DNA from: Flavobacteriales bacterium
Lineage (GTDB): Bacteria > Bacteroidota > Bacteroidia > UBA10329
Assembly: GCA_021741155.1 (NCBI GenBank)
Contig: JAIOYP010000010.1
Coordinates: 1 to 64,000, forward strand
DNA length: 64,000 nucleotides
Reading direction: 5' to 3'
The first letter of the stretch is position 1; each line of letters opens with the position of its first letter. Under the pieces are notes generated by a model. The model saw only the letters and a list, made by a program, of their open reading frames with translations, did no database searches and was not told the origin of the DNA. Made by a program: the position numbers and the translations under genes. Shown in pieces: positions 1-64,000 of this stretch.

Positions 1-40
1 CTTAGTCAAATCGCCCTTTTCAATTTTTATCGGTTCAGGA

Positions 41-490
41 TTACTCCGCTACCACTTCGAATTGAAACTCTCCTTCCACTTCTTTGTGAAGTCGAATAGA
101 AGCCGTGTATTTTCCAAGTGTTTTAACGGTAGCCTCTTTCAAACCTACTTTTTTACGATCAACCTCAACTCCTGTAGCAGTCTTAATAGCGTCTGCAACT
201 TGAATGCTGTTTACCGATCCGAAAATTTTGTCTCCTTCGCCAGCCTTTGCACCAACTTTGATGTCGCCTGCTTGAATCTTAGCCAACAATTTAGTTGCCT
301 CGTCAATCAGTTTAGCTTCGCGATGAGCGCGTTGTCTTAGGTCTTCCTCTCTTACTTTTTTGGCACTTGCAGTAGCCAAAACAGCCAATCCGTTAGGAAT
401 GAGGTAATTTCTTCCGTATCCGTTCTTAACCGTAACAAGATCATTCTTGTCGCCTACAAACTCTACGTCTTTTTTAAGTATGATTTCCAT
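41..490 (-). CDS. rplI: 50S ribosomal protein bL9
   Basis: Large-subunit protein bL9, which binds 23S rRNA near the L1 stalk base and helps hold the reading frame. The protein is 149 residues, the usual family length. The N-terminal rRNA-binding domain carries the family signature VKNGYGRNYLIPNGLA near residues 21-36. It is followed by a charged connecting helix and the C-terminal domain. It is the last gene of rpsF-rpsR-rplI, 7 bp after rpsR, an order widely conserved in bacteria. The start MEIILKK is the standard family start. Nothing odd is visible. Confidence 0.97.
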   Translation of the reverse strand: MEIILKKDVEFVGDKNDLVTVKNGYGRNYLIPNGLAVLATASAKKVREEDLRQRAHREAKLIDEATKLLAKIQAGDIKVGAKAGEGDKIFGSVNSIQVADAIKTATGVEVDRKKVGLKEATVKTLGKYTASIRLHKEVEGEFQFEVVAE

Positions 491-497
491 AATTCTC

Positions 498-770
498 TTA
501 CTTCATAAGGTCAGCAACGTAAGGCATCAAAGCGATGTGTCGTGCACGCTTTACAGCTTGTGCCACTTTGCGTTGATACTTCAAAGATGTTCCAGTTAGT
601 CTTCTTGGAAGAAGCTTTCCTTGCTCATTGATAAAGGCCAACAGATAATCTGGGTCTTTGTAATCGATGAACTTGATGCCATATTTTAGAAAACGGCAAT
701 ACTTATCTCTTTGTACTTCTACTGTAGGTGGATTCAGATATCTGATCTCTCCTTCTTTCTTTCCTGCCAT
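498..770 (-). CDS. rpsR: 30S ribosomal protein bS18
   Basis: Small-subunit protein bS18, which forms a heterodimer with bS6 on the platform. It has 90 residues. The conserved core includes DYKD and [25 protein letters not shown] near residues 36-78 (key residues R56, R57, T59, G60). It lies 4 bp after rpsF, so the two are co-translated. Published structural work on Bacteroidota ribosomes implicates bS6, bS18 and bS21 in hiding the anti-Shine-Dalgarno, which fits the scarcity of SD sites in this window. The link to this particular protein is inference. Confidence 0.97.
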
Positions 771-774
771 GTCC

Positions 775-1125
775 TTAAGCTTTAGCTGGTTTAGGGTTCT
801 TTAATCTGTCTCTTCTCTTCACCGCGTATTCAACATGGAACTTGTCCATTTTTACGGTTAGGAATCTGATTACTCGTTCGTCACGCTTGAATTTAAGTTC
901 AAGTTCAGCAATTAGCGAAGGGTTGGCTTGGAACTCAAAAAGGTTGTAAAAGCCGTTGGATTTCTTTTGGATTGGATACGCCAATTTGCGTAGCCCCCAA
1001 TCTTCCGTAGAGACAACTTTGCCTCCATCAGCTTTTATGAACTTTTCGTAATCCTTTACCGCTTCCTTCATCTGAGCTTCAGACAAAACGGGAGTTAAAA
1101 TGAAAACGGCCTCGTACTGGTTCAT
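775..1125 (-). CDS. rpsF: 30S ribosomal protein bS6
   Basis: Small-subunit protein bS6, partner of bS18. It has 116 residues. The start [16 protein letters not shown] and the segment [20 protein letters not shown] are the family's typical beta-strand and RNA-facing loop. It heads the rpsF-rpsR-rplI operon. A well-formed Bacteroidota-type promoter lies upstream and a short GC hairpin sits in the leader. In other phyla this leader often carries an S6:S18-binding RNA that represses the operon. Whether this hairpin does so is unknown. Confidence 0.97.
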
Positions 1126-1153
1126 AAATAAAATATTTGTTTGTGTTTATTAC

Positions 1154-1168
1154 CCGCCAAAAAAGCGG
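1154..1168 (-). promoter_or_regulatory. Hairpin in the rpsF leader
   Basis: CCGC and GCGG pair around an A/T-only loop just inside the expected transcript start. It could be an autoregulatory S6:S18 site or simply a 5' stabilising hairpin. The short stem gives little certainty. Confidence 0.3.
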
Positions 1169-1172
1169 ACGG

Positions 1173-1203
1173 CAAAAGTAACGATTCAGTTTAGTTATAC
1201 AAA
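1173..1203 (-). promoter_or_regulatory. Promoter of rpsF-rpsR-rplI
   Basis: On the minus strand the sequence reads TTTG (1203-1200), 19 bases, then TACTTTTG (1180-1173). This matches the Bacteroidota sigma-factor consensus TTTG-N19/20-TAnnTTTG exactly. It lies about 50 bases before the rpsF start, leaving a short leader. Confidence 0.75.
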
Positions 1204-1224
1204 CCCCTGTTTTTAGCTCACTTT

Positions 1225-2913
1225 TCAGTTGTTCTGGGCAATTTTCAAAACCCTTCCCTCAAAAGGACTCATAAAGTCGGCAGCGGTAGATGGATGTGTA
1301 CTGAACATCACCTCTGAAGGAATTTCATTCAACCTAACTGTCTTTGATGAAAAGTTCATCAGAACTAGAAATTTACCGCCATTCAGTTCCCGATAAAAGG
1401 CGAAGACTTTTCCGTTGCTGATTTCCTCATCAATGGTCAACGTTCCTTCCTGTAGAACCAAATTTTCATTTCTGAATTCGATGATTCGCTTGTAGAAATT
1501 CAGCAATGAGGTAGAATCGCGGTCTTGAGTTTGGACATTTTTCTCTTTGAAGTTTTCGGCAACAGGTAACCACGGTTCACCTGATGTAAATCCTGCATTT
1601 TGAGTCGTGTCCCAAAGCATAGGCGTTCGGCATTCATCTCGATTCAAGGACTGCCCTGTCCAATTAACCATGAACTGCGGAATGCTTTTGTATCGTTGCG
1701 CCAACGGATCCAATCCTGTTTTCAATGGCAATGTTGGCTTTTCAATGCCCAATTCTTCGCCATAATATGTGAACGGGATTCCCCTAACCGTGAACTGGAA
1801 AAACGCCAGCAATTTTGCTTTGCGTACGTCATTTCCTAACGGAGTAATACTTCTTCTGCGGTCGTGATTACTGAAGACATACGTTGGCACAAACGGTTCT
1901 GCGAAATTGTGCTCAAATTCTTCCACCATCTTTCTCCACTTTTTGGCTTTGAATGGAGTTGAAAGTGTTTTGAAAAGGAAGATTGTGTGCAGTCCGTCCT
2001 TTCCATGGTAAGAGCAGAATTTCTTGGTCGTCTCCACATCCCCAAAAACTTCCCCGACCATAAAACGGGGTGGATTTTGGAATGAATCCACCACCGCTCT
2101 CAGCTCAGTCGCAAACTCAAAACTTCCTTCCTGATTGACGTTGAATTTCATTTTTTGAAAGAAGCCATCAGGCGTTTCCTCCGAAGGAATGATGCGCAAA
2201 CTCCCAGGATTATTGTGGAAGGAAGTGTCCTCAAAAATGGAGTTAAAAATATCCAATCGAAAACCATCTACTCCTTTGCTCAGCCAATGCCGCACCACAT
2301 CAAGCATAGTGTTTTTCACCTTGGAATTGCTGTAATTCAAATCAGGCTGAAATGGCAAAAAAGAGGCCCAATAAAACTGGTTTCGGCCTTTGTGCCAGTT
2401 CCAACCGCTCCCTCCTATTGTGGCCTTCCAATTGTTTGGCGGTTTTTGTCCATGCTTGCCTTTACCATCCTTCCACACGTACCAATCGGCTTTTTCATTT
2501 TCTCTGTTTGAACTTGATTCTTTGAACCAAGCGTGCTCATTCGAAGTATGGTTCATCACCAAATCGAACACAATCTTCATGTTTCTGGAATGAACCTCAT
2601 CAATCAATTTGAGGCAGGTTCCCATGTCGCCATATTCTGGGGCAATGGAACGATAGTCGCTTATATCGTAGCCAAAATCGCGCTGCGGACTGAGAAAAAA
2701 GGGCGAGATCCAAATGGTCTCAAAACCAAGACTCTTTATATAATCGAGCTTTTGGATGATTCCGTTGAGGTCGCCCAGCCCATCTCCATCCGTATCATAA
2801 AATGAACGCGGATAAATCTGATAAACGGTGGTCGATTTCCACCAATCTGGATTCTGAGCAAAACAGCAACTTCCCGCAACAACCGAGAAGACGAATGCCG
2901 TTAAAAATTTCAT
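1225..2913 (-). CDS. Secreted GH13 alpha-amylase/alpha-glucosidase family enzyme
   Basis: Retaining glycoside hydrolase of family GH13, most like alpha-glucosidases and oligo-1,6-glucosidases. It acts on alpha-glucans after export. It has 562 residues with a signal peptide ending near FAQ20. The four GH13 regions are visible: DLVMNH (D117), GFRLD with nucleophile D221, VGEVFG with acid/base E287, and FSNHD with D350. The segment YQIYPRSFYD at 31-40 and the aspartate-rich TDGDGLGD loop are typical of the subfamily with a calcium site. The start codon abuts the stop codon of the upstream OmpA-like gene (TAG then ATG), so translation is probably coupled. Its place at the end of a T9SS surface cluster, not beside SusC/SusD genes, is unusual. 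Exact substrate is not decidable from sequence. Confidence 0.9.
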   Translation of the reverse strand: MKFLTAFVFSVVAGSCCFAQNPDWWKSTTVYQIYPRSFYDTDGDGLGDLNGIIQKLDYIKSLGFETIWISPFFLSPQRDFGYDISDYRSIAPEYGDMGTCLKLIDEVHSRNMKIVFDLVMNHTSNEHAWFKESSSNRENEKADWYVWKDGKGKHGQKPPNNWKATIGGSGWNWHKGRNQFYWASFLPFQPDLNYSNSKVKNTMLDVVRHWLSKGVDGFRLDIFNSIFEDTSFHNNPGSLRIIPSEETPDGFFQKMKFNVNQEGSFEFATELRAVVDSFQNPPRFMVGEVFGDVETTKKFCSYHGKDGLHTIFLFKTLSTPFKAKKWRKMVEEFEHNFAEPFVPTYVFSNHDRRRSITPLGNDVRKAKLLAFFQFTVRGIPFTYYGEELGIEKPTLPLKTGLDPLAQRYKSIPQFMVNWTGQSLNRDECRTPMLWDTTQNAGFTSGEPWLPVAENFKEKNVQTQDRDSTSLLNFYKRIIEFRNENLVLQEGTLTIDEEISNGKVFAFYRELNGGKFLVLMNFSSKTVRLNEIPSEVMFSTHPSTAADFMSPFEGRVLKIAQNN

Positions 2914-4821
2914 CTACAGAATTTTGATCTCTACCCTCCTATTCTTTTGGTATTGATCTTCATCGCAAACAACGCCATCTACACATTCATTCAGAGGCTT
3001 TGTCTCACCATAACCTTTAGGAACCGTTCGCGAAGTGTTGATGCCTTTCTGAGCAAGGTAATCTGAACATGCGTTGGCGCGCCTGTCACTCAATTCACGG
3101 TTGTATTCGTTGCTACCACGGCAATCCGTGTGTGCGCTCAATTCGATACGCGCTTCAGGATGCTCGTTCATCAAATTCACCAAACGATCCAAAATTGGCA
3201 GACTTTCTGGAAGCGGCTCGGCCTGCGCCAATGCAAAATAGATATTGTCGAGGTTGATGACCACGTCCTTCTTCACTTCGATGCCCATTTCCACATTTCC
3301 GAGCATAGCGATGATGCTGTCCTTTGGCGTTCCTGCTGGCACGTCAAAGGTTTGTGATTCGTAACCATCCTTTGCGAAAGTGATAGCGTAATCGTAGTGC
3401 GGATACAGTTCAAAACTCAGGTTTCCCTTCGCATCGCTCAACTTCTCCGTCCAAACATTTCCATCCTTGTATTTCACCGTGACCTTGGCGGATTCAATCG
3501 CTTTTGTGGTCACCTTATCAAGCACAATTCCTTCCACCATAAACGGATAATAGATTTTCTTGAAATTGAAAATCTGGTCACCGCCATTTTCTCCTTCGCG
3601 GTCTGACGAAACGTAGCCGCTTGCGCCATCAGCATTGAAAACAGCGGCAAAATCATCCTTGGATGAATTCAATCCTGGACCAACATTTTCAGCTTGTGCA
3701 AATCCGCCATCGCTTTTCACAGAGCGGAAAATGTCATATCCGCCAAAACCAACACCACCATTGGTTGCAAAATAGAGCGTTCCGTTAAAGAAATGCGGGA
3801 ACATCTCGTTGCCTTTCGTATTCACTTTTGGACCAAGATTGAGCGGTTTGCTCCAAACGCCAGCAGCACCACCCTGCGTCATGCTGTACACGTCATAACC
3901 ACCTTGTCCTCCTGGCATGTTTGACACAAAATACATGGTCTTTCCATCAGCCGAAAGGCTCGGATGCGTGCTGCTGTATTGAATATTATTAATCGGAAGC
4001 TCCGTGATATTCGTCCATTCTCCATTTACTTTTTGTGCTTGCATGATTTTCAGCACATTCACACCTTCTTCGCTTATGTTGTTCTTGGCCTTTTTCTTCA
4101 CGTTCACTTCATCCTTTGTAGAAGCGTTTCTGCTGAAATAAAGGAACTTTCCATCGGGACTAACTGAAGGACTTCCCTCATAGTATTTCGTGTTCATTTC
4201 CTTGTTCAGTGGTTGAGGAGCGCTGAACGAAATACTATCATTCATCTTGGCAAATACCAAATCATAATACACCGTTAAGTTCTCCTCTTTCGACTCCTGC
4301 GGAATGCCATAGAAAACACCCTCATTCGTTACTGCAAGCCCAAGACTTTTGCCTCCTGTTTCGATATTGGTTCCATGCAACTGAAACTCTGGTCGATTGG
4401 CCTGATGCTGCGGTGCCCACTCGCAGGTTTGAAGTAGATGATCCACGTTCAATGCATCTTTGGTGGCTGCATATTTCTCCAGAATAACGGAAGCTTCCAT
4501 GTATTTCTTCTGAGCAATGAGCACTTCCGCATAATGCAAAACGGTAGAAGGCACAATTTCCTTCACATCCATCAACTTGGATAAAGTAGCTTCCGCATTC
4601 AGATATTCATGCAGATAATAATGACAATTAGCGATGCGCTCGTGCTCATGCGCGGCCTTTTGTTCCAAAGCTGAATATGCCTTCAATGCCTCTCGGTATT
4701 TGCCCACATTGTAATACGCATCGGCCTGCTCCAAGGCACTTTCTGTCTGCGCAAAACCGCCAACGCTGAAAAGAAGCAACAGCGCATTCATTCCTATTCT
4801 AAACTCCATCTGTCCTTTCAT
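2914..4821 (-). CDS. PorE-like outer-membrane protein: TPR, PD40 propeller, regulatory-like domain, OmpA
   Basis: Periplasmic/outer-membrane protein anchored to peptidoglycan. Order of parts: signal peptide (to about FAQ24), TPR-like helices in the first 150 residues, a PD40/WD40-type propeller around 170-430 (repeated SPDGKFLYFSR and SADGKTMYFVS blades), a carboxypeptidase-regulatory-like beta domain near 440-510, and a C-terminal OmpA domain (SAHTDCRGSNEYNRELSDRR). This is the architecture known for PorE of the type IX secretion system. Pairing with an adjacent PorP/SprF gene and a type B adhesin supports a T9SS role. The ATG at 4821 was chosen because it lies 7 bases after the upstream stop. 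An ATG at 4848 would overlap that gene. It could instead be a paralogue devoted to one adhesin and not the core PorE. Confidence 0.85.
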   Translation of the reverse strand: MKGQMEFRIGMNALLLLFSVGGFAQTESALEQADAYYNVGKYREALKAYSALEQKAAHEHERIANCHYYLHEYLNAEATLSKLMDVKEIVPSTVLHYAEVLIAQKKYMEASVILEKYAATKDALNVDHLLQTCEWAPQHQANRPEFQLHGTNIETGGKSLGLAVTNEGVFYGIPQESKEENLTVYYDLVFAKMNDSISFSAPQPLNKEMNTKYYEGSPSVSPDGKFLYFSRNASTKDEVNVKKKAKNNISEEGVNVLKIMQAQKVNGEWTNITELPINNIQYSSTHPSLSADGKTMYFVSNMPGGQGGYDVYSMTQGGAAGVWSKPLNLGPKVNTKGNEMFPHFFNGTLYFATNGGVGFGGYDIFRSVKSDGGFAQAENVGPGLNSSKDDFAAVFNADGASGYVSSDREGENGGDQIFNFKKIYYPFMVEGIVLDKVTTKAIESAKVTVKYKDGNVWTEKLSDAKGNLSFELYPHYDYAITFAKDGYESQTFDVPAGTPKDSIIAMLGNVEMGIEVKKDVVINLDNIYFALAQAEPLPESLPILDRLVNLMNEHPEARIELSAHTDCRGSNEYNRELSDRRANACSDYLAQKGINTSRTVPKGYGETKPLNECVDGVVCDEDQYQKNRRVEIKIL

Positions 4822-4828
4822 TCTCAGA

Positions 4829-5794
4829 TTAAAAACGCGGTGCATCAATTTTCACGGCCTCCATGGTTTTTACCAAATTGAACACCAACATAATCTCGTG
4901 GCTGCCTGATGAAACCTGTCTCAACTGCGTGAAATTGTAATCATAAGCATAGCCCAATCGGAAGTATTTGGTGATCCGCACATTGGCCATCGCTACCATA
5001 ATCTTCTGCGAACGATAGGCCGCACCAATGGCAAAAAGGTTGTTGTAATCAACCATCGCGCTCACATCAAACTGCACGGGCGAACCGACCACAAACTTCA
5101 TCAGCGCAGCAATCGGCATATCAAATCGGTCGGATAATCGAATCCTGTATCCTGAATTGAGATGATAGTGCAGGGTCTTGTAATCAAAACCAATGTCGCC
5201 TTTGTAGCCTTGCTGATAGATAATCTGATTATCAAGGATGCGTGGTAGCGAGAATCCGACATAGAAGCGTTCCATGAAGAAATTGACCCCAAATTTGAAA
5301 TCAGGAGAAGCAAAGGTTTTCGTGTTGGATGTAAAAACTGGGTCGCCACTATCAGTGGTTTCAACCTCGCTCAGATTGCTTTTAAGCATTGCCACCGTAG
5401 CGGCCAATCCGAACGATAGCGAACTTTTCTGCGAAAGCGCAATGCGATAAGCGTAACTCAAGGACAAATCCGTGCGGTTATTGACCCCAATCTTATCGTT
5501 GAATACTGTCAATCCCAAGAAGCTTTTCTGCTTTTTGAACGGCATGTTGAAGTTGAATCCTGCCACGCTGGGCGCACCCGAAAAACCGACCCATTGCTGA
5601 CGATAGACCAAAGCGCCATTGATGTTCTTGTTCATGGCGATGGAAGCTGGATTGAGAAACGGCTGATGCAGCGTGTATTGCGATAGATGCAGTTGCTGCT
5701 GCGCCTTCGTTTCTGTTCCAAAAATCATGAGAAAACCGACAGCTAATAGGCTGCAAAGGATTCTCACCGAACTGAATGTAGTTGTTCTTTTCAT
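4829..5794 (-). CDS. PorP/SprF family T9SS membrane protein
   Basis: Outer-membrane beta-barrel of the PorP/SprF family, 321 residues, with a signal peptide ending near KAQ32. The family start of the mature protein is clear (QLHLSQYTLHQPFLNPASIA, then YRQQWVGFSGAP). Alternating hydrophobic strands follow to the C-terminal phenylalanine. PorP/SprF proteins help secrete and display partner proteins with type B C-terminal domains, and partners are usually adjacent. Here a type B adhesin lies 15 bases upstream and the PorE-like gene 7 bases downstream. The three genes read as one operon and probably one functional unit. Confidence 0.93.
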   Translation of the reverse strand: MKRTTTFSSVRILCSLLAVGFLMIFGTETKAQQQLHLSQYTLHQPFLNPASIAMNKNINGALVYRQQWVGFSGAPSVAGFNFNMPFKKQKSFLGLTVFNDKIGVNNRTDLSLSYAYRIALSQKSSLSFGLAATVAMLKSNLSEVETTDSGDPVFTSNTKTFASPDFKFGVNFFMERFYVGFSLPRILDNQIIYQQGYKGDIGFDYKTLHYHLNSGYRIRLSDRFDMPIAALMKFVVGSPVQFDVSAMVDYNNLFAIGAAYRSQKIMVAMANVRITKYFRLGYAYDYNFTQLRQVSSGSHEIMLVFNLVKTMEAVKIDAPRF

Positions 5795-5809
5795 AGCGAT
5801 TTCCTCTTA

Positions 5810-8800
5810 CTAGTTTCTTCTTAATTCGATGGTTCCACGTCTGATGTCGTTCTCCGTTCCGTAGGGATAGAACACGTAGAAATAAGTTCCATTCACAACC
5901 TCATCACCAGCCAATTTGAGTTTGGCATTTGGTGACTGACCATGCCAATCGTTCAAGTATGGTGCTGATTCATAGATTAGATCGCCCCACCGATTGAACA
6001 CAACCAATTTGTGATCTGGGAATTTGTGCAGTCCGAGAATCTCAAATTCATCGTTCAAACCATCTCCATTCGGAGAAAATCCGCTCGGAATGAACAGCGA
6101 GATCTCATCAATCACTTTGATGTAAATCCAAGCCGTGTCGCACACGCTCTGACAGAAATCATCGCAAATCGTGTATTGAATGCTATCTGGGCCGATGTAG
6201 CCAGCCGTTGGAGTGTAGATTATTTCACTTCCACTAACGGTGGCTGTTCCGTTCGCGCCATCCGTCACAATCGAAATAACGACCGTGCCCGCTGTGTCAT
6301 TTTCCAACACGAAAATGGTAATTGGATCCACGTTTTCGGTCGTTCCCGTATCAAGCACCGCGATGGGAACATCAGGAACATTCACCTCCACATAAACGCT
6401 ATCCGAAGCAGAACAATCGTTGGCATCCGTGACCACAACTGAATACCACGCATCGGTTAAAGCAGTCACGTTGATGCTTGCCGTGGTCTGGAAAGTACTC
6501 CAAACGTAATTGGTTCCGCCTGTTGCGGTAAGGGTTACTTCATCATTCAAACAGACCACTTCATTGGCGCCTGCATCAACAATCGGGAGTTCGTTTACCG
6601 TGACCGTAATCGGTTGTCTGCCGCTGAGATTGGTGCAACCGTAAGCACTTTCGGCAATGATATAATAGGTTATGGTTGCCGTTGGTGAAACTATGAGTGG
6701 AGTTTCGCCAAGCAGCGTTACCGTCACAATGTCGCTGTAAACATTATAAGTCACATTTCCACCTGAACCCGAAGCTGTCAATGTCGTTTCCTCGCCCACA
6801 CATATTTCATCATCCGAAGTGGAAATATTTGGTTCTAATGGCGCAGCACGAACAAAGATGTCGTGGCTTTCATTGGCCACACATGGAGCCGTTCCAACGG
6901 TGTAGGTCAAGCTGACCAGACCAGAAACCCCAATCGGACTGAAGTTAGCTCCTGTCACTCCTGTTCCTGTCCAAGTTCCGCCAGCGTTGCCTGTCACAAG
7001 TCCGTTCAGAGCAATGATTCCGTTGCTTTCGCAGATTGTGTCTGGTCCAGCCCAAGTGGCCAAAACGTTATCAACTTGAATGGATTGAGTATTAGTTTCC
7101 TCGCAGAGATTTTGACCAACGGTGTACGTGATGGCGATGGTCTGTCCGTCCAAACCAGTTGGGTTGAATGTGCCGTTGTTGCTGTTAACGCCTGTTCCGC
7201 TCCAAGCACCACCAGCCGTTCCAGTGACGAGTGCGGTCAAATCAACAATTCCTTCCACTTCGCAGACTACACTTGGCGCGACCCAAGCGGCATCAACCTC
7301 TGGAAGAACAGTAATGTCGTGGCTTTGGGTTTCATCGCAAGGCGAAGTTCCAATGGTATACGTCACGGTATAACTCCCATCCAAACCAGAAGGGTTGAAG
7401 GTGTTTCCCGAAACTCCAGTTCCAGTCCAAGTTCCACCATTTGTGCCCGTAACAAGTGTGTTCAAGTTAATGGTTCCACCTGCTTCGCAAACCGCACCTG
7501 GAGTAGTCCAGTTCGCAAAAACTGTTGGCGTAACATCAATCGTTTGAGTCGAAACTTCCGCACACGGACTGTTTCCCACTGAATACGAAACTGAAATAGA
7601 ACCAGACAATCCCGTTGGATTGAAAATATTCCCAGAAACACCATTTCCAGACCACGATCCGCCTAAATCGCCAGTAACAAGTGTGTTCAGATTGATTACG
7701 CCATCCGCTTCGCACATCGCTGCTGGTGAAGTCCAACTTGCATCCACGTCCAATTCAACTTGAATGTTCTGGATTGAAACAGCATCGCAAGGCGAATTTC
7801 CTACGGAATAAGTGATTGCGTGAGAACCGTTTCCAGCTGCGCTCGGATCAAACGTATTTCCCGAAACGCCCGTTCCGCTCCACGTTCCGCCCGTTGTTCC
7901 AGTAATTAATGTATTCAAGTTGATTATTCCAGCAGCTTCACATGCTACAGTTGGGGCTGTCCAAGTGGCGGTTGAGACTGGCTCCACCACAATATCTTGT
8001 GTGAGCGTTTCCTGACAAGGAGAAGTTCCAACTGTGTAGGTGATAGAATACGTTCCTGCACCCACCGAGCCAGGGCTAAAACTTGAACCTGAAACGCCTG
8101 TACCACTCCAAGTTCCTCCTGAAGTTCCTGTTATCAAGGTTGTCAAATCCACAAGAGCTAAGTCCGCACAAACCGTTGACGTTGTCCAAGCTGGATCTAC
8201 ATCTCCGATCACTGTAATGTCATGGCTTTCGGTTTCCAAACAAGGATTTATGCCCACTGAATAAATGATGGTGTGCGTTCCTGCACCAGCAGTGGTTGGA
8301 TTGAAGGTGTTTCCAGTTACTCCCGTTCCGCTGAATGTTCCTCCTGAATCTCCAGTAATCAGTGACGCGAGATTCACATTTCCAGCCGCAACACAAACGG
8401 TTGTAGGTGCACTCCAAGCGGCATTCGCTTGATCAACCACGTTAATATCATGTTGCTCTGTTTCCTGGCAAGGGTTTGTGCCTACTGTATATGTTATGGT
8501 GTGCGTTCCGCCACCAGCTGTTGCTGGGTTGAAATTGGTTCCTGACACTCCCGTGCCGCTCCAAGTTCCACCAGCCGTTCCTGTGACTAAGGCTGTAAGG
8601 TTCAAGGTAGAACTGCTTTCGCAGACCGTTGTTCCATTCCATGCTGGATTAACATCTGCAACAACCGTTATGGTGTGATTTTCAGATTGCTGACAAGGAT
8701 TTGTTCCAGCCGTGTAAGTGATGGTATGCGTCCCAACTCCCGCTGTAATGGGATTGAAAGTTGTTCCAGAAACACCCGTTCCACTCCAAGTTCCTCCTGC

Positions 8801-10708
8801 ATTTCCTGTTACAAACGGGGTGAGATTGACGTTTCCAGCAGCCGCGCAAACAGAACCTGGCGAAGTCCAAGCAGGATTCGGTTGCGCGATAACAGTTATG
8901 CTCTGATTTTGGGTTTGTTGGCAAGGCGAGGTTCCAACCGTGTATGTAATTGTGTGAGAACCAGCGCCAGCAGTTGCAGGATTGAAAACGTTTCCAGAAA
9001 CACCCGTTCCAGAAAACGTTCCGCCTGTTGTTCCTGTGATATAGGTATTAAGGTTAACCGTTGCACCTGTTGCACACAGAGAACCGGGTGAAGTCCAAGC
9101 AGGATTTGCCGTTGGAATGACCGTGACCGTGACGGCTCTTCTAACACTTGCACAGTTCAATCCATCCACAGCCTCAACATAATATATAGTGGTGACGGAA
9201 GGTGAAACTGACAGCGGTGATGCACCTAAAAGCGTTCCACCAGTTGATGCACTGTAAACATTATAGGTGACTCCAGGATCCGACCCCGCACCAGTTATCG
9301 TGCTTGAAGCCCCTTGACAAATGGTGGTTGGCGATGCCGTTGCAGTTGGTGTGGTAGGTGGCGTACATGGCGCGTTGGAACAGTCGATAATCAAGGTCGG
9401 GGTCAAGTTGCTAACCGTAGGACTGTAGTTGGTGGTGCTTCCTCCACTGTAGTACGCAGGTGTTGGCGTGGTAACAGGTGGATTAAACGTTCTCAAAGCA
9501 GCGCCAAAGGCCGATTGATTACAACCGCTCAATGCACTTCCGTCTGTTTTAATGAGATGCCAGTCCCAAGAGGAGCTTCCAGCCATACTTGCAATTACAA
9601 AACCGCCATCACTGGTTTGCTGCCCTTCACCCAAAATATTACCAATGCCAACGGTAAAACGTTCAGCAAACATGACTGCCCCTGTAGAACTATTAGATTT
9701 AACCACAAATGCCGAAATAGTTAACGGGAAGGCATTTGCAACTGTCCAGCCAATGGAGCAGAAATTTCCATCAGACATCAAATAACCGTTATTGCTGATG
9801 TCTTCAACCCCAATGTTGTATGATCTAGACCAAACGATATTTCCAGATAAATCTGTCTTCATCAAGAATGCATCTCCTCCGTCCAATCCGCTTGCGGAGG
9901 CATCTGTTGTGCCAGAAATCAGAAGTTCATTGGTAGGAAGTAATTCGATGGAATAACCTTCTTCATAATCGCCAATGGCACCGTAACTTTTAATCCATTG
10001 TACCACCCCTGCCGTGCTCAGTTTAAACAGGAGAATGTCGGAAGTTGTATCCGAACCGTTTATTTCGCTTACCGATCCTGTGCAATAGAATCCATCACCC
10101 GGATTTTCCACAATATCGTTTGCGCTATGATTCAAATCATTCGATGGAGCCATAACGATAGCTCTATCCCATGTCATTGCCCCAGCCGAAGTGGCCTTTA
10201 CGATATAAATATTCGTACTGTCTTTTGCTCCGAAACTGTGAGTTGAACCACAAGCTATATATCCGCCATCGCTTGTTTGTCTTGCAACCCGAAACGATTC
10301 TGATTTACTCCCTCCGTAGCCTTTCGTCCACGTTACCGTCCCAGTAGAAGTGGTTTTCATCAACAAAGCTTGATTTCCGCTATTTGGGCCACTTCCGGCA
10401 GCAATAAATCCGCCATCAGAGGTTCTTCTGGCATCCTCCAACGTTGACGGAGAGAAAAAACCCATCGAATAGGATTTTCCCCACACCACAGCACCGTAGT
10501 CATCCACTTCCATTAGCGTTGCATTTGGAAATAAGGAGGCCATGGTGCTTCCACTGACTAAATAGTGGTCTGAGGGTAGCTGTTTGACACTTCCCATCAG
10601 GTCGAGGAGACCTATATCATAACTTGTTTGGAATGTATTCGGTTGAGCCCAGGCCGCTACTCCAATCAGGAGAGTAGCCATCAAAGCGATGATTGATTTA
10701 GTAGTCAT
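5810..10708 (-). CDS. Giant repeat adhesin with T9SS type B sorting domain
   Basis: Predicted cell-surface protein of 1632 residues. Signal peptide ends near WAQ22. Residues about 25-400 form propeller-like repeats with the pattern TSDGGFI. A linker with an Ig-like unit follows. Ten tandem units of about 75 residues come next, each with a conserved Cys early, the motif GGTWSGTGVSG, then HTITYTVGTSPC. After these are two more Ig/PKD-like units, a cadherin-like unit (VLENDTAG) and the C-terminal type B sorting domain (FSPNGDGLNDEFEI, then VFNRWGDLIYE). Each repeat's two cysteines could form a disulfide outside the cell. Type B substrates need a PorP/SprF partner, and one is encoded next. Binding target unknown. 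No truncation is seen. Confidence 0.9.
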   Translation of the reverse strand: MTTKSIIALMATLLIGVAAWAQPNTFQTSYDIGLLDLMGSVKQLPSDHYLVSGSTMASLFPNATLMEVDDYGAVVWGKSYSMGFFSPSTLEDARRTSDGGFIAAGSGPNSGNQALLMKTTSTGTVTWTKGYGGSKSESFRVARQTSDGGYIACGSTHSFGAKDSTNIYIVKATSAGAMTWDRAIVMAPSNDLNHSANDIVENPGDGFYCTGSVSEINGSDTTSDILLFKLSTAGVVQWIKSYGAIGDYEEGYSIELLPTNELLISGTTDASASGLDGGDAFLMKTDLSGNIVWSRSYNIGVEDISNNGYLMSDGNFCSIGWTVANAFPLTISAFVVKSNSSTGAVMFAERFTVGIGNILGEGQQTSDGGFVIASMAGSSSWDWHLIKTDGSALSGCNQSAFGAALRTFNPPVTTPTPAYYSGGSTTNYSPTVSNLTPTLIIDCSNAPCTPPTTPTATASPTTICQGASSTITGAGSDPGVTYNVYSASTGGTLLGASPLSVSPSVTTIYYVEAVDGLNCASVRRAVTVTVIPTANPAWTSPGSLCATGATVNLNTYITGTTGGTFSGTGVSGNVFNPATAGAGSHTITYTVGTSPCQQTQNQSITVIAQPNPAWTSPGSVCAAAGNVNLTPFVTGNAGGTWSGTGVSGTTFNPITAGVGTHTITYTAGTNPCQQSENHTITVVADVNPAWNGTTVCESSSTLNLTALVTGTAGGTWSGTGVSGTNFNPATAGGGTHTITYTVGTNPCQETEQHDINVVDQANAAWSAPTTVCVAAGNVNLASLITGDSGGTFSGTGVTGNTFNPTTAGAGTHTIIYSVGINPCLETESHDITVIGDVDPAWTTSTVCADLALVDLTTLITGTSGGTWSGTGVSGSSFSPGSVGAGTYSITYTVGTSPCQETLTQDIVVEPVSTATWTAPTVACEAAGIINLNTLITGTTGGTWSGTGVSGNTFDPSAAGNGSHAITYSVGNSPCDAVSIQNIQVELDVDASWTSPAAMCEADGVINLNTLVTGDLGGSWSGNGVSGNIFNPTGLSGSISVSYSVGNSPCAEVSTQTIDVTPTVFANWTTPGAVCEAGGTINLNTLVTGTNGGTWTGTGVSGNTFNPSGLDGSYTVTYTIGTSPCDETQSHDITVLPEVDAAWVAPSVVCEVEGIVDLTALVTGTAGGAWSGTGVNSNNGTFNPTGLDGQTIAITYTVGQNLCEETNTQSIQVDNVLATWAGPDTICESNGIIALNGLVTGNAGGTWTGTGVTGANFSPIGVSGLVSLTYTVGTAPCVANESHDIFVRAAPLEPNISTSDDEICVGEETTLTASGSGGNVTYNVYSDIVTVTLLGETPLIVSPTATITYYIIAESAYGCTNLSGRQPITVTVNELPIVDAGANEVVCLNDEVTLTATGGTNYVWSTFQTTASINVTALTDAWYSVVVTDANDCSASDSVYVEVNVPDVPIAVLDTGTTENVDPITIFVLENDTAGTVVISIVTDGANGTATVSGSEIIYTPTAGYIGPDSIQYTICDDFCQSVCDTAWIYIKVIDEISLFIPSGFSPNGDGLNDEFEILGLHKFPDHKLVVFNRWGDLIYESAPYLNDWHGQSPNAKLKLAGDEVVNGTYFYVFYPYGTENDIRRGTIELRRN
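6840..9110 (-). repeat. Ten tandem ~225-bp coding repeats in the adhesin
   Basis: Ten units encode about 75 residues each with the shared core GGTWSGTGVSG and a Cys pair. Units 1-3 are closest to each other. Units 7-10 have diverged, with FNPTGLDG-type loops in place of FNPATAGAG. This gradient suggests more recent copying in the N-terminal part of the array. Confidence 0.85.
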
Positions 10709-10854
10709 TCTAGAAGATAACTTGAATTAGGGGATGCCAAAGGAATAAAAAAAAGGCTACCAAAAATGTGAGTCCATTTCCAGATTCCAGAATGCGAAAA
10801 AAAGGCGCTCTGAATTAGAATCAAATGGTCATTCGGAAATCCTATTTTTAGCAA

Positions 10855-12168
10855 ATGCCTAATTCGACAAAACCCAATTACACACGCTCCTTTGCAGTGG
10901 TCACCTCGCTGTTCTTCATGTGGGGTTTCATCACTGTATTGGTCGATTCGCTCATTCCGCGTCTGCGCGAGATATTCGAACTCAGTTATTTCCAATCGGG
11001 ACTGGTGCAGTTCGCGTTCTTCATGGCCTACGGGCTGCTGTCCATTCCTTCTGGTTTCATATTGGCGCGCATCGGTTACAAAAAGGGTATGCTGCTCGGA
11101 TTGGCCACCATGGGAATAGGTTGTCTGCTCTTTTGGCCGGCTGCGGAGTTGCGCATTTTTGAACTCTTCATGTTGGGCTATTTTGTGCTTGCCGGTGGAA
11201 TGACCATTCTGCAAGTGGCTGCCAATCCGTATGTGTCCGTTTTGGGCGATGAACGCAGGGCCTCAAGTCGCCTCAACCTTTCGCAAGCATTCAACTCTGT
11301 GGGAACAACGCTGGCACCCATGGTCGGGGCCATGTTCATTCTGAGCGATACGATCTATTCGGGAGAAGAAATTTCTGCTCTATCTGAAGCAGAAAAATTA
11401 AGTTACTACGCTTCTGAAGCTTCTGCCGTGCAAGGTCCATTCGTGGTGCTCGCGCTGAGTTTGCTCGCCTTGGCCGCGTTGGTGGCCCTTGTCAAATTGC
11501 CCAAGGTGCTCGATACGGAACATGCGGGCAGTTATCGCGAAGCGTTGAAGAACAAACGATTGATGATGGGCGCGTTGGGCATTTTCGTGTACGTTGGGGC
11601 CGAAGTGGCGATCGGCAGTTATCTGGTCAATTATTTCTTGGATATGAACATGGTGGAAACCATCAGGAACAGTTCATTCCTCTCCGATATTTCGAGGTCT
11701 ATTCTTCACACAACCGATCTGAACACCATTGACGGCAAAGCAATTGTAGCAGCCTTTGTGATGTTCTATTGGGGAGGCGCCATGCTCGGTCGTTTCATCG
11801 GAGCTTATCTTACAAGTATTCTTTCTCCAAGCAAAGTTCTGGGTGCTTTTGCTTTGGGCGCGGTGATGATGCTATTGATATCGATGTCCACAACAGGAGT
11901 GGTTGCCATGGTCTCCATTTTGGCGGTCGGTCTGTTCAATTCCATCATGTTCCCCACCATTTTTACGGTAGCAATCGGGCAACTTGGCGACCTGAAACCG
12001 CAGGGATCGGGCATCCTTTGCACCGCCATTGTGGGAGGCGCCATCATTCCGCCACTTTACGGTTTCTGCACCGATGTGGTCGGTTTCAAAATGGCGTTTG
12101 CACTATTGATATTGTGCTACGGCTACATTCTATATTATGGGATGAGCACGAGGCAACAGGCCGCCTAA
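10855..12168 (+). CDS. FucP-type sugar:proton symporter (MFS)
   Basis: Inner-membrane sugar transporter of the FucP branch of the major facilitator superfamily, 437 residues with about 12 hydrophobic segments. The N-terminal pattern FFMWGFITVLVDSLIP and the loop ARIGYKKGMLLG match the fucose/glucose/galactose permease group. It is followed at a distance by two GH92 mannosidases and a beta-galactosidase, so hexoses freed in the periplasm are likely cargo. Which sugar cannot be read from sequence. It is transcribed divergently from the adhesin operon and convergently with the first GH92 gene. A palindromic repeat fills the 165-bp gap between those convergent ends. Confidence 0.9.
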   Translation: MPNSTKPNYTRSFAVVTSLFFMWGFITVLVDSLIPRLREIFELSYFQSGLVQFAFFMAYGLLSIPSGFILARIGYKKGMLLGLATMGIGCLLFWPAAELRIFELFMLGYFVLAGGMTILQVAANPYVSVLGDERRASSRLNLSQAFNSVGTTLAPMVGAMFILSDTIYSGEEISALSEAEKLSYYASEASAVQGPFVVLALSLLALAALVALVKLPKVLDTEHAGSYREALKNKRLMMGALGIFVYVGAEVAIGSYLVNYFLDMNMVETIRNSSFLSDISRSILHTTDLNTIDGKAIVAAFVMFYWGGAMLGRFIGAYLTSILSPSKVLGAFALGAVMMLLISMSTTGVVAMVSILAVGLFNSIMFPTIFTVAIGQLGDLKPQGSGILCTAIVGGAIIPPLYGFCTDVVGFKMAFALLILCYGYILYYGMSTRQQAA

Positions 12169-12185
12169 GACAAGAGCAATCAGAT

Positions 12186-12288
12186 TTACCAAACATATTT
12201 TTAGCCACTGATGCACAGATTCACGCAGATTTTTCACAGAGAAAGAAAAGTATCTGAGTAATCAGTGGAAATCTGTGCATCAGTGGCC
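12186..12288. repeat. Palindromic repeat, family with GCCACnGATnCAC ends
   Basis: A perfect 18-bp inverted repeat (12204-12221 and 12270-12287, starting GCCACTGATGCACAGATT) encloses 48 bases rich in CACAGA motifs. The 36 bases from 12186 to 12221 recur at 49692-49727 with four mismatches. The repeat lies between two converging genes and could act as a bidirectional terminator. It may be a non-coding relative of the GxxExxY element at 46.6-47.2 kb. Confidence 0.75.
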
Positions 12289-12333
12289 ATTTCATGTCAA
12301 TTGTTCAATAATCGACCATCCTCTAAATCAGAT

Positions 12334-14544
12334 CTATTCCATTGGTTTCTGACCCATAAAGAACTTCAATTCTCCACCCGACATGATCTGTTCATGCGAA
12401 ATTCTGTGTTCTGACAGTTCCTTTCCATTCAACTCCATGCGTTGCACAAAAACATTCTCTTCTGATTGATCCACCGTAGAAAACGTGAATGTTTTTCCGT
12501 TCACTAAGTGCAGTTCTGCACGGGCAATAAGCGGTGACCCCAACTCATACCAACCGCAAACGGGATCCAAGGGATAAAACCCCAAAGAGCTGAAAATATA
12601 CCATGCTGACATCTGTCCGCAGTCCTCATTTCCGCACAATCCATCAGGTTTCTCGGTATAGAACTGTTTACAGATCCGCCTCACCATTTCCTGCGTTTTC
12701 CATGGATGTTCAGAATAATTGTAGAGATAGGCGGTGTGGTGTGATGGTTCGTTCCCGTGCGCATATTGACCGATCAGACCAGTCACATCCTGTTGTTGAT
12801 GCTTTATCGATTTGGGTTCCAACACAAAAAGACTGTCCAATTGCCGCTCGAATGCGGCCTTGCTCCCATACAGGGCGGCCAATCCTGCCGGATCATGCTG
12901 AACCGACCAGGTATATTGCCATGCATTTCCCTCGGTATAATGCTTTTTCACCCCCGATCTGTGCGCAAACTGGTCGAAATTCGGTAGCCATTTCCCGCTC
13001 GAATTCTTCGGACGCATGAGCCCGGTCCCGCTATCGAAGAGGTTCTTGTAATTACCTGACCTTGCGTAATATTTGCTCATCACATCCTTCTTTCCGAGTG
13101 CTTCCGCAAATTTGGCCACCGCCCAATCGTTATAGGCATACTCAAGCGACTTCGACACTGATTCTGCCTCGTCTCCGTAAGAGACATAGCCCAGTTTAAT
13201 GTACTGTTTCAGGCCACGAGAGTCCTGATCTGCAGTTTCAATGCAGGCTTTCAGGGCCTTTTCGCCATCAAATCCACGGATGTTCTTGTTCCAAGCTTCT
13301 GAAATAACTGGGATGGAGTGATTTCCGATCATACAGAAGGTCTCGTTCGCTTCCAATTCCCAGATGGGAAGTTTCCCACGGAAATCGTAGGAGGCGAGCA
13401 TCGAATTCACAAAATCATCCACCAGATCGGGCCTCACAAGAACAAACAGACTGTGCGCTGCGCGATAGGTGTCCCACAGCGAAAAGGTGGAATAACGGTC
13501 ATAGCCGACCGCTTTTACCACCGTTCCATCAGGGTCACTGAATTCGCCATTCACGTCAGACAACAGGTTCGGAGCGATCATGCTATGATACAATGCGGAA
13601 TAAAACGTGGTTTTAATCTCTGGAGACGCTTCCACCGCAATTTTAGAAAGCTCGGTTTCCCACACTGTTTCGGCCTCCGCCCTCACTTCATCAAACGATC
13701 TGGAACCGACCTCAGCCTTCAGATTTTCCTGCGCATTGGCAACGCTCACGGTCGAAAGGCCAACACGGATCTCAAGAACAGTGGCATTGCCATTGAAGGT
13801 CAATGTTGCCGTGCCCGCTTCCTGCTTTCTGTCAAAGCCCTCGGAGGTCTGGGCCGCAAAGTAGCAACGCTGGTTGCGTGCCCATCCCAGAGATTGTTTC
13901 AGTCCACCGAAAGTGCTGTCAGAAAGCCATTCAAGATCAGTCTTCTTATTCAGGTTGAAAGAAACATTGTGCGTCAGGTCAACTTTCAGGTTCTTCAAAG
14001 CTCCTTCAGGAAAGGTATAGCGATGGATTGCGCAGCGAGGCGTTGCCGTGAACTCGCACAGGATGCCATTGTCCAGTTTCACCGCGTAATAGCCAGGTCG
14101 GGCAAATTCATTTTCATGATTGAAAGTGTGTCGGAACTGATACTCGCCCATGAACGGCATAAAACCGATATCGCCCTGATCGCTTGCGCCTGTTCCGCTC
14201 AGGTGTTTGTGAGAAAAGAACACGATATCGGGTGATGCCCAATGATATCCCGAACACCAATCCCAGCCCTGCACACCGTTGTCCGGACTTATCTGCACCA
14301 TTCCGAAAGGGGTGGTAGCACCCGGAAAGGTGTGGCCGTGACCGGCCGTTCCAACGAAAGGTTCCACCAGATCGGAAAAAATATGGTCTGTCGCCAAGGA
14401 AGAGGCAACATGCAATGCTTCTGCTGAGGTTTTCCGATAATTGCTCAGATCCTGCCCGGATGCAATATTGATCTTCTGATATTGCGCTTGGGCAAAGGCC
14501 GCAAAAAGAATAAGGACGGAAGTAAAAAAAAGTGTTGATCGCAT
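12334..14544 (-). CDS. GH92 family alpha-mannosidase
   Basis: Exo-acting, calcium-dependent inverting alpha-mannosidase of family GH92, typically trimming alpha-1,2 (or 1,3/1,4/1,6) mannose from N-glycans. It has 736 residues with signal peptide to about AQAQ21. The N-terminal domain has VGTAGHGHTFPGATTPFGMV. The catalytic (alpha/alpha) domain has TEGNAWQYTWSVQHD near residue 536 and GNEDCGQMSAWY near 641, the family signatures. Another GH92 gene lies 50 bp upstream in the same direction, so the two may be co-transcribed. Linkage specificity cannot be assigned. Confidence 0.93.
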   Translation of the reverse strand: MRSTLFFTSVLILFAAFAQAQYQKINIASGQDLSNYRKTSAEALHVASSLATDHIFSDLVEPFVGTAGHGHTFPGATTPFGMVQISPDNGVQGWDWCSGYHWASPDIVFFSHKHLSGTGASDQGDIGFMPFMGEYQFRHTFNHENEFARPGYYAVKLDNGILCEFTATPRCAIHRYTFPEGALKNLKVDLTHNVSFNLNKKTDLEWLSDSTFGGLKQSLGWARNQRCYFAAQTSEGFDRKQEAGTATLTFNGNATVLEIRVGLSTVSVANAQENLKAEVGSRSFDEVRAEAETVWETELSKIAVEASPEIKTTFYSALYHSMIAPNLLSDVNGEFSDPDGTVVKAVGYDRYSTFSLWDTYRAAHSLFVLVRPDLVDDFVNSMLASYDFRGKLPIWELEANETFCMIGNHSIPVISEAWNKNIRGFDGEKALKACIETADQDSRGLKQYIKLGYVSYGDEAESVSKSLEYAYNDWAVAKFAEALGKKDVMSKYYARSGNYKNLFDSGTGLMRPKNSSGKWLPNFDQFAHRSGVKKHYTEGNAWQYTWSVQHDPAGLAALYGSKAAFERQLDSLFVLEPKSIKHQQQDVTGLIGQYAHGNEPSHHTAYLYNYSEHPWKTQEMVRRICKQFYTEKPDGLCGNEDCGQMSAWYIFSSLGFYPLDPVCGWYELGSPLIARAELHLVNGKTFTFSTVDQSEENVFVQRMELNGKELSEHRISHEQIMSGGELKFFMGQKPME

Positions 14545-14594
14545 GGCAGTATCTTAAACGTGGAGCGAATATACACGCTCAGGTATCTCAATGA

Positions 14595-16805
14595 TTACCA
14601 ACCTTTCATGGATTTCGGCCCCATTTCAAACTCCAAAGTTCCTCCGTTGATGATGTCGGAATGATGGAGAAACGGGGTTTCAAGCTGTATTCCATTCAAC
14701 TTGGCTGACTGGACGTAGATATTCTTATCCGAAACATTCTTTGCCGTGATGATGAATTCCACACGCAGATCATCAGGAACCGGTCGCATGGTGGCTTTTG
14801 GAAAAAGGGGCGTTCCGATAGCGTAAACATCACTTCCAGGGGTCACGGGATAAAATCCCAGCGCACTGAAAACATACCATGCCGACATCTGTCCACAATC
14901 GTCATCTCCATTCAGCCCAAAAGGAGTGTTGCGATATTTCGTAGCGCGATATTTCGCCACTTTCTGCTGCGTTTTCCAAGCTTCGCCCACGTAATCGTAG
15001 AGATAAGTGTAATGATGTCCGGGTTCGTTCTCATGCACGTAACGATAAATTCCTCCGAAGCCTTTGTCCAATTTCTTGATGAATTTCTCCTTTCCTCCCA
15101 TCAACTCAACCATACCATTCACATCCTGCATCACGCAAAAATTGTAAGTCCAAGGACCACCTTCGGTAAAACCATGTTTGCGTTTTTTATGCCACGTTCC
15201 GTCTGAATTCCGTGGCGACATGAAGCCCGTTTTTGCATTGTAAACGTTCCGATAATTATGACTTCGTTCGAGGAAAAAGGCGGCATCTTCATCCTTCCCA
15301 GCAATCTTGGCAACTTGTGCCACGCAAAAATCATCGTAGGCAAATTCCAAAGTCCTTGAAACACTTTCGCTCGTTTTGTCAATCGGAACATATCCCAATT
15401 TTTGATACCAACTCAGCCCTCCACGCGCTTCGTAGGCAGTCCAAGATGCACGGTCGTTCCAGCGATTGGTGCTATCGCCTGTTGGCGGCACCATCGCATC
15501 TTTCCAAACAGCGGCATAGGCACGTTCTGGGTCAAGTCCTTTCACTCCTTTCACCATCGCATCGGCCAGCACCGCATCAGCATGTGTTCCGATCATGATA
15601 TTCGTGTAGGTTGGATTGGGCCACTTGGGCATGTAACCGCCTTCTTCGTACATCTGAATGAGGGCATTTACCATTCCGCTAACGTGTTCTCCCGCGGTCA
15701 GCAACATGAGAGGATGTTGTGCTCGAAACGTATCCCAAAGCGAGAAATCATTGTAGCTGATTCCGTCATGAATCGTATCGTCAAATGCGCTGTAGTACCT
15801 ACCATATTCTGAAAATTGACGCGGAAAAAGCAACGTGTGATACATGGCCGAATAGAAGATACTTCGATTCTCTTCCGTTCCGCCTTCAATTTCTATTCGA
15901 TGGAGGTATTTCTCCCAAGCCAGCTGGGTTTCATCTTCAACTTTTTCGTAGCTGAAATGTGGGATTTCGCGTTCGAGATTTTCGCGTGCTTGTTCAATAC
16001 TAATGAAGGATGAGCCAACTTTTGCCTGTAGGACATTCGTGTTCCTTTCAGGTCGGACCCACGCGCCAATATGGCTTCCTTTTATTTCGAGCTGATAAAG
16101 GTTTGTTTGAGAACCCTCCCAAACGCCAACTTCTCTTAATGGTTTATCAAACTTGATTACGAAATAACCTTTGAAACCCAGAAGTTCGGGACCTGTGATG
16201 GCTGAATTCCTATCGGCATTGTAGCCGATGATCTCATTGGCCACAGTGTCGATCTTGATCCAACCATCAAAATCGGGGTTCTGACTGGCTTCAATCAAAA
16301 TGAACGGGTCGCTTCCTTCAGGAAAAGTGAAACGCAGCAGACCGCAGCGCTCCGTAGCGGTCAATTCCACCTTTATGCTTTGGTTTTTTTCGGCTTTCAA
16401 TTCAACTGAATAGCTGTAAGCTTTAGAAATTTCGTCCTTGTGCGAAAACCGAAGTTTTCTGTCATCCGCCAAAGTTTTGATTTCTCCAATTCCTGGCATC
16501 AAACTCACATGGCCGTAATCGCCCATCCATTTGGCAGGCTTGTGCGAGCCTTTGAAACCAAGAATGGCCTTATCTCCATAATGGTAATTGAGCACACGAA
16601 TTTTGCTCACCCGAGTTTGGGGCGTCCAATGCGTCATCCCAAAAGGTGGTGTTACAAAAGGTGTTGTTCGTCCGTGAAAGAAGAGAACTTGTTTTGTGCC
16701 GATGAGTGGATTTGGAATGTCCGCAAGTCGCGTTTGCGCCAAACTGCCGATACAAGCTGCTCCAACTAGAAGAACCAATATCACTGAAATTCTAAACCGC
16801 TGCAT
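14595..16805 (-). CDS. GH92 family alpha-mannosidase, second copy
   Basis: GH92 enzyme of 736 residues, the same length as its neighbour but clearly diverged. Signal peptide ends near SLAQ24. The family signatures are TEGGPWTYNFCVMQD and NGDDDCGQMSAWY. The first gene has GNEDCGQ at this acidic catalytic stretch, so the two copies differ by N/D and E/D changes. Its N-terminal domain begins with HGRTTPFVTPPFGMTHWTPQ in place of the usual GHTFPGA motif. These changes suggest different linkage preferences (inference). It is transcribed toward the first copy and divergently from the beta-galactosidase. Confidence 0.92.
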   Translation of the reverse strand: MQRFRISVILVLLVGAACIGSLAQTRLADIPNPLIGTKQVLFFHGRTTPFVTPPFGMTHWTPQTRVSKIRVLNYHYGDKAILGFKGSHKPAKWMGDYGHVSLMPGIGEIKTLADDRKLRFSHKDEISKAYSYSVELKAEKNQSIKVELTATERCGLLRFTFPEGSDPFILIEASQNPDFDGWIKIDTVANEIIGYNADRNSAITGPELLGFKGYFVIKFDKPLREVGVWEGSQTNLYQLEIKGSHIGAWVRPERNTNVLQAKVGSSFISIEQARENLEREIPHFSYEKVEDETQLAWEKYLHRIEIEGGTEENRSIFYSAMYHTLLFPRQFSEYGRYYSAFDDTIHDGISYNDFSLWDTFRAQHPLMLLTAGEHVSGMVNALIQMYEEGGYMPKWPNPTYTNIMIGTHADAVLADAMVKGVKGLDPERAYAAVWKDAMVPPTGDSTNRWNDRASWTAYEARGGLSWYQKLGYVPIDKTSESVSRTLEFAYDDFCVAQVAKIAGKDEDAAFFLERSHNYRNVYNAKTGFMSPRNSDGTWHKKRKHGFTEGGPWTYNFCVMQDVNGMVELMGGKEKFIKKLDKGFGGIYRYVHENEPGHHYTYLYDYVGEAWKTQQKVAKYRATKYRNTPFGLNGDDDCGQMSAWYVFSALGFYPVTPGSDVYAIGTPLFPKATMRPVPDDLRVEFIITAKNVSDKNIYVQSAKLNGIQLETPFLHHSDIINGGTLEFEMGPKSMKGW

Positions 16806-16865
16806 GGGCTAAAATTAGCAATGTCGTGCCCGTAATGAATATGAAGTCAGCGAAGAAAATTCAGC

Positions 16866-16895
16866 TTTGATTCAATCTTGTTTCGGGTATTTTTG
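16866..16895 (+). promoter_or_regulatory. Promoter of the GH2 gene
   Basis: TTTG at 16866-16869, 18 bases, then TATTTTTG at 16888-16895 matches the Bacteroidota consensus. The ATG at 16916 follows 20 bases later. Confidence 0.6.
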
Positions 16896-16915
16896 GCTTC
16901 CATTGAATTAGATAC

Positions 16916-19900
16916 ATGAGAATTATTTCCATTTCCTTTTGGTCCTTGCTAATCTTTACGTCCGCCTCCATTGCGCAAAAACCTGACTGGGAAAATCCGA
17001 AGGTATTTAAACGCGGGACTGAGACACCACGCAGCACTTTCTACCTCTTCAAATCGGTAGAAAAAGCAAAATCCAACCAACCATTTTCGTCAGAAAATTA
17101 TGTTCTTCTGAATGGAAACTGGAAATTCCATTGGTCGGAACATCCAAGCAAACGACCACTCAGTTTTTTTGAGGAAGGTTTTGATGCAAGTAGTTGGAAT
17201 GAGATTCCTGTTCCATCAAACTGGCAATTGCACGGATACGATTATCCGATTTACACCAATTGGAAATATCCACACAGCAAAAGTGCTCCGAAGATTAAGG
17301 GCGATTTCAATCCTGTGGGCTCCTACAAAACCCAATTTGACATGAACGATTCATGGGACGGAAAGCAAGTATTTCTTCATTTCGCGGGAGCTGGTTCTGC
17401 GTACAACGTTTGGATGAATGGAAAGGAAGTCGGTTACAGCGAAGGCACCAAAACACCTACTGAATTCAATATTACCAATCACATCAAAAAAGGGTCGAAT
17501 AACCTATCGGTTGAGGTTTTCCGCTGGAGCGATGGCGGCTATTTGGAAGACCAAGACTTTTGGCGCTTGTCGGGCATTGAACGCGATGTGTACATCTACG
17601 CGGCAGATGAAACGCGAATTGAAGATCTATTCGTGAAAGCACAACTCAATAAATCCGATTACAAGACAGGTGTATTAAACTTGGAAGTTGATATTACTGG
17701 AATACCAACTCAGGGTTTTGATATTGAAATGACCTTAGAGGAATTGGACGGTTCTGTTGTTCTCACCGAACAAAAAATCATAGCGTCAGACACCAATAAT
17801 CAATCTGTAGTTTTTGAAAAGACACTTCCGAATATCAAGCCATGGTCGGCTGAAACACCAAACTTGTACCGTCTTATTGTAGAGCTAAAAAAAGGAGGCA
17901 AAACCATTCAGGCTACGGCCTTAAAAATTGGTTTTAGAACGGTAGACATGACCAGCGGACAATTGCGTGTAAACGGTAAGCCTATTCTAATGAAAGGTGT
18001 CAATCGCCACGACCATGACCCGAAAACTGGACACGTAGTTTCCAGAGAAACGATGCTGAAAGATGTTGAATTGTTCAAGAAATACAACATCAACGCGGTG
18101 CGTACATCTCACTATCCGAACGACCCGTATTTCTACGATTTGTGCGATGAATACGGCATTTACGTGATTGATGAGGCAAATATTGAAACGCACGGCTATG
18201 GTTATGGCTCCCTTCCTGCTGGCCCAACTACGTGGAAAAAGTGGCAAGGGATGTACATAGACCGCATGGAGCGCATGGCCGAACGCGACAAGAACCATCC
18301 TTCCATCATCATTTGGTCGATGGGAAACGAATCGGGAATCGGGAAGAACTTCCTTGGATCTTACAAATGGCTAAAAGAGTTTGATGACACACGGCCTGTT
18401 TCGTACGAGCGTGCCGAGTTCCTTTTCAAGAAGAAGTTAAAATCCAAGAAACGATACACGGATTTTCATTCACAGATGTATTTGCCTGCTCAAAAGGTGA
18501 AGGAAAAATATGCCGACAAAGGTTTGTTGGAAGAACGCCCATTTTATTGGGTAGAATATTCGCACGCCATGGGCAACAGCAACGGAAATTTGGCCGATGA
18601 TTGGGAATACGTTTACAGCGACCCTCGCCATCAAGGTGGTTTTATCTGGGATTGGGTGGATCAGGGCTTGGAACGAACGGCCGAAGATGGAACCACCTAT
18701 TTCGGCTATGGTGGCGATTTTGAACCTGAAGGTGTGCGGCACGATGGCAACTTCTGCGCCAACGGTTTGGTGAGTGCTGATCGGTCGGTTCATCCCGCCA
18801 TCCACGAAGTGAAAAAGGTGTATCAGAATGTTCGTTTTAGGCAAGCGGATGATAATACGTTCAAGTTCCAACTCATCAACAACTTCTTCTTTACCAACCT
18901 GAATAAATATGAACTGGGAGTTGAATTGCTTGGAAATGGAAAAGTGATTTCTCGTAAAACGATGCCAACGGTTTCTTTAGAACCACAAGATTCGGTATGG
19001 ATTGATTTGAGTGAGGAATTGGCTACGCTCACCCAATCTGATGAGGAGTATTTCGTCAACTTTTCGGTACGCATCAAACAAGCTGAGAATGGTTTGCCAG
19101 TTGGCCATGAGATTGCGAGCGACCAATTCCTTTTGAAAAATGCGGTATCGACATCTTCAACAGTTCGATCGACCAACGGAACGGAACTCAAAATAGACGA
19201 AACACAAGATTGGATCATCATCAATGGAAACGACTTTTCTGTTGGATTTGATAAAGGAAAAGGCCAGTTATTTTCTTACTCCGTAAGTGGAAATGAATTG
19301 CTGAAACAACCACTCGAACTTTGCTTTTGGCGTGCCCCAACCGACAACGATTACGGATCCTTTATTGGGCAGACAAAGGACAAAGCGAATAGCCATGCTT
19401 CGCGCGCAATTGCATGGATGACAGCTTGGAATTCAGCTTCGCTTACCTCCTATTCAGTCACCGATTCGCTCGGTAATGTTTACGTGAAATTCAATCACGA
19501 TTTGAAATCCGTTTCGGCAAAGCACCAAAGCGTTTTCATCATTTCAGCAGATGGAATGCTTACAATTAAAAACAGCCTTCAACTCAAACCAAAAAGCGAC
19601 ATTCCGCGGTATGGTATGCGACTCACTATTCCAGAGGAACTGAGTTCAATTTCGTGGTATGGTCGTGGGCCTCATGAGAATTATGCTGATAGAAACTATT
19701 CAGGGCACGTTGGTCTCTATTCAAGTCCTGTAGATAGCCTTTACGTTCCGTACATCCGTCCGCAGGAAAACGGTTATCATACGGATACGCGCTGGTTTAC
19801 AGCAACTGACAAATCTGGCAAAGGATTGAAATTCACCGGACTTCCAAATATCTGCTTCAGTGCATTGCCAAACCCACTAGAGGATTTTCAGGGCGAGCAT

Positions 19901-20107
19901 GTGGCTTACAAGGAGTATCGGCATACGATTGATGTGAAAGAACGTGATGGCGTTTTCGTCCATATAGATTGTGCCCAGCGCGGCTTGGGTGGCGATGACA
20001 GTTGGGGAGCTCAGCCTCATGAACCATACAAGCTGAATGATGGCGCTTATGAGTACGGGTTTAGTATTTCGCACACTGCTAAAATGATTTCGAAAGGCGA
20101 AAATTGA
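16916..20107 (+). CDS. Exported GH2 beta-galactosidase (LacZ-type)
   Basis: Glycoside hydrolase family 2 enzyme of 1063 residues, the full LacZ-type length of five domains. Signal peptide MRIISISFWSLLIFTSASIAQ. The jelly-roll domain has PVPSNWQLHGYDYPIYTN. The TIM barrel has GVNRHDHDP, acid/base E472 in GNESG and nucleophile E547 in VEYSHAMGN. The C-terminal domain has WYGRGPHENYADR, the Bgal_small_N signature. The signal peptide places it in the periplasm or on the surface, unlike cytoplasmic E. coli LacZ. Next to two GH92 mannosidases, removal of galactose from complex N-glycans is a plausible job (inference). Confidence 0.94.
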   Translation: MRIISISFWSLLIFTSASIAQKPDWENPKVFKRGTETPRSTFYLFKSVEKAKSNQPFSSENYVLLNGNWKFHWSEHPSKRPLSFFEEGFDASSWNEIPVPSNWQLHGYDYPIYTNWKYPHSKSAPKIKGDFNPVGSYKTQFDMNDSWDGKQVFLHFAGAGSAYNVWMNGKEVGYSEGTKTPTEFNITNHIKKGSNNLSVEVFRWSDGGYLEDQDFWRLSGIERDVYIYAADETRIEDLFVKAQLNKSDYKTGVLNLEVDITGIPTQGFDIEMTLEELDGSVVLTEQKIIASDTNNQSVVFEKTLPNIKPWSAETPNLYRLIVELKKGGKTIQATALKIGFRTVDMTSGQLRVNGKPILMKGVNRHDHDPKTGHVVSRETMLKDVELFKKYNINAVRTSHYPNDPYFYDLCDEYGIYVIDEANIETHGYGYGSLPAGPTTWKKWQGMYIDRMERMAERDKNHPSIIIWSMGNESGIGKNFLGSYKWLKEFDDTRPVSYERAEFLFKKKLKSKKRYTDFHSQMYLPAQKVKEKYADKGLLEERPFYWVEYSHAMGNSNGNLADDWEYVYSDPRHQGGFIWDWVDQGLERTAEDGTTYFGYGGDFEPEGVRHDGNFCANGLVSADRSVHPAIHEVKKVYQNVRFRQADDNTFKFQLINNFFFTNLNKYELGVELLGNGKVISRKTMPTVSLEPQDSVWIDLSEELATLTQSDEEYFVNFSVRIKQAENGLPVGHEIASDQFLLKNAVSTSSTVRSTNGTELKIDETQDWIIINGNDFSVGFDKGKGQLFSYSVSGNELLKQPLELCFWRAPTDNDYGSFIGQTKDKANSHASRAIAWMTAWNSASLTSYSVTDSLGNVYVKFNHDLKSVSAKHQSVFIISADGMLTIKNSLQLKPKSDIPRYGMRLTIPEELSSISWYGRGPHENYADRNYSGHVGLYSSPVDSLYVPYIRPQENGYHTDTRWFTATDKSGKGLKFTGLPNICFSALPNPLEDFQGEHVAYKEYRHTIDVKERDGVFVHIDCAQRGLGGDDSWGAQPHEPYKLNDGAYEYGFSISHTAKMISKGEN

Positions 20108-20129
20108 ACTTTAAGGTTGCGTAAAACGT

Positions 20130-20167
20130 AAAAAGCTCCATCTGCCTATGGCGTATGGAGCTTTTTT
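20130..20167. terminator. Bidirectional terminator between the GH2 gene and ssrA
   Basis: AAAAAGCTCCAT at the left and ATGGAGCTTTTTT at the right form a stem with A/T runs on both outer sides. It can stop the GH2 gene on the plus strand and tmRNA on the minus strand. Confidence 0.8.
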
Positions 20168-20173
20168 GTTCTG

Positions 20174-20534
20174 TGGAGCCGGAGGGATTCGAACCCTCGT
20201 CCAAACACCAGACCTGTGGGCCTTCTACATGTTTATTCTCAACTTAATTTTCGAGACTAGTCCGGCAAGAGACAACCTAACAAGTCCTTATCCTCTGAGA
20301 TTTTAGTCCGTGGGCCGAGAAAACCCTTGGCTTATTCCTACCTGTCGATGCCTCGTTAGTTACACTGTAGGACACTGTTGCAACCGAGACAGCTACTGTT
20401 TAAGTCTAACTTAAGCAGCAAGCGCGAAGTTAGATTCGCCTTGTAAAAATTGGAACATTTGATTACGGATGATCATTCCAACACCCGACATGCTTACCTC
20501 ACCGACCTTGCTGCTGTCAAAACCAGTCGGCCCC
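20174..20534 (-). ncRNA. ssrA: tmRNA
   Basis: Transfer-messenger RNA, which rescues stalled ribosomes and tags the nascent chain for proteolysis. On the minus strand the 5' end GGGGCCGACTGGTTTTGACA pairs by seven base pairs with the 3' end CGGCTCC plus discriminator A. The T-arm contains GGTTCGAATCC. The tag frame at 20440-20411 reads GESNFALAA followed by TAA, matching Flavobacteria-type tags. The 3' CCA is not encoded (the genome reads ACAG), so it must be added after transcription. Length about 361 nt. Confidence 0.95.
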
Positions 20535-20604
20535 ATAAATAAAGAACTGCTACAAAGCTAACCAAATGCGTGCCGTTCTGTTCAGATATAAATCAATCTT
20601 GTGT

Positions 20605-21579
20605 TTACCACCCCAACTCCGAAAGCGGAATCTCCAATTCAAAGCTAATCTTCTGATTCACCTTTCGATTTTGAAGCGTAAAGATTTGCTTTTCCCAATC
20701 GAAGAGAATCATCCCGAAGTTTCGATGGTAGTACGTTTTACCTCGCATCCGATATGGGTTCTTTTCAATCATTACATTATTGGCATGCGTGAGTCCGCTG
20801 CACATGTAATCATGAATTGGATAGGATAAATCTTCGCGGTCAAGTTTGGATATTTCTGCATAATGTCTATCGCCTGATATGAAAATCACGCCTTTTACTC
20901 CTGTGTCCTTAATCAGCTTTAGCATCCGTTCGCGAGCAGTTGGAAAGTGACCCCAGGTTTCAAACGGATGTTTGTCTGATACAAACTGAAAGCTGGAACC
21001 AACCAACACAACCTTAGCTGTTGAATTTCTGAATTGCTCTTCTAACCAAAGCCATTGCGTTTCTCCCAAAACGTCACCATCCGTGTCTGGTTTATCTCGA
21101 TGGTAGCGTTGATCAAGCAGAATTACTTTGACGCGATTATCATCCACTCCATATTCATAGCTGGTGTAAATTCCTTCTTGACTCCACCGAGGACTTCCGC
21201 TCGGCTCCTCAAAAAATTCTAAGAATACTTTCTGACTTTCTGCTCGTTTTGGATACTCTTGTCCGCCATCATTCACGCCATAATCATGATCATCCCATGT
21301 AGCTATTATCGGACATTTTTCCTTCAATAATTGATAATTGTAGTTATCGCCTAACTGCTGATACTTTCTCCGAAGCACTTCCATGTCTTCGGTATCACCG
21401 TAAATATTATCACCAAGCCAAATCCATAATTGCGGATTCATGGCTATCACGGAATTCCAAATAAACTGTTCCCCTATCTGATGTCCACAAGACCCAAATG
21501 CAATACGCTCAATTGGTTTTTGACCCAAGACCATGTTTGACAGGAAAAGGACAAAGCATACTAGAACCAATCTTCTCAT
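20605..21579 (-). CDS. PhoD-like phosphatase/phosphodiesterase
   Basis: Metallo-phosphoesterase of the alkaline phosphatase D group, 324 residues from the chosen start. Metal-ligand motifs are FGSCGH, WLGDNIYGD, TWDDHDYGVND and SGDRHYAEI, in family order. The start MRRLVLVCFVLFLSNMVLGQ at 21579 gives a clean signal peptide. The upstream ATG at 21654 would place 25 charged residues before it. The enzyme is exported and probably releases phosphate from diesters or monoesters. It is divergent from the hydrolase gene, with 49 bp between the two starts, so the promoters must be packed back to back. Confidence 0.88.
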   Translation of the reverse strand: MRRLVLVCFVLFLSNMVLGQKPIERIAFGSCGHQIGEQFIWNSVIAMNPQLWIWLGDNIYGDTEDMEVLRRKYQQLGDNYNYQLLKEKCPIIATWDDHDYGVNDGGQEYPKRAESQKVFLEFFEEPSGSPRWSQEGIYTSYEYGVDDNRVKVILLDQRYHRDKPDTDGDVLGETQWLWLEEQFRNSTAKVVLVGSSFQFVSDKHPFETWGHFPTARERMLKLIKDTGVKGVIFISGDRHYAEISKLDREDLSYPIHDYMCSGLTHANNVMIEKNPYRMRGKTYYHRNFGMILFDWEKQIFTLQNRKVNQKISFELEIPLSELGW

Positions 21580-21628
21580 GGCACGAAGGTCGGTTTTAAT
21601 GTCTAATTTTCGGAATAGGACATTCCAC

Positions 21629-22954
21629 ATGAAAAAACTTCTCCTTTGCCTCATCCCGTTTCTTACAACAACTGTATTTGCCCAATTCCCAATTGGTTCG
21701 AGAACAATAACCTATAACGACCCAGCAAGAAGTAACCGAGCTATTCAATGCGAAGTGTACTACCCAGGCGTAGCCGCTGGCAACAATGCTGTTGTGGCTG
21801 TTGGGGAATTCCCCATCATCATTTTCGGACACGGTTTTACCATGCAACCAACGGCATATCCGAATTGGAAGGATGAATTTGTTCCTGATGGGTACATCAT
21901 GGTTTTTCCAGCAACGGAAACATCATTTAGCCCTAATCATGAGGCTTTCGGACTGGATTTGCGGTTTCTTGCTACCCAAATGCAGAACGAAGGAACCAAT
22001 GTTTCCTCACCATTCTATCAGCATGTTTCAAACCGTACCGCAATAATGGGACACAGTATGGGAGGTGGCGCCACCTTTTTAGCGGCTTCGGGATTTGCTG
22101 GGGTTGATTGCATCGTAGGTCTCGCGCCTGCCGAAACAACCCCATCTGCTGTTTCAGCAGCCGCCACGGTTACTGCACCCACTTTGGTTTTATCAGGAAC
22201 TTCTGATGGAGTTACTCCTCCAGCGGACCATCATATTCCTATTTATAATGGTGTTGGTGCGGATTGCAAGTATTTCGTAAATATTCAGGATGGCTCACAT
22301 TGCCGTTTTGCTTCAAGTCCTGGTCTCTGCACTTTTGGTGAAATTATTCCGGGAAGCCTTTCTGCAGCAGACCAACAAGCGGTAAGTTATGCGGTTTGTC
22401 ATCCTTGGTTCGATTACTTTTTGAAAGATGATTGCGCGGCTTGGGATGTTTATTTAACGACCCTTTCTTCCGAAACTGATTTGGGAACCATAGAATCGGA
22501 CTGCGTGAATGATGCTCCAGTAATTGCAGATAATAACGGGACATTGGAAAGCGACCAACAACCAAACTACCAATGGTATTTGAATGGAAATGCAATTCCG
22601 AATGCCGACCAACAAACGTTTGCCTATTCTAATTCAGGAACGTATCAGGTTGCCACGACCATTTTAGGTAACTGTCCAAATTTCTCGAACGAAATAGTTG
22701 TTCAGATAACAGGAATCGTGGAGCGAGAAATAAATTTGACAACCATCGGAAACAGAATTCAATTGAAAAGCCGCGATAGGCTCGACAATGTGGTATTTGA
22801 ATGGTTTGACCTTTCAGGAAAATTAGTGGCGAGCAATTCGGTTTCTACTATGACGGCCAACAAAACAATTACAATTGAAGAACCTGAATTTTCGGGAATA
22901 AAGCTGCTTAGATTGACAAGTAATCAGGCTACCAAAACCTGGAAACTATTCTAG
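21629..22954 (+). CDS. Secreted alpha/beta hydrolase with C-terminal T9SS-like domain
   Basis: Alpha/beta hydrolase of 441 residues related to chlorophyllase/dienelactone-hydrolase/lipase-like proteins. Signal peptide MKKLLLCLIPFLTTTVFA. The nucleophile elbow is GHSMGGG with S143. The later segment SGTSDGVTPP supplies the acid and the segment QDGSHCRF the likely histidine. After residue 310 comes an Ig-like unit (YQWYLNGNAIPNADQ), then a C-terminal part with FEWFDLSGKLVA and a final WKLF resembling type A sorting domains. The ATG at 21629 was chosen over 21533 because the signal peptide begins there. Substrate unknown. Confidence 0.8.
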   Translation: MKKLLLCLIPFLTTTVFAQFPIGSRTITYNDPARSNRAIQCEVYYPGVAAGNNAVVAVGEFPIIIFGHGFTMQPTAYPNWKDEFVPDGYIMVFPATETSFSPNHEAFGLDLRFLATQMQNEGTNVSSPFYQHVSNRTAIMGHSMGGGATFLAASGFAGVDCIVGLAPAETTPSAVSAAATVTAPTLVLSGTSDGVTPPADHHIPIYNGVGADCKYFVNIQDGSHCRFASSPGLCTFGEIIPGSLSAADQQAVSYAVCHPWFDYFLKDDCAAWDVYLTTLSSETDLGTIESDCVNDAPVIADNNGTLESDQQPNYQWYLNGNAIPNADQQTFAYSNSGTYQVATTILGNCPNFSNEIVVQITGIVEREINLTTIGNRIQLKSRDRLDNVVFEWFDLSGKLVASNSVSTMTANKTITIEEPEFSGIKLLRLTSNQATKTWKLF

Positions 22955-22957
22955 CAT

Positions 22958-24115
22958 TTAGAGCTTCACAAACTGATCAACATCCTTTTTTGTAATTGTT
23001 TTTCCTGAAAGGATAACCAAACGCTCAACCACGTTTCGTAGCTCACGGATATTCCCAGTCCAATTATATTCCTGAAGTTCTTTCATGGCATCAGCCTCAA
23101 CGTTTTTCTTGGCAATGCCTTGCTCTTCGCAAATCATTCCTAAAAAGTGTTCCGCTAACAATGGAATATCGTCTTTTCTATCGTTCAAAGCTGGGACTTG
23201 AATAAGGATTACTCCTAATCGGTGATACAAATCCTCTCTAAAATTGCCTGCTTCAATCTCTTTTCTGAGGTCTTTATTCGTGGCAGCAATCACGCGCACA
23301 TCTACCACAATTTCCTTCTCACCTCCTACTCGCATAATCTTGCCTTCTTGTAAGGCTCGTAGCACTTTCGCTTGTGCGGAAAGGCTCATGTCACCAATTT
23401 CATCCAAGAAAAGCGTACCTCCAGTGGCAGTTTCAAAGTTTCCTTTTTTCTGTTTGATGGCTGACGTAAACGCACCTTTCTCGTGTCCGAACAGTTCGCT
23501 TTCAATTAATTCTGATGGAATGGCCGCGCAATTCACTTCAATCAATGCATTATCAGAACGCTCGCTTTTCTCGTGGATAGCTCTCGCAACGAGTTCTTTT
23601 CCTGTTCCATTCGGTCCCGTGACAAGCACACGCGCATCTGTTGGAGCGACTTTCTCAATCATATCCAGCACCTTTTTGATGCCAGCAGACTCGCCAATCA
23701 TCTCGTAGCTTTTACTCACCTTCTTGCGAAGCTTCTTGGTCTCCGCTACAATCTCGGTTCTATCTAACGCATTCCGCACAGAAACCAACAAACGATTCAA
23801 ATCCAAAGGTTTGGGAATGTAATCGTAAGCGCCATTTTTAAGCAAATCAACAGCTGTTTCAATATCACCATGACCAGAAATCATCACTACAGGCGTATCT
23901 GGCGCTAAAAGCATAATGCGTTCCAGCACTTCCGTTCCGTCCATTTTCGGCATTTTGATATCGCAAAGAATGACGTCATACTTGCCGCCTTTCACTTTCA
24001 CAACGCCCGAAAGACCATCCTCGGCTTCGTCAACCTGAAATTTCTCGTACTCAAGTATTTCGCGAATCGCGTTACGAATACTTCTCTCATCATCAATTAT
24101 CAGAATCTTAGCCAT
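22958..24115 (-). CDS. NtrC-type response regulator lacking the DNA-binding domain
   Basis: Two-component response regulator of 385 residues. Receiver domain 1-120 has the acidic pair D8/D9, phospho-acceptor D52 and K104-type lysine. The AAA+ sigma-54 activator domain spans about 140-380, with Walker A GPNGTGKE, GAFTSA in place of the canonical GAFTGA, Walker B GGTLFLDEIGD, and the sensor segment NIRELRNVVERL. The protein stops at DVDQFVKL, just where a Fis-type HTH would begin, so it has no DNA-binding domain. It may activate from solution or bind DNA through a partner. No histidine kinase gene is adjacent. It is 3 bp from the convergent hydrolase gene. Confidence 0.9.
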   Translation of the reverse strand: MAKILIIDDERSIRNAIREILEYEKFQVDEAEDGLSGVVKVKGGKYDVILCDIKMPKMDGTEVLERIMLLAPDTPVVMISGHGDIETAVDLLKNGAYDYIPKPLDLNRLLVSVRNALDRTEIVAETKKLRKKVSKSYEMIGESAGIKKVLDMIEKVAPTDARVLVTGPNGTGKELVARAIHEKSERSDNALIEVNCAAIPSELIESELFGHEKGAFTSAIKQKKGNFETATGGTLFLDEIGDMSLSAQAKVLRALQEGKIMRVGGEKEIVVDVRVIAATNKDLRKEIEAGNFREDLYHRLGVILIQVPALNDRKDDIPLLAEHFLGMICEEQGIAKKNVEADAMKELQEYNWTGNIRELRNVVERLVILSGKTITKKDVDQFVKL

Positions 24116-24119
24116 TTCT

Positions 24120-24149
24120 TTAGGTATGAGGTTTTAGGTATGAGGTTTT
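24120..24149. repeat. Short direct repeat upstream of the response regulator
   Basis: The 15-base unit TTAGGTATGAGGTTT occurs twice in tandem, in the 97-bp gap before the response regulator. The cause and role are unknown. Confidence 0.6.
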
Positions 24150-24212
24150 AGAGAAAAGCCACTTACCAATTCAACAATTTTCGAATTTAGGATTTCGTGC
24201 TTAGACTTTCGC

Positions 24213-25145
24213 TTAAATGCGATTGTCCATAACGCGATGAAGAACGCCTTCCTTCAATGCATAGCTTGAAAGCAATAACCTTTCCAAACCACAATGAATC
24301 AACACCCATTGCACCATGTAAGACGCCAAATGAATGGTATCAACGCGCATTTCTACCAGTCCTGGAATCGCTATTCTTGTATCGTAATCATTGCTGATTA
24401 ATCGCTCGTGAAGCTGTTTCAACTCTTCCAAATTGAACTCCTCACGGATGACGGAATTTGCCAACTTATCGCTTCCATTCTTCGCCCAAATCATCTCAAT
24501 AAAGCTGTCAAAGCTACCTGATGAACCGATTAAAGTTCTGACTTTGAACTCCTCACTCTTCTGTAGTAATTCTGAAAGTTGCTCAGTAAAAAGATTGTTC
24601 AAATTCTCAATATCGGCTTCCGTTACTGGGTCATTCGGCTCCAACATTTGCAGCACACGCGAAATGCCTAGCCGATAACTTTTCATCCAAAGCACGCCCG
24701 TTTTGTCAGCTATAATGAACTCTGTACTTCCTCCGCCAATGTCCATAATTAACATCGGTTCATCGCCAAACGGAATGGCGAGGTCAACGCCTTCATAAAT
24801 CAAACTGGCTTCTTCCAGTCCATCAATCACATTGATTTGCAACCCAAGTTCGGACTTTACTTCAGCCACAAAATCAGCACCATTGGATGTGCTTCTGATG
24901 CCTGACGTAGCAAAGGCCAACGTCTTTTCGCAATTGTGTTCTTGGATGATTCCCAGATATTCAGCGAGGGCATCTTTGGCGCGTTGCATTGGTTTTGGAA
25001 GCAGCTTCCCAGCAATCATCGCTCCCTCCCCAATCTTAACTGCAATCTTGGTATTAAACACCGAATGATACTCGCCCGGAGTCAACACATCTGCTATCAG
25101 CAGATTGAACGTATTGGTTCCAAGGTCGATTACTGCTATGCGCAT
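24213..25145 (-). CDS. Ppx/GppA phosphatase family protein
   Basis: Exopolyphosphatase/guanosine pentaphosphatase family enzyme, 310 residues, of the short form with only the two actin-like domains. The N-terminal nucleotide motif is IDLGTNTFNLLIADV. The second phosphate motif is MDIGGGSTEFII. The catalytic glutamate region AFATSGIRST is present. It lacks the C-terminal HD-like extension of E. coli Ppx. Its start lies 1 bp from the stop of the ABC permease gene, so it is the last gene of an ABC-ATPase/permease/Ppx run. Whether it acts on polyphosphate or pppGpp is not clear from sequence. Confidence 0.9.
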   Translation of the reverse strand: MRIAVIDLGTNTFNLLIADVLTPGEYHSVFNTKIAVKIGEGAMIAGKLLPKPMQRAKDALAEYLGIIQEHNCEKTLAFATSGIRSTSNGADFVAEVKSELGLQINVIDGLEEASLIYEGVDLAIPFGDEPMLIMDIGGGSTEFIIADKTGVLWMKSYRLGISRVLQMLEPNDPVTEADIENLNNLFTEQLSELLQKSEEFKVRTLIGSSGSFDSFIEMIWAKNGSDKLANSVIREEFNLEELKQLHERLISNDYDTRIAIPGLVEMRVDTIHLASYMVQWVLIHCGLERLLLSSYALKEGVLHRVMDNRI

Positions 25146-25146
25146 C

Positions 25147-26493
25147 TTAATGATATCGCAACCACTTCCACAATTCCTTGTAGCTGATTTTCTTGCCGTA
25201 CATCAAAATTCCTGTGCGGTAGATGCGGCCAGCAATCCATGTGGTTCCGATAAATCCGATAACCAACAACGCCATTGAAAGTCCCAATTCCCAATATGGA
25301 ACTCCAAATGGAATACGCACCATCATGATAATGGGCGATGTGAACGGAATCATCGAAAGCCAAAACGACATTGGACTTTCTGGATTGTTAATGACCACTT
25401 GTGCCATCACAAACGAGAAGATAATTGGTGCGGTGATTGGCAACATGAATTGCTGCGAATCTGCTTCGTTATCAACGGCAGATCCAACAGCTGCAAAAAG
25501 AGCCGAATAAATCAAATATCCTCCTAAGAAATAGAATAAGAAACTGAATAGAATGACAGGAAAATCAATCTGGTTGATGCTGGCAAAAATCTCGTCAATA
25601 GCCTCTTGATTAAGTTCAGCAGAAACGGCTTCTTCACCTTCAGGAACCAATTGTTCGGTGGAGTTCATTGCCTGCTCAATACTTGTGGGAGAACCTTTGG
25701 AAAAGTGATCTTCGACCAACGCCTTTCCTCCAGAAATAAAAGCCGTTGAAAGCACAATCCAAAGTAAAAACTGCGTGAGACCGACCAGCGCAATGCCGAT
25801 GATTTTACCCATCATCAGTTCAAACGGTTTGACAGATGAAATGATGACCTCGATAATTCGACTTGTCTTTTCCTCAATCACACCACGCATTACCTGCACG
25901 CCATAAAGGAAGATGAACATGTAAATCAGAATGCCGCTGAACATGCCCACAATCATGCTGAGTTCGGTGTTGCTTTTACTCTCTTCTCCTATCTCATCCA
26001 ACTTAGTTGTAACGAGTCGGACATTGGTCTTTGCTGCCTCAATAGTGGCTTGATTAATCCCTGATTTAGCCAGTTTGAACTTCTCAATATCGTTCTCGAT
26101 GGTGTTCTCGATGTAGCGAATCACATTGATTCCAGGCTGCTTGTCGTAGATAAGTTGAATACCACTCGGGCTAGACATGATATTCTTGTGGATGTAAAGC
26201 ACCGCATCAAAATCATCGCTAGCAACCATCTGACTTTTGGCGCTATCCAGCCCCACTCCCACTTCTGGGAAAAAGAAATGGATGTTCTCCGTGTCGGTCA
26301 TCCGTTCGTTGAACAGAAAACTATCGTCAATCACGAGAATATTGGCTTCGTCCTCGTCATTCATTGCCATCCAAATAGGCACAATCATCAAAGCCGCCAT
26401 CAAAATCGGTCCAATGATGGTCATCACGATGAACGACTTCTTACGAACGCGCGTCAAGTATTCCCTCTGAATTATTAGTCCAATCTTGTTCAT
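25147..26493 (-). CDS. ABC-2 type exporter permease (NatB-like)
   Basis: Inner-membrane permease of an ABC exporter, 448 residues. One N-terminal membrane segment follows the start MNKIGLIIQREYLTRVRKKSF, then a periplasmic domain of about 150 residues, then five or more C-terminal membrane segments. The motif GVIEEKTSRIIEVIISSVKPFELMMGK-type coupling helix near residues 208-234 is characteristic of the NatB/ABC-2 group. It overlaps the ATPase gene by 4 bases, so the subunits are co-translated. NatAB systems export sodium or toxic compounds. The substrate here is not known. Confidence 0.9.
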   Translation of the reverse strand: MNKIGLIIQREYLTRVRKKSFIVMTIIGPILMAALMIVPIWMAMNDEDEANILVIDDSFLFNERMTDTENIHFFFPEVGVGLDSAKSQMVASDDFDAVLYIHKNIMSSPSGIQLIYDKQPGINVIRYIENTIENDIEKFKLAKSGINQATIEAAKTNVRLVTTKLDEIGEESKSNTELSMIVGMFSGILIYMFIFLYGVQVMRGVIEEKTSRIIEVIISSVKPFELMMGKIIGIALVGLTQFLLWIVLSTAFISGGKALVEDHFSKGSPTSIEQAMNSTEQLVPEGEEAVSAELNQEAIDEIFASINQIDFPVILFSFLFYFLGGYLIYSALFAAVGSAVDNEADSQQFMLPITAPIIFSFVMAQVVINNPESPMSFWLSMIPFTSPIIMMVRIPFGVPYWELGLSMALLVIGFIGTTWIAGRIYRTGILMYGKKISYKELWKWLRYH

Positions 26494-27431
26494 GGCTTCA
26501 CATTTTCGCGGTTATACCTCTCAACTGCCTCAATAAAAATATCGTTCATGCTCGGAATCACTTCGTGAAAGCCTTTAACCTCCACCGTTCGCATAATATT
26601 CCCAAGCAATTGATTTGTGGTTGCGCCATTCACCAAACGAACGGTTGCGTCCATGTGGTCGTCTTCTACGTCATGGTTTAGCAATTCGCCATACGTTCCG
26701 AGTGAACTGCCCAATTGCATCATGGAACCTTCAAAATCTATGTTGTAGGTCTGCGTTCTGAAACGACTTCTAACCTCTTTTACCTCTCCTTCCAAGATGA
26801 CTCTTGAATTGTTGATGAGGGCGATATGGTCGCACAATTCCTCTACCGAACCCATGTTGTGGGTAGAGAAAATGATGGTCGTTCCCTTCTTTTTCAATTC
26901 AAGAATTTCCGACTTGATGAGGTTGGTGTTGATGGGGTCAAATCCACTAAAAGGCTCATCCAGAATCAACAATTTCGGTTCGTGAAGAACCGTGATGATA
27001 AACTGAACTTTCTGCGCCATTCCCTTCGAAAGCTCTTCCACTTTCTTGTTCCACCAAGCCTGAATCCCAAACTTCTCAAACCAATATTTCAGTCGCTCAA
27101 GAGCCGCTTTCTTACTTAATCCTTTTAGCTGACACAGATACAAAGCCTGCTCGCCAACCTTCATTTTCTTGTAAAGTCCGCGCTCCTCTGGCAAATATCC
27201 AATCAAGCCGAGATGCTTCTCTTCCAAACGTTCGCCATTAAACCAAAGCTGCCCCGTGTCTGGACCAGTTATTTGATTGATGATGCGAATAAACGTGGTT
27301 TTACCAGCACCATTTGGGCCCAAAAGACCAAAGATGGAACCTTCGGGAACGGAGATGCTGATGTCTTCAATGGCCACATGACCCGCATAGGCCTTGCTTA
27401 CATTTTCAGCACGAAAAATTGGATGGTTCAA
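26490..27431 (-). CDS. ABC exporter ATP-binding protein (NatA-like)
   Basis: ATPase subunit of an ABC-2 exporter, 313 residues. Walker A GLLGPNGAGKTTF near residues 35-47, Q-loop region, a signature of the ELSKGMAQKVQF type, Walker B LLILDEPFSGFDP and the switch histidine in FSTHNMGSVEELCDH. The DUF4162-like C-terminal extension after 225 is usual for this subfamily. It overlaps the permease start by 4 bases. It is the first gene of the ATPase-permease-Ppx run. Confidence 0.93.
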   Translation of the reverse strand: MNHPIFRAENVSKAYAGHVAIEDISISVPEGSIFGLLGPNGAGKTTFIRIINQITGPDTGQLWFNGERLEEKHLGLIGYLPEERGLYKKMKVGEQALYLCQLKGLSKKAALERLKYWFEKFGIQAWWNKKVEELSKGMAQKVQFIITVLHEPKLLILDEPFSGFDPINTNLIKSEILELKKKGTTIIFSTHNMGSVEELCDHIALINNSRVILEGEVKEVRSRFRTQTYNIDFEGSMMQLGSSLGTYGELLNHDVEDDHMDATVRLVNGATTNQLLGNIMRTVEVKGFHEVIPSMNDIFIEAVERYNRENVKP

Positions 27432-27484
27432 AATTCTGAGTTGTTAGCGTTAATTTCTAATCACTATTCGCTGGTCGCTTTTCA

Positions 27485-28645
27485 CTAGTTATGAAAGTAA
27501 TCTTTCATCTTCTCAAAGAAACTCTTTTCGCTCTTTCCTGGATCAGGTCTGAAATTTTCAGAATCCTTCAATGCCTCCAAAGCTGTTTTTTCATCTTTCG
27601 AAAGTTTCTTCGGAATCCAAACATTGGCATGAACCAATATGTCGCCTTTCCGTCCATAATCAAGGTCAGGAAGCCCTTTTCCGCGCAAGCGCAAAAGCTT
27701 TCCGCTCTGCGTTCCTGGCTCAACTTTAATGCGAGCCTTTCCTTCGATAGTAGGAACCTCAACAGATGTTCCCAACGCTGCATCTATAAAACTGATGTAG
27801 AGTTCGTAGTGAAGATCCGTTCCATCGCGTTTTAGCTCTGGATGTTCCTCTTCCTCAACCAATACAATCAAATCTCCTGGAACACCGCTTTTAGCACCTG
27901 CATTTCCCTTTCCGCGAACAGAAAGCTGCATCTCATTCCCAACACCAGCAGGGATTTTCACTTCAATTACTTCTTCGCCTTTCACAATTCCATCACCATA
28001 GCAACTTGTGCATTTGTTGGTAATGGTCTGTCCTTGTCCGCTGCACGATGGACAGGTGCTTGCAGTTTGCATCTGACCCAAAGGCGTGTTCATCACACGC
28101 GTAACCTGACCACGACCACCACACGTTTGGCAGGTGTTCATTTTACCGTCAGCTGCACCAGTTCCTGTACATTTCGTACATCCAACGTACTTGTTCACCT
28201 TCAATTTCTTGGTGACACCGTTGGCAACTTCCTCCAAATTCAACTTCACACGAACACGAAGATTTGAGCCTTTGTTGACGCGTCTCCCGCCTCCACCTCC
28301 GAATCCGCCACCAAAACCACCTCCGCCACCTCCGAAAATATCTCCGAACTGGCTAAAAATGTCATCCATGCTCATGCCGCCTCCACCGAAGCCGCCTCCA
28401 CCACCAAAACCGCCAGCTCCGCTCATTCCGGCATGGCCGTATTGATCGTAGCGTGCCTTTTTGTCGGCATTACTCAGTATTTCATACGCTTCTGCCGCTT
28501 CCTTAAACTTGGCCTCAGCACTCGCGTCATCTGGATTTTTATCGGGATGAAACTTAACCGCCATCTTGCGATAAGCCTTTTTTATCTCAGCAGCATCAGC
28601 ACCCTTGCTAATGCCAAGTATTTCGTAATAGTCTCGTTTTGCCAT
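27485..28645 (-). CDS. dnaJ: Chaperone DnaJ
   Basis: Hsp40 co-chaperone of 386 residues that stimulates DnaK ATPase activity. J domain 1-70 carries HPD at 33-35. A long Gly/Phe-rich region (about 75-120) follows. The zinc domain has four CxxCxGxG-type motifs: [24 protein letters not shown] and CTSCYGDG. The C-terminal substrate-binding domain is complete. It lies 10 bp after grpE, forming a grpE-dnaJ pair. dnaK itself is not in this window. Confidence 0.97.
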
Positions 28646-28655
28646 GCTTATGTCC

Positions 28656-29213
28656 TTACGAGCCTACCACAACTTTGGCAAACCGTATCACTTTATCGTT
28701 CAGGTAATATCCCTTTTCCAATTCGTCAACCACCTTTCCTTTTAGGTCTTTGGTTGGTGCTGGAAATTGCGTGATGGCTTCATGAATCTCTGAATCAAAT
28801 ACCTCGCCTTTAGTCACCATTGGCTTCAGGCCTTTGTTCTCCAATTCCTTCACCAATTTGTGGTAAATAAGCTCTACACCTTCCTTCACACTTGGGACAT
28901 CCGTGGCCATTTCCATGTTGGTGCGAGCACGCTCAAAATCATCAATGATTGGAAGAAGTAATTTGATAAAATCCTCACCTCCCGACTTCAATAAGTCGAT
29001 GCGCTCCTTCGTAGTTCGCTTTCTAAAATTCTCGAAATCAGAATACAACCTCAAGTATTTATCGTTCAGCGCTTTGTAATCTTCCTGCAACACTTCGAGC
29101 GGGTCGGTATTTTCCACCACACCTTCAGCTCCATCCTGATTATCAGTTCCCTCGTTTTCAACCGCGTCTGTCGGCCACTCAGCGTTCAACTCTTCATCCT
29201 TCTTACTTCCCAT
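28656..29213 (-). CDS. grpE: Nucleotide exchange factor GrpE
   Basis: Nucleotide exchange factor for DnaK, 185 residues. An acidic N-terminal tail leads into a long coiled-coil helix near residues 35-90. The family block [11 protein letters not shown] and the C-terminal beta domain signature [13 protein letters not shown] are present. It precedes dnaJ by 10 bp. No plain TAnnTTTG promoter was found upstream, so a heat-shock-specific control is possible. Confidence 0.96.
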
Positions 29214-29354
29214 TTCGAATTTCGTTTTTCCTATTACAGATTTCCAATTTATGACGTTACCGTCAACCTGCCGCTACTATCAAATAATCTGCCTTAGCCC
29301 AACTTGGGACAAATTGGCAGACAAAAGCCGTTTTTAAGCGGGTGCAAAAGTAAA

Positions 29355-29383
29355 AAAGGCAGGGTGTGCGCCACCCTGCCTTT
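29355..29383 (-). terminator. Rho-independent terminator after the thioredoxin-like gene
   Basis: AAAGGCAGGGTG and CACCCTGCCTTT form a 12-bp perfect stem with a 5-base loop. On the minus strand it is followed by TTTTTTA, placing it 24 bases after the stop of the TlpA-like gene. Confidence 0.9.
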
Positions 29384-29406
29384 CATTCAATAATTTATTG
29401 AAGTGT

Positions 29407-29955
29407 TTACTTCACCAATTTCTGCAACTCTGCATGCAAATTGGCTCCTCTCAAATTCTTAGCGAGAATAACGCCATTCTCATCCAATAGGAAGTTCCCC
29501 GGAATAGAACGTACGCCATAGGTGGCAGCACCAGCACTGTTCCAACCTCCAAGGTCGCTCACGTTGGTCCAATTCAATCCATCTTGCTTGATGGCACCAA
29601 CCCATGCATCTTGGCTTTTGTCTAACGACACGCCATAAACCTCAAATCCTTTTGCCGACTTGTAAGAAGCTGATTTAAACTTGTTGTAAGCCGCCACCAC
29701 ATTCGGATTCTCAATACGGCATGGTCTACACCATGAAGCCCAGAAATCAATCAACACCACTTTTCCGCGAAGCGAAGAAAGGCTAACCTCTTTTCCTTCT
29801 GGGTTCTTGAACTTAAGGTCTGGCGCAACATCACCAATGTTCAATCCTACCTTCTTATCCTGTACTTCGGTGTTATCGCCATTGCCACCACCTGCAAACG
29901 CAGCCTGACCAACCAAGAGCAATCCGAAAGCAACAATAAATCCTATCCTTTTCAT
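29407..29955 (-). CDS. TlpA-like periplasmic thioredoxin
   Basis: Thiol-disulfide reductase-like protein of 182 residues. Signal peptide MKRIGFIVAFGLLLVGQAAFA. The thioredoxin fold contains the redox motif WCRPC in FWASWCRPCRIENP near residues 71-84. The cis-proline region is GVRSIPGNFLLDENG. It matches the AhpC/TSA-Redoxin TlpA/ResA family, which keeps periplasmic cysteines reduced or serves cytochrome c maturation. It stands alone, with its own terminator and a possible CAAAGTTA (minus-strand TAACTTTG) -7 element at 29970-29977. Confidence 0.9.
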   Translation of the reverse strand: MKRIGFIVAFGLLLVGQAAFAGGGNGDNTEVQDKKVGLNIGDVAPDLKFKNPEGKEVSLSSLRGKVVLIDFWASWCRPCRIENPNVVAAYNKFKSASYKSAKGFEVYGVSLDKSQDAWVGAIKQDGLNWTNVSDLGGWNSAGAATYGVRSIPGNFLLDENGVILAKNLRGANLHAELQKLVK

Positions 29956-30045
29956 ATCTATAATTTGTACAAAGTTAATATCCGTCTTAAAAACATCCGG
30001 TCTTTTGACCGACAGGCACTAAATGCAACAACCATACCAGCTGTA

Positions 30046-30160
30046 CAGTTGATTAGTTATTAGTTGATTGGTTAATTAGTTACAAGGAGTCGCATCAACC
30101 AGCCAACCTCATCAACTAATCAACTCTATAAACTTCATCAACTAATCAACTTCATATCTT
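30046..30160. repeat. AT-rich simple repeat with direct and inverted copies
   Basis: TCATCAACTAATCAACT occurs at 30109-30125 and 30135-30151. Reverse-oriented relatives (AGTTGATTAGTTATTAGTTG) lie at 30047-30066. The intergenic stretch can fold into alternative hairpins downstream of murA. It looks like expanded low-complexity DNA. No gene is visible in it. Confidence 0.65.
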
Positions 30161-30174
30161 GTCAACTCAATAAA

Positions 30175-31479
30175 CTACAATCTCTTAATACTCGCCCCGA
30201 TGGCATTTAACCGCGTATCAATGTTCTGATAGCCACGGTCAATCTGTTCAATATTATGAATCAAGCTCTTTCCATCAGCAGAAAGGGCCGCAATAAGCAA
30301 CGAAACCCCCGCACGAATATCGGGGCTGGTCATCTGAATTCCTCTAAGTGGAATTTGATGATCCAAACCAATAACCGTAGCACGATGCGGATCGCAAAGA
30401 ATAATCTTGGCACCCATATCAATCAGTTTATCCACGAAGAACAAACGGCTTTCAAACATCTTCTGATGAATGAGTACGCTTCCTCTGGCTTGAGCCGCCA
30501 CAACCAATACAATGCTCAACAAATCGGGTGTAAAGCCAGGCCAAGGCGCATCTGCAATAGTCAAAATAGAACCATCTATAAACGACTCAATCTCGTAATG
30601 TTCCTGAGATGGAATGAATAAATCATCTCCTCTCAGCTCCATCTGAATTCCCAGTTTGCTAAAAATGGTTGGAATGATTCCCAAATCAGGGTAACTCACG
30701 TTCTTAATGGTAATCTCCGATTTGGTCATAGCCGCCAAACCGATAAATGAACCAATCTCAATCATATCAGGCAAACAACGATGCTCCGTTCCTCCCAATG
30801 ATTCAACGCCATCAACGATAAGCATGTTTGAACCAATGCCCGAAATGTTGGCGCCCATTCGGTTAAGCATTTTACAAAGCTGTTGCAAGTATGGTTCGCA
30901 AGCGGCATTGTAAATGGTGGTGCGTCCTTTGGCTAGCACGGCAGCCATCACAATATTGGCAGTTCCGGTTACAGAAGCTTCATCAAGCAACATGTAGCAA
31001 CCTTTTAGATTGCTAGACTCTACCTTATAGAACTGTTGCTCTGCGTTGTATTCAAACTTAGCTCCGAGTTTCTGAAAGCCGATGAAGTGCGTGTCCAGTC
31101 TTCTTCTGCCAATCTTATCTCCTCCCGGCTGTGGAATGTATCCTTTGCCAAAACGGCCCAACATAGGTCCAACAATCATGATGGATCCGCGAAGTCCTCC
31201 TCCTTTTTTCTTGTATTCATCAGAATAAAGATGCTCCAGATTGACATTATCTGCCTGAAACTCGTAGGTGTCTTCTGCCAATTGCTTCACCTTCACGCCA
31301 AGATCGGCCAAAAGCTCAATAAGCTTATTCACATCCCTAATGTTGGGAATGTTTGAAATGGTGACTTTCTCAGGAGTGAGCAGAACCGCACACAGAATCT
31401 GTAAAGCTTCATTCTTGGCTCCTTGAGGAACCAATTCTCCTTTCAGTTTGTTTCCGCCAATAATCTCGAATGATGCCAT
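30175..31479 (-). CDS. murA: UDP-N-acetylglucosamine 1-carboxyvinyltransferase
   Basis: First committed enzyme of peptidoglycan synthesis: it transfers enolpyruvate from PEP to UDP-GlcNAc in the cytoplasm. It has 434 residues, the normal length. The start MASFEIIGGNKLKGELVPQGAKN holds the conserved KNE lysine. The catalytic loop reads PGGDKIGRRRLDTH, with D121 where E. coli has Cys115. This Cys-to-Asp form is the known basis of intrinsic fosfomycin resistance in Mycobacterium and Chlamydia. It lies 2 bp after the DUF4290 gene, so the two are probably one transcript. Confidence 0.96.
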   Translation of the reverse strand: MASFEIIGGNKLKGELVPQGAKNEALQILCAVLLTPEKVTISNIPNIRDVNKLIELLADLGVKVKQLAEDTYEFQADNVNLEHLYSDEYKKKGGGLRGSIMIVGPMLGRFGKGYIPQPGGDKIGRRRLDTHFIGFQKLGAKFEYNAEQQFYKVESSNLKGCYMLLDEASVTGTANIVMAAVLAKGRTTIYNAACEPYLQQLCKMLNRMGANISGIGSNMLIVDGVESLGGTEHRCLPDMIEIGSFIGLAAMTKSEITIKNVSYPDLGIIPTIFSKLGIQMELRGDDLFIPSQEHYEIESFIDGSILTIADAPWPGFTPDLLSIVLVVAAQARGSVLIHQKMFESRLFFVDKLIDMGAKIILCDPHRATVIGLDHQIPLRGIQMTSPDIRAGVSLLIAALSADGKSLIHNIEQIDRGYQNIDTRLNAIGASIKRL

Positions 31480-31481
31480 GC

Positions 31482-32159
31482 TTAGTTTCTGGGATTTCTT
31501 CTACCTGAATTGTTTTTCTTGCGCTTGCCGCCTGATCGACCACCACCTTTTCGCTGGCGATTCTGATTGTTGCTAGCCTGCTGCGTTGTATCGATAAGAT
31601 CGCGCGAATGCTCTAGCTCCGTGTCTTCTGGAAGATTGATCTTTCCACCCGACATGTCTCTCAAATTCTTTAGGATGACACGATTTTCCACCGTATCACG
31701 GTTCCAATTCAAATAAGCCCGCTTCATGGTATTGGCAAGTGCCACTCCCATTTTCAAACGGTCTTCTTCGCTTTCAACAGCAGCTACTTTCTTAATCAAC
31801 GCCTCAATTACACGTCCGTAATGGCGATGCGCAATCTCATTCTCAGGATAAGGAATCTTATCTGGTCCTTTCTCAAAATCTTCTTTAACTGGCTTTGGGA
31901 ATGGCGAATCGACATCAAAATCGAACCCAGAAATAATGAACATGTGATCCCATATCTTATGAGTCAAATCTTCGTTTCCCTTTAAAGCAGGGTTTACCTG
32001 CCCCATTACTTTGATAATGGAATTGGCAGCCTTGTTCCGTTCGTTCTTGTCCTCCAATGTCTTGGCGAACTCAATCATCTTCTGAATATTACGGCCATAC
32101 TCGGGAATCTGCATTTGCTCCCTAGCCGTATTGTACTCCATTTCATAATCTAAACTCAT
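31482..32159 (-). CDS. DUF4290 family protein
   Basis: Conserved Bacteroidota protein of 225 residues whose function is not established. It begins MSLDYEMEYNTAREQMQIPEYGRNIQ in family manner (residues 1-26, key Y5, Y9, E20, Y21, G22). It is mostly helical and soluble, with no signal peptide or membrane segment. The last 25 residues are a disordered Arg/Lys/Gly-rich tail (RKGGGRSGGKRKK), which suggests nucleic-acid or ribosome contact. It precedes murA by 2 bp, an association that is common in the phylum as far as I recall. Confidence 0.85.
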   Translation of the reverse strand: MSLDYEMEYNTAREQMQIPEYGRNIQKMIEFAKTLEDKNERNKAANSIIKVMGQVNPALKGNEDLTHKIWDHMFIISGFDFDVDSPFPKPVKEDFEKGPDKIPYPENEIAHRHYGRVIEALIKKVAAVESEEDRLKMGVALANTMKRAYLNWNRDTVENRVILKNLRDMSGGKINLPEDTELEHSRDLIDTTQQASNNQNRQRKGGGRSGGKRKKNNSGRRNPRN

Positions 32160-32209
32160 CGCTTCTGTCTAATTGGTCACAAAATAAAGAAAGTAGTTGC
32201 CAAAAAAAC

Positions 32210-32233
32210 GAAAGCCCCTCGAAAGGGGCTTTC
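32210..32233 (-). terminator. Rho-independent terminator after ahcY
   Basis: GAAAGCCCCT and AGGGGCTTTC form a 10-bp perfect stem with the loop CGAA. A run of seven T follows on the minus strand. It lies 83 bases after the ahcY stop. Confidence 0.9.
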
Positions 32234-32315
32234 AGTTTGGAAAGTTAATGGTTATTAGGTTATTAAACTGGCTCTGGTTCCCTCCCCAATAACCGCTTAA
32301 CCCAATAACAAATAA

Positions 32316-33629
32316 CTAGTATCTGTAATATTCTGGCTTGTATGGGCCGTCAACCGTTACACCGATGTACTTGGCTTGATCTTCAGTAAGTTCTTCCAAC
32401 TCAACTCCAATCTTAGCTAGGTGCAAACGAGCAACTTTTTCATCCAAATGCTTTGGAAGCATGTAAACATCATTGTTGTAAGCTTTCGCATTTGTCCAAA
32501 GCTCCAATTGCGCCAACGTTTGGTTGGTGAACGAGTTTGACATGACGAATGATGGATGACCTGTAGCACATCCAAGGTTCACCAATCGACCTTCAGCCAA
32601 AACGATGATTTCGTTACCATCTACGTTGTAAACATCAACCTGAGGCTTGATTTCATCTTTCGTAGAACCATAGTTCTTGTTCAACCAAGCCATGTCGATT
32701 TCGTTATCGAAGTGACCGATGTTGCAAACGATGGTTTTATCGTGCATCGCCTTGAAGTGCTCTCCTTTGATGATGTCTTTGTTTCCTGTTGCAGTAACAA
32801 CAATATCGGCACGTGGAATTGCGGTTGCCATTGGCTTAACCTCAAATCCGTCCATTGCAGCTTGCAAAGCACAAATTGGGTCAATCTCAGTAACAATTAC
32901 ACGAACTCCAGCACCACGAAGTGAAGCTGCAGAACCTTTACCAACATCTCCGTATCCAGCAACAACAGCCACTTTTCCGGCCATCATTACGTCAGTTGCT
33001 CTTCGGATAGAATCTACCAACGATTCTTTGCAACCGTATTTGTTATCAAACTTAGACTTAGTAACTGAGTCATTGATATTGATAGCAGGCATTGGAAGCG
33101 TTCCAGCCTTCACACGCTCATACAATCTGTGAACTCCAGTTGTAGTTTCCTCAGAAATTCCTTTGATGTCTTTCACCAATTCAGGAAAACGATCCAAAAC
33201 CATGTTGGTCAAATCACCTCCATCATCCAAAATCATGTTCAAAGGCTCTCCTCCTTCAAAAGCGAAAAGCGTTTGCTCAATACACCAATCAAAATCCTTC
33301 TCATTCAAACCTTTCCAAGCAAAAACAGGAATACCAGCAGCAGCAATTGCAGCAGCAGCATGATCTTGAGTTGAGAAGATATTACATGAAGACCAAGTAA
33401 CCTCAGCACCCAAAGCAGTCAGGGTCTCGATAAGAACCGCTGTTTGAATAGTCATGTGAAGACATCCTGCGATGCGAGCTCCTTTCAAAGGTTGGCTTGC
33501 TCCGAATTCTTCTCTCAATGACATTAGACCTGGCATTTCTGCCTCAGCCAATTTCATTTCTTTTCTACCCCAAGCCGCGAGGCTGATGTCTTTTACTTTG
33601 TACTTCAATTGTTCTGCTGTATTACTCAT
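32316..33629 (-). CDS. ahcY: Adenosylhomocysteinase
   Basis: S-adenosylhomocysteine hydrolase, which splits SAH to adenosine and homocysteine in the methyl cycle. It has 437 residues. The substrate domain has DDGGDLTNM and the NAD domain has [15 protein letters not shown] and [17 protein letters not shown]. The C-terminus KPEYYRY carries the conserved Lys and Tyr that reach into the neighbouring subunit's NAD site. A promoter and a strong terminator frame it as a single-gene unit. Confidence 0.97.
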
Positions 33630-33658
33630 CTATATATGTTTTCTTATGGAAACGGGCA

Positions 33659-33689
33659 CAAAAGTACGTTATAGCTTAGACTTAGCCAA
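33659..33689 (-). promoter_or_regulatory. Promoter of ahcY
   Basis: On the minus strand TTG (33689-33687), 20 bases, then TACTTTTG (33666-33659), about 30 bases before the start codon. The -7 element is identical to that of rpsF, consistent with a strong housekeeping promoter. Confidence 0.7.
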
Positions 33690-33696
33690 TTCGACC

Positions 33697-35541
33697 TTAT
33701 TCCTTTATCACCTTTCGGATAACAGATTGGCCATTACTAAGTTCAATGCGGAGCAGATAATTTCCTGCTGATAAGTGCGATGCATTGATGGTCTTTTTTC
33801 CAGCTGCACCAACCGAGGCACCGAACACAACACTTCCTTTGGAATCAAACAACTCCAGCTTTTCCATGGAAGTACCAGTTACGTTGATTTCGTTCGCAAA
33901 AGGATTGGGGTGAACTCGAACATCAACTTCATTTGCTCCACTGATTCCTGTAACCAAACCTTGCCCTTCAATCACTTCCATAAACTGATTTACGTTCAAA
34001 TCATAGTAGCGATCAACTCCTCCTCCATACCATATTACCTGAAGTGAATCTACGACTAGGCTATTTCCTAAACCGAAATGTGCCACCTGCCAATGCTGCG
34101 AATTGAAGCTGCTTTCCCCTCCTATCTCGCGCATTTGCGATTGCCCATTTATGTAAACAACAACTTTTGCCCCAATTCCGTTGGTATTGTTCTGAACGCC
34201 AGTGGCCTTCACTTCCAGCCAATTCTTAGGAGGAGAATCATTCCTATATAAGAAGCTATTAGATGTTCCATTAATCGAATCGGTGATGCCGATGAAGACA
34301 TCCAAGTCACCATCCAAATCATAATCGCAGTAAGCCAAAGCACGAGAAACGTAGGTATCGGCCACTCCAGTTTCAAAAGAAACATCTACGAAATCTCCAT
34401 TTCCATCATTCAGAAAAAGTCTGTTTGAGTCCAGAGCTGGCCACGGATAATCGTATCTCAATGAGCCATTTGCAACCATCAAGTCTTCGTCCATGTCGTT
34501 ATCAATGTCGAGAAAACCAGTTCCCCAACCAACATTCCAATGCCGAACTGAAAGACCTTGCACCCAAACAGAATCGTTTTTCAATCCACGGTCAACCATT
34601 TCCTCTTCGTAACCTGAAAGTGAACTGACCATCAACTTATCGTTCCGAATGTTGGTGATGTAATAATCGAACACACCATCAGCATTCACATCCGTTCGGG
34701 CAACTCCCATTCCGTTCATCGCCATATCCAGCCCTAGGTCATTGGCCACATCCACAAAACCTATTTGCGGAAAATCATTACGGAACATTTTATTCTCGCT
34801 GTTGCCATAAAAGAAACCGAAATCATTGGACACAAAAAGATCAGGATCGTGGTCGTTATCAAAATCGGTCACGATGACCCCCAGGGCACAGCCCAGCGTA
34901 TCATCAAGTCCCAGCTCGGCAGCTTTTTCGGTAAATGTGCCATTGCCATTGTTCTCATAATAAAAGTTGGCCTCAGAATCAACAGAAAAATTTGGGCCGT
35001 TGATTGTGACCTCCATATTTCTTGACCAATTGCAGATAAAAAGATCCAACCATCCATCCATGTTGAGGTCGCCAAATGTGGCTCCGAAGCTATTGGCTGC
35101 ATGCTGAGCTCCAGCCCAATTGGGTTGAACAGCAAATGTTCCATCACCATTATTCAAGAAAAGGTAATTACCAGCAGTTTTGAAAGTGGTGACCAGAATA
35201 TCATCCCATCCATCTCGATTGACATCGCCCGTGGTTACGCCATCAGTAAAAACGTTAGCAATAACGCTTAATCCCGCATCAGCGGTTCTGTCTGTAAATG
35301 TCCCGTCTCCATTATTTCTAAAAAGCGCATCTGCCGTTCTACCTCCAGTAAGATAAAGGTCATACCAACCATCATTGTCATAATCGAACCAAGCTGCGCC
35401 ACCTTGGGCTGGCATTTCAAAATCGCTCATTACGGCATGATGGGTAATCCCAACAGACGGAGCAACATCGGTCAGTATCGGCTGCGTAAATGCTGTCGTT
35501 CCGATTATCGAAGCGAGAAATACAAAAACAACATTTTTCAT
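33697..35541 (-). CDS. Secreted FG-GAP/VCBS-repeat protein with ASPIC/UnbV and T9SS type A domains
   Basis: Predicted surface protein of 614 residues. Signal peptide ends near AFTQ19. An FG-GAP/VCBS beta-propeller follows, with many calcium-binding DxDxDGxxD loops such as FDYDNDGWYDLY and DVNRDGWDDILV. An ASPIC/UnbV-type domain lies near 440-520 (LEVKATGVQNNTNGIGAKV). The C-terminal sorting domain is type A (VHPNPFANEINVTG, then AGNYLLRIELSNGQSVIRKVIKE). The arrangement resembles the CRTAC1-like family. Function is unknown, and binding of carbohydrate or protein ligands is plausible. It is 8 bp after the preceding T9SS gene. Confidence 0.88.
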   Translation of the reverse strand: MKNVVFVFLASIIGTTAFTQPILTDVAPSVGITHHAVMSDFEMPAQGGAAWFDYDNDGWYDLYLTGGRTADALFRNNGDGTFTDRTADAGLSVIANVFTDGVTTGDVNRDGWDDILVTTFKTAGNYLFLNNGDGTFAVQPNWAGAQHAANSFGATFGDLNMDGWLDLFICNWSRNMEVTINGPNFSVDSEANFYYENNGNGTFTEKAAELGLDDTLGCALGVIVTDFDNDHDPDLFVSNDFGFFYGNSENKMFRNDFPQIGFVDVANDLGLDMAMNGMGVARTDVNADGVFDYYITNIRNDKLMVSSLSGYEEEMVDRGLKNDSVWVQGLSVRHWNVGWGTGFLDIDNDMDEDLMVANGSLRYDYPWPALDSNRLFLNDGNGDFVDVSFETGVADTYVSRALAYCDYDLDGDLDVFIGITDSINGTSNSFLYRNDSPPKNWLEVKATGVQNNTNGIGAKVVVYINGQSQMREIGGESSFNSQHWQVAHFGLGNSLVVDSLQVIWYGGGVDRYYDLNVNQFMEVIEGQGLVTGISGANEVDVRVHPNPFANEINVTGTSMEKLELFDSKGSVVFGASVGAAGKKTINASHLSAGNYLLRIELSNGQSVIRKVIKE

Positions 35542-35548
35542 GGTCGGG

Positions 35549-38500
35549 TTATCTGAAAATGGTGATCGTCCCCATTTTATTGAATCCTTTTCCTGTGTAC
35601 CAGGTCAAATCGATCTGGTAGGAATAGGCTCCTTGCGGCACCTGCTTACCAGTTTTCATATTGGAGCCATCCCAAAAATTGGTTACATCAAAGGTTTCCC
35701 ATTGTAGTTTCCCCCAACGGTCGTAAATCTGAAGATGCCACTCCACAATTCCTTTCTGCTTAATCTCAAACACATCGTTCGTTCCATCTCCGTTTGGGGT
35801 AAAGGCAGTTTGAATAAAGAAGGTTTCCTGCTCCCAAACTCGATACGGAATGACAATCGTATCAGGACATCCGATCTCTCGCATCACAATCAACTGAACA
35901 TCAAACAGCCCCGAATCTTGAAAAACACCAACGGCATCAAACTGATTATCCACCGTATAGCCATTTCCGAAATCCCAATAAGAAGAATCTGGAACGACAT
36001 TGTAACTCGTGTTCCAAAATTCCATGGTGGTATCTGGCAACTGAAGCGCCACACTGTCTGGATAGAAATCCGCAACTGGATGGGCTCTTACTTCCATAAA
36101 TAACTTGGTAGAATCCTCACAGCCCGTAATCCGATTGACCACGTGTTGCGTAACCACATACCATCCTTCTTCTTCAAAGGTGTATTCAATTACATCAACC
36201 ACGCTGCCATTCACCTCAATGGTGGTGTCCTTATCGCTGAAATGGTAATACCAATTGGTGATGTCCATATCAGCCTGCGATGTATCGTTGAAGAATATCG
36301 GCAATTCAGAACAGACAACGTTCGTATCAACCCACATTCCAGCAACTGGAGACCGATGAACGATAATAGTAACGGGCGTTGCATCGGCAGAACACTGATC
36401 TTCTGAATAAACGGTGAGGTTGACCGTGTACGTTCCTGGATCGTTGAAGGTGTGATACGGGTTCTCAAGGTCGCTGGCGTTGGAAACCAGACCTGAGTTC
36501 ACATCTCCAAAATCCCATTCCCAAGTTGATGCATTGACCGAATTATCATAAAACCGCAAATCTGTTGAATCACAGATCTCCGTCTCGGTTACCATAATCT
36601 CAGCAGTGGGCACAATCAATGGTTCAATCATGTTAGGGACTACCAGCGTATCGGCAAATATTCCGTTTGATGCAGTAAGTGTGATGGTGTATGGCCCGCC
36701 ACTTGTATAGGTATAACTTGGATTCTGCTGATCAGAAAGACTTCCATCACCGAAATCCCAAAGCCATTCAATCGGATTACCAAAACTTGTGTCTGTAAAC
36801 GCAACGGTGGTTGACCCACACTGAGCGTTGACCGTATACGTAAATCCAGCATAGACGTATGGCGGAAGCACAATATCAACAGGAACATCGCACGTAGCGG
36901 AACATCCGAAGGTGTCAATCACCTCCACATTGGCATTGTAAAGACCTGTTCCTCCATAAAGATGTGCTGGGTTTTGAGTCGTATCTGAACCACCATCTCC
37001 GAACTGCCAGAAGAATTCATAAGGCGCAGTACCTACCGAAACAGCCGCATTCAAGCCCGTATTTGCACCCAAATAACTCGCTGTCACATTGCTGCAATCA
37101 ACCACAGGAGTTGGATGAACGATGACGGTGATAGTCTCAGAGTTCACGGTTGGCGTAATCGGGCACGGATAAGAACTGGTCATTCTTACTCGAATTTGGT
37201 CTCCATTATTGATGAAATTTGGGGTAAAGGATGGCCCAGTACCTCCACTCACTCCATTCTGAAACCATTGATACGTTGGACTCGGTCCTCCAGCATAAGG
37301 AATCGCACCAAAAGTGATGGATTCTCCTTCGCAAATCTCTGTTGATGTAGCCGTGATAAAAACATCTGGTTCCACAACTGGCATGACAACCACATAATGC
37401 GTATCAATCTTAGCCCAACCGCAGCAAGGTGATTGAGTCTGAAGCGTGACCATATATGTTCCAACATTGGCGTATGTGTGAGAAGGTGCTCCAAGAGAAC
37501 TTGTATTAGCAGCGCCTGTTGATGGGTCGCCAAAATTCCAGCGATAACCTTGAACGTTGAAACTAATTGGCCATGTAGCAGAGAAATTCACCACATCTCC
37601 TGGACAGATGGTGTCATCCGCTTGAATTGTTGGCAGATAAGGAGTTCCATCGATAAAAATGTTCACGAATTCGGATAGGAAATAAGGAACTCCGTTCGAC
37701 ACCATGGTGAGGTCGAATGCGCCCATTCCTGTGTATTGCGCTAAGGTGCTTTGTCCAACCGTGTTGATTGGAACAGTGCTTCCTTCATAGAACCATTCGA
37801 TGATACCGCTTGAGTTGGTTGAATAATAGATATCAGAGAAGGTACATCCAGTAGAACCTAGCGTAATGTTCGGCTCCACATTGGCTGCCAAATTGGTTTG
37901 AATGGTCTGAATGCCAGTTGGCTCTTCGTACAAAGGCTGACTAACTCCGGGAGAGCCGTTTCCGCCATTTCCGCCATCACCAGCGGCACTTCCATCGCCA
38001 CCTTGACCTCCGCGACCGCAACCTTGGCCGCCCCAACCTCCAAGGCCACCTTGTCCGCCCAATCCACCGGGAAAACCACCAATACCACCTAGTCCCGGAA
38101 GACCAGAATTAAGTACGCAATCATTCAGAACACCACCTGCACCATTGTTTGAAATGTAGAGTCCGAATGAACCTCCACCACCAGAACCACCTGTTGCACC
38201 CGAACCTGCTTGACCTCCTTCACCACCGCCACCGCCTCCTGGACCAGATCCATTATCTCCGAAAAGTGCGCCTCCATGCGAACCACATCCGCCACCGCCT
38301 CCGCCACCAGCGCCATGGACTCCATCGTCACCATTCACACCATCACCCGGTACAAAAAAGCCTCCTATATGAGCAGGAATTCCATCAACTCCATCAAGTC
38401 CATCGGCTCCTGGAGGCGCGGCATCTACCCCATTCTGTCCGTAATTATTGGCTCCTGCCGTACAAGAACCTACTAACCAAACACATGGGCTTGGGGTTGC

Positions 38501-39301
38501 ATTTCTCCACCCTGGACCACCTGGCCCTCCTGTACCCGGATTTGGTCCAGAACCTACTTGTCCCGGATTTCCAGGATAACCATCTCCAAGATCGATTGCC
38601 CAAGGAGGCCAAAAATCGGCTGCTCTTCCTTCAGGGCCACCGTCTCCACCATTTCCTCCTGCAGAAGCTCCACCCCAAGAACTACCTCCTGCTCCTCCCG
38701 CATAATTTCCATCGCCACAATCATTTCCGTCCTGTCCGAGGCCTCCATCTACACCAAAAAGACCATCAACTCCAGAACTTCCATCTACACCGCTAGAGCC
38801 GTTTCCAGCAGTTGACCTGATTCTACTTAAAGAGTAATTAGAACAACCATCAATATAAATTCCATAAGTTGTAACTCCAACCCCTCCTGCATCATCTACT
38901 CGAACAGAAAGGTCATGAAGATGAAAATCTGTCAATCCAACGGCTGAGATAGCCACAATCCTATCTGGTGTTGGCGTAACATTCGTATTGTTTCTATGAA
39001 TGAGTGTTGGGGCATTATTCGACTTTATCCAAGTAACAGGATTAAATCCTCCTTCAATGGTAACTCCGCCAATTAAATCAATCGTGTTTGAAATAGGGTA
39101 CGTTCCCTCTGCCATTCGGATGTGGTCAACTCCGGGCGAGACCAATGTCAGAGCATTTAGAAAATTGGTTGGACCAGCTTTAGTTCCGCTTCCAGAACCA
39201 TTTGGAGTGACATAGATGATATCGCATTCTTGCGCTGAACTGAATGCCGAAAGCAGCACACAAAACAACCCGAACACAAATCCTTTCTTCAACATCATCA
39301 T
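35549..39301 (-). CDS. Gly-rich beta-helix/PKD surface protein with T9SS type B sorting domain
   Basis: Surface protein of 1250 residues. Signal peptide ends near SSAQ23. A right-handed beta-helix-like start (IIYVTPNGSGSG, then GVTIEGGFNP) reaches about residue 170. A Gly-rich block of about 290 residues follows, with GGxGG and GxxG runs and no strict collagen GXY register. Several PKD domains then occur (WNFGDPSTG, FWQFGDGGSD, WLWDFGDGS, WEWDFGDVN). The C-terminus is a type B sorting domain (TAFTPNGDGTNDVFEI, IYDRWGKLQWE). It begins inside the stop codon of the upstream paralogue (ATGA overlap). Likely role is a long surface fibre or adhesin. Ligand unknown. No PorP/SprF gene is adjacent, so it may use the one at 4.8-5.8 kb or one outside. 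Confidence 0.87.
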   Translation of the reverse strand: MMMLKKGFVFGLFCVLLSAFSSAQECDIIYVTPNGSGSGTKAGPTNFLNALTLVSPGVDHIRMAEGTYPISNTIDLIGGVTIEGGFNPVTWIKSNNAPTLIHRNNTNVTPTPDRIVAISAVGLTDFHLHDLSVRVDDAGGVGVTTYGIYIDGCSNYSLSRIRSTAGNGSSGVDGSSGVDGLFGVDGGLGQDGNDCGDGNYAGGAGGSSWGGASAGGNGGDGGPEGRAADFWPPWAIDLGDGYPGNPGQVGSGPNPGTGGPGGPGWRNATPSPCVWLVGSCTAGANNYGQNGVDAAPPGADGLDGVDGIPAHIGGFFVPGDGVNGDDGVHGAGGGGGGGCGSHGGALFGDNGSGPGGGGGGEGGQAGSGATGGSGGGGSFGLYISNNGAGGVLNDCVLNSGLPGLGGIGGFPGGLGGQGGLGGWGGQGCGRGGQGGDGSAAGDGGNGGNGSPGVSQPLYEEPTGIQTIQTNLAANVEPNITLGSTGCTFSDIYYSTNSSGIIEWFYEGSTVPINTVGQSTLAQYTGMGAFDLTMVSNGVPYFLSEFVNIFIDGTPYLPTIQADDTICPGDVVNFSATWPISFNVQGYRWNFGDPSTGAANTSSLGAPSHTYANVGTYMVTLQTQSPCCGWAKIDTHYVVVMPVVEPDVFITATSTEICEGESITFGAIPYAGGPSPTYQWFQNGVSGGTGPSFTPNFINNGDQIRVRMTSSYPCPITPTVNSETITVIVHPTPVVDCSNVTASYLGANTGLNAAVSVGTAPYEFFWQFGDGGSDTTQNPAHLYGGTGLYNANVEVIDTFGCSATCDVPVDIVLPPYVYAGFTYTVNAQCGSTTVAFTDTSFGNPIEWLWDFGDGSLSDQQNPSYTYTSGGPYTITLTASNGIFADTLVVPNMIEPLIVPTAEIMVTETEICDSTDLRFYDNSVNASTWEWDFGDVNSGLVSNASDLENPYHTFNDPGTYTVNLTVYSEDQCSADATPVTIIVHRSPVAGMWVDTNVVCSELPIFFNDTSQADMDITNWYYHFSDKDTTIEVNGSVVDVIEYTFEEEGWYVVTQHVVNRITGCEDSTKLFMEVRAHPVADFYPDSVALQLPDTTMEFWNTSYNVVPDSSYWDFGNGYTVDNQFDAVGVFQDSGLFDVQLIVMREIGCPDTIVIPYRVWEQETFFIQTAFTPNGDGTNDVFEIKQKGIVEWHLQIYDRWGKLQWETFDVTNFWDGSNMKTGKQVPQGAYSYQIDLTWYTGKGFNKMGTITIFR

Positions 39302-42300
39302 TTGACAATAAACGGAAGAGAATGTTCCACCTTATCCGTACTCATGGTCAGAACGTATGACCCTTCTGCGAGTTGTGTCAAATCAAATCTATTCCTATTC
39401 ACTCCAGTAATTAAGTTCCACTGTTCGGAATGAACTGTCCGACCTAAGACATCAATAATTCGAAGTTCAACTTTCCTATTCGTCTCTGAAAACACAGCCA
39501 TCTCAATTAAATCTGATGCTGGGTTCGGAAACAACGTTGCTTGTAAATCGACCGTTAAATCTTCTATTCCAACATTCACCTTTGATGACAACGTAATACT
39601 ACTAGCGCAACCGTAACTATTGCTAACCGTGAGTGATACATTGTACGAACCATTGGAGTCAAAGACATGTAGCGGATTTTGCTCGGTGCTGGTATTATCA
39701 GACCCAGAAGAAGGATCACCAAAATCCCAAAGCCAACCGTCAGCAAAGAGCGAATTATCTGCAAACTGAACCGTATCGCTACCTGTTGACGTGTTGAGTT
39801 CATAACTTTGGAAACTGGCCACTGGAGTCGGATTAACCACAATCTGACTGAATACAGCCACCGAATCGTTTCCGTTTCCTGCATAAACCCAAAGCGCTAC
39901 ATCATAAGTTCCAGCGGTGGCATACGTATGCAACGGACTTATTTGAGTGGATGCATTCCCATCTCCAAAGTCCCAATAATTGGTTACTGCATTCTGACTC
40001 AAATTACTGAATTGAACATCAAAGGGCGCGCAACCGACCACCGTATCTACCATAAACGCAGCAGAAAGATTTGGAGAAATGGTCATGAATGTTTGGCACG
40101 ATACGTTACATCCGAGCGAATCGAATACATTGACCGTTGCTGTATAAACTCCTGCATTCTGATAAATGTGCTCTACCGTTTCACCAAAACCCAGCGAGCC
40201 ATCACCAAACGACCAGAAATAATCAAATGGTGCAAGACCACCTGTAGTTACTGCAACTTGGAAATAAGTGGGTTCGTCTGAAAGGAATGAATCCGCCTGA
40301 CACGTGAGTTCGGGCGGGGCAATCACATTCACCGTAATAGCATTTGACATGGCGGTTTCGCCCGTGGCACAACCCAAAGATGAGGTTACTTCGAGCGTGA
40401 CCTGATCGCCATCTTGAAGTTGATTCGTGGTAAAAACTGGAGCATTACCACCTGCAGGACTACCATTTATTTGCCAAGTATAAGTTGGAGTTGACCCGAC
40501 ATTTTGAGCCGTAGCTGTAAAGGTCACTTCCGTGAGTTCGCAAACCGTATTGGTTGTGTCCGCAAATTCGGTCTGAATGGACGTGGCAGGCAGAATGATG
40601 GAATCTACCACAATCATAATCGTATCAGTAAAAGATTGCCCGCAACATTCCGTTTCTGTAGTAAGCGTAAGTTGATAAACACCTGCCGAATCGAATACAA
40701 CTCCAAGCAGATTGAAATAACTCGGACCATTGTAAACCACGGTATCGCCAACTACATTATTCAACGTCCAGATGTAATTGTTAGCTGAAATGGAACTATT
40801 GAAATCAGCAATATCTCCTTCGCAAAGTTGGGTTGGACCAGTCTGAATCTGTGGGTCCAATGCTGGAACAACTGCATGAATATCTACGAAATCGGTATAG
40901 GTGAATGCAATTCCATTGACCACAAGCGTGAACGTTTTGAAGCCCGGAGTAGAGAAACTGGCCACTGCTGTTTGGCCATGTGCTGATGAAGGCGTAGATC
41001 CAGCACCGAAAAACCATTGAAGTGTTCCCGTTGCATCCGTAGAAAAGGTGACGGGCGCATTTGTGCATCCACCAAATTCAACGTTAACAAGTGGTTGCGA
41101 GAGTCCATAAATGTTCTGAAGCACCATATTTTGTCCATTCGGATGCTGATACAATTGTTCAGATATTCCATTTGAACCTTGACCGCCTTGACCGCCATTT
41201 CCGCCATTTCCGCCTCGACCTCCGCTACCGCCCGCGCCAATATCACATGCTGAAAATAACGCACCACCTTCTCCACCTGCACCGCCTTGACCGCCATTTC
41301 CGCCAGCTCCGCCTGGGCCGCCAAAACCTGCCAATCCAGATTGAAGCTCACAATCTTTCATCACGCCATTAAATCCATTATTCCAAACAAAAACTCCGAA
41401 TGAGCCTCCTGCACCTTGACCTCCACCTCCACCGAGACCACCACCACCACCTTCACCACCTCCAGCACCACCAGCACCAGTTCCATTACTATTTGGCGGT
41501 ATCGTATCAGCAGAAATAAATGGTGGAATCTCAGGAATAGCAATCCAAACGATTCCGCCTTGCGAACCACCTCCACCTCCGCCTCCACCTCCAGAAGCAT
41601 TTCCACCAACTAAACCAAATGTTCCTGCCCCCGGAGTGAAATATCCACCACCATAAGAGTATGCTCCCGGAACACCTTGCAAACCAGCAACACCGTCACC
41701 TCCATCTCCACCAAATTCACCATCGTTGGCTGGTGTTCTATCACATTGGGTTGAAATTACTGCCGTAAATAATTCCTGACCGCCAGTTCCTGCATATCCA
41801 GAACTTGGGCCTTGACCGTTATCTCCAGTAAGACCGGGGTATGCCTGTCCGCCAGCAGGGAATTGATACGTTCCGCGTTGTCCGCCATTGCCACCATCGC
41901 CCCCTCGATTACTTCCAGCAAATGAGCAGCAGGCTCCTGCACCGCCTTCATTATTTCCGCTTGAATCCTCCTCACCAGGCTGACCATTGTCGCCAATAGC
42001 TCCAGCGGGACCAGAACCGCCAGGAGAACCCGGCACTCCGTTTCCTCCATTTCCAGCTACAATCTTGCATCTGACCAATTTGTAATCAGAGCAATTATTG
42101 AGATAAACTCCATAAGTGGAAACGCCTTGACCCAGAGCATTAGAAGTTCGGATGGTAAGGTCTTGAAGTCTGAAATTCGATTTCCCGATACATTCAACCG
42201 CAATCAGCCTCGGTGGCCCCATCTGCGGATTGGCCGGATCCCTGAAAAGCGTGGTAATGGCACCATTATCCTTAATCCAACTTGCGTTGAATCCTCCGAT

Positions 42301-42648
42301 TAACTGCGCATTATTTGGAATGATAAGTGCTGCCGTCAACACGTAAGTTCCACCCTGCAGGTAAACCTTGTCGGCATTTCCACCAAGCATCGCAACTCCT
42401 GTCAAAAGATCCACTGGATCCGCAGCAGTACCTGCACTTGTAGATGTTCCTGTTACGGAAACATGAATAATATCTGAGAACTGCTGACTACCGAGCCCGG
42501 TACAACTTTGGCCGAAGCTGAATATCGGCAACAAAAGGGCGATAAAAAAAAGGGATGCCTTATAAGTTAGATTCAACTGTATCTCTACTTTAATTTCGTT
42601 TACCTCAAAATATTGCCGCAAGTTCGGCATTGGTTGCAGGTTATGCAA
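39298..42648 (-). CDS. Gly-rich beta-helix/PKD surface protein with T9SS type A sorting domain
   Basis: Paralogue of the next gene, 1116 residues. The hydrophobic signal segment (LTYKASLFFIALLLPIFSFG) begins about 24 residues after the ATG at 42648. A TTG at 42576 would give a conventional signal peptide, so the true start is uncertain. A beta-helix-like start (DIIHVSVTGTSTSAGTA) is followed by a Gly-rich block near residues 195-490, then PKD domains (FWSFGDGS, NYWDFGDGN, WLWDFGDPS). The C-terminus is type A (LFPNPASDLIEMAV, ending PFIVK). The stop codon overlaps the start of the downstream paralogue. The pair shares architecture but ends with different T9SS signals, so the two may be attached in different ways. 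Confidence 0.87.
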   Translation of the reverse strand: MHNLQPMPNLRQYFEVNEIKVEIQLNLTYKASLFFIALLLPIFSFGQSCTGLGSQQFSDIIHVSVTGTSTSAGTAADPVDLLTGVAMLGGNADKVYLQGGTYVLTAALIIPNNAQLIGGFNASWIKDNGAITTLFRDPANPQMGPPRLIAVECIGKSNFRLQDLTIRTSNALGQGVSTYGVYLNNCSDYKLVRCKIVAGNGGNGVPGSPGGSGPAGAIGDNGQPGEEDSSGNNEGGAGACCSFAGSNRGGDGGNGGQRGTYQFPAGGQAYPGLTGDNGQGPSSGYAGTGGQELFTAVISTQCDRTPANDGEFGGDGGDGVAGLQGVPGAYSYGGGYFTPGAGTFGLVGGNASGGGGGGGGGSQGGIVWIAIPEIPPFISADTIPPNSNGTGAGGAGGGEGGGGGLGGGGGQGAGGSFGVFVWNNGFNGVMKDCELQSGLAGFGGPGGAGGNGGQGGAGGEGGALFSACDIGAGGSGGRGGNGGNGGQGGQGSNGISEQLYQHPNGQNMVLQNIYGLSQPLVNVEFGGCTNAPVTFSTDATGTLQWFFGAGSTPSSAHGQTAVASFSTPGFKTFTLVVNGIAFTYTDFVDIHAVVPALDPQIQTGPTQLCEGDIADFNSSISANNYIWTLNNVVGDTVVYNGPSYFNLLGVVFDSAGVYQLTLTTETECCGQSFTDTIMIVVDSIILPATSIQTEFADTTNTVCELTEVTFTATAQNVGSTPTYTWQINGSPAGGNAPVFTTNQLQDGDQVTLEVTSSLGCATGETAMSNAITVNVIAPPELTCQADSFLSDEPTYFQVAVTTGGLAPFDYFWSFGDGSLGFGETVEHIYQNAGVYTATVNVFDSLGCNVSCQTFMTISPNLSAAFMVDTVVGCAPFDVQFSNLSQNAVTNYWDFGDGNASTQISPLHTYATAGTYDVALWVYAGNGNDSVAVFSQIVVNPTPVASFQSYELNTSTGSDTVQFADNSLFADGWLWDFGDPSSGSDNTSTEQNPLHVFDSNGSYNVSLTVSNSYGCASSITLSSKVNVGIEDLTVDLQATLFPNPASDLIEMAVFSETNRKVELRIIDVLGRTVHSEQWNLITGVNRNRFDLTQLAEGSYVLTMSTDKVEHSLPFIVK

Positions 42649-42815
42649 ATCAATAAGAGCTCCAATAAACTCGTCTTACAAACGGAGTTATGAAAAGATG
42701 GTTGCTGCTACCGAACAGAGAATCACATTAAGTCGAAAGTTTCTGGTTGAGTATCGAATCGTTAACCAAAAAAGTCATTAAACCACGTTCATTCGTTAAG
42801 TTTGCAACCCGAAAG

Positions 42816-43547
42816 ATGAATGTACTAAACCATCTAATACAGGCAAAACAGGAACAACGAAAGTTGTTTTCTCTACTTATAGACCCTGATAAAACAGGCG
42901 GAAATGAGTTGGAACGCACTGTTGTTTCTGCCATAAGTGCTGGCGTTGACATGTTTTTTGTGGGCGGAAGCTTGCTTGTGAGTAACTCGCTTTCTGATTG
43001 CGTTCAAATTATAAAAGCCAACTGTAATATTCCGGTTGTTCTTTTTCCTGGCGATAATATGCAAGTGGTTCCGAATGCGGATGCCATTCTTCTTTTGTCT
43101 GTGATTTCTGGCAGAAATGCTGAAATGTTAATTGGCAAGCATGTGGTTGCCGCTCCACGATTGAAGAACAGCGGTTTAGAGATTATTCCAACTGGTTATA
43201 TGCTCATTGATAGCGGAAGACCAACTACTGCTTCTTACATGAGCAACACCAATCCGTTGCCTCACGATAAAGATGATATTGCAGCTTGCACAGCCATGGC
43301 AGGAGAAATGCTTGGCATGAAAACCATCTTTATGGATGGCGGTTCGGGAGCTCAGAATGCAGTTTCTACCAGCATGATTAAGCGCGTTTCTGACCATGTT
43401 GATGTTCCGATTATTGTTGGTGGTGGATTGAAAACCCCAGAAATGGCAAAAGCTCGATTTGATGCTGGCGCAACCGTTGTGGTTGTTGGGAATGCCATCG
43501 AAAAAGACAGTTCGCTGCTTCAAGAATTGGCCAGCGCTAAATTCTAA
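42816..43547 (+). CDS. Geranylgeranylglyceryl/heptaprenylglyceryl phosphate synthase (PcrB family)
   Basis: Prenyltransferase joining a polyprenyl diphosphate to sn-glycerol-1-phosphate, the first ether-lipid step in archaea. 244 residues from ATG 42816, with the TIM-barrel family motifs LIDPDK near the start, FVGGSLL, GYMLIDSGRPT, MDGGSGA and IIVGGGLKTPEMAKA. Flavobacteria carry group II enzymes of this family and their physiological product is not settled. ATG 42816 was chosen over 42747 because the family begins with the helix before SLLIDPDK. A TAAGTTTG element at 42797-42804 lies just before it. It is followed 3 bp later by the thiamine-binding protein gene. Confidence 0.9.
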   Translation: MNVLNHLIQAKQEQRKLFSLLIDPDKTGGNELERTVVSAISAGVDMFFVGGSLLVSNSLSDCVQIIKANCNIPVVLFPGDNMQVVPNADAILLLSVISGRNAEMLIGKHVVAAPRLKNSGLEIIPTGYMLIDSGRPTTASYMSNTNPLPHDKDDIAACTAMAGEMLGMKTIFMDGGSGAQNAVSTSMIKRVSDHVDVPIIVGGGLKTPEMAKARFDAGATVVVVGNAIEKDSSLLQELASAKF

Positions 43548-43550
43548 CCG

Positions 43551-43826
43551 ATGAAAGTTACGCTTGAGATAACGATGTATCCATTAACCGATGGATTCAA
43601 AGAAGCTGTAAAAGATTTTCTTCGAAGGCTGAATAAGTTTGAGAACATTGAAGTCATAACTAACGGAGTTAGCACGCAAGTTTTTGGAGAATATGATGAT
43701 GTAATGTCGGCCTACACGCAGGCGTTGAAACCTTCGATGGAATCAGGAACTCCAATTGCCGCAGTTTCCAAAATTATCAACAGTCATCTTCCGCCCGACC
43801 GCTGGGATTTGAGCCAATGGACCTAA
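43551..43826 (+). CDS. Thiamine-binding (MTH1187/YkoF-type) small protein
   Basis: Protein of 91 residues matching the small ferredoxin-like family that includes MTH1187 and YkoF domains, some of which bind thiamine or HMP. The family pattern is visible: MKVTLEITMYPLTDGF, then IEVITNGVSTQVFGEYDDVM. No signal peptide, so it is cytoplasmic. It overlaps the PnuT-like gene by 10 bases and lies in a run with a NadR-like kinase. Together with the TPP riboswitch receptor at 47.2 kb this points to thiamine salvage (inference). Confidence 0.8.
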   Translation: MKVTLEITMYPLTDGFKEAVKDFLRRLNKFENIEVITNGVSTQVFGEYDDVMSAYTQALKPSMESGTPIAAVSKIINSHLPPDRWDLSQWT

Positions 43827-44404
43827 GTTCCATTTTGGAATATTCGGCCATCATTTTGGCCATTCTTTATGTAATCTTAGCTACAAGAGGAAGCATTTGG
43901 TGTTGGCTTCCAGCCTTTGTCAGTTCGGGGATTTACGTTTATCTCACGTACTCGGCCAACCTCATTGGAGAATCATTCATTAGTATCTTTTATGTTTTAA
44001 TGGCTGTATATGGTTGGTGGCAATGGAGCTTCGGAAAACGAAAAGATGAGTTTCTGAAAATTGCCGAATGGCGCACGTCTCATCACGTTCGATCCATTCT
44101 TTTAGGTCTTGTATTAGCAGGAATTTTAGGGAAAAGCTTTGAATTGATTTTCAATTCGGCTATGCCGTATCTGGATGCATTTACCACCTCTTTCAGTCTG
44201 ATTGCCACATTTATGGTTACTCGGAAAATTCTCTCCAATTGGATTTATTGGATTGTGATTGATGCATTCAACATCTATCTATATTGGAACCGTGGACTGG
44301 AACCAACAGCAGGGTTGTATGTGGTGTACACGCTTTTGGCATTTGTTGGATTTTTGAGTTGGCACAAAGAATGGAAGAAGGAAAGGAGATTTTTGCCTGC
44401 GTAG
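43817..44404 (+). CDS. pnuT: PnuC-family transporter, probable thiamine transporter PnuT
   Basis: Inner-membrane facilitator of the PnuC family, 195 residues with about seven hydrophobic segments. The family signatures are LAIFVS-type helix ends (AFVSSGIYVYLTYSANLIGES) and YGWWQWSFGKRKDE, with the aromatic W-x-W core of the substrate site. PnuC members carry nicotinamide riboside, PnuX riboflavin and PnuT thiamine. The choice of thiamine rests on the thiamine-binding protein upstream and the TPP-riboswitch receptor nearby, as described in comparative genomics of Bacteroidota. Nicotinamide riboside remains possible because the next gene has a NadR-like kinase domain. Confidence 0.82.
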   Translation: MDLSSILEYSAIILAILYVILATRGSIWCWLPAFVSSGIYVYLTYSANLIGESFISIFYVLMAVYGWWQWSFGKRKDEFLKIAEWRTSHHVRSILLGLVLAGILGKSFELIFNSAMPYLDAFTTSFSLIATFMVTRKILSNWIYWIVIDAFNIYLYWNRGLEPTAGLYVVYTLLAFVGFLSWHKEWKKERRFLPA

Positions 44405-44904
44405 GTCCAGAAAGCACGGGTAAAACCATGCTTTGCGAGGAGTTGGCATCTCATTTCAATGGAGTTGTTGTTCCCGAATTTTCAAGGGAATATCTAACTG
44501 AGAAAGATGGACACTACGAAGAATGTGACCTTCTGATTATTGCTCAAAAGCAACTCGAACTCGAAAACCGAATAATTGCTAAAGCAAATGGGTCGATTTT
44601 TTGCGATACCGACATTCTAGTCATCCTCATCTGGCATCAATTCAAATACGGAAAGCGAAACAAGGAAATTGAAAAGCTTTTTGATAAGCAACAGCCGCGC
44701 AACTACTTAATCACGTATCCAGATTTGGAATGGATTGCTGATCCACTGCGCGAAAACCCGAATGACCTTTTGCAACTATTCAAGTTGTACGAGATGTCGT
44801 TAAAAACAATTGGAGCAGACTATCGCATAATTAAAGGGCAAGACGAGCAGCGTTTAACAAATGCCATCGAGGCCGTTTCTTCTTTTACACAGAGGGAAAG
44901 TTGA
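44371..44904 (+). CDS. NadR/AAA_28-type P-loop kinase
   Basis: P-loop ATPase of 177 residues resembling the ribosylnicotinamide kinase half of NadR (AAA_28 group). Walker A is GPESTGKT near residues 12-19. Later motifs are EFSREYL and FCDTD, typical of the NadR kinase lid and Walker B. It lacks the HTH and adenylyltransferase domains of full NadR. The start at 44371 lies inside the pnuT gene (34-base overlap), indicating coupling. Paired with the transporter it would trap the imported vitamin by phosphorylation: thiamine if the locus is a B1 locus, or nicotinamide riboside otherwise. Confidence 0.8.
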   Translation: MEEGKEIFACVGPESTGKTMLCEELASHFNGVVVPEFSREYLTEKDGHYEECDLLIIAQKQLELENRIIAKANGSIFCDTDILVILIWHQFKYGKRNKEIEKLFDKQQPRNYLITYPDLEWIADPLRENPNDLLQLFKLYEMSLKTIGADYRIIKGQDEQRLTNAIEAVSSFTQRES

Positions 44905-44983
44905 GGGCCGGAGATTCACAGAGGAATCTACAGTGGTAGGCTTTTCTCTGTGTATCACTATTTCTCAAATTAAATCTCTCCCG

Positions 44984-45206
44984 AATGGTCGCAGGGCAAA
45001 CGCACTAAAAAAAATGATGACCTGTCTTTACGAAAACACACTTTTATGGCCACAGAAACACAGAATTCTCAGAATGGACACAGAAAATTTTTCTTTTCCT
45101 CTGTGAAAACCTCTGTGAGTTCTGTGTTTCTGTGGCTATCCCATGTTGTCCCTCACGTTTGGACGTGAATAAGGATAGTATAAAAGTTTAATGCGTTTGC
45201 CCTGCG
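44984..45206. repeat. Nested inverted-repeat element
   Basis: Outer arms at 44990-45008 and 45188-45206 (CGCAGGGCAAACGCA core) pair over 19 bp with one mismatch. Inner arms at 45049-45065 and 45120-45136 (GCCACAGAAACACAGAA) pair perfectly over 17 bp. The inner part is filled with CACAGA/TCTGTG motifs, as in the repeats at 12.2 and 46.6-47.2 kb. The 346-bp gap between the kinase and AtoE-type genes holds this element and no gene that I can see. It may be one palindromic element inserted inside another. Confidence 0.75.
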
Positions 45207-45250
45207 AATGGTCGGGACAAGTTGTGCAATAATCTGCGCATATTTGAAGC

Positions 45251-46639
45251 ATGAGCTTCTCATCGACTATCGAAAAAACCTTCAAAGCATTATTGCCAGC
45301 GCCATTCACCATTGCAGTGGTATTGACCATTGTAACGATGGTTTTGGCTTTTACTCTCACATCATCTCAGTTAACAGGAATTGACCGCGTAATTGAAGTT
45401 TTTGGCTTCTGGGAATCTGGTATTTGGAATGCTCCACTGCTAGTTTTTGCCATGCAAATGATGTTGATGTTGGTTTTGGGCCACACGTTGGCGCTGACCA
45501 AACCAGTAGATTCCGTCATCAGCTTCGCAACACGATTCTGCACAAGCACAGCCAATGCCGCAGCAATCGTCACTTTTCTCACCGTTCTGGTTGCGCTTTT
45601 TAATTGGGGATTGGGGCTAATTTTCGGAGCCATTCTCGCGCGAAAAGTGGGCGAACATGCCGTTAGAAATAATCTAGAACTGAATTATCCATTGATTGGA
45701 GCGGCAGGTTATTCGGGGCTGATGGTTTGGCATGGCGGCATATCTGGTTCCGCACCTATAAAAGTGGCCGAAGAAGGTCACATCTCTACTTTGATGTCAA
45801 ACATCGTTTCTCCAGAACAACTCCAGCTCTTACCCGACCCTGTTTCATTCTCAGAAACGGTATTTGGCTCGATGAATATTGCGGCAACTTTACTCGTAGT
45901 AATCGTTCTGCCAGCCTTTATGTACTTCATGGGAAAACGCTCATCTACAGGAGCATTTCTTCCTTTGACTAAATCAGATTTAACTTTAGAATCTATAGAC
46001 GTTTCAGGCGCAGAAAAATTAGATCATTCGCGGTTTTTCGGACTGGGAATTGGCCTCATCATCTCTGTTTATTGTACCTACTTGGCGGCAAATAATTTCT
46101 CTACGAGCGGATTTGGATTCATCACTCCAAACTTTATCAATCTCTTGCTTTTGGGAATGTGTCTTTTGCTTCACCGAAGCTTTTTCAAATTCCTTAAAGC
46201 CATTGACGAAGCTATCGGAGGCGCTTCTGGAATACTCATTCAATTCCCCTTGTATTTCGGCATCATGGGCATTATGACCAGCTCTGGATTGGTTCAACTT
46301 TTTTCAGACTTTTTCGTGAACATTTCAAACGAAATCACCTTTCCGATATTCACTTTTATTAGTGCTGGAATTGTGAACATTTTCGTTCCGAGTGGGGGCG
46401 GACAATGGGGTGTTCAAGGTCCAATCATTCTGCAAGCAGCCATGGAACTTGGCGCAAACATTCCAAAAAGTATCATGGCGTTGGCCTATGGTGACCAATT
46501 AACAAACATGCTTCAGCCATTTTGGGCTCTTCCGTTGCTTGGAATCACTGGTCTGAAAGCCAAGGAGATTCTGCCATATTCTGTGGCGTTGATGGTGGTC
46601 GGGGCAATTATTTACGTTTCTGTTTTACTTGTGTTTTGA
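45251..46639 (+). CDS. AtoE-type short-chain fatty acid transporter
   Basis: Inner-membrane transporter of the AtoE (short-chain fatty acid) family, 462 residues with about 12 hydrophobic segments. Family features include FWESGIWNAPLLVFAMQM near residues 49-66, FNWGLGLIFGAILARKVG and the re-entrant-like loop VPSGGGQWGVQGPI. AtoE in E. coli imports acetoacetate and other short-chain acids. No acetoacetate catabolic genes are near, and it does not belong visibly to the thiamine set. It lies between two palindromic elements. Confidence 0.88.
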   Translation: MSFSSTIEKTFKALLPAPFTIAVVLTIVTMVLAFTLTSSQLTGIDRVIEVFGFWESGIWNAPLLVFAMQMMLMLVLGHTLALTKPVDSVISFATRFCTSTANAAAIVTFLTVLVALFNWGLGLIFGAILARKVGEHAVRNNLELNYPLIGAAGYSGLMVWHGGISGSAPIKVAEEGHISTLMSNIVSPEQLQLLPDPVSFSETVFGSMNIAATLLVVIVLPAFMYFMGKRSSTGAFLPLTKSDLTLESIDVSGAEKLDHSRFFGLGIGLIISVYCTYLAANNFSTSGFGFITPNFINLLLLGMCLLLHRSFFKFLKAIDEAIGGASGILIQFPLYFGIMGIMTSSGLVQLFSDFFVNISNEITFPIFTFISAGIVNIFVPSGGGQWGVQGPIILQAAMELGANIPKSIMALAYGDQLTNMLQPFWALPLLGITGLKAKEILPYSVALMVVGAIIYVSVLLVF

Positions 46640-46640
46640 G

Positions 46641-47154
46641 TTATTACACAGAGATGAAAAGGAGTTTTAGAGATGCACAGAGAGAACAATAAAGGATAGG
46701 GCCACATTGAATTTTAGAGATGTACGGAGAGAACAATAATAGAAACGAGCTTACTGGACTTATTATAGGTGCAGCAATAGAAGTACACCGCGAACTTGGT
46801 CCAGGTCTTTTAGAGTCTGTCTATCAATCTTGCCTGTTGATGGAACTGAAAGAGCTGGGACTTGGGATAAAGACAGAACTTCCCTTACCTGTCATTTACA
46901 AAGGAATTCAACTGGATCAAGGTTACAGAATAGATGTTTTGGTTGAGAATGAGGTCGTGGTCGAGCTAAAAACGGTTGATAGGCTGATTGATGTTCACAC
47001 AGCGCAGATATTGACCTATATGAGACTTGGGAAATATCCGCTAGGACTATTGATTAATTTCAATGTCAAACTTCTCAAAACTGGAGTAAGGCGATTCGTT
47101 ATTTGACCCACTCTCTGTGAATCTCTAAAACTCCTTTTCTTCTCTGTGCAATAA
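46641..47154. mobile_element. Candidate mobile element: GxxExxY gene in 44-bp inverted repeats
   Basis: The left arm 46641-46684 begins TTATTACACAGAGATGAAAA, and the right arm 47111-47154 is its reverse complement at 41 of 44 positions. The only gene between them encodes a GxxExxY protein. A 29-base stretch of the left arm (46664-46692) is repeated at 46711-46739, and this second copy contains the start codon. No target-site duplication and no transposase are visible. Non-coding palindromes with the same CACAGA-rich style occur at 12.2 and 45.0-45.2 kb. The sequence shows the structure directly. Mobility is inference. Confidence 0.6.
46720..47106 (+). CDS. GxxExxY family protein
   Basis: Small protein of 128 residues belonging to the GxxExxY family, a group with a PD-(D/E)XK nuclease-like fold. 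The naming motif is seen as [21 protein letters not shown]17..E21..H23 and G29..E33..Y36. The later segments [18 protein letters not shown] (D72, E83, K85) supply the D-E-K triad of the fold. The last residues form the helix-strand end TGVRRFVI. Its first eight residues, MYGENNNR, are encoded by the repeat arm itself. The stop codon is 4 bases before the right arm, so the gene fills the element. Biological role is not established. Confidence 0.9.
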
Positions 47155-47174
47155 CCATAGAATCCATAGCTTTA

Positions 47175-47251
47175 CCGCCAATCAGGGGTGTCCGAGAGTC
47201 GGGCTGAGATAATACCCTACAACTTGATCCAGGTAATACTGGCGGAAGGAG
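47175..47251 (+). promoter_or_regulatory. TPP riboswitch
   Basis: Thiamine pyrophosphate riboswitch (THI element). The conserved parts read GGGGTG, a P3 stem TCCGAGAGTCGGG, CTGAGATAATACCC, then CTTGATCCAGGTAATACTGG with the P5 stem CCAG/CTGG, and GCGGAAGGAG. The 3' end touches the ATG at 47252, and a P1 pairing of ATC (47181-47183) with GAT (47251-47253) would include the start codon. TPP binding should therefore block translation directly. Confidence 0.92.
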
Positions 47252-49627
47252 ATGAAAAGACAACTTTCTATTGTAGCGTTATGCCTAAGCGCTTTAAATA
47301 TTCAGGCTCAGAGCATTTCGGGAAACGTTTATTCAGCATCGGATAGCTTGGCTATTCCGGGTGTTAACGTTACCGTTTTGGGAACGTTTAGCGGCACATT
47401 TACCGATGCCGAAGGCAAATTTGACATCCGTTACGGAAAGGCTGATTCAATAAAGATCAACATCTCGTTCATCGGTTTTAATGAGCAAGAAATCGCAGTG
47501 GTTGCAGGCGAAGAAAAGCTCCATCAAGTTTACCTAACCCCAACGTCTTATGAGAAAGATGCCGTGGTTGTAAGTTCAACTCGCGCCAACAGGAACACCG
47601 CCACAGCTTATACCGATGTTAACTTAGAAACCATCGAAAGCAGAAATTTTGGTCAGGATATTCCCGTTTTATTAGAATTAGAACCAAGCGTTGTTTCCAC
47701 TTCGGATGCTGGCGCTGGTGTCGGCTACACTGGTATTCGAATTAGAGGAACAGATCCAACGCGTATTAACGTAACGTTGAATGGAATTCCAATCAACGAT
47801 TCGGAATCGCATGGCGTTTTTTGGGTGAATATGCCCGATTTAGCTTCAAGTTTAGACAATATCCAAGTTCAACGTGGCGTGGGAACAAGCAGCAATGGCG
47901 CTGCTGCTTTTGGCGCCAGCATCAACATGCAAACCAATACGGTTCGTAAGAAATGGTATGTAGAAACCACCAATGGTTACGGCTCGTTCAATACTTGGCG
48001 CCACACTGTTTCGGCAGGCTCAGGACTCATTGCCAACAAATTCACGGTGGATGCTCGTTTTAGCAGAATTTCTTCTGATGGCTACATCGACAGAGCCACT
48101 TCTAGCCTTTGGTCTTGGTATGCTTCGGCTGCCTATCATGGCAAGAAAACCATGATTCGATTTAATGCCATTGGCGGTAGAGAACGAACGTATCAATCGT
48201 GGTACGGAACGCCTCAGGATTCGCTTAAAACCAATCGAACATACAATTATTACACGTACAAAAATGAGGTTGACAACTATGGTCAAGACCATTATCAGCT
48301 GATAATTGCGCACGAGTTTGACCGTAACTGGAACTTCAATTTGAACGGGCATTACACACGAGGAAAAGGCTACTATGAACAGTTTAAAAAGCAGGATGAC
48401 TTGGCTGATTATGGTTTGGAAGATATAATAGTGGATGACGATACGTTGACCACTTCAGACATAGTAAGAAGACGTTGGTTAGACAATCATTTCTATGGTT
48501 TCACCTTTGCGGTGACCTACACAGGCAAAAAACTGAACGCTACGTTTGGTGGTGGATGGAATCAATATCTAGGGAAACATTTTGGAGAAGTCATTCAAAC
48601 CCAATTCACAGAATATGAAGCGCTGAACCAGCGGTATTATGAAGATGATGCGCGTAAGAATGACATCAGCGTTTACATCCGAGCAAACTATCAAGTTCAT
48701 CCTAAAGTGAACCTATTTGCCGATTTGCAGCACCGCACAATTGAATACAAATTTGTTGGACCAGAGGCTGATTTATTTGGTCGAATCAAAAACACACAGC
48801 AAAGCATTAACTGGCATTTCTTCAACCCAAAGATTGGTTTCAACTTCGACCTAAATAGCCGAAACCGTGTTTACACTTCCCTAGCAATGGGAAACCGCGA
48901 ACCAGCTAGAAAAGACATCATAGAGGCTACGCAATTTTCGCGGCCCAAGCACGAAACACTCTACGATTGGGAATTGGGTTATGAGCGAAAGTCGCGCTCC
49001 TACTCCATCGGACTCAACGCTTTTTGGATGATTTACCAAAATCAACTTGTTCCAACGGGAGAAATTAACGATGTGGGTGCATACACGAGCCAGAATGTTG
49101 ATTGGAGCGACCGCTACGGAGTGGAATTGATGTGGAGCGTAAACATCCTCAAGAACTTGAATCTGGCTGGAAACTTTACGTGGAGCCAAAGTAAAATTTG
49201 GAATTTTACAGAATACGTGGATGATTACGATAATGGTGGACAGGTTGAAATAAACCACGGATTGACGGATATCGCTTTCTCTCCGAATTACATCGCTACC
49301 GCAAATTTGACTTACGAGCCGATTAAGAATTTGGAAGCTTCGTTCATTACCAAATATGTTGGCGAACAGTTTTTAGACAACACCTCAAACCGAAACCGAA
49401 TGTTGAATGATTACGTGGTGAACAATCTTCGATTGAGTTACAAACTGAGTTGGAAATTCTTTCGAGAAATTGGTGTTGGTGTTCAGTTGAACAACATTTT
49501 CAATCAGTTTTATGAATCAAACGGTTACACCTTTTCCTATAAATATGGAGGAGAAACAACCACCGAAAACTTCTACTATCCGCAGGCGGGGTTCAACTTT
49601 ATGACCATGCTGACGGTGAAGTTCTGA
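47252..49627 (+). CDS. TonB-dependent receptor under TPP riboswitch control, probable thiamine receptor
   Basis: Outer-membrane TonB-dependent receptor of 791 residues. Signal peptide MKRQLSIVALCLSALNIQAQ. A carboxypeptidase-regulatory-like domain occupies about 20-105 (ISGNVYSASDSLAIPGVNV). The plug domain is near 115-230 (VVVSSTRANRNT, GYTGIRIRGTDPTRINVTLNGIP). A 22-strand barrel ends in the aromatic MLTVKF. The TPP riboswitch immediately upstream identifies it as a thiamine-family receptor, as previously described for Bacteroidota OMR1-type receptors. The signal peptide leaves no alternative ATG, so the start codon really abuts the riboswitch. Its partner genes for inner-membrane transport are 3 kb upstream. 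Confidence 0.92.
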   Translation: MKRQLSIVALCLSALNIQAQSISGNVYSASDSLAIPGVNVTVLGTFSGTFTDAEGKFDIRYGKADSIKINISFIGFNEQEIAVVAGEEKLHQVYLTPTSYEKDAVVVSSTRANRNTATAYTDVNLETIESRNFGQDIPVLLELEPSVVSTSDAGAGVGYTGIRIRGTDPTRINVTLNGIPINDSESHGVFWVNMPDLASSLDNIQVQRGVGTSSNGAAAFGASINMQTNTVRKKWYVETTNGYGSFNTWRHTVSAGSGLIANKFTVDARFSRISSDGYIDRATSSLWSWYASAAYHGKKTMIRFNAIGGRERTYQSWYGTPQDSLKTNRTYNYYTYKNEVDNYGQDHYQLIIAHEFDRNWNFNLNGHYTRGKGYYEQFKKQDDLADYGLEDIIVDDDTLTTSDIVRRRWLDNHFYGFTFAVTYTGKKLNATFGGGWNQYLGKHFGEVIQTQFTEYEALNQRYYEDDARKNDISVYIRANYQVHPKVNLFADLQHRTIEYKFVGPEADLFGRIKNTQQSINWHFFNPKIGFNFDLNSRNRVYTSLAMGNREPARKDIIEATQFSRPKHETLYDWELGYERKSRSYSIGLNAFWMIYQNQLVPTGEINDVGAYTSQNVDWSDRYGVELMWSVNILKNLNLAGNFTWSQSKIWNFTEYVDDYDNGGQVEINHGLTDIAFSPNYIATANLTYEPIKNLEASFITKYVGEQFLDNTSNRNRMLNDYVVNNLRLSYKLSWKFFREIGVGVQLNNIFNQFYESNGYTFSYKYGGETTTENFYYPQAGFNFMTMLTVKF

Positions 49628-49691
49628 TTGTATGTGTCAAATCTGATGTCCGCCAACCTGATCGGAGTTGCTGCTGGGCAATCGGGTCTTA

Positions 49692-49727
49692 TTACCAAAC
49701 ATGTTTTTAGCCACAGATACACGGATT
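49692..49727. repeat. Partial copy of the 12.2-kb palindromic repeat
   Basis: These 36 bases, starting TTACCAAACATGTTTTTAGC, match 12186-12221 with four mismatches. The matching right arm is absent, so this is half an element. The rest of the 446-bp gap (49628-50073) holds a promoter and leader for the next gene and no other feature that I can support. Confidence 0.65.
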
Positions 49728-49817
49728 TTCATGTCCATTCTGTAATTGATTTGGATGTTTGTAAGCATTTCAAACAAGGACCCATGTATGAATTGTTGAA
49801 AACTCAACATTGAGGGG

Positions 49818-49848
49818 TTGCAAATTGCATTTCAACCAACTAAATTTG
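49818..49848 (+). promoter_or_regulatory. Promoter of the LOV-SpoIIE gene
   Basis: TTG at 49818-49820, 20 bases, then TAAATTTG at 49841-49848 fits the Bacteroidota consensus. It leaves a leader of about 220 bases before the ATG at 50074. That leader contains an imperfect hairpin (AGCAATGC with GCGTTGCT) about 50 bases upstream of the start. Confidence 0.6.
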
Positions 49849-50073
49849 GAATCACCATCCGGAATGCCACTCTATTGAAACCAGGGGGGGAGATTCCAAA
49901 GTAAAGTGTGAGTGTATCTTACAGCAACGGTTAGTACCGGATGTTTTATGTGTATGCCAATGGAAACTGTGATTATTAACGTGTGCATCTTTCACCAAGG
50001 TCATCTGCGCCAGCAATGCGGTGGCGTTGCTGTTGGCTTCCATCTGAAGTTCATCAATCCAAGAAGGTAGCAG

Positions 50074-53000
50074 ATGGACAAGAAGGAGCAACATAGGATT
50101 AATGAACTTCTAAGCATCATCCAGCTTACGGAGCATGTAACCACCCGTATTCACGGAATTTACGATAAGGAGCGCATTTTCAGCATCATTTCAGAAGAAC
50201 TCAAACGTTCAAAGGAACACAGGCTCATTATCCAGCTTCTAGACAATGACAACAAAGATTTGGTGGTGAAGGTGGCCACTTTTCCGGATGTTCAGGTTAA
50301 ACTGATAGAACAGGTTGTAGGAAAGAAGGTGATTGGATTTACGAGGGCCTATTCCGACATGCCGGTGGTGCATCGGGCCATGGAAAAGCGAGAGACCTAT
50401 TCGTTTGCAAGCATGGATTTCGTTTCGCAGCTACTGCCTGGCAAAATGGCGAAGATGGTGGCGCAGGTAACTGGGCACTCTCAAAAAACCTCCACGGCCA
50501 GTCCTATCATTGTTGGAGATAAGGTAATCGGTGTATTGGGCATCGATTCTCCCAATTGTCCAGAGTTTTTGAAGCATTATGAACTCACGGTGAAAAATCT
50601 GACCCATCATGTTTCCGTGGCCTTGCAACTTGCTAATGAGCATGACCAAAGGCGGATTACCGAAGCGAAATACTTGGAGTTTCTTGAAAATACGCCCGAT
50701 GCCATTACGGGGGTAGATGCCGATGGAAATGTGAATGCATGGAATAAGGGGGCAGAACGGATGTTTGGCTACAAACACGAAGAGATACATGGTAAGCCTT
50801 ATTCCCTATTGGTTCCCACAGAAAAGGCAGGTGAGCGCAATCTGATTCTGTCAGAAACAGACAAGAAAGGGCATGTGGCCAATTATGAAACCATCCGCGT
50901 AGCGAAAAGTGGCAAGCAAATATTGGTGGAGATGACCATGACCAAGGGGAGAGATTCTGATGGACGTGTGCACTTCTCAGCTATAATAAGAGACATCAGC
51001 GAGCGCAAAGAGGCAGAACAGCTCTTGAAGGAAAGCGAAACCAAGTTCAGAGACATCTTTGAGAAATCGGGCGATGCCATACTGATTATTGAGAATGGAA
51101 AATTTGTGGATTGCAATCGGTCAGCGGTAGGTATGTTGGATTATGAGGTCGCAGCCGATTTCATGGGTCGTCATCCTTCGGAAGTGTCTCCCCCAACGCA
51201 GCCAGATGGCAGAGGCTCGCACGAGAAAGCCGATGAAATGATGCGCTTGGCTTTACAGAACGGAACGCATCGGTTTGAATGGGAACACACCAAGCAAGGA
51301 GGGCAGGTCTTACCAGTGGAAGTATTGCTAACCGCCATCAGAAACAAGCCCGAAGATCAGCTGATTCATTGTGTGTGGAGAGATATTTCGGAAAGGAAAA
51401 TCTCGGAACAGGGGCTACTTATCAGAGACCGTGCATTTGACAGTACAGATCAAGGCATTGTGATTACAGACCCTCGCAAGAAAGACAATCCCATCATTTT
51501 TGCCAACCGCGCCTTCTTGCTCATGACCGGATATTCCGAAGCGGAGGTGATGGGCAAGAATTGCCGCCTCTTGCAGGGGGCACAATCAGACCCTGCAACC
51601 GTACAGGCCATTCGGGACGCGGTGAAGAACGGAGCGGATTACAGATGCGAAGTGCTGAATTATCGTAAAGATGGAACAACCTTTTGGAATGAGTTGGTCA
51701 TTACAGGCATTCGCAATGAGGCAGGAATTCTGGTCAATTACATTGGCCGGCAGAACGACATTACCAAACGTAAGCGTGCCCGAAAAAAGCTAATGGACAG
51801 TGAGCTAATGCTGCTCCAATCGCAGAAAATGGCAGGCATCGGATCCTATGCGCTCGATATAAGCAGCGGAATGTGGACTAGTTCGCCCCTTTTGGATGAC
51901 ATTTTCGGAATTACCAACGATTACATCAGGAACGTGGAAGGCTGGCGGGCATTGGTGCATCCTGACGACCGCGAAATGATGCGCGAGTATTTAGCGACAC
52001 ATGTGCTGAAAAATCATCAACCTTTCAATAAGGAATATCGCATCATTCGGGTCAAGGATGGTAAGGAAGTTTGGGTGGATGGCCGTGGAGATCTTGAGTT
52101 TGATGGCGATGGCAATCCTACAAGGATGATTGGCACCATTCAGGACATTACCGAGCGTAAGCAGCAGATACAAGAACTCAAGAAACTGAGTGCGGCCGTG
52201 GAGCAGAGTCCAGCCTCGGTGGTAATGACCGACCTCAAGGGAAACATCACGTATGTTAATCCTCGATTTGAGGAAGTAACAGGCTTTGCGGCCAAGAAAG
52301 TAATCGGGAAAAATCCCCGCATTCTAAAATCGGGGCATACAAGCAAGGAGGAGTACACGGAACTTTGGAAGACCATCACGGCTGGAAAGGTGTGGACAGG
52401 CGAATTCCATAACCGCAAGCGGGATGGCACGCTGTATTGGGAGAAAGCATCTATCGGTCCTATTTTCAATGATAAGGGGGAGATAACGGAATTTCTCGCA
52501 GTTAAGGAGGATATCACGCAGATAAAAGAAGCTCAGAAAGCACTAAATGAAACCCTGCTCCATTTGGAAGACAAGGTGGAGGAGCGCACCCACGAATTGC
52601 AATTGGCCAAGGAATCGCTGCAACGAACCAATGACGATTTTATGAGCAGTCTGCAATATGCCCAACGGATTCAGGAGGCCAGTCTACCATCTGATGTTGC
52701 ATTCAAAAAGGTGTTTGATGAACATTTCGTCATTTATCGGCCCAAGGATATCGTCTCAGGCGATTTCTATTGGCTCTATCAGAAAGGACAGGAGATTGTG
52801 GTGGCCATGGGCGATTGCACGGGGCACGGAGTTCCTGGGGCCTTGATGGCCATGGCCGGATTGGAGCAACTCGGAAACATTGTCATCAAGGGCAAAATCA
52901 CCCGACCAGACCTTGTGCTGGAAGAACTAGATCAGGCCATGGGGCGCCTACTCAAACAGAAGGATGCTCGGTTTCTGATGAATGATGGCATGGACATTTC

Positions 53001-53391
53001 CGTGGTGCGTATTGACCGCGCCAATGGCGTGTTCGAGTATGCCGGGGCGCAAAGCCATGGACTGGTGATAAAGAAGGACCGGGTGATTGAACTTGTTCCC
53101 GACAGAGCAAGTATAGGTGGCTTGGTGCGTGCAGGTTTTAAGGATTTCAGCTTTCAGCGTTTTGAGTTCGAAACAGGCGATAAGTGCTTTCTGTTCTCAG
53201 ATGGCATTTACGACCAGTTTGGTGGCCCAAAGGGAAAGAAGATGCTCCGCAAACACTTTACACAACTTCTTTTGGACACTTCTACTCAAAGCGTGAAGCT
53301 GCAAGGAAAAGCCATTGGCCAGCACTTTAAAGATTGGCTTGGCAAAGGTGTGCAGATAGATGATGTGACCGTGGTGGGCTTTAAGCTCTGA
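50074..53391 (+). CDS. GAF-PAS-LOV-SpoIIE protein phosphatase, putative blue-light sensor
   Basis: Cytoplasmic signalling protein of 1105 residues. Order: GAF-like domain 1-190, PAS 200-310, PAS 318-440, LOV 448-568, PAS 575-700, PAS 705-835, coiled coil 835-870, and a PP2C-type SpoIIE/RsbU phosphatase 880-1105 with metal motifs SGDFYW and GDCTGHGVPGALM. The LOV domain has the full flavin signature: GKNCRLLQG with photoactive Cys497, LNYRKDGTTFWNEL and YIGRQNDIT. The fifth sensor domain has a similar stretch, GKNPRIL, with Pro in place of Cys. The family dephosphorylates anti-anti-sigma factors or related partners. None is encoded here. No membrane segment is visible. It appears to be a single-gene unit with its own promoter. 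Confidence 0.9.
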   Translation: MDKKEQHRINELLSIIQLTEHVTTRIHGIYDKERIFSIISEELKRSKEHRLIIQLLDNDNKDLVVKVATFPDVQVKLIEQVVGKKVIGFTRAYSDMPVVHRAMEKRETYSFASMDFVSQLLPGKMAKMVAQVTGHSQKTSTASPIIVGDKVIGVLGIDSPNCPEFLKHYELTVKNLTHHVSVALQLANEHDQRRITEAKYLEFLENTPDAITGVDADGNVNAWNKGAERMFGYKHEEIHGKPYSLLVPTEKAGERNLILSETDKKGHVANYETIRVAKSGKQILVEMTMTKGRDSDGRVHFSAIIRDISERKEAEQLLKESETKFRDIFEKSGDAILIIENGKFVDCNRSAVGMLDYEVAADFMGRHPSEVSPPTQPDGRGSHEKADEMMRLALQNGTHRFEWEHTKQGGQVLPVEVLLTAIRNKPEDQLIHCVWRDISERKISEQGLLIRDRAFDSTDQGIVITDPRKKDNPIIFANRAFLLMTGYSEAEVMGKNCRLLQGAQSDPATVQAIRDAVKNGADYRCEVLNYRKDGTTFWNELVITGIRNEAGILVNYIGRQNDITKRKRARKKLMDSELMLLQSQKMAGIGSYALDISSGMWTSSPLLDDIFGITNDYIRNVEGWRALVHPDDREMMREYLATHVLKNHQPFNKEYRIIRVKDGKEVWVDGRGDLEFDGDGNPTRMIGTIQDITERKQQIQELKKLSAAVEQSPASVVMTDLKGNITYVNPRFEEVTGFAAKKVIGKNPRILKSGHTSKEEYTELWKTITAGKVWTGEFHNRKRDGTLYWEKASIGPIFNDKGEITEFLAVKEDITQIKEAQKALNETLLHLEDKVEERTHELQLAKESLQRTNDDFMSSLQYAQRIQEASLPSDVAFKKVFDEHFVIYRPKDIVSGDFYWLYQKGQEIVVAMGDCTGHGVPGALMAMAGLEQLGNIVIKGKITRPDLVLEELDQAMGRLLKQKDARFLMNDGMDISVVRIDRANGVFEYAGAQSHGLVIKKDRVIELVPDRASIGGLVRAGFKDFSFQRFEFETGDKCFLFSDGIYDQFGGPKGKKMLRKHFTQLLLDTSTQSVKLQGKAIGQHFKDWLGKGVQIDDVTVVGFKL

Positions 53392-53394
53392 GGA

Positions 53395-53478
53395 TTCTCT
53401 CTGTTTTAGTCGTTTGTTCATGGCTTCATTCTTCACTTTCAACGCCTCTATCATCTGCTGCAACCTCCAATCATTTAC
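53395..53478 (-). pseudogene. Fossil C-terminal tail of an endosialidase-chaperone-type repeat protein
   Basis: On the minus strand the bases between the SpoIIE stop and the M4 protease stop can be read LQQMIEALKVKNEAMNKRLK. This resembles the coiled-coil end of the repeat protein at 60.7-64 kb (ATIEALKQQNEAMNRRLSA). The DNA stretch TGTTCATGGCTTCATTCT matches 17 of 18 bases there. No intact reading frame or domain remains, so it looks like an eroded gene end. Confidence 0.5.
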
Positions 53479-55418
53479 CAAGCTGCGAATGAGCAGGGAT
53501 CCATCTGTGTCACAAACGATCTTGTGCCTGAGGCCGTGGCCGTAAAACCGGGTTTAAAGGTAAAGCTGGTGCCTGCTTTATAGATTACGTTTCCAACGGT
53601 GGGAGACGCATCATTCGAACATCCCCCTCCACCAACGACCGAATTTATGCCTTGTCTTATGCCCGTGTTCACTGTCCCGCAAATCACATGGTCGTACAAT
53701 GCCAATCCCGTTCCAACCCCTACCGCATACCATGCTTTTCCTGTCTGTATCTCCTCATTTGAACAAGAACCGTAGAGATCGGTCGCTGCTCTGATGGCTC
53801 CTTCCCGTGCATCAGCATATTGATCGGAACTGATGAGGTAGGTGGTGAGAGACCTGTAAGAAATGTCGCGGGCAGGCAATCTGCCTATGCCACTTACGCT
53901 GTAAGCATCACCGTTGTCGTTGGTGCCACTGCCACCATTCGCCAATAGGTGGAACCAATAGTTCTGCACACCGCTGTTGGTATGTACCCCACCATTGTCT
54001 CCGCCACTTGTGCTTGCCCAATGCACTCCCCCGTAGGTGTCTGGGTCATTCTTGGAATTAGGGTCTGAAAGTGACCGGATGGCCCCATTCGTTCTCTCTT
54101 CACCAACAAGATAGTCGCAGCCTCCGAAGGTGTAGGCTTCGCTCATTTCTCCGAAGATATCGCTGAACGATTCGTTCAATGCACCCGACTCTCCTTGATA
54201 GACCAGATTGGCTGATGCGCTTGTTACAGCGTGGGCATACTCATGACTTATCATGTCAAGCGTACTCCAGGAATTCTCTAATGTGCCTGAAGATCCGAGA
54301 CCCACTTTCATCGTTCCGCCCGTAGCGGACATGGAAGCATTGTCTGTATAAGTATTACCCGCTGAGTTGAGAAAAACGGCATTGATATAGATATCCATTG
54401 CACCGTCAGCATCATCCCAGCTGGCCCTTGAGTGCTCATTCAGAAAATACGCGTAAGCTCGTTTGGCAGACCAAAGCGCGGTTCCACCGAATCTAGGATT
54501 ATTGCCTGACCAAGTATTGTCAAGACTTATGATGTCTACAGGATTGGATGTGGTGGTTGAACTGTTCCAATCTCGCACATGAATAGTGGCTGTTTGGCAG
54601 TCATCTTGCATTCTATACCAGGGATTTGAGAAGTATGTGAAAGTATCCGTAGCAATAGCCCGCGTACCATTGAATATGGTGCTGACTGTCGTAGGGTCGC
54701 AATTTGATTCCAAGGGAATAGTATTGATGGATGCACCAGTGGCAGCATCAATGATTATCCTTTGCTCCTTCATTGGGCTTGCAGACGAGATGTCGAATTT
54801 CCATGCAAGGCGAAAATTCTCTGGCTCCCAGGGTACGGATGCCTCTCCTTTAGACCAGACCAATTCTCCTTTGGGGAAATAGCTGGTGTCTGGATTTCCG
54901 GTCTTGTTCTTCAGATTGCTCACCCAAAATGTATCTTCCCACATATAGCGATCGGCCCCTACCATTTCGAGCACTTTGGCCAAAGCAGCTTCTTCAGAAA
55001 GTGCCGGAATTGCGGTCATATTTAGCCCAGACACCATCTTTCCGTTGGCGCAATAGACCTGTCCTTCCTTATTCACGTGCGTAATGTATTCCGCACCCTC
55101 AACCCTCACTCCTTTATTATATTGATAGAAGCGATAATGGGTAAAGCCCAGATCATCGTTCAGTACCTTTCTTACCCTCATCTGGTCTTCATCGGTGAGG
55201 CCGAATGCTTTGGCATGATCAGCGAACAGGTTGATGGGGTCAAACGTCCTATCCGTGTTCAGATCGATCCAGCCCTTTTTGCTCGATGGCTTGGCAATAA
55301 GCTGCATCTCCTTATTTAAGAACCTGTCAGCGTAGGCATTAGCATTAGCCTGTCCGAGCACCAGGTCAGGTGCCACAGTCAGTAATGTCAGTATGATGAA
55401 TATGATCGTTTTTTTCAT
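53475..55418 (-). CDS. Secreted M4 (thermolysin-like) metallopeptidase
   Basis: Zinc endopeptidase of family M4, 647 residues. Signal peptide ends near LVLGQ23. An FTP-type propeptide follows (GFTHYRFYQYNKGVRVEGAEY). The catalytic domain has HEYAHAVTSAS near residue 392 and the third zinc ligand in GALNESFSDIFGE. The C-terminal domain has the usual helix pattern (YADAREGAIRAATDLYG). After it, from about 590, comes a beta-rich module (VIYKAGTSFTFKPGFTATASG) like coat-hanger-type C-terminal repeats of Bacteroidota. No type A or B T9SS domain is seen at the end. It follows the GAT-repeat protein by 33 bp in the same direction. Confidence 0.92.
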   Translation of the reverse strand: MKKTIIFIILTLLTVAPDLVLGQANANAYADRFLNKEMQLIAKPSSKKGWIDLNTDRTFDPINLFADHAKAFGLTDEDQMRVRKVLNDDLGFTHYRFYQYNKGVRVEGAEYITHVNKEGQVYCANGKMVSGLNMTAIPALSEEAALAKVLEMVGADRYMWEDTFWVSNLKNKTGNPDTSYFPKGELVWSKGEASVPWEPENFRLAWKFDISSASPMKEQRIIIDAATGASINTIPLESNCDPTTVSTIFNGTRAIATDTFTYFSNPWYRMQDDCQTATIHVRDWNSSTTTSNPVDIISLDNTWSGNNPRFGGTALWSAKRAYAYFLNEHSRASWDDADGAMDIYINAVFLNSAGNTYTDNASMSATGGTMKVGLGSSGTLENSWSTLDMISHEYAHAVTSASANLVYQGESGALNESFSDIFGEMSEAYTFGGCDYLVGEERTNGAIRSLSDPNSKNDPDTYGGVHWASTSGGDNGGVHTNSGVQNYWFHLLANGGSGTNDNGDAYSVSGIGRLPARDISYRSLTTYLISSDQYADAREGAIRAATDLYGSCSNEEIQTGKAWYAVGVGTGLALYDHVICGTVNTGIRQGINSVVGGGGCSNDASPTVGNVIYKAGTSFTFKPGFTATASGTRSFVTQMDPCSFAAW

Positions 55419-55451
55419 GACCTTTTTCTTTAGTGGTGAAATGATCCGGTT

Positions 55452-58172
55452 CTAACGATCACCCTTCTCGTTCAATCTTGCCTTCAGCGCACTGTTCTCT
55501 TTTTCAAGCCCCGTAAGACGTTTGTCGGCAGCTATCATGTAAAGGGTAAGCTCCTCTATCTTTTCCATCAGCAGTTTCTGCATGTAACCGATCTCAATGC
55601 CTTCATCGCAGACGGTATTTGCATTGGGCACTCCGGGCAGATATCCGTTTTCCTTAATGTGTGTTTCAACTTCTTGCAACGATCTCAGATCGTACGTTTC
55701 GTCAAAAACGTAGTCAGGCCAGCTTCCGTTGAGCTGCACTTTCAACTCTTCGCACATGATCTTCCCTTTCACAGAAAGCATATATCCCGTGGCCAATGTT
55801 GTGGTGCCGATGCCGACACCTGCAGAGTTCAAGTAGGTCTTTCCTCCACCAACATATAACCCCCAATTGTTGGTGGCTCCGGATGCAGTTCCGTAGAGGC
55901 CATAGGCAGCGTCTCCTCCCGGATTGCTTGCGCTGCCATAAACTCCGTATCGATTACCGGCCGTTCCTGTACTATTTCCGTACACACCGTAGGCGAGTCC
56001 GATATAACTACCGGCCGATGCAGTTCCAGCAACACCCATAGAGCCACCAGTTCCGTTCACTCCTATTCCGTATCCATTAGCTGGTATAGAGGAAGCATTG
56101 ATAGCCTTAACATGGGTATTACCAGTATAGTTCACCTGTACGTCCATCGGAGTTGCGGTGCTTGATGCATTTCCATCAACATCCACGGGGTTAACAGGAT
56201 TGGTTGTTCCAATACCAACATTTCCAGAAGCACGGTAAACATTGGCCCCAGAAAGAGTCCAATTGCCACCTCCGAATGGCACACCGTTCTGCAAGAAATC
56301 TCCTGTTACGTTAATATCTCCATCCACATCCAACTCATACGCAGGTGTGGTTGTGCCGATACCAACACCTGCCGAGTTCAGGTAGGTTTTCCCTCCAGCA
56401 ATATATAATCCCCAATTGTTGGTGGCACCCGTTGCAGTTCCAAATAGGCCATAGGCAATGGTTCCTCCTGGGTTACTCGCGTTCCCATACACTCCGACAC
56501 GCGTACCTGCCGTTCCAGAATTGTATCCAAGCACACCGTACGTGGTACCGGCAAAAGTTCCAGCTGACCCAGTTCCCCGAACACCTATATGACCACCGGT
56601 TGCATCGACCCCGATTCCATACCCATCACTTGGTACAGAGGTAGCATTGATTGCTCTGACTTCTTCATTACCGACATAATTTACCGTTACATCCAAGGCA
56701 GGTGCGGTACTTGCTGCATCTCCTTCAATATCTAAACGGTTAGCTGGACTGGCAGTGCCAATTCCCACATTATCGCTGAAATAGCCTTTACCCACAAAAT
56801 AACCACCATAGTTGAGCGTGCCGCCCGATGCCGAACCCAGCACTCCTATGTTGGTTCCCGTGCCAGTATAAGCATAGAATGCACCCCCTGTTCTGTCGCC
56901 CGATCCACTACCGCCTGCTGCGGCATACACGCCTGTTCCGGCAGAAGTACCCGTTCTTGTGTTGGAAACAAGCACGTTATAAGCTGCTGAAGTAGAACTT
57001 ACCTGCAAGGGCGAGGTCGGATTAGTAGTACCGATACCCACATTTCCGGTTGCCCGGTAAACGTTCCCAGCGTTCTCATCCCAAGGGGAACCATCCAAAG
57101 AAACGGCAACGCCATTGACGAAGAATCCGCCTGTGGTGTTCAAAGCTCCATCAATATCCAATTTATAGGCTGGGTTGATTACCCCAATGCCCACGTTGCC
57201 GGCAAAATATCCTCTTCCGTCAAAATATCCTCCGTAGTTGCTGGCAGCACCGGAAGCGTTTCCATACACACCCACCGCCATGGCACCACCACTGTTGCCA
57301 GCAGAACCATACACACCATATCGGATGCCGGCTGTTCCTGTGGCATAGCCATAAACACCTTGACTAGATCCATTGTAAGTTCCACCGTTGTTCTGCCCGT
57401 AAACGCCTCTGTTTCCGCCTGTGGCATATACGCCATAGCCAAAACCTGCTGCTGGAACCGATGTGGCCGTCACCGCACGCATCTGCGTGTTGCCACTGAA
57501 ATTCGCAACAAATTCAGCGATGTTGTCGGTGGATGAAGGGTCTCCGATTACCGACAATTGGCTTGCTGGCGAAGTAGTGCCGATGCCCACATTGCCTGTG
57601 GTATAGTTGATGTCTGAGCCAATTTGATTCCAGTAGGAATCGCCTGTTGCTCCTGTTGCTCCTGTTGCTCCTGTTGCTCCTGTTGCTCCTGTCGCTCCTG
57701 TTGCCCCTGTAGCACCTGTTGCACCTGTTGCACCTCCGCTCCCGCTCGTTTCGGCATACAGCGCATACGGCACACTCATCATCTGCTGTGTACCGCTAAT
57801 GCTGTAAGAACTTCCGCCCGCTGGGTCGGTCTCCGCTTTTACGAAATACGGGCCATTGCTCCAATCAATAGTTGCAAACGTGCCACTCTGCACCGAGCCG
57901 CTTCCTACTTCAAGCGTAAGCAATCCGTTGGCATTGGTGCTGGCAATGTGGGTTTCCACATACACAGACGAACCGCTGCTGCTGCCTTGCAAGATGCTGA
58001 TTTGCGTACCCACCGAGGTGTTCAGAATCAGGTCGCTGTTTGCATCGCGCAGCACACTTTGATAGGTGAAACCGCTGGGGGCTTGCGCTTGCGCGGAAGA
58101 GAAAAAAGAACAAGGAAAAAGGAAAAAGGAAAAAAGAAAAATGTGGGAGGTGAGGAAGAGGAGCTTTTTCAT
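55452..58172 (-). CDS. Tail-fibre-like surface protein with (Gly-Ala-Thr)n repeat
   Basis: Predicted exported fibre of 906 residues. The signal peptide MKKLLFLTSHIFLFSFFLFP begins at 58172. The open frame continues upstream through repeat DNA to 58556, but that part does not look coding. A domain of about 100 residues is common in such Bacteroidota proteins (GFTYQSVLRDANSDLILNTS). Ten Gly-Ala-Thr triplets follow, then repeated NVGIGTTSPA head-like units alternating with YGVYGSASNPGG units. The C-terminus (YDLRSLQEVETHIKENGYLP, then coiled coil) takes the place of a classic S74 chaperone. Presumed trimeric by likeness to phage and collagen-like fibres. Its function is unknown. Confidence 0.82.
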   Translation of the reverse strand: MKKLLFLTSHIFLFSFFLFPCSFFSSAQAQAPSGFTYQSVLRDANSDLILNTSVGTQISILQGSSSGSSVYVETHIASTNANGLLTLEVGSGSVQSGTFATIDWSNGPYFVKAETDPAGGSSYSISGTQQMMSVPYALYAETSGSGGATGATGATGATGATGATGATGATGATGATGDSYWNQIGSDINYTTGNVGIGTTSPASQLSVIGDPSSTDNIAEFVANFSGNTQMRAVTATSVPAAGFGYGVYATGGNRGVYGQNNGGTYNGSSQGVYGYATGTAGIRYGVYGSAGNSGGAMAVGVYGNASGAASNYGGYFDGRGYFAGNVGIGVINPAYKLDIDGALNTTGGFFVNGVAVSLDGSPWDENAGNVYRATGNVGIGTTNPTSPLQVSSTSAAYNVLVSNTRTGTSAGTGVYAAAGGSGSGDRTGGAFYAYTGTGTNIGVLGSASGGTLNYGGYFVGKGYFSDNVGIGTASPANRLDIEGDAASTAPALDVTVNYVGNEEVRAINATSVPSDGYGIGVDATGGHIGVRGTGSAGTFAGTTYGVLGYNSGTAGTRVGVYGNASNPGGTIAYGLFGTATGATNNWGLYIAGGKTYLNSAGVGIGTTTPAYELDVDGDINVTGDFLQNGVPFGGGNWTLSGANVYRASGNVGIGTTNPVNPVDVDGNASSTATPMDVQVNYTGNTHVKAINASSIPANGYGIGVNGTGGSMGVAGTASAGSYIGLAYGVYGNSTGTAGNRYGVYGSASNPGGDAAYGLYGTASGATNNWGLYVGGGKTYLNSAGVGIGTTTLATGYMLSVKGKIMCEELKVQLNGSWPDYVFDETYDLRSLQEVETHIKENGYLPGVPNANTVCDEGIEIGYMQKLLMEKIEELTLYMIAADKRLTGLEKENSALKARLNEKGDR
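56754..57093 (-). repeat. Duplicated coding segment, copy 1
   Basis: About 340 bases encoding the NVYRATGNVGIGTTNPTSPL and GVLGSASGGTLNYGGYFVG region are roughly 90% identical, by eye, to 63623-63962 in the repeat protein at the right edge. This points to recent duplication or gene conversion between the two. Confidence 0.75.
57642..57738 (-). repeat. 9-bp tandem repeat encoding Gly-Ala-Thr
   Basis: On the plus strand the unit GTTGCTCCT is repeated about ten times with a few third-position changes. It encodes GAT triplets in a collagen-like GXY register. Such 9-bp arrays change length in frame, so fibre length may vary between strains. Confidence 0.85.
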
Positions 58173-58225
58173 AGTGTGTTTATTTGCGATTGGTTGACGT
58201 TGATAGTCGATAGTTGATAGTCGAT

Positions 58226-58300
58226 AGTCCACAGACCATAGACCATGGTCGATAGACGATTTGTGATTGATAATAGTCCATGGTCTGTCGTCTATGGACT
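58226..58300. repeat. Imperfect palindrome upstream of the GAT-repeat gene
   Basis: AGTCCACAGACCATAGACCATGG at 58226-58248 pairs with 58278-58300 at 20 of 23 positions (CCATGGTC core). It is flanked on the left by short GATAGT repeats. It fills most of the gap between the small ORF and the fibre gene. Confidence 0.65.
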
Positions 58301-58309
58301 GTGGTCTAT

Positions 58310-58456
58310 TTATTTCCACCACCTTAGCGGATTCAGCATTTTTAGACTGCTTTCGGGGTCTCCACCTGGCCCGAACGGTGACATCATCACCATGTTGATT
58401 TCGTTGTCGATGGTCACTTTCTTGACCTGCGGTTTTGTGTATGTTTTCTTTTTCAT
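58310..58456 (-). CDS. Small peptide of the KPQVKKVTIDNEI type
   Basis: A 48-residue frame starting MKKKTYTKPQVKKVTIDNEI, then NMVMMSPFGPGGDPES, ending NPLRWWK. It resembles the short Bacteroidota peptides with a Lys-rich start, a Pro, a conserved IDxEIxLxM stretch and a Pro/Gly/Asp-rich tail. Their role is not established and suggestions include secreted peptides. No signal peptide is visible. It lies between two large exported proteins in the same orientation. Third-position choice and likeness to that peptide class are the main support. Confidence 0.6.
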   Translation of the reverse strand: MKKKTYTKPQVKKVTIDNEINMVMMSPFGPGGDPESSLKMLNPLRWWK

Positions 58457-58516
58457 GGTTGTTTGTTTTCGGGTTACGAGTTGCGAGTTGCGAGTTGCGG
58501 GTTTGGAGCACTTCCC

Positions 58517-58555
58517 TGAGCGCAGTCGAAGGGTTTGAGGTTTCGACTGCGCTCA
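58517..58555. repeat. TGAGCGCAGTCGAA palindromic repeat
   Basis: TGAGCGCAGTCGAA at 58517-58530 and its reverse complement at 58542-58555 form a 14-bp perfect stem with an 11-base loop. It is preceded by three tandem GAGTTGC units near 58480-58498. The motif is a common intergenic repeat in environmental genomes. It sits just after the stop of the 58.6-60.4 kb gene and may serve as its terminator. Confidence 0.7.
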
Positions 58556-58565
58556 ACCAAGCGTG

Positions 58566-60358
58566 CTAGTTAAGTATGATGCGATGCGTGGATGTTCCTT
58601 TGTCTGTTTCGAGTTTGACGAGGTAAATGCCTGTGGCCGTATTTACCCTGAAATTTGTTCTGTCTGATTGGATGTTCTGCGTGGCAATGATTCTTCCAGC
58701 CATATCGTAAATGGTGGCCGTGCCGTTTGTGGCTTCGGACAGAATGATGTTCACTTCATCTGCTACTGAATATACCTGTGCTTGGAAGCTATCGAGGTTA
58801 CTCACATCGGTAATCGACATACCAAAATGCAAGGCAAACCGCAAAGGCGTGTTTCCTGCTTCTTCGGTAAAATTGTATGTCGCATCCTGATTCAAATTCT
58901 GAAAAACGTTGAGCAATCTGTCTTCCAACCACACATCTTCTGTGAGTGTTATTTCGGTTGCAGTGAAGGTGTAATCGCCCTGCGAAGGCAGTTTCACCCC
59001 AAGGTCAACAATCGGGTTTGTGGCCACGCTTTCCAGTCCGTTTATAACCAAGCTGTCTGTACCTACGGTGGTGTAGAGTTGGGGCACAGTTGCCGCTGCC
59101 CAAAACTTGCGCGAATCGAAATCCTCAATATCGTTTTGCGCTTCGGAGTTGAACACGATGATGTTCTCATCCGATAGGTTGCCATTGCTCACCGTCATTC
59201 TGATGGTACCTTCCTCGGCTGCCAGCTTGTAGATGCTGCTCCAACCCTTGTGGCTGCGCATGGCATCGGAGAAGGAGAGTGCGCCCGTCAACCCATCTGT
59301 CGGAACGCGCACCCAAAATGCCTGTGTGGGTGGAATATCTCCGTTTATCGCTCCATTAAGATTATTGTTGGTGCCAATATGGGTGGTGGCGTTGTAGGTA
59401 TCGTAGAGCATGGTTGTTCCCTGATGGGTTCTGTACCACATGGTCACGTCCAGATTGTTCTTCACCGCATCATCCCAACTCACAGTTGATGGATACGGAT
59501 TGCTCATCAGATTGTAGCCTCGGTCGCTGTCGGTGGTGCCCGTTCGGGTGATGTTGTTCGCTGTCTGATTGCCTGTGTTGTATGCCGAACCTGAGAAGGT
59601 GACCACGCCATTTGCTCCCATCCGTACCGCGTAACCTGTCATAGGGTCGAGGGTGGTTCCTCCATTGGTTATTTGCGAATAGCTGGTGGTGGCCTCAACA
59701 GCGCTCCAAAGCTTGTTTCCGCTGGCGATATTGTAGGTGCTGGCCGTGGCATCTGTCACTGGGCTTCCTGTGTAGAAGAACAGTCCGTTTGGTGCGCCTG
59801 GCGCACCCGAACCTTGCAGGTATTGTTCCATCTGAAAAGAGCCATTTCCGTTGATGTTGCCTTCGGTGAGCAGCGAACCGATGTCGGAGGCATTGGCCTT
59901 TATCAGCATCGTTCCATCATTATATAATTGTTCGTAAACGGTAAGCGCATTTCCGGCATCGACCGTGAGGCTTGCGCCATTGCGCACGTTGATGTTATCT
60001 ATTTCTGTAGGAGAAAGAACATCGGTGGTAATGTGTGGCTGATTGGCAGGATAGGCGGTGATGATGGCACTGTCGGATGTGTTCGGCACCACGCCTTTGC
60101 TCCAGTTGCTACCAACCGACCAATTGGTGGAGGTGGTTCCTACCCACATCAGCCCATAATCTTCGCCTTGCTGCACGCCTTGGCTTGATGAAACGCCCGA
60201 ACCGTTATCCTCGGTATAAAACACTTGCCCTAGGCTAAAACCCATGCTGCCGCCTGCACCTGCGCCTTCTCCACCTACCGAAACGAGGTCGGTCTGTGCT
60301 GCGCATTGAAAGATGAAAAATGAAAAATGAGCGTTGCGGTGATAAGGTGCTTTTTCAT
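58566..60358 (-). CDS. T9SS type A surface protein with signal peptide out of frame
   Basis: Surface protein of about 590 residues with an Ig/autotransporter-like body (GGEGAGAGGSMGFSLGQVF, GNWSKG-type strands, NGASLTVDAGNALTVYEQL) and a C-terminal type A sorting domain (ATIYDMAGRIIATQNI, then GIYLVKLETDKGTSTHRIIL). The continuous frame can be extended to an ATG at 60425 but has no signal peptide there. A good one, MKKHLITATLIFHFSSFNAQ, starts at 60358 in another frame. The two frames would join with one added base (mod 3). Three 7-base units (ATTTTTC, ATTTTTC, ATCTTTC) lie within the signal peptide, and one extra unit would restore the frame. A sequencing error or phase variation could explain it. 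Confidence 0.7.
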
Positions 60359-60372
60359 GAGGCAGAATTATG

Positions 60373-60675
60373 AGTTTGTGATTGGTAATATGTAATCGGA
60401 GATGGATGAGCAAGAGCCAAAACACAAAGAGTATTCAACGGTAGTTCTGATTCCGAGCCCGTTGCTGTGTGGTTGGCCATTTTTATCTCCCCCTTAACAA
60501 GTTGAATACATTGAGTGTACAGGATGGGATCTGATTTGAAAAAGTGGTACATATCAAGCTTGATGGAACTTTGGTGAGGCATGAGCAAACCTTGATGAGG
60601 CACGCTGAAACCCTCAGCAGGCCGCAGTAAAGTCTCTGCACGGATCATTTTTTCTATTTCTGGCTGCTGTTGCAT
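60373..60675 (-). CDS. Unrecognised small ORF (weak)
   Basis: A frame beginning MQQQPEIEKMIRAETLLRP lies 48 bases after the stop of the large repeat protein. It could encode up to about 100 residues and overlaps the upstream sequence of the next gene. It contains a short internal repeat (PHQGLLMPHQSS). I recognise no family, no signal peptide and no conserved context. The region may instead be non-coding leader. Nothing else is visible in this 300-bp gap. Confidence 0.2.
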
Positions 60676-60723
60676 GGTTTGGCTTTTTACTTTTCGCTGG
60701 TCGCTATTCGCTTTTCACTCCGA

Positions 60724-63700
60724 TCATCTCTTCTCCAATGCGCTCAGCCGCCTGTTCATGGCCTCATTCTGCTGCTTCAGGGCTTCAATGGTGGCGTTTT
60801 GCTGCTCTATCATTGCCTGCTGCTCTTGCATGCCTTTTACCAGGGGCACTACAAAAAGACTGTAGGCAACGCTGTAGTTGTCGTTCTCATCAACAGGTTT
60901 GTGCATGCCATTGAAATCATATCCTGTTTCCTTCATGGCCTGCTCAATATCCTGTGCAATGAAACCGCTCTGGCGGATGGATGATGATGCGCTGAAATCT
61001 CTGTTTTCAAAACGCTTATCTCGGACGCTATCGGCCATGTTCTGCGTTAGGAACTCCTCAAACTTGCGGGTATCAAAATTGTACTCCACGGGGCGTAGAC
61101 GCTTGATGAACTCAAGTCCTTTCACATCGCTTTCGGTAACGTTGTATTTAAAACGCCCATCAGAAGGGAAGGAGTAGGCCACTTGGCCCTGTATCACGGT
61201 AACGTTCACATCGCCAAAACGTATCTTGTTGCTAGAGTTGACTGTTGCGTTGTGGCCAATGGCCGTAGCATTGTTCAGGTGGCCGACTGATGTATTGGAT
61301 TGGTCTCCTATGCAGGTGTTCTCATCACCTGTAGTGTTGGAAGAAAGAGCACTGTAGCCGATGGCCGTATTGCCAGTTCCAGAAATGTTACTGTAAAGGG
61401 TCATATACCCAACTGCGCTGTTCGCGGCTCCATTTTCATTATCATGGAGTGCTTTGTAGCCAAAGGCCGAATTGCGCAATCCAATCTCATTATTTCTAAG
61501 GGCGTAGTATCCAAATGCACTGTTAAAACTCCCAGCATCATTATCGAACATACTATAGGAACCAAAGGCAGCATTGTCATATCCAGTGGTATTGTGATAA
61601 AGTGAATGGGCACCGAACGAACTATTATCCGAACCGGTGGTATTTGCCCGAAGAGCATTAGAACCAAATGCCGAATTATTCTCACCCGTTGTATTGAGTT
61701 CAAGGGAACTGGCTCCAACCGCACTGTTATAGTTCCCGGCAGTATTTGATGTAAGAGCAAGATGACCTAAGGCAGAGTTTCCATACCCGTCCGTATTGGC
61801 TTTAAGAGAATAGGCACCCACAGCACTGTTGCGTGAGGCTGAGGTATTGAACCAAAGAGATTTATAGCCCATTGCAGTATTTTCGAAACCATCAATGTTT
61901 CTCTCAAGCGCAAGAGAACCAACAGCACTGTTGTTGATACCCGTGGCATTCGCATTGAGAGCCTTATAACCAACTGCTGAATTCTCTTTACCTGTTGTGT
62001 TGAGTTCCAACGAACTAGAACCCACTGCACTATTATGGTATCCGATAGTATTGGCATTCAGTGCCTGAGACCCTAGGGCCGCATTATCATAGCCTGCAGT
62101 ATTGGTGAAGAGCGCGTTCGACCCCAGTGCTGAATTTCTTAATCCTATTGTGTTGGCTTTCAACGAACCGGAACCCACTGCGCTATTATAGTATCCAGAA
62201 GTGTTGGCATTTAGTGCTTCATATCCCAAGGCAGCATTCTCATAGCCTGTTGTGTTGGTGAAAAGTGAGTTGGCACCCACCGAACTGTTCGAGCCTCCAG
62301 TGGTGTTATTGCTCAAAGCATTACTGCCCAAAGCAGCGTTGTTGCCCCCTGTGGTGTTGTCGTGTAGAGAATTGCTTCCAACTGCACTATTGTCGCTTCC
62401 GGCAGTATTGGAAAAAAGCGCAACTGTTCCGATTGCAGTATTATTGAGCCCTGTGGTATTTAACCCGAGCGCGAGCGTTCCGTTAGCCGTATTACTGTGT
62501 CCCGATGTGTTGCTCTTCAGCGTTTTGAAACCAATGGCGGTGTTGTAATTCCCTGTATTGGACGATGCATCGCTTGAACCTTGGAGGGCCTCATAACCAA
62601 CAGCCACATTCTGATTGTAGAAGAAAGAGGAGGTGCTATTGGCGTATTCCATCGACTTGGTGCCGATGGCAGTAGCGTATGAACCGGCCACGTTTGAAGC
62701 AAGTGCCCTATAGCCATGTGCAGTATTCTCGCCTCCAGTATTTTGTGTAAGCGCACCACTTCCGATGGCAGTATTATCTCCGCCCGTTGTATTGGAAGAA
62801 AGCGCAGCCTCTCCGTTGGCCGTGTTATTGCTTCCAGTGGTATTGGAAGAAAGTGCAGATCTTCCAGTGGCCGTATTGGATTGTCCGGTGGTATTGGAAG
62901 ACAACCCCTGATATCCATGGGCCGAGTTGCTGCTACCTGTGGTATTCGCCATCAATGTCTGGTAGCCAGTGGCCGTGTTGTAATTCCCTGTATTGGCCGC
63001 AGCATTGGTTGAGCCCCGCAGCGACATATAGCCCACCGCCACATTGTAATTGGTAATGGGGTTGGTGGTGTTGTTGGCATATTGCATAGCAAAGGCCCCA
63101 ATGGCCGTTGCATTGGAAGCATTTCTATTGGAAGCAAGGGTCTGATATCCAATGGCACTGCTGTATTGTCCTCCGCTGTTCAAATAGAGCGCAGAGTCTC
63201 CGATGGCTGTGTTGTAACTTCCAGAGTAGTTTCGGGATAGCGCATGGTTGCCAATGCCGATGTTGTGGTTTCCTTCGGTGTTCCACTGAAGGGCGTTTGC
63301 CCCAAGAGCACTGTTAAAGGCTCCCGTTGTGTTGTCGCCAAGCGCATTGTAACCCATTGAGGTGTTTTGGTTTCCGCTGTATTCAATCCTACCAGCAACC
63401 TGATTATTCACCTTGAACATGAGGTTCTGCCCATCGGCAGTTCCAATGTAGTTGGTGCCATAGGTGGTGCCCGTATTCCCTGCAAGCCCCCAGCCACTGC
63501 CCGCAGCGGTTTCCCACGAGGCCAATCCGTTGGCATCAGAAGTAAGCACCTTTCCTACACCCGGTGCGCCTCCAGTTATCTTCACCTGTCCGGCCACTTC
63601 CAGCATGGCGGTGGGAGAAGTAGTGCCAATTCCCACATTATCGCTGAAATAGCCTTTTCCCACAAAATAGCCGCCATAGTTGAGCGTGCCGCCCGATGCC

Positions 63701-64000
63701 GATCCCAGCACTCCTATGTTGGTTCCCGTGCCGGTATAAGCATAGAATGCACCACCTGTTCTGTCACCCGATCCGCTGCCGCCTGCTGAGGCATACACTC
63801 CTGTTCCAGCAGAAGTACCCGATTTTGTGTTGGAAACAAGCACGTTATAGGCCGCTGAACTGGAACTTACCTGCAAGGGCGAGGTCGGATTGGAAACTCC
63901 GATACCCACATTTCCGGTTGCCCGATAGATGTTTCCCGCGTTCTCTTCCCAACGTGAGCCCACCATGGGAACGCCATTGATAAAGAATCCGCCTGTGGTG
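60724..64000 (-). CDS. Giant head-repeat fibre with C-terminal endosialidase-type chaperone (5' end outside window)
   Basis: At least 1092 residues. The frame is open to the window edge, where it reads GGFFINGVPMVGSRWEENAG, so the start lies beyond 64000. After NVGIGTTSP units like those of the GAT-repeat protein come over 30 head-like repeats of about 14 residues (NTAIGxxALxxNTTGxx). These resemble YadA-type head repeats. The C-terminal domain (SDGRFKYNVTESDVKGLEFIKRLRPVEYNF) is the peptidase S74/endosialidase chaperone type, which self-cleaves after assembling trimers. The tail is a coiled coil (ATIEALKQQNEAMNRRLSAL). No membrane anchor and no T9SS domain is visible in the part seen. Confidence 0.85.
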   Translation of the reverse strand, partial: TTGGFFINGVPMVGSRWEENAGNIYRATGNVGIGVSNPTSPLQVSSSSAAYNVLVSNTKSGTSAGTGVYASAGGSGSGDRTGGAFYAYTGTGTNIGVLGSASGGTLNYGGYFVGKGYFSDNVGIGTTSPTAMLEVAGQVKITGGAPGVGKVLTSDANGLASWETAAGSGWGLAGNTGTTYGTNYIGTADGQNLMFKVNNQVAGRIEYSGNQNTSMGYNALGDNTTGAFNSALGANALQWNTEGNHNIGIGNHALSRNYSGSYNTAIGDSALYLNSGGQYSSAIGYQTLASNRNASNATAIGAFAMQYANNTTNPITNYNVAVGYMSLRGSTNAAANTGNYNTATGYQTLMANTTGSSNSAHGYQGLSSNTTGQSNTATGRSALSSNTTGSNNTANGEAALSSNTTGGDNTAIGSGALTQNTGGENTAHGYRALASNVAGSYATAIGTKSMEYANSTSSFFYNQNVAVGYEALQGSSDASSNTGNYNTAIGFKTLKSNTSGHSNTANGTLALGLNTTGLNNTAIGTVALFSNTAGSDNSAVGSNSLHDNTTGGNNAALGSNALSNNTTGGSNSSVGANSLFTNTTGYENAALGYEALNANTSGYYNSAVGSGSLKANTIGLRNSALGSNALFTNTAGYDNAALGSQALNANTIGYHNSAVGSSSLELNTTGKENSAVGYKALNANATGINNSAVGSLALERNIDGFENTAMGYKSLWFNTSASRNSAVGAYSLKANTDGYGNSALGHLALTSNTAGNYNSAVGASSLELNTTGENNSAFGSNALRANTTGSDNSSFGAHSLYHNTTGYDNAAFGSYSMFDNDAGSFNSAFGYYALRNNEIGLRNSAFGYKALHDNENGAANSAVGYMTLYSNISGTGNTAIGYSALSSNTTGDENTCIGDQSNTSVGHLNNATAIGHNATVNSSNKIRFGDVNVTVIQGQVAYSFPSDGRFKYNVTESDVKGLEFIKRLRPVEYNFDTRKFEEFLTQNMADSVRDKRFENRDFSASSSIRQSGFIAQDIEQAMKETGYDFNGMHKPVDENDNYSVAYSLFVVPLVKGMQEQQAMIEQQNATIEALKQQNEAMNRRLSALEKR
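61290..63420 (-). repeat. Array of ~42-bp coding repeats (YadA-head-like)
   Basis: More than 30 units encode N-T-(A/S)-x-G-x-x-A-L-x-x-N-T-T-G patterns. Short and long unit variants alternate, with inserts such as YANNTTNPITNYNVAVGYMS appearing twice in related form. The regular spacing is protein-level and the DNA units have diverged. Confidence 0.8.
63623..63962 (-). repeat. Duplicated coding segment, copy 2
   Basis: Partner of the segment at 56754-57093. Most differences are single third-position substitutions, so the copies remain in frame and under similar constraint. Confidence 0.75.

Follow-up and report, generated by a model that had tools for sequence, protein, structure and literature searches.

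We found that a GxxExxY gene in a Flavobacteriales genome lies between two inverted arrays of a short DNA word, and that GxxExxY genes from many phyla are flanked in the same manner. We lean slightly towards the reading that these genes and arrays form a REPtron-like pair, in which a predicted nuclease of probable RecB/Cas4 fold would recognize, cut and spread dispersed repeats. The observations behind it are the anatomy of the cassette, its recurrence across phyla, the covariation of protein and word, the co-occurrence of gene and repeat, the purifying selection that the gene is under, and two copies whose homology stops at about the arms. Together they suggest a widespread gene-plus-repeat element of a kind undescribed so far.

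In the proposed mechanism, the GxxExxY gene is bracketed by two inverted arrays of the word that its product most likely recognizes (here CACAGAG), and the same arrays are scattered genome-wide without the gene, mostly as solo arms and sometimes as hairpin pairs. The protein would bind the arrays and cut or process DNA there, and arm-bounded DNA, with or without the gene, would occasionally be copied to new sites – a route of spread that we liken to the presumed spreading of REP repeats by TnpA-REP (RAYT).

A GxxExxY gene fills an inverted-repeat cassette

The window, a 64,000-nucleotide stretch of contig JAIOYP010000010.1, contains the cassette and its surroundings as follows.

44883..44985, no strand assigned: gene-less copy of the same repeat type (outer limits set by eye)
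45051..45137, no strand assigned: second gene-less hairpin, with CACAGAA/CACAGAG words (limits by eye)
45251..46639, plus strand: short-chain fatty acid transporter, upstream neighbor outside the element
46640..46684, plus strand: left arm, outer GTTATTACACAGAG, inner CACAGAGAG, core CACAGAG-N22-CACAGAG
46709..46739, plus strand: partial repeat of inner left-arm sequence (90% to 46662-46692), containing the start codon
46720..47106, plus strand: GxxExxY / PDDEXK_3 gene, 128 aa (TIGR04256, PF13366)
47111..47155, minus strand: right arm, inverted copy of the left arm (42/45)
47174..47267, plus strand: TPP riboswitch, downstream neighbor outside the element
47252-49627, plus strand: TonB-dependent receptor, downstream of the TPP riboswitch and outside the element

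The initial annotation had described inverted arms matching at 41 of 44 positions. The match is confirmed and slightly wider, with two 45-nt arms (46640-46684 and 47111-47155) that are 93% complementary and agree at 42 of 45 positions. Three further claims also held. The stop codon of the GxxExxY gene (47104-47106) ends 4 nt ahead of the right arm; the N-terminus is encoded in arm-like DNA, since the start codon falls within a 90% direct repeat (46709-46739) of the left arm and the bases just past it (46662-46692); and the cassette lacks a transposase, as no open frame of at least 60 aa other than the GxxExxY gene is found between the arms. On the upstream side, the transporter stop codon directly abuts the left arm.

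The inverted-repeat cassette around the gene is real and not a product of chance. Its arms score 39, against a maximum of 15 across 99 control intervals, and a 25-nt outer arm pattern (up to three mismatches) has two matches in the window and none in 100 shuffles. The gene-less copy at 44883..44985 holds CACAGAG-N22-CACAGAG on the plus strand (44888-44923) and a degenerate inverted partner, CTCTGTG, at 44946-44952. No rRNA match was found within 44700-47400. Downstream, the position of the TPP riboswitch (47174-47267) ahead of the TonB-dependent receptor suggests thiamine uptake.

GxxExxY is a predicted small nuclease

By profile match, the window gene is a clear member of the GxxExxY / PDDEXK_3 family (TIGR04256, 150.7 bits against a cut-off of 35, E 1.9e-44; PF13366, 147.8 bits against a cut-off of 22, E 2.1e-43). 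Residues invariant across 46 aligned GxxExxY proteins include E32, D72, E82, K84, Q96 and Y100. The alignment thereby contains the D, ExK and QxxxY residues of RecB/Cas4/lambda-exonuclease-type PD-(D/E)XK nucleases; D72, E82/K84 and Q96/Y100 presumably correspond to those of the RecB/Cas4 group.

An AlphaFold2 model of the window protein (pLDDT 93.4) was compared with the PDB using Foldseek. Ranks 1-4 are chains of SSO0001, which we take to be a Cas4 (E 2e-3 to 5e-3, probability 0.96-1.00, TM 0.40-0.52), followed by lambda exonuclease and AdnAB, with RecE further down and splicing endonucleases also in the list; no fold match fell under E 1e-3. Sequence searches of the window protein found no solved structure and no PHROGs match. 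The best reading of the model and the residues is that GxxExxY is a small predicted nuclease of the RecB/Cas4/lambda-exonuclease fold, which it would share with those enzymes along with the D, ExK and QxxxY residues, whereas it differs from them in being a stand-alone 128-aa protein.

Cas4 itself has four iron-sulphur cysteines. Across the 46 proteins, C38 is the one cysteine in a column that is invariant or nearly so, and GxxExxY therefore lacks a Cas4-type iron-sulphur site. This, together with neighbors that are a transporter and a TonB receptor rather than a CRISPR setting, rules out Cas4 membership; the PADLOC Cas4 match to the window protein is weak (E 0.004).

The GxxExxY gene is under purifying selection: dN is far under dS in all seven pairs computed, including a 94%-identical pair within one genome, G015 (dN 0.03, dS 0.39).

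Inverted repeats accompany GxxExxY genes across phyla

We called an inverted repeat where the local inverted-repeat score between the flanks was at least 16. The window's genome encodes five GxxExxY genes, and all five lie between inverted repeats (scores 19 to 39) that use different words: CACAGAG, CGCAAAG/CGCGGAG, CGCGGAT and CACAGAT. Arms thus differ by word family, and a single arm sequence for all loci was rejected.

Inverted-repeat flanks were found at 44 of 52 GxxExxY loci (the five of the window's genome and 47 from class members), compared with 0 of 99 in-locus control intervals. Among named genomes, the best 80 of 163 loci gave 68 with inverted-repeat flanks, compared with 8 of 584 control intervals. 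Arms therefore track GxxExxY genes far beyond chance, a link that the initial annotation had raised; a clear inverted repeat is absent at 8 of the 52 class loci and 12 of the best 80 named loci. Those best 80 of 163 carry 14 phylum names (two rows are without a phylum), and by hand count no phylum among the 14 lacks a GxxExxY locus with an inverted repeat. All loci were chosen by best score rather than randomly, and flanks were counted from the profile or tblastn match and may therefore include some codons of the gene. Flanks wrongly paired from different loci reach the threshold in 9.3% of cases because loci share words.

Two other gene families, TIGR02436 and GIY-YIG, were rejected as negative controls since they have inverted repeats of their own (24/30 and 16/30), and for this reason cold-shock genes served as the control, with inverted-repeat flanks at 2 of 30.

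Phylum labels change 22 times over the GxxExxY tree, which is weakly resolved, and such changes are by themselves not proof of transfer. Identical GxxExxY proteins occur at L286 and L289 (records named Nitrotoga and Flavobacteriaceae) and at L262 and L267 (Flavobacterium and Lentimicrobium); these pairs, one of them across phyla, may reflect transfer or binning errors.

Arm words follow protein relatedness

The arms are arrays of CRCnDAK words (such as CACAGAG, CACAAAG and CGCAAAG), mostly 8-11 nt apart. A CRCNDAK word is present in both arms of 107 of 128 GxxExxY arm pairs, but in both arms of just 1 of 24 four-helix-bundle pairs and 1 of 16 GIY-YIG pairs. The commonest words are CACAGAG, CACAAAG, CGCAAAG and CGCAGAG, and the most frequent spacing is 9 nt, followed by 10, 11 and 8. 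When arms were typed by their nearest neighbor, 124 of 128 GxxExxY and 14 of 16 GIY-YIG arms were typed correctly; four-helix-bundle arms were typed poorly (12/24).

Arm words follow the relatedness of the GxxExxY proteins. Across 128 loci, protein identity correlates with arm 4-mer similarity (rho 0.48, 0/1000 permutations), and the correlation persists when syntenic copies are thinned to 89 loci, pairs are limited to different genomes and GC is partialled out (rho 0.42, 0/1000). It is also seen inside the single genome G015 (13 loci, rho 0.29, 138/10000 permutations). Particular words go with particular proteins: five loci of G007, G014 and G015 have arms of ACGAA(T) words, and their proteins are 44-72% mutually identical and at most 41% identical to any other; proteins from Methylococcales, Sedimenticola and Desantisbacteria form one supported clade and have ATGAAG arms in common.

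Genomes with the gene hold more repeats

The GxxExxY gene is present in 128 of 198 genomes of the class, and these 198 genomes together hold 4689 CACRGAK pairs, compared with 482 for the reversed pattern. Among the 128 gene-bearing genomes, 52 have a repeat excess of at least 20, as do 3 of the 70 gene-less ones. In families with both kinds of genome, gene-bearing genomes hold more repeats in 24 of 26 (0/5000 within-family shuffles), and one genome with five GxxExxY genes has 292 word pairs.

Nine of the 70 genomes without a PF13366 gene above the cut-off still have a repeat excess of at least 10. They include G098 (100% complete, excess 54), G067, G103 and G068. A laxer family search of the nine returned nothing above the cut-off and one match below it, so that an overlooked gene is not borne out.

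The arm repeat is dispersed in the window's genome and in part of its genus

We looked for the window's arm across its genome (G000) and a genus set of nine genomes. With up to one mismatch, TTATTRCACAGAG occurs at 40 sites in G000 and the reversed pattern at 3; the arm is dispersed, which excludes a repeat confined to the cassette. Thirty of the sites were read out, giving 22 full arms and 8 with the outer word only. Under a strict test, 3 of the 22 full arms have an inverted arm within 720 bp, 2 of them being the window cassette's own, and some other sites have degenerate inverted partners by eye. In three genus genomes, 7 of 30 arm-core sites fall within open frames of 120 aa or longer, although such frames make up 77% of the loci. 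Direct tandem arrays of arms with TTCGCTACGCTCAT-like spacers occur at L049-L051, at the end of one contig (G000:C67), and at L043-L044 on another (C57).

Across the genus, CACAGAG-N20-24-CACAGAG, a pattern that also catches some arrays of another CACAGAG type, has 29 copies in G000, 41 in G008, 19 in G004 and none in the other six genomes, three of which are 70-83% complete. The arm core and the cassette behind the transporter were found in the same three genomes. A simple calculation puts the probability of such a match at 1 in 84, a figure weak alone and less telling if G000, G008 and G004 are one clade, as they may be; the transporter trees left their order of gains and losses unsettled. 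The GxxExxY loci of the genus were partly read, with one locus each in G005, G006 and G007. At the site of the window cassette, G004 has three tandem direct left arms before the gene (L070/L095), and G008 has a complete gene-less hairpin there (L066/L094).

Of the 19 core copies in G004, 10 are spread over four places with a MITE-like element and 3 are within the cassette, which leaves 6. The gene-less CACAGAG hairpins that were read in this genome (L311, L314 and L320, at different sites) are inside an element with its own ends, read as CTGATTCCCC...GGGGAATCAG and also given as CTGATTCCCCCAAAGTTT...AAACTTTAGGGGAATCAG, with L326 showing the left end. This element with its own terminal repeats is probably a MITE carrying the CACAGAG repeat, and because the hairpins are carried by it, we rejected them as general evidence for gene-driven spread.

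These copies bear on the best-surviving alternative, which we nonetheless regard as unlikely: that the arms are dispersed repeats in their own right, moved by other means (replication slippage, MITEs or another enzyme), with the gene as a passenger caught between two inverted copies. The scarcity of inverted partners in the strict test (3 of the 22 full arms among 30 sites) would fit such cargo, as would the MITE-like element around about half of the G004 core copies and the repeats of some gene-less genomes. Independent repeats would not, however, be expected to have one grammar across phyla, to covary in their words with the GxxExxY protein within and between genomes, or, in this genus, to have their core found only where the cassette was found. 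A nuclease paired with repeats that it would recognize is the reading that we prefer for these features.

The cassette was probably copied as a unit in one genome, and the window copy appears resident

The initial annotation had suggested an autonomous element that uses the nuclease-like protein for mobility or maintenance. This is partly supported: besides the link of arms, words and repeat numbers to the gene, G015 points to the cassette as a copied unit. This genome has 18 GxxExxY matches, of which 14 were fetched and 13 of the 14 have inverted repeats. Two of its copies encode proteins of 94% identity at unrelated sites and share a 483-bp DNA match at 89.6%. The homology spans 915-1397 in both loci and the arms 930-1393; the pair thus shares DNA only about from arm to arm, so the cassette is the unit that was copied. 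In a second G015 pair (91% identical), the arms on both sides are of the CAC type in one copy and of the CGC type in the other.

A window copy that hops by itself was not supported. The window gene is 84% and 78% identical to its G008 and G004 orthologues, about the same as the transporter (82% and 77%), and dS is saturated at this site. Judged from these sequences, the window copy looks old, vertically inherited and not recently mobile.

Its distribution in the genus is patchy. The upstream transporter is present in seven of the nine genomes, with no transporter match in G002 and G005. Behind it, the cassette is found in G000, G008 and G004 and is absent in G006, G003 and G007; in G001, TTACAAAGAG follows right after the transporter stop and is perhaps a cassette remnant. 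A cassette present in all relatives is thus ruled out, the seven transporter-bearing genomes comprising three with the cassette, one with a possible remnant and three with none. The downstream gene at this site is the TonB receptor in G000 and G001 and, in G004, G006 and G008 and judged by eye in G003 and G007, a different gene, which is Nramp-like in G006. Target duplications, which the initial annotation had asked to look for, were not seen by eye at the L292/L296 ends or at the transporter site, among loci that include no close filled/empty pair.

Elsewhere, 207 pairs of loci share both flanks, mostly at one Flavobacterium site and the ALDH site, and some across different families. In L263 (Flavobacterium glaciei), the Flavobacterium-site cassette (17 loci) lies between BatD and TPR genes, in what looks to us like a Bat operon. 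The ALDH site (7 loci, four family codes) has an aldehyde dehydrogenase gene on either side in L030. The ALDH-GxxExxY-ALDH junction occurs twice in one bin, in the diverged copies L029 (G000:C12) and L030 (G000:C55), which reflect either paralogy or a contaminating contig. Such conserved junctions, together with a window site about as diverged as its neighbor gene, fit a resident rather than a jumper.

A further alternative is a resident function, in which a nuclease useful to the host in defence, repair or genome upkeep would stay at fixed sites, with arms that regulate or guide it. It would draw on the junctions conserved at the 17 Flavobacterium and 7 ALDH loci, on purifying selection and on the weak similarity to Cas4 (E 0.004), but it would leave unexplained why a genome with five GxxExxY genes has 292 word pairs, why the G015 pair lies at unrelated sites and why presence is patchy within one genus; we consider it improbable. 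The REPtron-like pair remains the reading that we favor.

Words rather than pairing appear conserved at one site

At the Flavobacterium site (17 loci), paired arms score 24 and mispaired arms 25, with paired arms better in 6 of 17. That paired and mispaired arms score alike points to conservation of the words rather than the pairing here. Paired arms outscore mispaired ones in 7 of 7 loci at the ALDH site and in 1 of 3 at the site of the window cassette (3 loci), and smaller sites are mixed. Base pairing as the feature that is kept is thus not supported at the Flavobacterium site, though it is at the ALDH site.

The weakest alternative, and to us a very improbable one, is an RNA element whose arms pair in the transcript so that RNase III removes the cassette from the message, as happens to 23S rRNA intervening sequences, the gene being the passenger of a tolerated RNA insert: the long, near-perfect arms in the window, the several cassettes that lie between co-directional genes and begin close to or directly at a stop codon (judged by eye, uncounted), the ALDH arms and the terminal inverted repeats and ORF of 23S rRNA intervening sequences (IVS; PMC4990558, in excerpt) would fit it, but the Flavobacterium arms and the location of the window cassette between protein genes speak against it.

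Relation to known systems

In excerpts from a study of REPtrons (PMC8266576), a usually resident nuclease gene lies beside a short dispersed intergenic repeat, often in inverted pairs, and the repeat has co-evolved with the protein. Most such genes are single-copy and give no sign of moving by themselves, and repeat abundance often correlates with whether the gene is present. The likeness to these TnpA-REP/RAYT systems lies in a cassette gene beside dispersed repeats whose abundance is tied to the gene, with nine exceptions. They differ in enzyme, a HuH (Y1) transposase there and a PD-(D/E)XK fold in GxxExxY, and in repeat, GTAG-tagged palindromes there and arrays of 7-nt words here. Since enzyme type and repeat type both define REPtrons, membership proper is excluded. 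More tentatively, we entertain the broader possibility that GxxExxY proteins are the recognizing and spreading enzymes of a very widespread class of short bacterial repeats, the CRCnDAK arrays. With four-helix-bundle and GIY-YIG proteins they would make up at least three parallel, unrelated protein-repeat systems, each with a word grammar of its own, under a general principle that RAYT/REP would merely exemplify.

MITEs and insertion sequences resemble the cassette in their terminal inverted repeats and gene-less derivatives, but the cassette has no transposase, inspection by eye found no target duplication, and its arms are mostly solo.

The 23S rRNA IVS have terminal inverted repeats and an ORF, and excerpts from a Coxiella paper (PMC4990558) call them selfish and propose mobility. 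The cassette has the same short layout, with one ORF enclosed by terminal inverted repeats, but the ORF of the IVS encodes an S23 four-helix bundle, whereas the cassette encodes a nuclease-family protein and has another word grammar. With a different protein family and a location between protein genes, the window cassette does not belong to the IVS.

GxxExxY genes are common (128/198 class genomes), yet of the open-licence papers searched three contain the family name or Pfam accession, one of them with a mention of the domain in passing. Among the listed titles of open-licence papers on RAYT, IVS and REP-like repeats, none describes a GxxExxY/repeat pairing, and none of five typical repeat words was found in that literature. 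If the nuclease recognizes the words, this would account for a large, unassigned protein family as well as for part of the short repeats between genes. It would also add an enzyme unrelated to RAYT to the REP-like lifestyle, and make the question open to direct testing with one 128-aa protein and one 45-bp oligonucleotide.

The two families set aside as controls have repeats of other kinds. Four-helix-bundle (TIGR02436) genes (L120-L149) have inverted repeats at 24 of 30 loci, with the words TTAGGTATTAGG, AGTTATTAGTTG and AAGTTCGAAGTTC and a period of about 8 by eye, and the 23S rRNA IVS may be one case of this four-helix-bundle/repeat pairing. GIY-YIG genes (L150-L179) have inverted repeats at 16 of 30 loci, with many TGTCAnnCCGAGCGnAGTCGA-type arms and some longer palindromes.
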